A stretch of 20,303 bases of DNA. It comes from a virus. Numbering within the stretch: position 1 is the first letter of the stretch; every line of letters starts with the position of its first letter. Under the pieces are notes generated by a model. It was not told the origin of the DNA. It made no database searches and saw only the letters and a program-made list of their open reading frames with translations. The stretch lies in IMG/VR virus record IMGVR_UViG_3300042945_000555, positions 1-20,303 of that record; one strand, 5' to 3'. Of this stretch, positions 1-20,303 are shown in pieces. A program made the position numbers and the translations under genes.

Positions 1-147
1 CACTGGCGACAGATCAAAACCCTGCGCCACAGGACTACTGCTCCGCTTCGGGCGAACCCGTTTGGAGATAAACTTAAGCCCCTTTTGCATATGGGGCATA
101 GCCCAAGTTTTGCTCCACTCACGCGAATCCTGATCTGTCCAATCCAT
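1..147 (-). CDS. Partial small phage protein downstream of portal (3' end beyond window)
   Basis: An ATG at 147 opens 49 codons without a stop before the left edge of the window. The protein begins MDWTDQDSREWSKTWAM and continues with a basic stretch rich in Lys, Arg and Ser. It follows the portal gene on the same strand after a 57-base AT-rich gap, so it probably belongs to the head or structural operon. No Shine-Dalgarno sequence precedes the ATG; the upstream bases contain TATA-like boxes (TATACT, TATAGT). I do not recognise the family, and the missing C-terminus prevents a functional call. The open frame, its position and its strand support a real gene. Confidence 0.6.
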   Translation of the reverse strand, partial: MDWTDQDSREWSKTWAMPHMQKGLKFISKRVRPKRSSSPVAQGFDLSPV

Positions 148-204
148 TAATAAAGTCTAACTATACGCAGATTCTAACTTTGTCTAGTATAAATATATTA
201 AAAA
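148..204 (-). promoter_or_regulatory. AT-rich spacer with TATA-like boxes, possible promoter
   Basis: This 57-base spacer between the portal stop and the next start is very AT-rich. On the minus strand it holds TATACT (190-185) and TATAGT (165-160), the latter 12 bases before the ATG at 147. I see no matching -35 hexamer and no hairpin that would make a terminator. It may carry a promoter for the left-edge gene, but the evidence is only the -10-like boxes and the composition. Confidence 0.2.
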
Positions 205-2481
205 TTAAGCTGTTTGTGCAGCCATCGGGGGTCGGCCAGCGGGCCTTGCCGTTTTCTCAAGAATAGAACTGCGGGTTTTAAGATCATTAAGAGCCATCTG
301 CTGACGGATCGTTTCCATCTTCTGTTGATGAGTTTCTTGGTTCATCATGCGTTTTTCCTGCATTTCCGCCAGCTTGAGTTGCGCCTTTTGCATTTCCATT
401 TCCATCTTGGGATCAATCTGTCCCTGCGGCTGTTGCCCAGCTTGCATAGCCTGTTCTTGTGCTTTGGTCTGTTGGGCCATCATGCGATTGATCACCTGTT
501 GCTCAAGCTCATCGATATAAGCTGTGAGGTTCTGGAGTTGGCGCTTGAGTTCGCGAACTTCTTGCGCCCTATAGCTATTGTTAGAGAAGAAGACAAGGTG
601 TTCGGTCACATGGTCTGCGGCTGGACGCAAGATCTGCATTGCTTGCTCATCAGCCATTTGCTGTTGGCGATGGGCCTCAATGATCTCGGCAATCATCGGG
701 ATATGGGCCTCAATATGCACAGCATGGTTTTGGCTATCGTGAACCATCTGCGGAATGCCCTGACGGAGGTTGCCGTTCTCAAGGTTGGCGATATCAAAAT
801 CCACCACACGGCGCGGGCCTTTGTCGGAGACGAAAAGGTTGACCTTCTGCCAGCCCACACCAGAGATACCAGCAATGACGGAACGCAGGGTATTTTCTTT
901 GCCCTTCTCGTCCATCAAGGAATAAAGCTCCATGAGTTGCTTGCTCGCCATTTCGGTCATCACGGGGCTTCCATCACCCATGGCGCGGAATGCTGTAACC
1001 TTGAGGAACTGGCGCATACGCTCAATAGAGACCCCTCGACGCGCACAACGGCGGCGGAATTCAAGGGCGAGTTGCCCGCCCTTATCATTAGCAGTAAGCA
1101 GAGGATTGACAGCCCTGCGGTATTGTTCGGTCAAAAGCTTGTTGTAAGGAGTGTAAAAAAGTTCCAGTGCTGCGGCGTTGAGCGTTGACTCTTGGCGGGC
1201 TTGCTGGACAACTTCCGTAGCAGAGCGGGCTTGGCCGTCTGGAGTAGCCTGACGCGAACGATAGCTACCCGTATTATTCTGCAACACTTGACTCATCAGA
1301 TTATAGACAGGAAGACCCTGCGTAGCAATCGAAGGCGGTTGAAGTTGTATCGGGGTTAACCCACTAGGGATGAACGTATAAGGCCCGACCTCAATGTATT
1401 GAAAGTCTTGGATGGCCTCGGCGTCACCCTGTAACTGGATAAGTCCAGACGTAATCGCGGCTTGTGCCGATTGACAGAGAACGCGATTGGAAATCTGGAT
1501 CTGGTTGTAGATCTTCTGCTTGAGTCCGCGAATTGTGTGGAACGTCCCCTGTCCGACTCCGTAGGTGAAGATGACGAAGCACTGGTTGACATTTCCATAG
1601 CGGCTGTAGCGTTCGTAGAGGAAATCCGAAGAATCGCGGGAACCGATAAGTTGGGTAAACTTGCCATCAAATTCGCGGTTGTAGCCATAGATTAGCTGGG
1701 CGCGGTGGTAAGCTGATTCTCCAGCATAAAGGTCATTCTCCTTGATTTCGCGCTCAAAGTCTTCCCAGTGGGCGGTGTAATTTTTCCACTGATCGCGCTT
1801 GGTCGAAGCTTTCCAGATAGCCTGTTTAACGGCATTGAGATTCCAGCCCAGTTCTTTCGCGGCTTTGGGATTGCGGATATAGCGGTAAAGCTCGCTCACA
1901 CTCATGGAGCGTTGGACGATAGCAACTTCAATAGACTCATCTGATACTTTTGTATCACGGGCCACCTTGAAGTCTTTGAGTCCGCATGGTTCCCAGAAGA
2001 TTGACCTTTCATCGGGCCACATGGCCACCCCGACCCCGTCACCCACAAACTCGCGGGAAAGAAGCTGCATGTTGTAGGCATGGTCGCTCCATTCTTTAAG
2101 CATCCAATCAAATTCCTCAGAGATGATCTCGGAATCCTCATTGGAGTCCCCCTGATAGGATTCCATAATGACATTGGCAATGCGAGGCACCCCGTTCTGG
2201 AGTTCGATATACGGGGCCAAGGCGGCTTCCATGATGGCATTGGCTTCCCCGAAGTTGGCATTGACCACATGGGTTAATCCCTTGCTTTTCAGTTCTTCGG
2301 CATCGTAGGGGGCCTCGCCGTTGACCAAGGCTTGCGCCCGCGCCCGAAGATACGCCGCATCCTCATCTTGTTCGATATACTTGTTGGCGATTGCCACAAG
2401 GCTATCCGAAGATTTAATGCGTTTTTTCGGGGGACTACCACTCTCTGGTAGATTTTCCAGTTCTGCGTTACCTGTTGCCAT
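205..2481 (-). CDS. Phage portal protein (podovirus/P22-like size)
   Basis: Encodes a 758-aa protein that would form the dodecameric ring at the capsid vertex through which DNA is packaged and ejected. Support comes from the overall character: a long mixed alpha/beta N-terminal and central part, a central region rich in Gln and aromatic residues (around 300-450), and a C-terminal helical and coiled-coil tail from about residue 640, extremely rich in Gln, Met, Lys and Glu and ending in a Pro/Ala-rich tip, as is common in portals of about 700-750 aa. The ATG at 2481 has no Shine-Dalgarno sequence; a TTGACT-N17-TAGACT pair lies just upstream. Unusually, the gene is separated from the large terminase by about 10 kb of fibre genes. 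The family call rests on recall of portal-like sequence, not on a catalytic motif, because portals have none. Confidence 0.8.
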   Translation of the reverse strand: MATGNAELENLPESGSPPKKRIKSSDSLVAIANKYIEQDEDAAYLRARAQALVNGEAPYDAEELKSKGLTHVVNANFGEANAIMEAALAPYIELQNGVPRIANVIMESYQGDSNEDSEIISEEFDWMLKEWSDHAYNMQLLSREFVGDGVGVAMWPDERSIFWEPCGLKDFKVARDTKVSDESIEVAIVQRSMSVSELYRYIRNPKAAKELGWNLNAVKQAIWKASTKRDQWKNYTAHWEDFEREIKENDLYAGESAYHRAQLIYGYNREFDGKFTQLIGSRDSSDFLYERYSRYGNVNQCFVIFTYGVGQGTFHTIRGLKQKIYNQIQISNRVLCQSAQAAITSGLIQLQGDAEAIQDFQYIEVGPYTFIPSGLTPIQLQPPSIATQGLPVYNLMSQVLQNNTGSYRSRQATPDGQARSATEVVQQARQESTLNAAALELFYTPYNKLLTEQYRRAVNPLLTANDKGGQLALEFRRRCARRGVSIERMRQFLKVTAFRAMGDGSPVMTEMASKQLMELYSLMDEKGKENTLRSVIAGISGVGWQKVNLFVSDKGPRRVVDFDIANLENGNLRQGIPQMVHDSQNHAVHIEAHIPMIAEIIEAHRQQQMADEQAMQILRPAADHVTEHLVFFSNNSYRAQEVRELKRQLQNLTAYIDELEQQVINRMMAQQTKAQEQAMQAGQQPQGQIDPKMEMEMQKAQLKLAEMQEKRMMNQETHQQKMETIRQQMALNDLKTRSSILEKTARPAGRPPMAAQTA

Positions 2482-2491
2482 TAAAGTAGAA

Positions 2492-2520
2492 AGTCTAGGT
2501 TAGTTGTTGGTTTAAGTCAA
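2492..2520 (-). promoter_or_regulatory. Candidate sigma70-type promoter for the portal gene
   Basis: On the minus strand TTGACT (2520-2515) is followed after exactly 17 bases by TAGACT (2497-2492), matching the bacterial housekeeping consensus at 5/6 and 4/6 positions. It lies in the 43-base gap between the signal-peptide fibre gene and the portal gene. The -10 box is 10 bases from the portal ATG, so transcription would start about 4 bases before the start codon and give a nearly leaderless message. Single matches of this quality also arise by chance. Confidence 0.35.
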
Positions 2521-2524
2521 TTTG

Positions 2525-3355
2525 TTAGTCAATTACATCTATGAATGTGCCATATACCGAAAAATAGGCACTATTTGCGTTTGTATTAGTTGTAAACAAC
2601 CCTACATCAAAAGCAGAAAGGTTTTGACCAGCGTTATTGGTTGGGCCTCCCAAAATAGTAGCATTGGTATTGTTGGTTGGTGCTGCGGAATTTAGACCAA
2701 CGTAAAGTTTAACCTCTCCATTGGTTTTATTTTGTTCTACACCAATCCAAAATCTTTGATCTTCTGTTCCAATATTAACCCATGATCCGTTTGTATTGGT
2801 TGTTCCATTGTGGGCAATTAGCCTAACCTGATTGGTTGATCCCCCAGATTTGGACAATTCAAAACCAACCGCCCTGTTTATTGGATATTCCGCAATATTT
2901 GTTGCAGACGGCCAATTATTTCCCAAAACGGCCCGCACTGTTCCGTGGCTTGGAACAGCCTCAAATCTTACCCAAATAAAATGACTATCACTTCCAAATA
3001 GGGTTCCCGATCCAGCGGCACCTCTAGAATTTACATCGCGAGCCAAACGAATGGCAGTTTTCCCAGATGCATTTGTTCCAGAAACTTCTGTTGCTATAAT
3101 TGAATTTGAAACCTCCAATGTTCCGTTTATATTTTCAGTCAAAAGATTGGCAAAAGTTGGAATTGTTCTGTTGAAAATGCGATCATTAAAATAAGAGGTT
3201 GACGCAACAACACTGTTGATTGAGTTAGAGTTGGCCGTCCAAAAATTAGTTGGACGCTGAACTGTATTATTGGTGTCTACCATGACAGCGCGGAAGTTGG
3301 TTTGGCCATAGGCCAAACCTGAAATTAGAAAAAAAATTACGATAAATAGTTTCAT
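2525..3355 (-). CDS. Signal-peptide-bearing fibre-like protein (second copy of PTNFW module)
   Basis: Encodes 276 aa. The ATG at 3355 is chosen because it gives a clear Sec signal peptide: Lys at position 2, hydrophobic FIVIFFLISGLAYG, and likely cleavage near residue 17 (AYG-Q). It also lies 4 bases after the stop of the tailspike gene. Residues 22-41 contain a module ending in PTNFW at 35-39, the same residue numbers as in the fibre gene at 10194-12215. The rest is Asn/Thr/Ser-rich and looks beta-rich, with jelly-roll-like patterns (FIWVRFEAV, RFWIGVEQN, GEVKLYVG) that resemble LamG or lectin-type domains. The gene is AT-rich like its upstream neighbour. It is probably a host-binding or exported adhesin-like product, but function is inferred from context. 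A signal peptide on a virion tail protein is unexpected. Confidence 0.7.
   Translation of the reverse strand: MKLFIVIFFLISGLAYGQTNFRAVMVDTNNTVQRPTNFWTANSNSINSVVASTSYFNDRIFNRTIPTFANLLTENINGTLEVSNSIIATEVSGTNASGKTAIRLARDVNSRGAAGSGTLFGSDSHFIWVRFEAVPSHGTVRAVLGNNWPSATNIAEYPINRAVGFELSKSGGSTNQVRLIAHNGTTNTNGSWVNIGTEDQRFWIGVEQNKTNGEVKLYVGLNSAAPTNNTNATILGGPTNNAGQNLSAFDVGLFTTNTNANSAYFSVYGTFIDVID
3299..3319. repeat. Perfect 9-bp inverted repeat in signal-peptide codons
   Basis: The arms GGTTTGGCC (3299-3307) and GGCCAAACC (3311-3319) are perfect inverted copies with a 3-base loop. The element covers codons 13-19 of the fibre-like gene on the minus strand, across the predicted signal-peptide cleavage region. 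It could fold into an mRNA hairpin near the 5' end, but it has no U-tract and is not a terminator. It may simply follow from the coding sequence GLAYGQT. Confidence 0.5.
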
Positions 3356-3359
3356 AGTA

Positions 3360-5984
3360 TTACGGTTCCCAGAATGAAATAGCTTTCCAGTCAGCAGAAG
3401 ATGATGTTCCCGCTCCGATATAGGCAATACCTGTAGATGTATTGATGTATTGTTGGCCAATAAATTCGGGAGCAGATGTGGGTGCGGATGTTGCTAATTC
3501 AGGATCTCCAGACCCAACAATATTTCCAGAAGTTCCCCCAGAACGAGAAACCGACTTTATTCCTTGTTTAAATTTTAATTCAATTCCATTAGAAGGGGCG
3601 GCAACTGGCCCATCAACCCTTAACAAGGAAAGTGTTGTGATATCGTATATTTCTGTATTTGCTTTTACAAAAATTGGAGATGCATATCCACTTCCACCAC
3701 TATTAACCGCTACCGAAGTAACTTGATTGCCAGAAACGGATGCCGTAAACAATGCTCCAGATCCGCGAATTGGAGAAACAAACGAGGACGGCGCAACAAC
3801 AGCCGTTGGGGGCGAGGTATAATTTGATCCTCCGCTTGTAACAACAACACTTCCAGAGTCAATAATTCCATTAGTTGCCGTGCAATATCCAGCAGCACCA
3901 GACCCACCACCGCCGCTAAACGAAAGAGCGAATCTAGTTGTAATGTTATCCACATAAAGAAACACATTAGATCCATTCCAATAAACCTTAGAAATAATTG
4001 GAGATATCGTTGATGTGTGAATATGTTGCGATATTGAAAGACGCAAATCAGTTGCTGCATTATATCCGCTGGATGCAACGCTAAATTTTGTATGCTGTAA
4101 TTTATAATTTGAAGTGTCGTTTGCTATATTACTTCCATACTGAGACTGACCCCCAACCCCTATTGTGTAAGTAAATGCACTATTTCTACTTGCAACCATT
4201 CCAATTTTATACCATCCAATCTGAGTCGGATAAAATGGAAGTTCAACATCTTCTAAAAATACATGCTCAAGTCCATCAGCCACTGGAGAAGCATACGTTC
4301 TTTCTACATTAATTAATGTAAGTCCTTTTGATGTTTTTTTAGTATCTGCTCCACCAACCCGCATAAAGGCAAAATCCCATCCTTCAATACGATTGTTAAT
4401 AAATTGAGCTTCAGTATCGTTAAGAATTGCTGCATATTTTTTTGATGCGTTTTGTTTTGCTTTTAAAACGCATCTATTATTGGATACAACAATATTTGTA
4501 GCATTGCTAGAACCACCAAGATTTATTGCGTTGTGACCATTAAAATTAACATTTGATCCCGTTCCAATATTTCCGTCCCAAGTGTGGTTTGTATTGTCTG
4601 GAAGATTGTGTGCAACAATATAATTTCCATCAATAAGAATATTATCGCCTCCCGATATGCTGATTCCAGTAAGATCCCTATTTTCTAGAGGTAATGATTC
4701 TGGAAAAACTATTTCATTGTTTTGTATTCTTCCGTTTCCAAGTAAAACACCAATTCCGCCCTCGCAATATTTAATAAGATTATTTGAAATAATTCCATCC
4801 CAATTAGTCGTTAATATTGCAACAATTCCATTTCTTGTGTATCCTCCAAGCGGAGATGTTCCATCAATAATGTTATTGGAAATCAAAGAATAAGACTTAT
4901 TCTTTATTGGTGGCGAGTTAAATCCAAAATCATTAATTGCTTCATATGTAAAATATGAAATTGAATTATTTGTAATAATTCTTTTCTTCTGTCCACCAAT
5001 TGCAATTGGGCCGTCTCCACACCTAAACACTGTAAAGTCACCGCTTGCTATATTTGCAATTGGGGAAAAATCTGTTGGCCCGCATATTCCAATGTTTCCA
5101 TCAATATATGCGGTTTGTATCGCTTCTCCGCCACTGGCACAAAAAATACCAGCAATCATAGGCTCGCCACCATTGGATGATCCAGCAGAAGCCGCTCCCC
5201 ATGTTTGTCTGCAATAGTTTCTAACAAAATAAACATTCTCAGAATCGTAAATTTTTAAACCAGTAAAAAAATCCCAAAATTCACAATCATAAAATGCAGA
5301 ATATTGTCCACGCTTTCCTCCGTTGTTTATCAAGTGAAAAGCATAAGTGTTTGCAAAAGGCACCCTTGTTTGTGATTGTGAAGATGCTTTTAATGGTCTT
5401 TCGCCAGTTCCGCCAAATCTACTTTTGAAAATAATATTTTCGCAGTAAACGTTTATTTTCCCCTCAACCCAAAAAAAGTTAATGTAGCTGTTATTAGGCG
5501 CGGGATTTTCATCGTTCCCCCAAAGACCTGATGTCAAAACAGCTTTTTCGCCAAGCAAAATTAATTGGCGTTCGGTATTGGTTGTGTTTAACACGTTTAT
5601 AATGTCTTTTTGAACCAGACCAGTAGAACCAAAATTTCTGCTATATGATCCTGTTCCATCTGTGAATGTGGCAAGTTCATAAGTCCCAGATGGAAAAAAT
5701 ACGGCTTTATTATTAGCCACCGCATAAGCCACAGCGGAACGAATGGCTGGCGCGTCATTCGCAATTCCATTGCCAACAGCCCCAAAATCTTTGACGTTTA
5801 CGGAATCGGCAAATCTAGCGGATAACGTCCTTGCAGTATTCGACCCCGAAGCCAAAACACTACCACTTCCTGCTGTAGATGACGGCAATGCCCCGACAAT
5901 ACGGCTATCATCTCCTTCCGCATAGGTGCCTGCGGTGATGCCAGCTACTACTGGTAATGGGTAATATGCAGAGAGGGAGGCCAT
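3360..5984 (-). CDS. Tailspike with pectate-lyase-like beta-helix, possible depolymerase
   Basis: Encodes 874 aa. A short N-terminal head (1-60) carries the tail-module phrase GDDSRIVGALPSS. Residues 62-103 (VNVKDFGAVGNGIANDAPA, then KAVFFPSGTYEL) are the signature start of the Pectate_lyase_3 right-handed beta-helix of phage tailspikes. Many NN/NNxI turns between about 290 and 540 (SNNIIDG, SNNLIKY, QNNEIVF) fit successive helix coils. Two copies of a GGSxYxSP pattern occur at 718-725 and 763-770, and the C-terminus (838-874, APEFIGQQYINTSTG) resembles fibre tips. By family such spikes bind and often cleave host polysaccharide outside the cell; I cannot identify catalytic residues. The central part is far more AT-rich than the neighbouring genes, suggesting an exchanged domain. 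The ATG at 5984 has no Shine-Dalgarno sequence but has TATACT 9 bases upstream. Confidence 0.85.
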   Translation of the reverse strand: MASLSAYYPLPVVAGITAGTYAEGDDSRIVGALPSSTAGSGSVLASGSNTARTLSARFADSVNVKDFGAVGNGIANDAPAIRSAVAYAVANNKAVFFPSGTYELATFTDGTGSYSRNFGSTGLVQKDIINVLNTTNTERQLILLGEKAVLTSGLWGNDENPAPNNSYINFFWVEGKINVYCENIIFKSRFGGTGERPLKASSQSQTRVPFANTYAFHLINNGGKRGQYSAFYDCEFWDFFTGLKIYDSENVYFVRNYCRQTWGAASAGSSNGGEPMIAGIFCASGGEAIQTAYIDGNIGICGPTDFSPIANIASGDFTVFRCGDGPIAIGGQKKRIITNNSISYFTYEAINDFGFNSPPIKNKSYSLISNNIIDGTSPLGGYTRNGIVAILTTNWDGIISNNLIKYCEGGIGVLLGNGRIQNNEIVFPESLPLENRDLTGISISGGDNILIDGNYIVAHNLPDNTNHTWDGNIGTGSNVNFNGHNAINLGGSSNATNIVVSNNRCVLKAKQNASKKYAAILNDTEAQFINNRIEGWDFAFMRVGGADTKKTSKGLTLINVERTYASPVADGLEHVFLEDVELPFYPTQIGWYKIGMVASRNSAFTYTIGVGGQSQYGSNIANDTSNYKLQHTKFSVASSGYNAATDLRLSISQHIHTSTISPIISKVYWNGSNVFLYVDNITTRFALSFSGGGGSGAAGYCTATNGIIDSGSVVVTSGGSNYTSPPTAVVAPSSFVSPIRGSGALFTASVSGNQVTSVAVNSGGSGYASPIFVKANTEIYDITTLSLLRVDGPVAAPSNGIELKFKQGIKSVSRSGGTSGNIVGSGDPELATSAPTSAPEFIGQQYINTSTGIAYIGAGTSSSADWKAISFWEP

Positions 5985-6025
5985 TGACTATTTAGTATAT
6001 CTGGATTCGGGGTTGGAGGCGACTA

Positions 6026-6472
6026 TTATGTTTCGGGGTTCGGGCTGGCGAGGTCAGCCACCGCCTCGGCACTCGCCTCCGCAAAGCTCGCCTGCGGCTG
6101 GCCGAAAGCCTCCGCTGGTGCGGGTGTCGGGGATGCGGCCCATGAAAGCATCACGCCCTCCAGCCATGTCTTCGCGGCGGTCATCTTCGCGCCGAGGGGT
6201 TTGCCTGCTTGGAGCAGGGCCATTTCAAAACGCTGCAATGCGAGCGTCTGGTAGGGCGAGAAGTATTGGCTGACGGCTTGTTCGGCGGTGATTGTCGCCA
6301 CAGGCGGCACACTCCAAGCTCCATCCTGCCACACGGCATCCGCTGACGGCGCGGCGGGCTGCTCGGCCCAATCATCAGCCTTCGGATTGCCAGCGGCCAC
6401 CCAAGCAGCCATCTGCTCGCCAAGGTCACGGACATCGTTGGGGTCGGAAATGCGGTAGTAGAGATTAGGCAT
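6026..6472 (-). CDS. Small protein of the fibre operon, unknown function
   Basis: Encodes 148 aa, beginning MPNLYYRISDPNDVRDLGEQ. The ATG at 6472 is preferred because it overlaps the stop of the LamG-like gene by 8 bases; a longer TTG-started version from 6493 lies fully inside that gene's frame-shifted end and is less likely. The middle is helical (AEQAVSQYFSPYQTLALQRF) and contains a Trp-rich patch (DDW, AVWQDGAW). The last 30 residues are Ala/Pro/Glu-rich and low complexity. Its place between a lectin-like gene and a tailspike suggests a fibre component or a fibre assembly factor, but I do not recognise the family. The gene is G+C-rich, in contrast to the following tailspike gene. Confidence 0.7.
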   Translation of the reverse strand: MPNLYYRISDPNDVRDLGEQMAAWVAAGNPKADDWAEQPAAPSADAVWQDGAWSVPPVATITAEQAVSQYFSPYQTLALQRFEMALLQAGKPLGAKMTAAKTWLEGVMLSWAASPTPAPAEAFGQPQASFAEASAEAVADLASPNPET

Positions 6473-7148
6473 AAACTCGCGGATGATCGACAACAGTTGT
6501 CGAGTTGTTGGTAAGGGTGTTCCCCTTGAGATCGATTAAATCGCGAACCAACGGCGCATACAGCACAAGCCCCTGTGGCGATACTTTGTCGGGCGTCATA
6601 CCATCGGCCAAAGACGCCACTTCGTCGGCGGAAAGCGTGGTGTTGTAGATAGCGACTTCGGCCATGCGGGCATTGGCTGGAAATTGAAACCCAGAAAATG
6701 CGCGGCGTCCTATTTCTACGGCGGCGGTTTGTTGATTGATTGGGCCGACCGCAACTGTGGAAAATGCTTCTTGCGAGCCATTAACATACAGCCTCAATTC
6801 AGAGGTGCCATCCGTGACAAATTTGTAGGTAAGGCAAACGTGATACCATGTATCGGTAGCGCCGACTGTAGTGCTGTTAAGCGTAGTCGAAGTTGTGTTG
6901 TTCTTAAAAACCTCACAGTAAAATCTGTTGGCTGTTCCACTAAATGCTTGCCTCATCAGCGTATAGCATCGTGTGGTCGAACTTGCATCGCGGGTCACAT
7001 ACATATGGGCCGTTTGCCCCACAGCCGAAGATGTGGGATAAACCCAACACGCTACGCTCATGTTGTTTTGCGGATTCAGTGCAGCCGCATTGCCGCAAGC
7101 GATATATTGGCCCACGGTGTCGCTTGTTCTGGCGAATGCCCTTGCCAT
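6465..7148 (-). CDS. LamG/concanavalin-A-like lectin protein
   Basis: Encodes 227 aa with the hallmarks of a Laminin_G_3-type beta-sandwich: an early strand pair NMSVACWVYPTS (29-40), the phrase TWYHVCLTY (100-108) followed by ELRLYVNG (117-124), and the closing RMAEVAIYNTTLSADEVASL (161-180). These domains bind carbohydrate and are common at tips or sides of phage tails and on minor capsid decorations. The start overlaps the previous stop as TAATG (1 base), implying translational coupling to the long fibre gene. There is no signal peptide. The protein ends with LYAPLVRDLIDLKGNTLTNN, another familiar LamG tail phrase. The ligand is unknown. Confidence 0.85.
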   Translation of the reverse strand: MARAFARTSDTVGQYIACGNAAALNPQNNMSVACWVYPTSSAVGQTAHMYVTRDASSTTRCYTLMRQAFSGTANRFYCEVFKNNTTSTTLNSTTVGATDTWYHVCLTYKFVTDGTSELRLYVNGSQEAFSTVAVGPINQQTAAVEIGRRAFSGFQFPANARMAEVAIYNTTLSADEVASLADGMTPDKVSPQGLVLYAPLVRDLIDLKGNTLTNNSTTVVDHPRVYA

Positions 7149-9832
7149 TACGCCGCGCTCCTTACTTCAACAGCGACCAACTCCGCATCGCCCGTCATGG
7201 TGTCATTGGTCGCATCGTCCGCATTGCGGAAGACCTTCAGCCGAAATCTGTCACCCGCCGCCAGCGAGTCGATCGCCGTGGCGGTGATCTCGGTCACTGT
7301 CTCGATGCCACTTGTGCCGTTGGCCGCGCTGTGCGCTTCCGTGGCGGTGTCGAATGAGTCCGTGTCGAGGTCTGTGCCAGACTTCTCAAACTGAACGCCC
7401 CATCGGCAGTTGCCGCTTGTTGCGGTGCTTGCCATCCAGTGAAGGAAAACTTTGAGGCCGCTGCCAAGCGATGCACCTTCGGGGATGACGCCGACAAATA
7501 CTGCGCTTTCGTCTGTGGCGGCATCGAAGTCGAGGACGGCGATTCCTGTGCCGCGTGTGTCGAGGGTGGCGAAGGCGGTGCTGGGCGGCTGGTTGTGTTC
7601 GGCGGTGAAGACGGCGTAGGTCTTTGATCCTCCGCTGGCCGTGGCCGAAAGCGTATCGCCCGACACACTCAGCCCGCTGCCAATGATAAAGCCAATCGCC
7701 TTGGATTCCGAATCGTCCCACCCGTAGAGCTTGTCGGCAGCCAGATCGTCGGCCACAAGGTCGCTGCCGCTCACGCTCAGGATATCCGCGAGGGTCGTGC
7801 CGACTGCGGTGACGCCCGATCCCGTAGCCGAAAGCTCCCCCGCCGACAGGCTCAAGCCCGAGCCGATTTGGATCTCCTCGACGGCCCCTGTGCCGCTGCT
7901 CGTTCTTCCGATTAAGCGGGCGCTTGCTTGCGTTAGGCCCGATGATGTGATGGAGCCGCTGGCGGCTGCGCCTGTAACGTCTGCGACAAGGTGCGTGTGG
8001 TTGCCTGCGGCGACTTCGGTGGAGCCTGTGCCGACAGGGAGGCGGGCTACGTCGAGGGTGCCAGAGGTGATGCGGTCTGCGCCGTGAGCATCAACGGGGA
8101 CGATGGCCCAAAAACTACCGCCAGTTTGCCATCTAAAAGTAAACGAGCGACCTTCGTTATCTTTCGTTCCAAGGTCTGCAAGCGTTGATCCTCCTGCGCT
8201 TGTCTTTACAAGAATGCGACCGTTGGCAATGTTTCCAGAGCGAATCAACTGAAACAAATCTGCATCTTGGTTGCCCGTGGTTGGCAGGAGGACTTCGGTG
8301 TCGGTGCTTAGTGTTGTCGAAATCGTTATGCGGCGGGCGCGACCAGTTGCCAAAGTTGTAGGTGACGCCGAAATTGATTCTTCAAAGACCGACCATTGAA
8401 ATATGGCCCCAATATCGCTAGGAGCCAGCGCATCCGTGCCGCCTGTGGCGTGGGAGGCTTTGTGCGCCGTGGGCGTCCTCGCGTCACTTAGGCGAGCATC
8501 ATTACCCTGACAGGCAGTTCCAGAAGTGGTTCCGTAGCTGACCGTGAGCGTTCTATTGGCCGTAAGATCTCCCCCACCCGTAAGCCCTGTTCCCGCGCTG
8601 ATGGTTCGGGATGTCGGCACACCTCCGATATTAGTAAGTGCGGTTGCGGGGTTGCTGACATCACTGAGATTGTTTACCTCTAGAAGCGCCCCTTGCGCCG
8701 TCAAAAGCCCGCCAACATTGATTGTCCAAGCTGTGAATGGCCCACCGCTTCCTTCTACGGTATCGACATTAACCACCAATGTTGTTCCAGAATAGCTAGT
8801 AACAATAGCATGCATATGACGGCTTGCATCATAGACAATCGTAACGTCTTGTGTCGGGGTGTAGCTGAGACCCGACTGGACGGTGAACGTCTTAGATCCA
8901 GTGGTTAGTGAATGGGAGGTTGTGGAAGTTGTGAGATAGCGGTCTCCGCGATTTGCCAGCGTAAATGCCGTAGTAGCAATCTGTGTGGTATCAGTTCCAG
9001 CAGCAGCAGTAGGTGCTGTCGGGGTTCCTGTGAGTGCGGGGGAATCCAGATTAGCCTTTAGATTTAGTGCGGTCTGGGTAGCTGTTGAGACAGGTTTTGA
9101 GGCATCACTTGTGTCATCGACATTACCGAGTCCAACGTCTGATTTGGTCGCGGAAGCACCAACAGTTGCCCGTCCCTTGGCGTCTACCGTGACTTTGGTA
9201 TAGGTTCCAGCGCCAACCCCTGTGGTTGTTAAAGTCGGATTGGGATAAGTTCCAGTTAGGTCTCCGCCTGCGGGGCCGCTGGGTGCGGTGGAGATAGTTC
9301 CCCATTCGGGGGCCGTGGCCCCACTATTTACCTTTAAGACTTGCCCTGCTGTGCCGATTGGGAGGCGTTCGTTGACTAGCGCCCCGCGATAGAGGGTATC
9401 ACCTTGATTCGTTAGGATAGATTCTCCTCCACCTCCAGAAGTGCCATAGCGAGGAAGAATCTGCCATCCACGGGTCGATCCCGTATAGATCATCGTGAAA
9501 TATGCACCCTCTACGTTACAGATGAGGTTTTCTTCAAGACTTTCGATTCTTTGTCCGTTTCGGGCGATGGTCAGAGGATTGGTATCGAAGGTCTCCGAGT
9601 AGTCGAAGATATCAATGGAATCACCAGCATTCGGGCTTGCGGGCAGGGTCAGGGTAAAGCTACCACCAGATGTATCAGCAGCGATGTTCTGCGAGTTGGT
9701 AAGAGTCTGGTTGGCGGTGACTACCGTGTAGTTGATGTTGGCCTGCGGGCCACTAGGCCCAGCAGGGCCGCGCTCCACCACCTCAATAATCTCAATCTCC
9801 CTCTCTGTAATCTCAATAACCTCTTGGCTCAT
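7148..9832 (-). CDS. Long modular tail fibre protein
   Basis: Encodes 894 aa built from recognised fibre modules. After an acidic N-terminus a short collagen-like GPAGPSGP (22-29) appears. [16 protein letters not shown] (186-201) is a common fibre segment; [20 protein letters not shown] (231-250), then [20 protein letters not shown] (262-281) and TTQIATTAF (282-290), form a Stf-like repeat. Further segments are [20 protein letters not shown] (411-430), [20 protein letters not shown] (610-629), [16 protein letters not shown] (639-654) and twice IGSGLSxSxGxLSATxSG (656-673, 717-734). The last 155 residues look like a jelly-roll tip. A clear AGGAG (9845-9841) lies 8 bases before the ATG, which also overlaps the previous stop (ATGA). 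Role: adsorption fibre at the tail, probably receptor binding at the C-terminus. Confidence 0.88.
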
Positions 9833-10197
9833 CGGGCGATCTCCTGATAGACTTTAGCTTTACCTGTAGCAAATGCGATATAGGTGTAGCCGAGGTAGAG
9901 TTCGATTTCGTAGACGTTGTCGCCTGCGGTGAGGTTTGCGGCTTGTGTGGCGGTGATTTCGATTTCGATGGTGCCAGCGCTTCCGCCGAGGGTGATCCCG
10001 CTTCCAGAGGTCAATGTGAGCAATGTGGCGCTATCCTTTGCGCACTCCCGAATGACCATGTTGGCCCCGTAGCCCGAAAGATTGACAGGGACGTTTGATT
10101 TCCCCTTGCAGGACTTGGTCAGATAACGAAATTTCGCCGTCCATGTCTTTCCTTGGACGATTTCAATATCTTTCTCAAGTCTCCAGTAGTTGGTCAT
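9829..10197 (-). CDS. BppU-like adapter protein, copy 2
   Basis: Encodes 122 aa. The pattern '[11 protein letters not shown] ... [14 protein letters not shown] ... [20 protein letters not shown] ... [13 protein letters not shown] ... [11 protein letters not shown]' follows the N-terminal domain of BppU-type baseplate/adapter proteins, a beta-sandwich that tethers receptor-binding proteins to the tail. The protein at 12541-12903 has the same order of elements and is its paralogue. The start ATG overlaps the previous fibre's stop (ATGA), and the stop overlaps the next fibre's start the same way, so it is coupled to both. It has no fibre of its own and probably connects the long fibre encoded just downstream. 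Confidence 0.7.
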
Positions 10198-12215
10198 TTA
10201 TACAGTGGAACACGGAAGCTGACATTGCTTCCATTGGTTTGTACGGTAACCTCCATCCAAGCAACATAGTTGTTAAAATTTCCCGCATTTGTCGGGTTGG
10301 AATTCGTGGCAAACACTGCTGCTTGGAAATTGGCATTGTTGGTGTTGGTTAGGGCTGGGAGGCCAAGGCCGAGGTTGGTGCGTGTAACAGCTATATTTGT
10401 AATAGTTTCAGTAAAATAAATTGCACCTTCCAACGTGAGATTATCTCCAGAAAGATCTGACGCATTTACTTGATTAAACACAACATTGTTTGACGCCCCC
10501 AAACCAAGATTCGTCCTACTTGCTGCCGCATTTGCTGCTGCATTGGTGCCCGAAAAGAAGATAGGCTCAACATAAGAGATGTTGTCGGCCAATATCCATG
10601 CTCCACTTCGATACATCAATAGAACCGTTTCATCAAGCTGGTTGAGAGTGATTAGATTGGTTGCCGCGCCCAATTGCCTGATAGCTGTCACTGCATTGGT
10701 TGACTGGGCTAGATGAATAATAGTTGCTCTATCTCCTTCAAATGTGGTTGCGGGATTTGTGGGTAATGTCACCGTATTCGTGACCCCCGAAACCGAAGGA
10801 GAAAGGCTGAACAGGAATAGATTGCGGCTATTGGTTGCGGGATTTGTAGATGTTCCAGTAATATTGGTCTGGTATTGAACTGTTGTGGATATCGGAGCCA
10901 CTTGCCAGAAGTTGGTAGGGCTTACCACCTCTCCGTTTGTGTTGACTAAAACTGGATTGGTATTAGATCCGAAAAGTGCTGCTTGGAATGTTGCAGCGTT
11001 GGTGTTGGTGAGGCCCGCCCAAGGAACGCCAAGATTGGTTCTCGCCGTTCCAGCGCCAAACGCTGTATAGCTAAACCCATCCCAGCCAACAAAAGCTGGT
11101 GTTGCGGTGGAAATATTTGTAACCACTTTTGAAACTGTTCCGCCACTATTTATTTCCAAAAGCCCTCTACCAACAGTTGATACACCTTCAAAAAGGAGAG
11201 GCCCATTAAGATAGATTCCATTGCTTGCGTTGACAGCAAACGTGTTGTTGCCGCGAGAACTTCCAGCAGTCCCACCTTGCGGAACTCCGTTAAATAGAAA
11301 CGCGCCTTGGTGTCTCATATTGCCCAACAATCCCATAACAATTGACCCACCAGAGCCAATTGGCATATTGGTAATTGTATTAGCCCCCCCAAAAGCAAAG
11401 CTTACACTTGCCGTAGAATCTATAAAATTTTGTCCTCCAAATGCAGATGAATTATCTGTGGAAAGATTTGTATTAAAAGTTCCAACAGAAAGACCAGTAA
11501 AAGCATTGTTTGTAGTTCCAAGCCCGATAGCATTACGGAAATTTGTGGCATCTGTATTAGTAAGCGCAGACCAGCCCAATCCAAGGTTTGTTCTTGCGGT
11601 TTCGGCGTTGGTGGCTCCAGTTCCACCATTAGCAATAGCCACTGATCCAGAAATATTGGCCGCTGTTATGTCTGTTAACCCTGCGCCACTTCCGTTAGTG
11701 CGGAGAAGCAATGTTGGAAAATTTGTAAGATTAATTGCGTTTCCATCTGTTGCCAAAGCGCCAATTGCGGTTCTAGCGGCTGCTGCGTTTGTGGCAATAA
11801 ACACAGCATCGCCAACTATTGTAGAACCAAGATTCTGACGAGCGTTGGCTGCGTTTGTTGCTCCTGTACCACCACTGGAGATAGCAAGAGTTCCCCCAAT
11901 ATTTGTAAATGTAACTGTAGAGATATTAGATGCGGGGATAATTCCAACCAGATTGGTAGCCTGAAGATTGCTCAATGCCCCACCATTGCCAGTCGCCAAA
12001 TTAGAAAGCGCGGAAGAGGCGGGTTGAAATGCGGATACTGGACTTGTAGCCGCTGTTCCCAAACCAAGTCCCGTGCGAGCATTAGAAGCATCGGCGCTCC
12101 AGAAGTTGGTGGGTTGGACTACGGCATTATTGGTGCCGACAAGAACGTTCCGAGTTTGCCCGAAGCCCGAAACAACCAAGGCTCCACTGATAATAAGTGA
12201 GAGAATATATTTCAT
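10194..12215 (-). CDS. Signal-peptide-bearing tail-fibre-like repeat protein
   Basis: Encodes 673 aa. Residues 1-20 look like a Sec signal peptide (Lys2, then ILSLIISGALVVSGFGQ). PTNFW occurs at 35-39 and again at 433-437 in a repeated NTNGEVVSPTNFW-type module. A phage-fibre repeat of the type GGTGATNAxxARxNLGLG recurs: copies around 44-53, 115-130, 197-214, 389-396, 565-573 and 610-618, several followed by LTNTxxxxFxxA. Residues 256-300 contain SSAFGGQNF, VSFAFGGAN and SIVMGLLGN, resembling trimeric adhesin head turns. The start lies 1 base after the previous stop, and the stop overlaps the next gene (ATGA). The repeats place it with phage fibres, whereas the leader peptide is what an exported bacterial adhesin would carry. 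Whether it sits on virions or on the infected cell is unknown. Confidence 0.78.
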   Translation of the reverse strand: MKYILSLIISGALVVSGFGQTRNVLVGTNNAVVQPTNFWSADASNARTGLGLGTAATSPVSAFQPASSALSNLATGNGGALSNLQATNLVGIIPASNISTVTFTNIGGTLAISSGGTGATNAANARQNLGSTIVGDAVFIATNAAAARTAIGALATDGNAINLTNFPTLLLRTNGSGAGLTDITAANISGSVAIANGGTGATNAETARTNLGLGWSALTNTDATNFRNAIGLGTTNNAFTGLSVGTFNTNLSTDNSSAFGGQNFIDSTASVSFAFGGANTITNMPIGSGGSIVMGLLGNMRHQGAFLFNGVPQGGTAGSSRGNNTFAVNASNGIYLNGPLLFEGVSTVGRGLLEINSGGTVSKVVTNISTATPAFVGWDGFSYTAFGAGTARTNLGVPWAGLTNTNAATFQAALFGSNTNPVLVNTNGEVVSPTNFWQVAPISTTVQYQTNITGTSTNPATNSRNLFLFSLSPSVSGVTNTVTLPTNPATTFEGDRATIIHLAQSTNAVTAIRQLGAATNLITLNQLDETVLLMYRSGAWILADNISYVEPIFFSGTNAAANAAASRTNLGLGASNNVVFNQVNASDLSGDNLTLEGAIYFTETITNIAVTRTNLGLGLPALTNTNNANFQAAVFATNSNPTNAGNFNNYVAWMEVTVQTNGSNVSFRVPLYK

Positions 12216-12216
12216 T

Positions 12217-12540
12217 TTACATTAATCGCTTCCAAACCCTTTTAGTTCCTGTTTGGCTATCATAGTCATTCGGCCTGATAATAAAAGGATCGTTTTCTGC
12301 ATCTGTTCCATTGGTTAATTGATAAATTGATGGAATGCCGCTAATTACTAAAAATACCACAATCCCAACGGCATAAGTTCCGCTAACGGTATTCAAGGAA
12401 TCCAAATCTGTAGCCGCTCCACCAGTTAGTCCAGTGATTGATGGCTCTACCCGAAGGATGTTGACACTTGGAGTTTGGATTGGAGTAGAACTAACACCAA
12501 TAACACTGGAACTTGGGATGGGGATACAGATCTTGCTCAT
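12217..12540 (-). CDS. Small fibre-operon structural protein, unknown function
   Basis: Encodes 107 aa, mostly predicted beta structure, with a central GLTGGAATDLDSLNTVSGTY and a C-terminus YQLTNGTDAENDPFIIRPND that then reads W-K-R at the end. I recall similar short proteins in fibre clusters of unrelated phages, but cannot name a Pfam family. The hydrophobic run at about 56-72 is probably buried strands rather than a membrane segment. The start abuts the preceding stop directly (TAAATG) and the next gene begins 1 base after its stop, so it is part of the same tightly coupled translation chain. Likely an attachment or decoration partner of the fibre that follows. Confidence 0.65.
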   Translation of the reverse strand: MSKICIPIPSSSVIGVSSTPIQTPSVNILRVEPSITGLTGGAATDLDSLNTVSGTYAVGIVVFLVISGIPSIYQLTNGTDAENDPFIIRPNDYDSQTGTKRVWKRLM

Positions 12541-12903
12541 TTATCGGGTAACCTCTGGTGAAATGATAACATTGCCTTGCAGGATTCGGGTTGTGACGGC
12601 CCCATTGTAAAGCTCAAGGTCATATACGGCTTTATCACAGACCGAGAGCGATGCCGTGTCAGATGCCGAAATAGTAAGCCTAATAGATCCTGTAGCCTCA
12701 TTCAAGACGATTCTACCATTAGTTGTAGACAATTCAAGAATTAGTGCTTTGGATTCGGGCTTTGACCGAATGTGCATCTTGGCCGTAAATCCCGTAAGAT
12801 CCACGGGAGCCGATGGTTCGCCCGTCTCATAAAACAAAGTTTGATTAAATGTTGCCCCCTGAAATATGCAAATATCAGCTTCGGCAATCGGTAGTTGAGC
12901 CAT
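12541..12903 (-). CDS. BppU-like adapter protein, copy 1
   Basis: Encodes 120 aa from the ATG at 12903; a TTG three codons upstream is less likely. The sequence runs 'IFQGATFNQTLFYE ... VDLTGFTAKMHIRSK ... GRIVLNEATGSIRLTISASD ... CDKAVYDLELYNG ... QGNVIISPEVTR', which matches the BppU N-terminal-type beta-sandwich and parallels the 122-aa protein at 9829-10197. By family these connect receptor-binding proteins to the baseplate or tail. It is the first gene after the large terminase (16-base gap) and heads the fibre operon. No Shine-Dalgarno sequence is seen. A TTGACT and a TAGATT lie upstream but 15 bases apart, a poor promoter spacing. Confidence 0.72.
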   Translation of the reverse strand: MAQLPIAEADICIFQGATFNQTLFYETGEPSAPVDLTGFTAKMHIRSKPESKALILELSTTNGRIVLNEATGSIRLTISASDTASLSVCDKAVYDLELYNGAVTTRILQGNVIISPEVTR

Positions 12904-12919
12904 AAATGGCAAATAGAAT

Positions 12920-14761
12920 CTACCAATTCTTCCTTATAGTCAAGGCTTGTTTGAGTTTTTTAAACGTCTCTTTGTTGAGTCGTTTCTTTTCCTCAATCGC
13001 CTCACTACCCGCCATGGCTCCGAATACTTTACGAGCAACAAACAATCCTACAGCAAATGAGTCAAATAAGTCAGGAGACTTCCCAATCCTCTTTTTCATG
13101 TCGGTCTTGGACTCAATAATAATCTTCCGAGTCCTTCGTACATACTTTCTCTGAGTCATCTCCCATGCCAGATCGGGAGTTATTCCCTTAAGTTGTTCGC
13201 ATTCTAGGAAATAACGGGCCGCAAAGCAGAGTTCAGAAGCCATGTTGTGGAACAATTCCTTGCCGACTTGTGGCTTTCCAGTGGCTTCGTTCCTCATGGC
13301 GTATTGGGCGCTGACAGGTAAATCTGAAGCTGCTCCTGCAAAACTTACTGCATGCCACCCCTTTAAGAGTTCCCTTTCTCCAATTGACCAGAAAATACCG
13401 CCAGCCGAAGCATCCACACCCATCCATTGATTTGGAATTCCCAACTTAAGAGAAAGATCGTGGATTTGCTGGATCATCTCGTATTGGAAGTCTTCTTGAG
13501 ATCCCGCCCTTCTGTTGAGGACATACTGCTTCTCGACAGCTATCGCCCACTTACCACTGATTAGCTTGCCATACTTCATGTGGGTAAAGACGAAACGGTC
13601 ACCTCCCTCAGTGTAGCTTGGATCAATTCCTGCAATATCTTTCGGGGTTCCGTCCCATATTGGCTTGTCTAGCGCCCCATGACGAGCCAATAGGATATCC
13701 GAAACAATCGTGGAGTCATCGGCGTCGGCAGGAGGCCAGAATCCCCTAAACTTTCTCCAATACTGTGGGTTAAGTTCTCCAAGTTCTTTTCGGGCCAAGG
13801 CCACATCATTGGGTTTGGGAAGAAATGGATATCGGAGTCCCTTGCCAGCATCGAAGGACTGTTGGTTCGGATTGTCGTTCTCTGAATCAAACCTGATGCA
13901 CACCCCCTCAATACCAGCCACCCGTATCTTCCAGTTTGGCGTTTGCTCATCCACACTCATCCATCCCTTGATGGGTTCGCAGAACTTTCCATGGGGGTCA
14001 AAGATGGATGCGGGATTGCCCGCGCCCACGATGTAGAGTTCTTGAGCGCCCTTAAATCCCCATACAGCTTGGGTAATCACGGAAGCCGAACAATCTTGCA
14101 ACTCATCGATTATCAACACGATACGACGATTCTTTTTACCTTGAAGTCGCTTTTGAGCGTCATCTTTGTATTCGTCACCCGCCGCCAAGAGCATGATAGA
14201 GGAAGCATCACTCACCCCTGTTTCGGGGTCGATAATAGCCCCCTCTTCGTCTGAGAGCTTGATGATATCCATGGACTCGATTAGCCTTCCAGAGGCCAGT
14301 CCCATGTTTCGGGCTTCGCGATACATCTTGACCAGTGCCGCCCAGATACGCTGCTTGGCGTCAATTTTGCTCGTAGAGACCACAATGGTCATTGTGTTGA
14401 TCGGGTCGCAGAACCAGTTAACCAAAGCAAATGCCGCCATTCCGTAGGACTTGCCAGAGTCGGTGCCGCCCGCTAAACCCGTGACGCTTCGGACAAATCG
14501 GTTCCCCGTGACCTCGTCTACTTCGTGAACAGTATTGCAGAATGCTTGTGCGCTCAGTTCCGCCCACCTGTGCCACTGAAATGTGGGCCATATAGCTGAA
14601 ACGATATTTCGGTAATGACGGGCTTTTCCTAAACCACCCTCTTCGGGAGTCAGCCCTTGCAGGAAAGCGTCCATCTCAATGCGGATTGGCGTAATCGCCT
14701 GTCCGTCTTTGGGTAACCACAACCTCCCGTATTTCTCTATCCCTTGATCAACTGTTGCCAT
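12920..14761 (-). CDS. terL: Terminase large subunit (packaging ATPase and nuclease)
   Basis: Encodes 613 aa, a normal to slightly long TerL. The ATPase domain has Walker A GGTDSGKS (98-105), Walker B IVLIIDE (214-220) with the catalytic Glu at 220, and a coupling-motif-like GAGNPAS (246-252). The RNase-H-like nuclease domain shows GIDPSYTEGGD (378-388), MGVDAS (447-452) and KSPDLFDSFAVGL (561-573), which supply the expected acidic residues D380, D450 and D564/D567. It cuts concatemeric DNA and pumps it through the portal into the prohead. It is transcribed away from the probable small terminase, whose start is 28 bases from its own. The start has no Shine-Dalgarno sequence; TATAAA lies 7 bases upstream. 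Confidence 0.95.
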   Translation of the reverse strand: MATVDQGIEKYGRLWLPKDGQAITPIRIEMDAFLQGLTPEEGGLGKARHYRNIVSAIWPTFQWHRWAELSAQAFCNTVHEVDEVTGNRFVRSVTGLAGGTDSGKSYGMAAFALVNWFCDPINTMTIVVSTSKIDAKQRIWAALVKMYREARNMGLASGRLIESMDIIKLSDEEGAIIDPETGVSDASSIMLLAAGDEYKDDAQKRLQGKKNRRIVLIIDELQDCSASVITQAVWGFKGAQELYIVGAGNPASIFDPHGKFCEPIKGWMSVDEQTPNWKIRVAGIEGVCIRFDSENDNPNQQSFDAGKGLRYPFLPKPNDVALARKELGELNPQYWRKFRGFWPPADADDSTIVSDILLARHGALDKPIWDGTPKDIAGIDPSYTEGGDRFVFTHMKYGKLISGKWAIAVEKQYVLNRRAGSQEDFQYEMIQQIHDLSLKLGIPNQWMGVDASAGGIFWSIGERELLKGWHAVSFAGAASDLPVSAQYAMRNEATGKPQVGKELFHNMASELCFAARYFLECEQLKGITPDLAWEMTQRKYVRRTRKIIIESKTDMKKRIGKSPDLFDSFAVGLFVARKVFGAMAGSEAIEEKKRLNKETFKKLKQALTIRKNW

Positions 14762-14789
14762 TTATGAAATTTATACTAAACTAATCTGG
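14762..14789. promoter_or_regulatory. 28-base divergent intergenic region between terL and terS-like gene
   Basis: The two terminase-type genes start back to back within 28 bases. The gap contains the sequence TTTATACTAAA: read on the plus strand it offers TATACT (14772-14777), 12 bases before the plus ATG, and on the minus strand TATAAA (14774-14769), 7 bases before the minus ATG. Any -35 element for either gene would lie inside the other gene, and I see no good one. Such tight divergence could be autoregulated by the HTH protein. Confidence 0.3.
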
Positions 14790-15560
14790 ATGGAGAAAAA
14801 GCGCAAGAGCGGAGAGCGGGATTGGGACGCGCCCGAAAACCGTATTAAAAAACAGAATGCATTTCGGCTCTATGCTGCTGGTAGGGACTTGCCAGAGGTA
14901 ATGAAGGCTTTGGACACCAAGCACAAGCCCACTCTTGAGAAGATGATCTATAGCGAGAAATGGGACGAATACACCAAGATCTGGCAGGAAAATCCCGAAG
15001 CAGAGAACCTCTACCCTTGGGATAAAGAGCGTCCAGCAGCCCTAGTTGCCCCTCCCGCCAGAATGGAGGAGATGGATAAAAAACGCAGGCTTGAGTGTAT
15101 TAAGGGATTTTCTATGTATTGTTCAGGACGCACCCTGCGGGATATTGCCGAGGAATTAAAGGTAAGCGAATCTACTGTTTGCTTGTGGCGGGATACCCAA
15201 CGCTGGATTCAGTGCCGCGAACGTCTGGTCAACGAGCAATCTCCCGCCCCTTGGGAAGATGACGGAATTCCTTCTGTTATGTCGGAAATCACGGCGTCTC
15301 TGGAAACCATGAAGAAATCGATTAAATTTTTGACTGGAAAGGTATTGGTCAAGGCCGCTGATGCCGCACAAGACCTAGATGGCATGGAGGCTCTTGGTAT
15401 GATGAGGAATATCAAGCAGTTGGCAGAAGCTGCTGCCATCAACTTTTCTGAGGGCAACAACCAACAGAATGCAATTCAGATCAACATTGCCACCAAGCTG
15501 GAATCCATGAAGATTCCCGAAAACAACACCTATGAATCGGAGTTAATTATCAATGAGTGA
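14790..15560 (+). CDS. Probable terminase small subunit with tandem HTH motifs
   Basis: Encodes 256 aa. Two similar HTH-like segments are present: 24-65 (FRLYAAGRDLPEVMKAL through the Trp at 58) and 106-147 (GFSMYCSGRTLRDIAEELKV followed by SESTVCLW and a Trp at 139). They share the pattern aromatic, Gly-Arg, Leu, Leu, Thr, Trp and look like an internal duplication. A helical region follows (164-220), which could mediate oligomerisation, then an Asn/Gln-rich tail. By position (divergent from terL) and architecture (DNA-binding HTH plus helical core) it is a good small-terminase candidate, which would recognise the packaging site. It could instead be a transcription regulator. The ATG at 14790 lacks a Shine-Dalgarno sequence. 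The next gene overlaps its end by 8 bases. Confidence 0.65.
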   Translation: MEKKRKSGERDWDAPENRIKKQNAFRLYAAGRDLPEVMKALDTKHKPTLEKMIYSEKWDEYTKIWQENPEAENLYPWDKERPAALVAPPARMEEMDKKRRLECIKGFSMYCSGRTLRDIAEELKVSESTVCLWRDTQRWIQCRERLVNEQSPAPWEDDGIPSVMSEITASLETMKKSIKFLTGKVLVKAADAAQDLDGMEALGMMRNIKQLAEAAAINFSEGNNQQNAIQINIATKLESMKIPENNTYESELIINE

Positions 15561-16155
15561 AGTGCCAAAATTTTGCTACGAGAGAAAATCAAACGTTCCC
15601 CCACAGGGATGGTGGGTGAATTGTCCGATTGTTGGCGAGCCCGTTCGTGGAGGTGATTGGCATGATATGGTTGCGAATTGCGAAAAGCTTTTGATCTCCA
15701 AAAACATTACCCCGCCCGTAGATCTTGTATCACAAATAGAACACAATCTTTGTGACAGAATGGCTGGAAATGAAAACTGTGTGCCATGCACCCAAGAAAA
15801 ACAAACTTTGGGATTTTCTCAAATTGTCCGTTGGGTCAAGGCGATGTATCACTTTGCCAAAGACAACAAATTCCAGCTAGTCGATCAAAATGAAGCGGAG
15901 CGCAGGGCCAAAATTTGTGCGGCTTGCCCACATCAAATTGCCACTTCTGGCTGTTGGGGATGTAAGGGAATTGCTGGAATGCTTCCGCATATTGCTGGAG
16001 CAAGAAAGACTTCTTATGATATGCAACTAAAGGCTTGCGGGGTTTGTGGATGTTATAACGCTGTGAGCGTCCACTTGCCAATTGATGTGCAGGGTGGAGA
16101 AGGATTGAACTTCCCCTCCCATTGCTGGAAGGCTACGCCACCTCAAATCGGGTAA
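15553..16155 (+). CDS. Cys-rich, probably zinc-binding phage protein
   Basis: Encodes 200 aa with 14 Cys. The N-terminal half begins with PPQGWWVNCPIVGEP (16-30), contains further Cys at 43, 67, 76 and 79, and reads as a conserved phage domain. The C-terminal half has three likely metal-binding knuckles: CAACP (122-126), CWGC (134-137) and CGVCGC (162-167), with a last Cys at 191. Such spacing suggests one or two zinc ribbons. Its start lies inside the end of the terS-like gene (8-base overlap), so it is translated with it, and its 3' end overlaps the helicase gene on the other strand by 23 bases. A role in packaging or DNA metabolism is inferred from this pairing only. Confidence 0.72.
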   Translation: MSEVPKFCYERKSNVPPQGWWVNCPIVGEPVRGGDWHDMVANCEKLLISKNITPPVDLVSQIEHNLCDRMAGNENCVPCTQEKQTLGFSQIVRWVKAMYHFAKDNKFQLVDQNEAERRAKICAACPHQIATSGCWGCKGIAGMLPHIAGARKTSYDMQLKACGVCGCYNAVSVHLPIDVQGGEGLNFPSHCWKATPPQIG

Positions 16156-17437
16156 TCGCCTTGTTGAAACTCATGTTGGCCACGCCTGTCGGGCCATCAC
16201 GATGCTTGCCGACAATAAACTCCATGGTGGGATTCTGCTCATGGTCTTGGGCGTCTTCGCTGTGAAGCATGATGACAATGTCTGAATCCTGTTCAATTGC
16301 TCCAGATCCCTTGAGGTCTGAGAGGCTGGGGCGTCCACCGCGCTTGTCAGGGTCGCGGTTGAGTTGAGCCAGCACCAGAACGGGAACCTTGAGGGTCTTG
16401 GCCAGATCCTTAATGCCACCGCTAATCTCTTCCACCTCGCACACGCGATTGTCTTTTCCGCGCTTGCTATCGCCCTTAACTAACTGGAGATAGTCAATGA
16501 TGATGAGGTCTAGCGGAGTGCGCTGGTGGGCGCGGCGGGCTACCGCCTTGAGGTATCCAATAGATTTAGCAGAGCTATCATCGCAAATAATTTCGGATGC
16601 TTGGATTTCCTGCACAGCCCTTCCAAGGGATTGTTTCTGATGCGGGGTTACGCGACCAGAGAGGATATCGGCAGCACCCACACGCGCCCGCGAGCGGATC
16701 ATGCGCTCCATGAGGGCAACACTGGTCATCTCCAAAGAGAAGATCAAGACTCGCTTCTTCTGGTTAAGCGCCACGTTTTCGGCAATTTGAAGGGCGCTGG
16801 CCGTCTTGCCAACTGCTGGTCTTGCGGCCAAGACAACCATGTCTCCGCCGCGCAAGCCAAACATAAGAAGGTCATCCAGTGGGGTAATGCCAGTGCGAAT
16901 ACCGATACAGGGTTTTCCTGCAATCGTGGATTCGATGTTCTGGGCAGCGCGGTCTAGGGCATTGTTGATCGATAGTTTGCTACCATCATCCATCTCGTAG
17001 TCGGCCCTCATCACGGTGGTTTCCGACCAGTTCTTGAGTTCTTCGATCTTTAGCTCGCGGTCTCTGGCTTTGTGAACCATGTCATTGGCCAAGTATTCCA
17101 ACGACCTTCTGTAGCGGGCTTCTTCCAGCTTGGGATAGTAACGCTTCCAGTTGTTATGGGCTACACACGAAGTTGCGACCTCTGTAATCTTCTGCTCACC
17201 CCCGACGATATCGTATTCGTTGGCAGCTTCGATCTCTCCTTTGACATTAATAATGTCTGCCTGCATCCCCTTGGCGATACAGCGCATGACCGCCCGAAAG
17301 ATGATCTTGTTCTCCTGAAGGTAGAAATGATCTTCCTTTATGGATAAAAGGATCTCGCGCTGATCCTCTGACGGGGCATGACAGAGGCAGGAAAGTATGG
17401 CGGTTTCAGCGGATGGTTCAAAGATGACTTCTTGCAT
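16133..17437 (-). CDS. dnaB: Replicative DNA helicase, DnaB family
   Basis: Encodes 434 aa, typical DnaB length. An N-terminal primase-interacting domain (1-110, AETAILSCLCHAPSEDQ start) is followed by a RecA-like motor: Walker A ARPAVGKT (205-212), IFSLEMTS (232-239), Walker B LIIIDYLQL (311-319), LAQLNRD (356-362), GSGAIEQDSD (377-386) and the Arg-finger region KHRDGPTG (411-418). It unwinds DNA ahead of the phage or host polymerase as a hexamer on the lagging strand. No intein or truncation is visible. It starts 8 bases after the stop of the glycosyltransferase-like gene and has no Shine-Dalgarno sequence. Its last 23 bases overlap the convergent Cys-rich gene, leaving no room for a terminator between them. 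Confidence 0.95.
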   Translation of the reverse strand: MQEVIFEPSAETAILSCLCHAPSEDQREILLSIKEDHFYLQENKIIFRAVMRCIAKGMQADIINVKGEIEAANEYDIVGGEQKITEVATSCVAHNNWKRYYPKLEEARYRRSLEYLANDMVHKARDRELKIEELKNWSETTVMRADYEMDDGSKLSINNALDRAAQNIESTIAGKPCIGIRTGITPLDDLLMFGLRGGDMVVLAARPAVGKTASALQIAENVALNQKKRVLIFSLEMTSVALMERMIRSRARVGAADILSGRVTPHQKQSLGRAVQEIQASEIICDDSSAKSIGYLKAVARRAHQRTPLDLIIIDYLQLVKGDSKRGKDNRVCEVEEISGGIKDLAKTLKVPVLVLAQLNRDPDKRGGRPSLSDLKGSGAIEQDSDIVIMLHSEDAQDHEQNPTMEFIVGKHRDGPTGVANMSFNKAITRFEVA

Positions 17438-17445
17438 AGGAAGCG

Positions 17446-18453
17446 TTAGACAACCCCTTGGGCCTTTCGTTCACGCTTTCTTTGCAAAATTTCCATCATG
17501 GACTGCCTACGGCGTTCGCGCTCTACTTCCGAGATTACCCGCTTTTTCTTGGCTTTTTTGGGCGGTTTTCGCACCACTTCTGTGGCTTTATCGCAAACTG
17601 TCCCCAATTGTGTATCATTTTTGACGCTTTGCTCCAATTCCATCGAATTCGATGGTTTTAAACCCGTGGAATCTGACGGCATTGGAAACCCCTCTTGAGC
17701 CATTTTGTGGAGAGATCCGTCTTTACACCCGTGGATGACCACAGCTTGGCTGGAGATGACTCTATCTGGGCAAGTGACTCCTTGGACTGCTTGGGCTTCG
17801 GGGTCTTCGGCGTAGAAGACAATCTTCCCATCTTTCCATTGGTAGTTGACGCTTTTCCAGTAGGTGCGGATGAGCGAAGTATCGCGGCCAATCTCCATGA
17901 AATTCCATCGGCAACGGACATCCCAAGGCTCTGGAACGTTTCCCGATTCCCTATAAGCCAAATTGTAGGTTGATAGAGACTGGGCCGAAGGACAAAAGTC
18001 CAAGAAATTAGGAGGATACACAGCACTACCCACAATCATCTTGTAGATATTTTTCCCATTGGTTGCCATGCCTCCTTCATAGAGGTGACCCATAATGCCG
18101 ACTTGTTTGTGGTATTCGGCGTCGAGATCGTCAACCCACCCTTCTTTCATGGGAACGCAGTCTGGCTCCCAGAAGTAAAATGGGGTATTGGTTGAGTACA
18201 TGGCAGCAGCCACATCGGCAAACATCTGATTCGGGCCAAGAGGCCAGCCGTCAAATCCGTCTTGGACAAACAATTGGCCAACTTCAGGAAAGCTTTTCTT
18301 TAGTTCGTGGATGATATCAGAAGCTCCAGATGTATCCTTCGTGCAGCATAAAGTCGCCTTATGTCGCATGTTGATGCCAAAAGCCGTAATCGCCTTGGCC
18401 GATTCCATGGCTAATTCGGCGTCCCCGTTGTGATAAGCAAAAGCAATATTCAC
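17446..18453 (-). CDS. Glycosyltransferase-like (GT-A type) protein
   Basis: Encodes 335 aa from a GTG at 18453 whose GTGA overlaps the previous stop; this is preferred to the TTG at 18477 that adds 8 residues. The start VNIAFAYHNGDAELA fits a nucleotide-sugar enzyme beginning with strand 1. YFWEPDCVPMKEGWVDDL (93-110) looks like the acidic metal/sugar-nucleotide site of a GT-A fold, and VVIHGCKDGSLH (238-249) resembles a C-terminal active-site loop. The last 40 residues are strongly basic (KKAKKKR, RERRRQ) and probably bind nucleic acid or stay disordered. Phages use such enzymes to modify DNA or host surface sugars; the acceptor is unknown. I see no full catalytic motif, so the enzyme class is tentative. 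Confidence 0.6.
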   Translation of the reverse strand: MNIAFAYHNGDAELAMESAKAITAFGINMRHKATLCCTKDTSGASDIIHELKKSFPEVGQLFVQDGFDGWPLGPNQMFADVAAAMYSTNTPFYFWEPDCVPMKEGWVDDLDAEYHKQVGIMGHLYEGGMATNGKNIYKMIVGSAVYPPNFLDFCPSAQSLSTYNLAYRESGNVPEPWDVRCRWNFMEIGRDTSLIRTYWKSVNYQWKDGKIVFYAEDPEAQAVQGVTCPDRVISSQAVVIHGCKDGSLHKMAQEGFPMPSDSTGLKPSNSMELEQSVKNDTQLGTVCDKATEVVRKPPKKAKKKRVISEVERERRRQSMMEILQRKRERKAQGVV

Positions 18454-18641
18454 TGTGCGTCGAAGTTGAGCGGCCAAGTCGGGTGGACGGGATCTTCCAA
18501 GCGAATGCGAACGTTGTTGTATCCTTGGCCTGTTAGCTTTTCGGACTCAATGGTTGCCTCTTCCTTGCTTAGTCCAGAGGCATGAGGTTCCACAACTTTG
18601 TCCCCGTAGCACACAATGTAAGTTTTATTACTTTCGTTCAT
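18450..18641 (-). CDS. 63-aa unknown protein, possibly also made as a frameshift fusion
   Basis: The ATG at 18641 overlaps the preceding stop as ATGA, and its own stop overlaps the next start as GTGA, so the gene is coupled on both sides. It encodes MNESNKTYIVCYGDKVVEPH and a further 43 residues, ending with PVHPTWPLNF. The family is unrecognised. The frame is open upstream to 18695, and the end of the previous gene contains a dnaX-type slippery heptamer whose -1 shift leads into this frame, so a fused product is possible. Confidence 0.65.
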   Translation of the reverse strand: MNESNKTYIVCYGDKVVEPHASGLSKEEATIESEKLTGQGYNNVRIRLEDPVHPTWPLNFDAQ

Positions 18642-18862
18642 TTTTTCTTTTTTTTCTCTGATTGATTGATGTATTTTTGAAAAGATTCGGCGCAATCTCT
18701 AGCCATCTCGATTTCTGATTCTGGGTCAAAGAAGTAACCGCCACGTTCAGCGAACAACGCTTCCATTGGCATGGGGGTTCCTCGACGGAATCGTGGGCCA
18801 ACCACGAATGGGGAGACGGAGTCTTCATTGATAACAGTTAAGACTACTTTGAATCGGGCCAT
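18638..18862 (-). CDS. 74-aa unknown protein ending in a poly-lysine tract
   Basis: The ATG at 18862 is chosen over a TTG 3 codons upstream (18871). It has GGAG 3 bases before it and overlaps the preceding gene's end by 19 bases. The protein starts MARFKVVLTVINEDSVSP, is mixed alpha/beta in appearance, and ends in EKKKKK. The family is unrecognised. The terminal lysines are encoded by an A8-G-A6 run that overlaps the next start (ATGA) and contains A AAA AAG in frame; see the frameshift finding. Confidence 0.6.
   Translation of the reverse strand: MARFKVVLTVINEDSVSPFVVGPRFRRGTPMPMEALFAERGGYFFDPESEIEMARDCAESFQKYINQSEKKKKK
18647..18653 (-). other. Slippery heptamer A AAA AAG, candidate -1 frameshift site
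   Basis: On the minus strand the end of the 74-aa gene reads GAG AAA AAA AAG AAA AAA TGA. The A at 18653 with codons 18652-18650 (AAA) and 18649-18647 (AAG) forms the heptamer used by E. coli dnaX. A -1 slip makes the next codons GAA AAA ATG AAC, which is the frame of the 63-aa gene. I see no convincing downstream hairpin and no upstream Shine-Dalgarno enhancer, both of which help at dnaX, so activity is not assured. Confidence 0.4.
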
Positions 18863-19032
18863 GGACTCCAATACTTAATCACACGTTCAAGGATATGTCC
18901 AATACCACTCCATCCATGGTGGGGATGGTAATGGCAGGCCCACCTCAATGGAGGGTTTGACTCGTCGTTTTTAATAAGGTAGATTCCCTCAGTATCGGGT
19001 TTTATATTATTGTAATCGTTCCAAGTGATCAT
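18844..19032 (-). CDS. DUF551-like small phage protein
   Basis: Encodes 62 aa from ATG 19032 (MITWNDYNNIKPDTEGIYLI). It resembles the DUF551 pattern: an opening Trp, Pro, a short strand IYLIKND, a central acceptable Trp/Tyr/His-rich region and a C-terminal VIKYWSPWP that parallels the family's 'THWMPLP' ending. Function is unknown in the family. A longer frame to 19131 overlaps the antisense of the HNH gene and is rejected. The ATG lies only 7 bases from the divergent HNH start. Its end overlaps the 74-aa gene's start by 19 bases. Confidence 0.65.
   Translation of the reverse strand: MITWNDYNNIKPDTEGIYLIKNDESNPPLRWACHYHPHHGWSGIGHILERVIKYWSPWPDSK
18957..18985 (+). promoter_or_regulatory. Candidate sigma70-type promoter for the HNH gene, inside the divergent gene
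   Basis: On the plus strand TTGACT (18957-18962) is followed after exactly 17 bases by TAGATT (18980-18985). It has the same form as the candidate upstream of the portal gene. Transcription would begin near 18992, leaving a leader of about 48 bases before the HNH start at 19040. It lies inside the coding region of the minus-strand DUF551-like gene, which is the only place a promoter for the plus-strand gene could be. Confidence 0.35.
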
Positions 19033-19039
19033 AGTAGGT

Positions 19040-19426
19040 ATGACAAGAAAAACTCCACTTCGTTCAAAAACTCCACTTAAACGCAGCGGAAGGCTGCGGA
19101 GTGCATCCCCCAAACGCCAGCGCGAGTACAATGAGTATACAAAGGTAAAAAAAGCCTACTTGGCACTGCATCCCATATGCGAGAAATGTAAGAAGGCGAA
19201 GAGTCAAGATATCCATCATAAGGCGGGCAGGGTTGGTCGCTATCTTTGTGACTACAGTCTTTTTGCCGCGCTTTGCCGATTGTGCCATGATTGGTGCCAC
19301 GCTAACGGGCGGGAAGCCCGCAAGCAAGGATGGATTATTGATACAGTTCATGTTCCTCAGTATCTGGCGGAAGAGCCTTCAGAAGCTCAATCTCATAGCC
19401 AAAGTCAGGCTCATACTGCCGAATAA
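19040..19426 (+). CDS. HNH endonuclease-type protein
   Basis: Encodes 128 aa from ATG 19040; a GTG 5 codons upstream (19025) is less likely. It starts with the KTPLRSKTPLKR-type basic lead typical of a phage HNH family. It contains two metal-binding knuckles: CEKC (47-50) and CRLCHDWCH (79-87), flanking the catalytic DIHH (57-60). HNH proteins are ββα-metal nucleases; in many phages they stimulate terminase cleavage or act as free endonucleases. The C-terminal 20 residues are Ser/Gln/His-rich. It is the only plus-strand gene on the right side and overlaps the lipoprotein gene on the other strand by 92 bases at its 3' end. Confidence 0.85.
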   Translation: MTRKTPLRSKTPLKRSGRLRSASPKRQREYNEYTKVKKAYLALHPICEKCKKAKSQDIHHKAGRVGRYLCDYSLFAALCRLCHDWCHANGREARKQGWIIDTVHVPQYLAEEPSEAQSHSQSQAHTAE

Positions 19427-19625
19427 GCGGGTTCCAAATCTTACCCTTCGGTGCCGTCCAATTGCGGAAGGCGTCAACAGCATTGACCCAACTAGTCTCC
19501 AAAGGAGCATTCCACTCATGTTCTGGGGGGAAGTTCCAAGGATAGGGTCGAGGTGGATAAGAAACACAGCCACTTGCAATAAGTAGTGCTAATCCTATCC
19601 CTGCTCTTTGAAGTCGTAGAACCAT
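19335..19625 (-). CDS. Small lipoprotein, possible spanin-like or host-surface protein
   Basis: Encodes 96 aa. The N-terminus MVLRLQRAGIGLALLIASGC is a lipoprotein signal peptide with a lipobox (ASG-Cys20), so the mature protein would be lipid-anchored in the periplasm or outer membrane. The rest is Pro/Trp/Glu-rich, for example YPPRPYPWNFPPEHEW. It has one of the strongest Shine-Dalgarno sequences in the window (AGGAGG at 19635-19630). Its start lies 31 bases inside the preceding gene. By analogy Pro-rich phage lipoproteins can be Rz1-type outer spanins, but no endolysin or inner spanin is seen here and the length is greater than Rz1. Superinfection exclusion is another option. Confidence 0.7.
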   Translation of the reverse strand: MVLRLQRAGIGLALLIASGCVSYPPRPYPWNFPPEHEWNAPLETSWVNAVDAFRNWTAPKGKIWNPLIRQYEPDFGYEIELLKALPPDTEEHELYQ

Positions 19626-20245
19626 AGCTCCTCCTCGCTTTCGCTAACCCACCTACTGCCTGTATGCTCGCAGCTAAACTCTTGGCTAAAGACCCTCCAG
19701 TCGGGTTTCATTGGGAATTGTTTGGCGATAAACGACCCACCGTCCATCCACAACACACGATTGTTGGGTTGTAAAAAATATTGACCACCTTCTCCCACCA
19801 GCACATGACCACACTTATGCCCTGCCGCCATCTCGCCGTAGCCAGAGGTATAGTGGGGGCCAAAACACCAGTCCAAGGTGAACATATACTTTGCTTTTTC
19901 AAAGGTTTTGTTCTTTAGCATGATGTTTGCTGCCCGATTCTTGCAGTAGTCCAAGATATTAACCGAACAATAGTAGCTCATGGAGTCCCATAGCTGTATC
20001 CAATCTAGCGGGTAAGACGATCCTCCCGTATCCTCTGCATGGAGATAATGGATTGGAACACGGGCATGCTGGCTTCCGTATTCGGTCATCACACTAAACA
20101 ACCCACACCGCTGGGGGATAGAAGTGAAGGCAAATACCTCGATTAGTTGTCTCTCCCTACTGACACAGGGTTCTAAATCGTAAAAGAATCCCTCGTCTAC
20201 GAAAGCAAAGAAGGTGGGGATATTGACGTTGAGATAGTTGCTCAT
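19595..20245 (-). CDS. 216-aa conserved-looking phage protein, unknown function
   Basis: Encodes 216 aa that start MSNYLNVNIPTFFAFVDEGF and are rich in aromatic residues and Cys (9 Cys). Phrases AEDTGGSSYPLDWIQLWDSM and LQPNNRVLWMDGGSF look well conserved, and the C-terminus runs through RWVSESEEELWFYDF. I cannot assign a fold or reaction. The ATG overlaps the preceding stop as ATGA and the following lipoprotein begins 31 bases before its end, so it sits in the middle of a coupled chain. A soluble protein is likely, because there is no signal peptide or membrane segment. Confidence 0.7.
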   Translation of the reverse strand: MSNYLNVNIPTFFAFVDEGFFYDLEPCVSRERQLIEVFAFTSIPQRCGLFSVMTEYGSQHARVPIHYLHAEDTGGSSYPLDWIQLWDSMSYYCSVNILDYCKNRAANIMLKNKTFEKAKYMFTLDWCFGPHYTSGYGEMAAGHKCGHVLVGEGGQYFLQPNNRVLWMDGGSFIAKQFPMKPDWRVFSQEFSCEHTGSRWVSESEEELWFYDFKEQG

Positions 20246-20303
20246 TGGTCGGCAATTTTACGCAGGAGTCTTGTCTGTTCGCGCAACTCCGAAAGTTGGC
20301 GGC
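20242..20303 (-). CDS. C-terminal fragment of a coiled-coil-like protein cut by window edge
   Basis: On the minus strand the last 19 codons before a TGA at 20244-20242 read RQLSELREQTRLLRKIADQ, a charged, heptad-like helix. The stop overlaps the next ATG as ATGA, in the same way as other junctions here, which supports this frame over the other two. The start lies outside the window, so no function can be given. Confidence 0.5.
   Translation of the reverse strand, partial: RQLSELREQTRLLRKIADQ

Follow-up and report, generated by a model that had tools for sequence, protein, structure and literature searches.

Two predicted exported proteins, one with tail-fibre homology, in the fibre block of a phage of likely Verrucomicrobiota host

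Two proteins encoded in the fibre block of an uncultured phage, one of 673 and one of 276 residues, probably leave the cell interior because both carry a working-looking export signal, and we consider it likely that both are exported and act outside the cytoplasm. The general assumption is that the fibres of tailed phages are synthesised and put together in the cytoplasm, where the virions themselves assemble. A fibre that is both conserved and hypervariable, has a signal peptide under selection and contains next to no cysteine would point either to a periplasmic stage of maturation or to a role for fibres apart from the virion, such as the blocking of receptors, and either reading, if true, changes the prediction of receptor-binding proteins from phage genomes. 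The sequence-level support shown here comprises the anatomy of the leaders and the selection acting on them, unrelated signal peptides at the same slot, a scarcity of cysteine and a translationally coupled start; from it we infer that export and cleavage of both proteins are real.

The stretch of DNA analysed (the window) spans 20,303 bases of an IMG/VR virus record, and its fibre block lies entirely on the minus strand. The phages with signal-peptide fibres described here are an uncultured group, probably of Verrucomicrobiota, which is also the likely host phylum of the window phage. The genes are listed in the order in which they follow one another, each with its parts:

12920-14761, minus: terminase, heading the block and followed by an LtfC-like gene
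12541..12912, minus: LtfC-like/BppU_N-like beta-sandwich protein, cysteine-containing, without signal peptide (phrog_1084 E 6e-25; phrog_3304, L-shaped tail fibre assembly, E 4e-9)
12217..12540, minus: 107-aa protein, its stop codon 1 base ahead of the 673-aa start codon
10194..12215, minus: 673-aa fibre protein, predicted to be exported (PHROG tail fiber, phrog_11393, E 7e-9)
12159..12215, minus: predicted signal peptide of the 673-aa fibre, residues 1-19, cut between GFG and Q20 (pattern in 72 relatives)
12099..12158, minus: mature N-terminal module QTRNVLVGTNNAVVQPTNFW of the 673-aa fibre, residues 20-39 (codon differences among relatives)
10905..10958, minus: internal module copy in the 673-aa fibre, ending VLVNTNGEVVSPTNFW, PTNFW at residues 433-437 (profile E 1.1e-6)
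10581..10898, minus: beta-sandwich domain behind the internal module (AF2 pLDDT 81; TSP4-like, Foldseek E 8e-4, TM 0.44-0.47)
9829..10197, minus: second LtfC-like protein (phrog_1084 E 7e-17)
7148..9832, minus: 894-aa tail fibre without signal peptide, a contrast protein (PHROG tail families E 4e-24)
6465-7148, minus: LamG gene, between the 894-aa fibre and the 155-aa gene
6026-6493, minus: 155-aa gene, between LamG and the tailspike
3360..5984, minus: 874-aa pectate-lyase-like tailspike without signal peptide, a contrast protein (Pfam PF12708 E 1e-8)
2525..3355, minus: 276-aa lectin-like protein, predicted to be exported; final gene of the fibre block, ahead of the portal gene
3305..3355, minus: predicted signal peptide of the 276-aa protein, residues 1-17, cut between AYG and Q18 (heuristic and pattern of relatives)
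3239..3304, minus: mature N-terminal module QTNFRAVMVDTNNTVQRPTNFW of the 276-aa protein, residues 18-39 (E 4.4e-8 to the 673-family profile)
2528..3070, minus: C-terminal beta-sandwich of the 276-aa protein, residues 96-276, probably ConA-like/LamG-like (Pfam and AF2/Foldseek)
205..2481, minus: portal-like protein downstream of the fibre block, so named from position and size (gene order and conservation; a 21% identical homologue in a Verrucomicrobiota prophage)

Among phage records, neither of the two leader-bearing proteins had a match, nor had the portal, and the terminase gave a single weak one. Among viral contigs the relatives are very close, the terminase being 92-99% identical across the best 80, and despite this closeness their fibre block is a mosaic. 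Across the viral loci L001-L192 the first-slot fibres (those in the position of the 673-aa gene) range from 311 to 1658 aa against a near-constant terminase, an extreme diversification, and a signal-peptide fibre occupies this slot in every relative in which the region is complete.

Signal peptides were called with a hand-made heuristic, not a standard predictor, which was positive for 73 of 75 first-slot fibres and for none of the controls (0/53 terminases, 0/56 neighbouring fibres, 0/16 tailspikes and 0/19 portals); it also flagged two of the 54 copies of the 107-aa protein, probably in error. The leaders show the anatomy expected for Sec and signal peptidase I, namely a positive n-region, a hydrophobic core and small residues at -3 and -1. 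In 72 distinct relatives of the 673-aa fibre, which do not amount to 72 independent tests because they are so close, K2 and Q20 are invariant (72/72 each), position -3 is G, A or S in all 72 and position -1 in 71, whereas the hydrophobic core drifts among I, L, V, F and A. Likewise, replacements make up 55% of the changed codons in the leader as against 9% in residues 20-39 (96 proteins). In nearly all relatives the start codon of the 673-aa type touches or overlaps the TAA that ends the gene before it, which makes translation of the leader very likely. Anatomy and codon changes together indicate that the leaders behave as Sec signal peptides, as had been supposed, although the lengths of about 18-20 residues given in the preliminary description should read 17 and 19 when counted up to the probable points of cleavage.

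That description had also drawn attention to a short motif, PTNFW, at residues 35-39 of both proteins and again at residues 433-437 of the larger one, and translation confirms all three positions. The pattern CCNACNAAYTTYTGG matches the window at these three places only and its reversed control nowhere, while composition alone would yield 0.0001-0.0007 occurrences of PTNFW. A profile built from residues 20-48 (the mature N-terminus) of the 673-aa family picks out both other copies among the window's open reading frames (276-aa module E 4.4e-8, internal copy E 1.1e-6), the next best frame having an E of about 2. The modules described as identical are in fact homologous; their equal residue numbers are genuine and arise because the leader that is shorter by two residues is offset by two extra residues behind it. 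A chance origin of PTNFW was rejected on these grounds. The wider notion that motif and leaders alike are accidental features of T/N-rich proteins draws on the T/N content of both proteins (26-27% in their classes), and is highly improbable given the expectation below 0.001, the gap between a profile E of 4e-8 and one of about 2, and the conservation of the module in about 100 contigs. Codon differences in QTRNVLVGTNNAVVQPTNFW (678 synonymous versus 63 replacement, 96 proteins) place the mature module of the 673-aa family under strong purifying selection; in the internal copies PTNFW is unchanged in 81 against 118 synonymous changes, an invariance that is partly built in, the copies having been collected by PTNFW.

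Was the original suggestion right that the module serves docking or sorting and is combined, as one shared unit, with a variety of C-terminal domains? PTNFW does follow signal peptides in many relatives, and to this extent a motif that is real, conserved, signal-peptide-borne and coupled to export signals has held up. The shared unit has not: proteins in the same slot often lack PTNFW, and the module also occurs inside fibres that have no leader, so that PTNFW as a universal docking unit was rejected. The evidence comes from the last slot, directly before the portal-like gene, which holds either a signal-peptide protein or no such protein, and in which there are at least four unrelated mature N-termini (types A-E), several of them without PTNFW. 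The PTNFW type is present in the window and in L002, with PTNFF/PTNFL variants in L012 and L046; the QTIKSLGYNTTNGQVV type in L068, L114, L169, L181, L186 and L188; the QTITTNTNDLTVPWS type in L025, L043 and L060; the QLVPQTQLEQDLSN type in L054 and L072; and a second PTNFW type in L038. All of these proteins have a signal peptide, and most end in ...NTVSISNGIITGWTQ, in place of which the 276-aa protein of the window ends in a probable ConA-like domain (weak support). Since last-slot relatives keep the signal peptide while their mature N-termini are unrelated, the constant feature of the slot appears to be export rather than the PTNFW module.

The C-terminus of the 276-aa protein is weakly lectin-like. 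Residues 176-233 (2657-2830) match DUF2341 with a Pfam E of 8e-5, exactly at the cut-off, and Foldseek relates an AF2 model, built on three sequences and of low confidence (mean pLDDT 45), to GH131, pentraxin, legume lectin and agrin LamG folds with E about 2e-4; likeness to the ConA-like lectin/LamG/GH131 fold is thus weak, at under 20% identity. There is no PHROG match to known tail fibres and no sequence match in the PDB, and the earlier designation of this protein as a fibre has nothing to support it. Viral contigs yielded no additional full-length relatives; the most distant relative (35% identity), L003:33-818, has tandem PTNFF and PTNFW modules at an N-terminus that runs off the contig end.

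By comparison, the 673-aa protein combines annotated homology to tail fibres (phrog_11393, E 7e-9) with a position in the fibre block. The domain behind its internal module bears a weak fold likeness, at a low TM-score (0.44-0.47), to the N-terminal domain of the TSP4 tailspike of phage CBA120 (PDB 7rfv), for which we know of no signal peptide. One fibre, L054:5129-6661, starts with the usual non-signal N-terminus (MEVIEVIDTPIEV...), and a hydrophobic leader and module (LATLILSALMLCGARAQVRDLVYGTNNVVVGPTN) follow in the same frame near residue 180, as if a cytosolic and an exported fibre had fused naturally.

The content of cysteine provides an independent sign, supportive though not strictly defining, of a probable life outside the cytoplasm. 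Mature first-slot fibres contain 0.05 cysteines per 1000 residues and last-slot proteins 0.27, as against 2-19 in other proteins of the fibre block. In non-redundant 100-residue segments the first-slot fibres have 1 cysteine in 76 segments and the neighbouring fibre of the 894 type 39 in 113, and the contrast persists in T/N-rich segments alone (1 in 59 versus 10 in 28; rough Fisher p 3e-5, each cysteine being treated as one segment).

How might such proteins act? We envisage that both are made together with the tail fibres, that the host Sec pathway exports them and signal peptidase I trims the leader, and that the mature proteins, acting extracytoplasmically, would begin at the glutamine just ahead of the PTNFW module. 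Their most likely destination, put forward tentatively, is the periplasm, where the fibres would fold; virions freed from the cytoplasm at lysis would then bind them by way of the mature N-terminus that is conserved in the 673-aa type, with the lectin-like 276-aa protein as a sugar-binding accessory. This joining to virions is favoured because conservation is highest in the mature N-terminus of an otherwise variable protein, because the 673-aa gene is present in all relatives with a complete region, and because it lies among LtfC-like fibre proteins and carries a tailspike-type (TSP4-like) domain. Against this, the occurrence of the module inside fibres means that its conservation may be structural and unrelated to docking, and we know of no tailed phage that adds Sec-exported fibres after lysis.

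The next most likely destination, possible if rather doubtful, is that the exported fibres never join the virion and instead bind the receptor of the host or sugars on its surface, whether at that surface or within the periplasm, masking receptors and so stopping superinfection or the sticking of progeny to debris, a function like that of Llp (T5) or Cor built from a fibre. Here there is tailed-phage precedent, which post-lysis joining lacks, in that the free receptor-binding protein pb5, when added to cells, blocks infection by T5, and the exported superinfection-exclusion proteins of coliphages adjoin receptor-binding genes, Llp being encoded beside pb5 (PMC9586334). The lectin-like domain of the 276-aa protein would suit such a role, and the window encodes a second exported-looking protein, a lipoprotein, at 19335-19625. 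However, the position of the genes in the fibre/structural block makes late expression likely, glutamine directly behind the cleavage site takes the place of a lipobox, and the conserved N-terminus would need another explanation. Nor are the exported fibres copies of virion tips, since hardly any of their sequence recurs in virion-type fibres. A role as decoys that mimic these tips was rejected: 97 signal-peptide proteins and 255 others have no segments in common, with the sole exception of two matches to one L054 protein.

Unlikely, in our assessment, is a leader that is not a Sec signal at all, and acts as an uncleaved hydrophobic N-terminus anchoring the fibre in the tail. The cytoplasmic assembly of tailed-phage virions and the location of both proteins within the fibre block would suit an anchor, whereas the small residues at -3 and -1, the invariant glutamine at +1, the relaxed leader core beside a constrained module, the unrelated signal peptides at one slot and the depletion of cysteine all speak for cleavage and export. 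The leaders of eCIS-type cargo, to our knowledge, are not of the hydrophobic Sec type. It is also quite unlikely that the proteins are adhesins of lysogenic conversion, given by a prophage to the host surface and unrelated to virion function. Runs of signal-peptide genes do end tail modules in Verrucomicrobiota prophage-like regions (L232, L224), yet the long relatives, although possibly incomplete, are mostly free of integrases (Resolvase family missing in 8/8, tyrosine integrase in 7/8), which weakens the proposal; a 72.8-kb relative has no evident integrase or repressor, and no relative with a complete region lacks the first-slot gene.

Searching genome contigs gave a single match, in the Verrucomicrobiaceae genome PowLak16_MAG3 (L193), whose 209-aa signal-peptide PTNFW protein carries MKLLTLILIASASLAMAQTRTVTVDGSGSVVSPTNFW and lies behind a fibre-like gene, as here, although it is shorter, has a different C-terminus and sits on a 5.5-kb contig that is probably part of a prophage. 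Searches of 387 Verrucomicrobiota genomes gave further tail regions with signal-peptide proteins at L230, L231, L232, L243 and L244, so that a similar arrangement occurs in the prophage-like regions L193, L230-L232, L243/L252 and L244/L253. Signal-peptide fibres are thus widespread in this phage group and found in several Verrucomicrobiota prophages, which bears out the earlier idea of exported fibres; they are not universal in the phylum, since the fibres of G191, a Verrucomicrobiota prophage of the same portal family (21% identity), have none. It is from this distribution that Verrucomicrobiota is taken as the likely host phylum of the window phage. Runs of two to five signal-peptide genes unrelated to PTNFW lie within the tail module, or at its distal end, in the Verrucomicrobiota prophage-like regions L232, L224, L223, L252 and L253.

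The fibre tip of L243 is homologous to annotated tail fibres, and two named phages with this tip start the protein with a signal peptide: BcepC6B gp19 (YP_024939.1; Burkholderia phage) and PBR31 orf035 (QIN95346.1; Xanthomonas phage). No signal peptide was found in Mulvp2_69 and PPWS1 49, which have the same tip. As in the window, gp19 and orf035 join a signal-peptide leader to a C-terminus of tail-fibre type, and they are encoded directly behind a tail fibre/tailspike gene and before the lysis genes; they differ in lacking the PTNFW module, in having 4 and 2 cysteines, and in coming from podophages that infect Proteobacteria and have integrase genes. In the paper on PBR31, the section on the genome contains no discussion of orf035 or of its leader (PMC10975493). 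The shared layout makes the question testable now in two cultured phages, whose tail fibre/structural proteins with unremarked signal peptides, beside lysis genes, are gp19 in NC_005887.1 and orf035 in MT119766.1. The open-access papers searched contain no description of tail fibres with signal peptides as a class. A speculative proposal is that such fibres are exported by Sec, fold and are perhaps modified in the periplasm and are captured by virions only at lysis, which would place the last step of assembly beyond the cytoplasm, in many Verrucomicrobiota phages and sporadically in those of Proteobacteria.

Llp (T5) and Cor (T1, phi80) resemble the present proteins as exported phage products encoded beside receptor-binding proteins (PMC9586334), and differ in being small, lipid-anchored and not fibres; a lipobox cysteine at +1 was not found here, glutamine occupying this position in 72/72 relatives and in the 276-aa protein. 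Elsewhere in the window, a 96-aa lipoprotein-like reading frame (19335-19625, minus), whose leader ends ...IASGC and which is conserved in the 72.8-kb relative (L241), could encode a spanin or a superinfection-exclusion lipoprotein, and a 216-aa frame (19595-20245, minus) matches phrog_3704 (moron, annotated ferredoxin) with E 6e-38.
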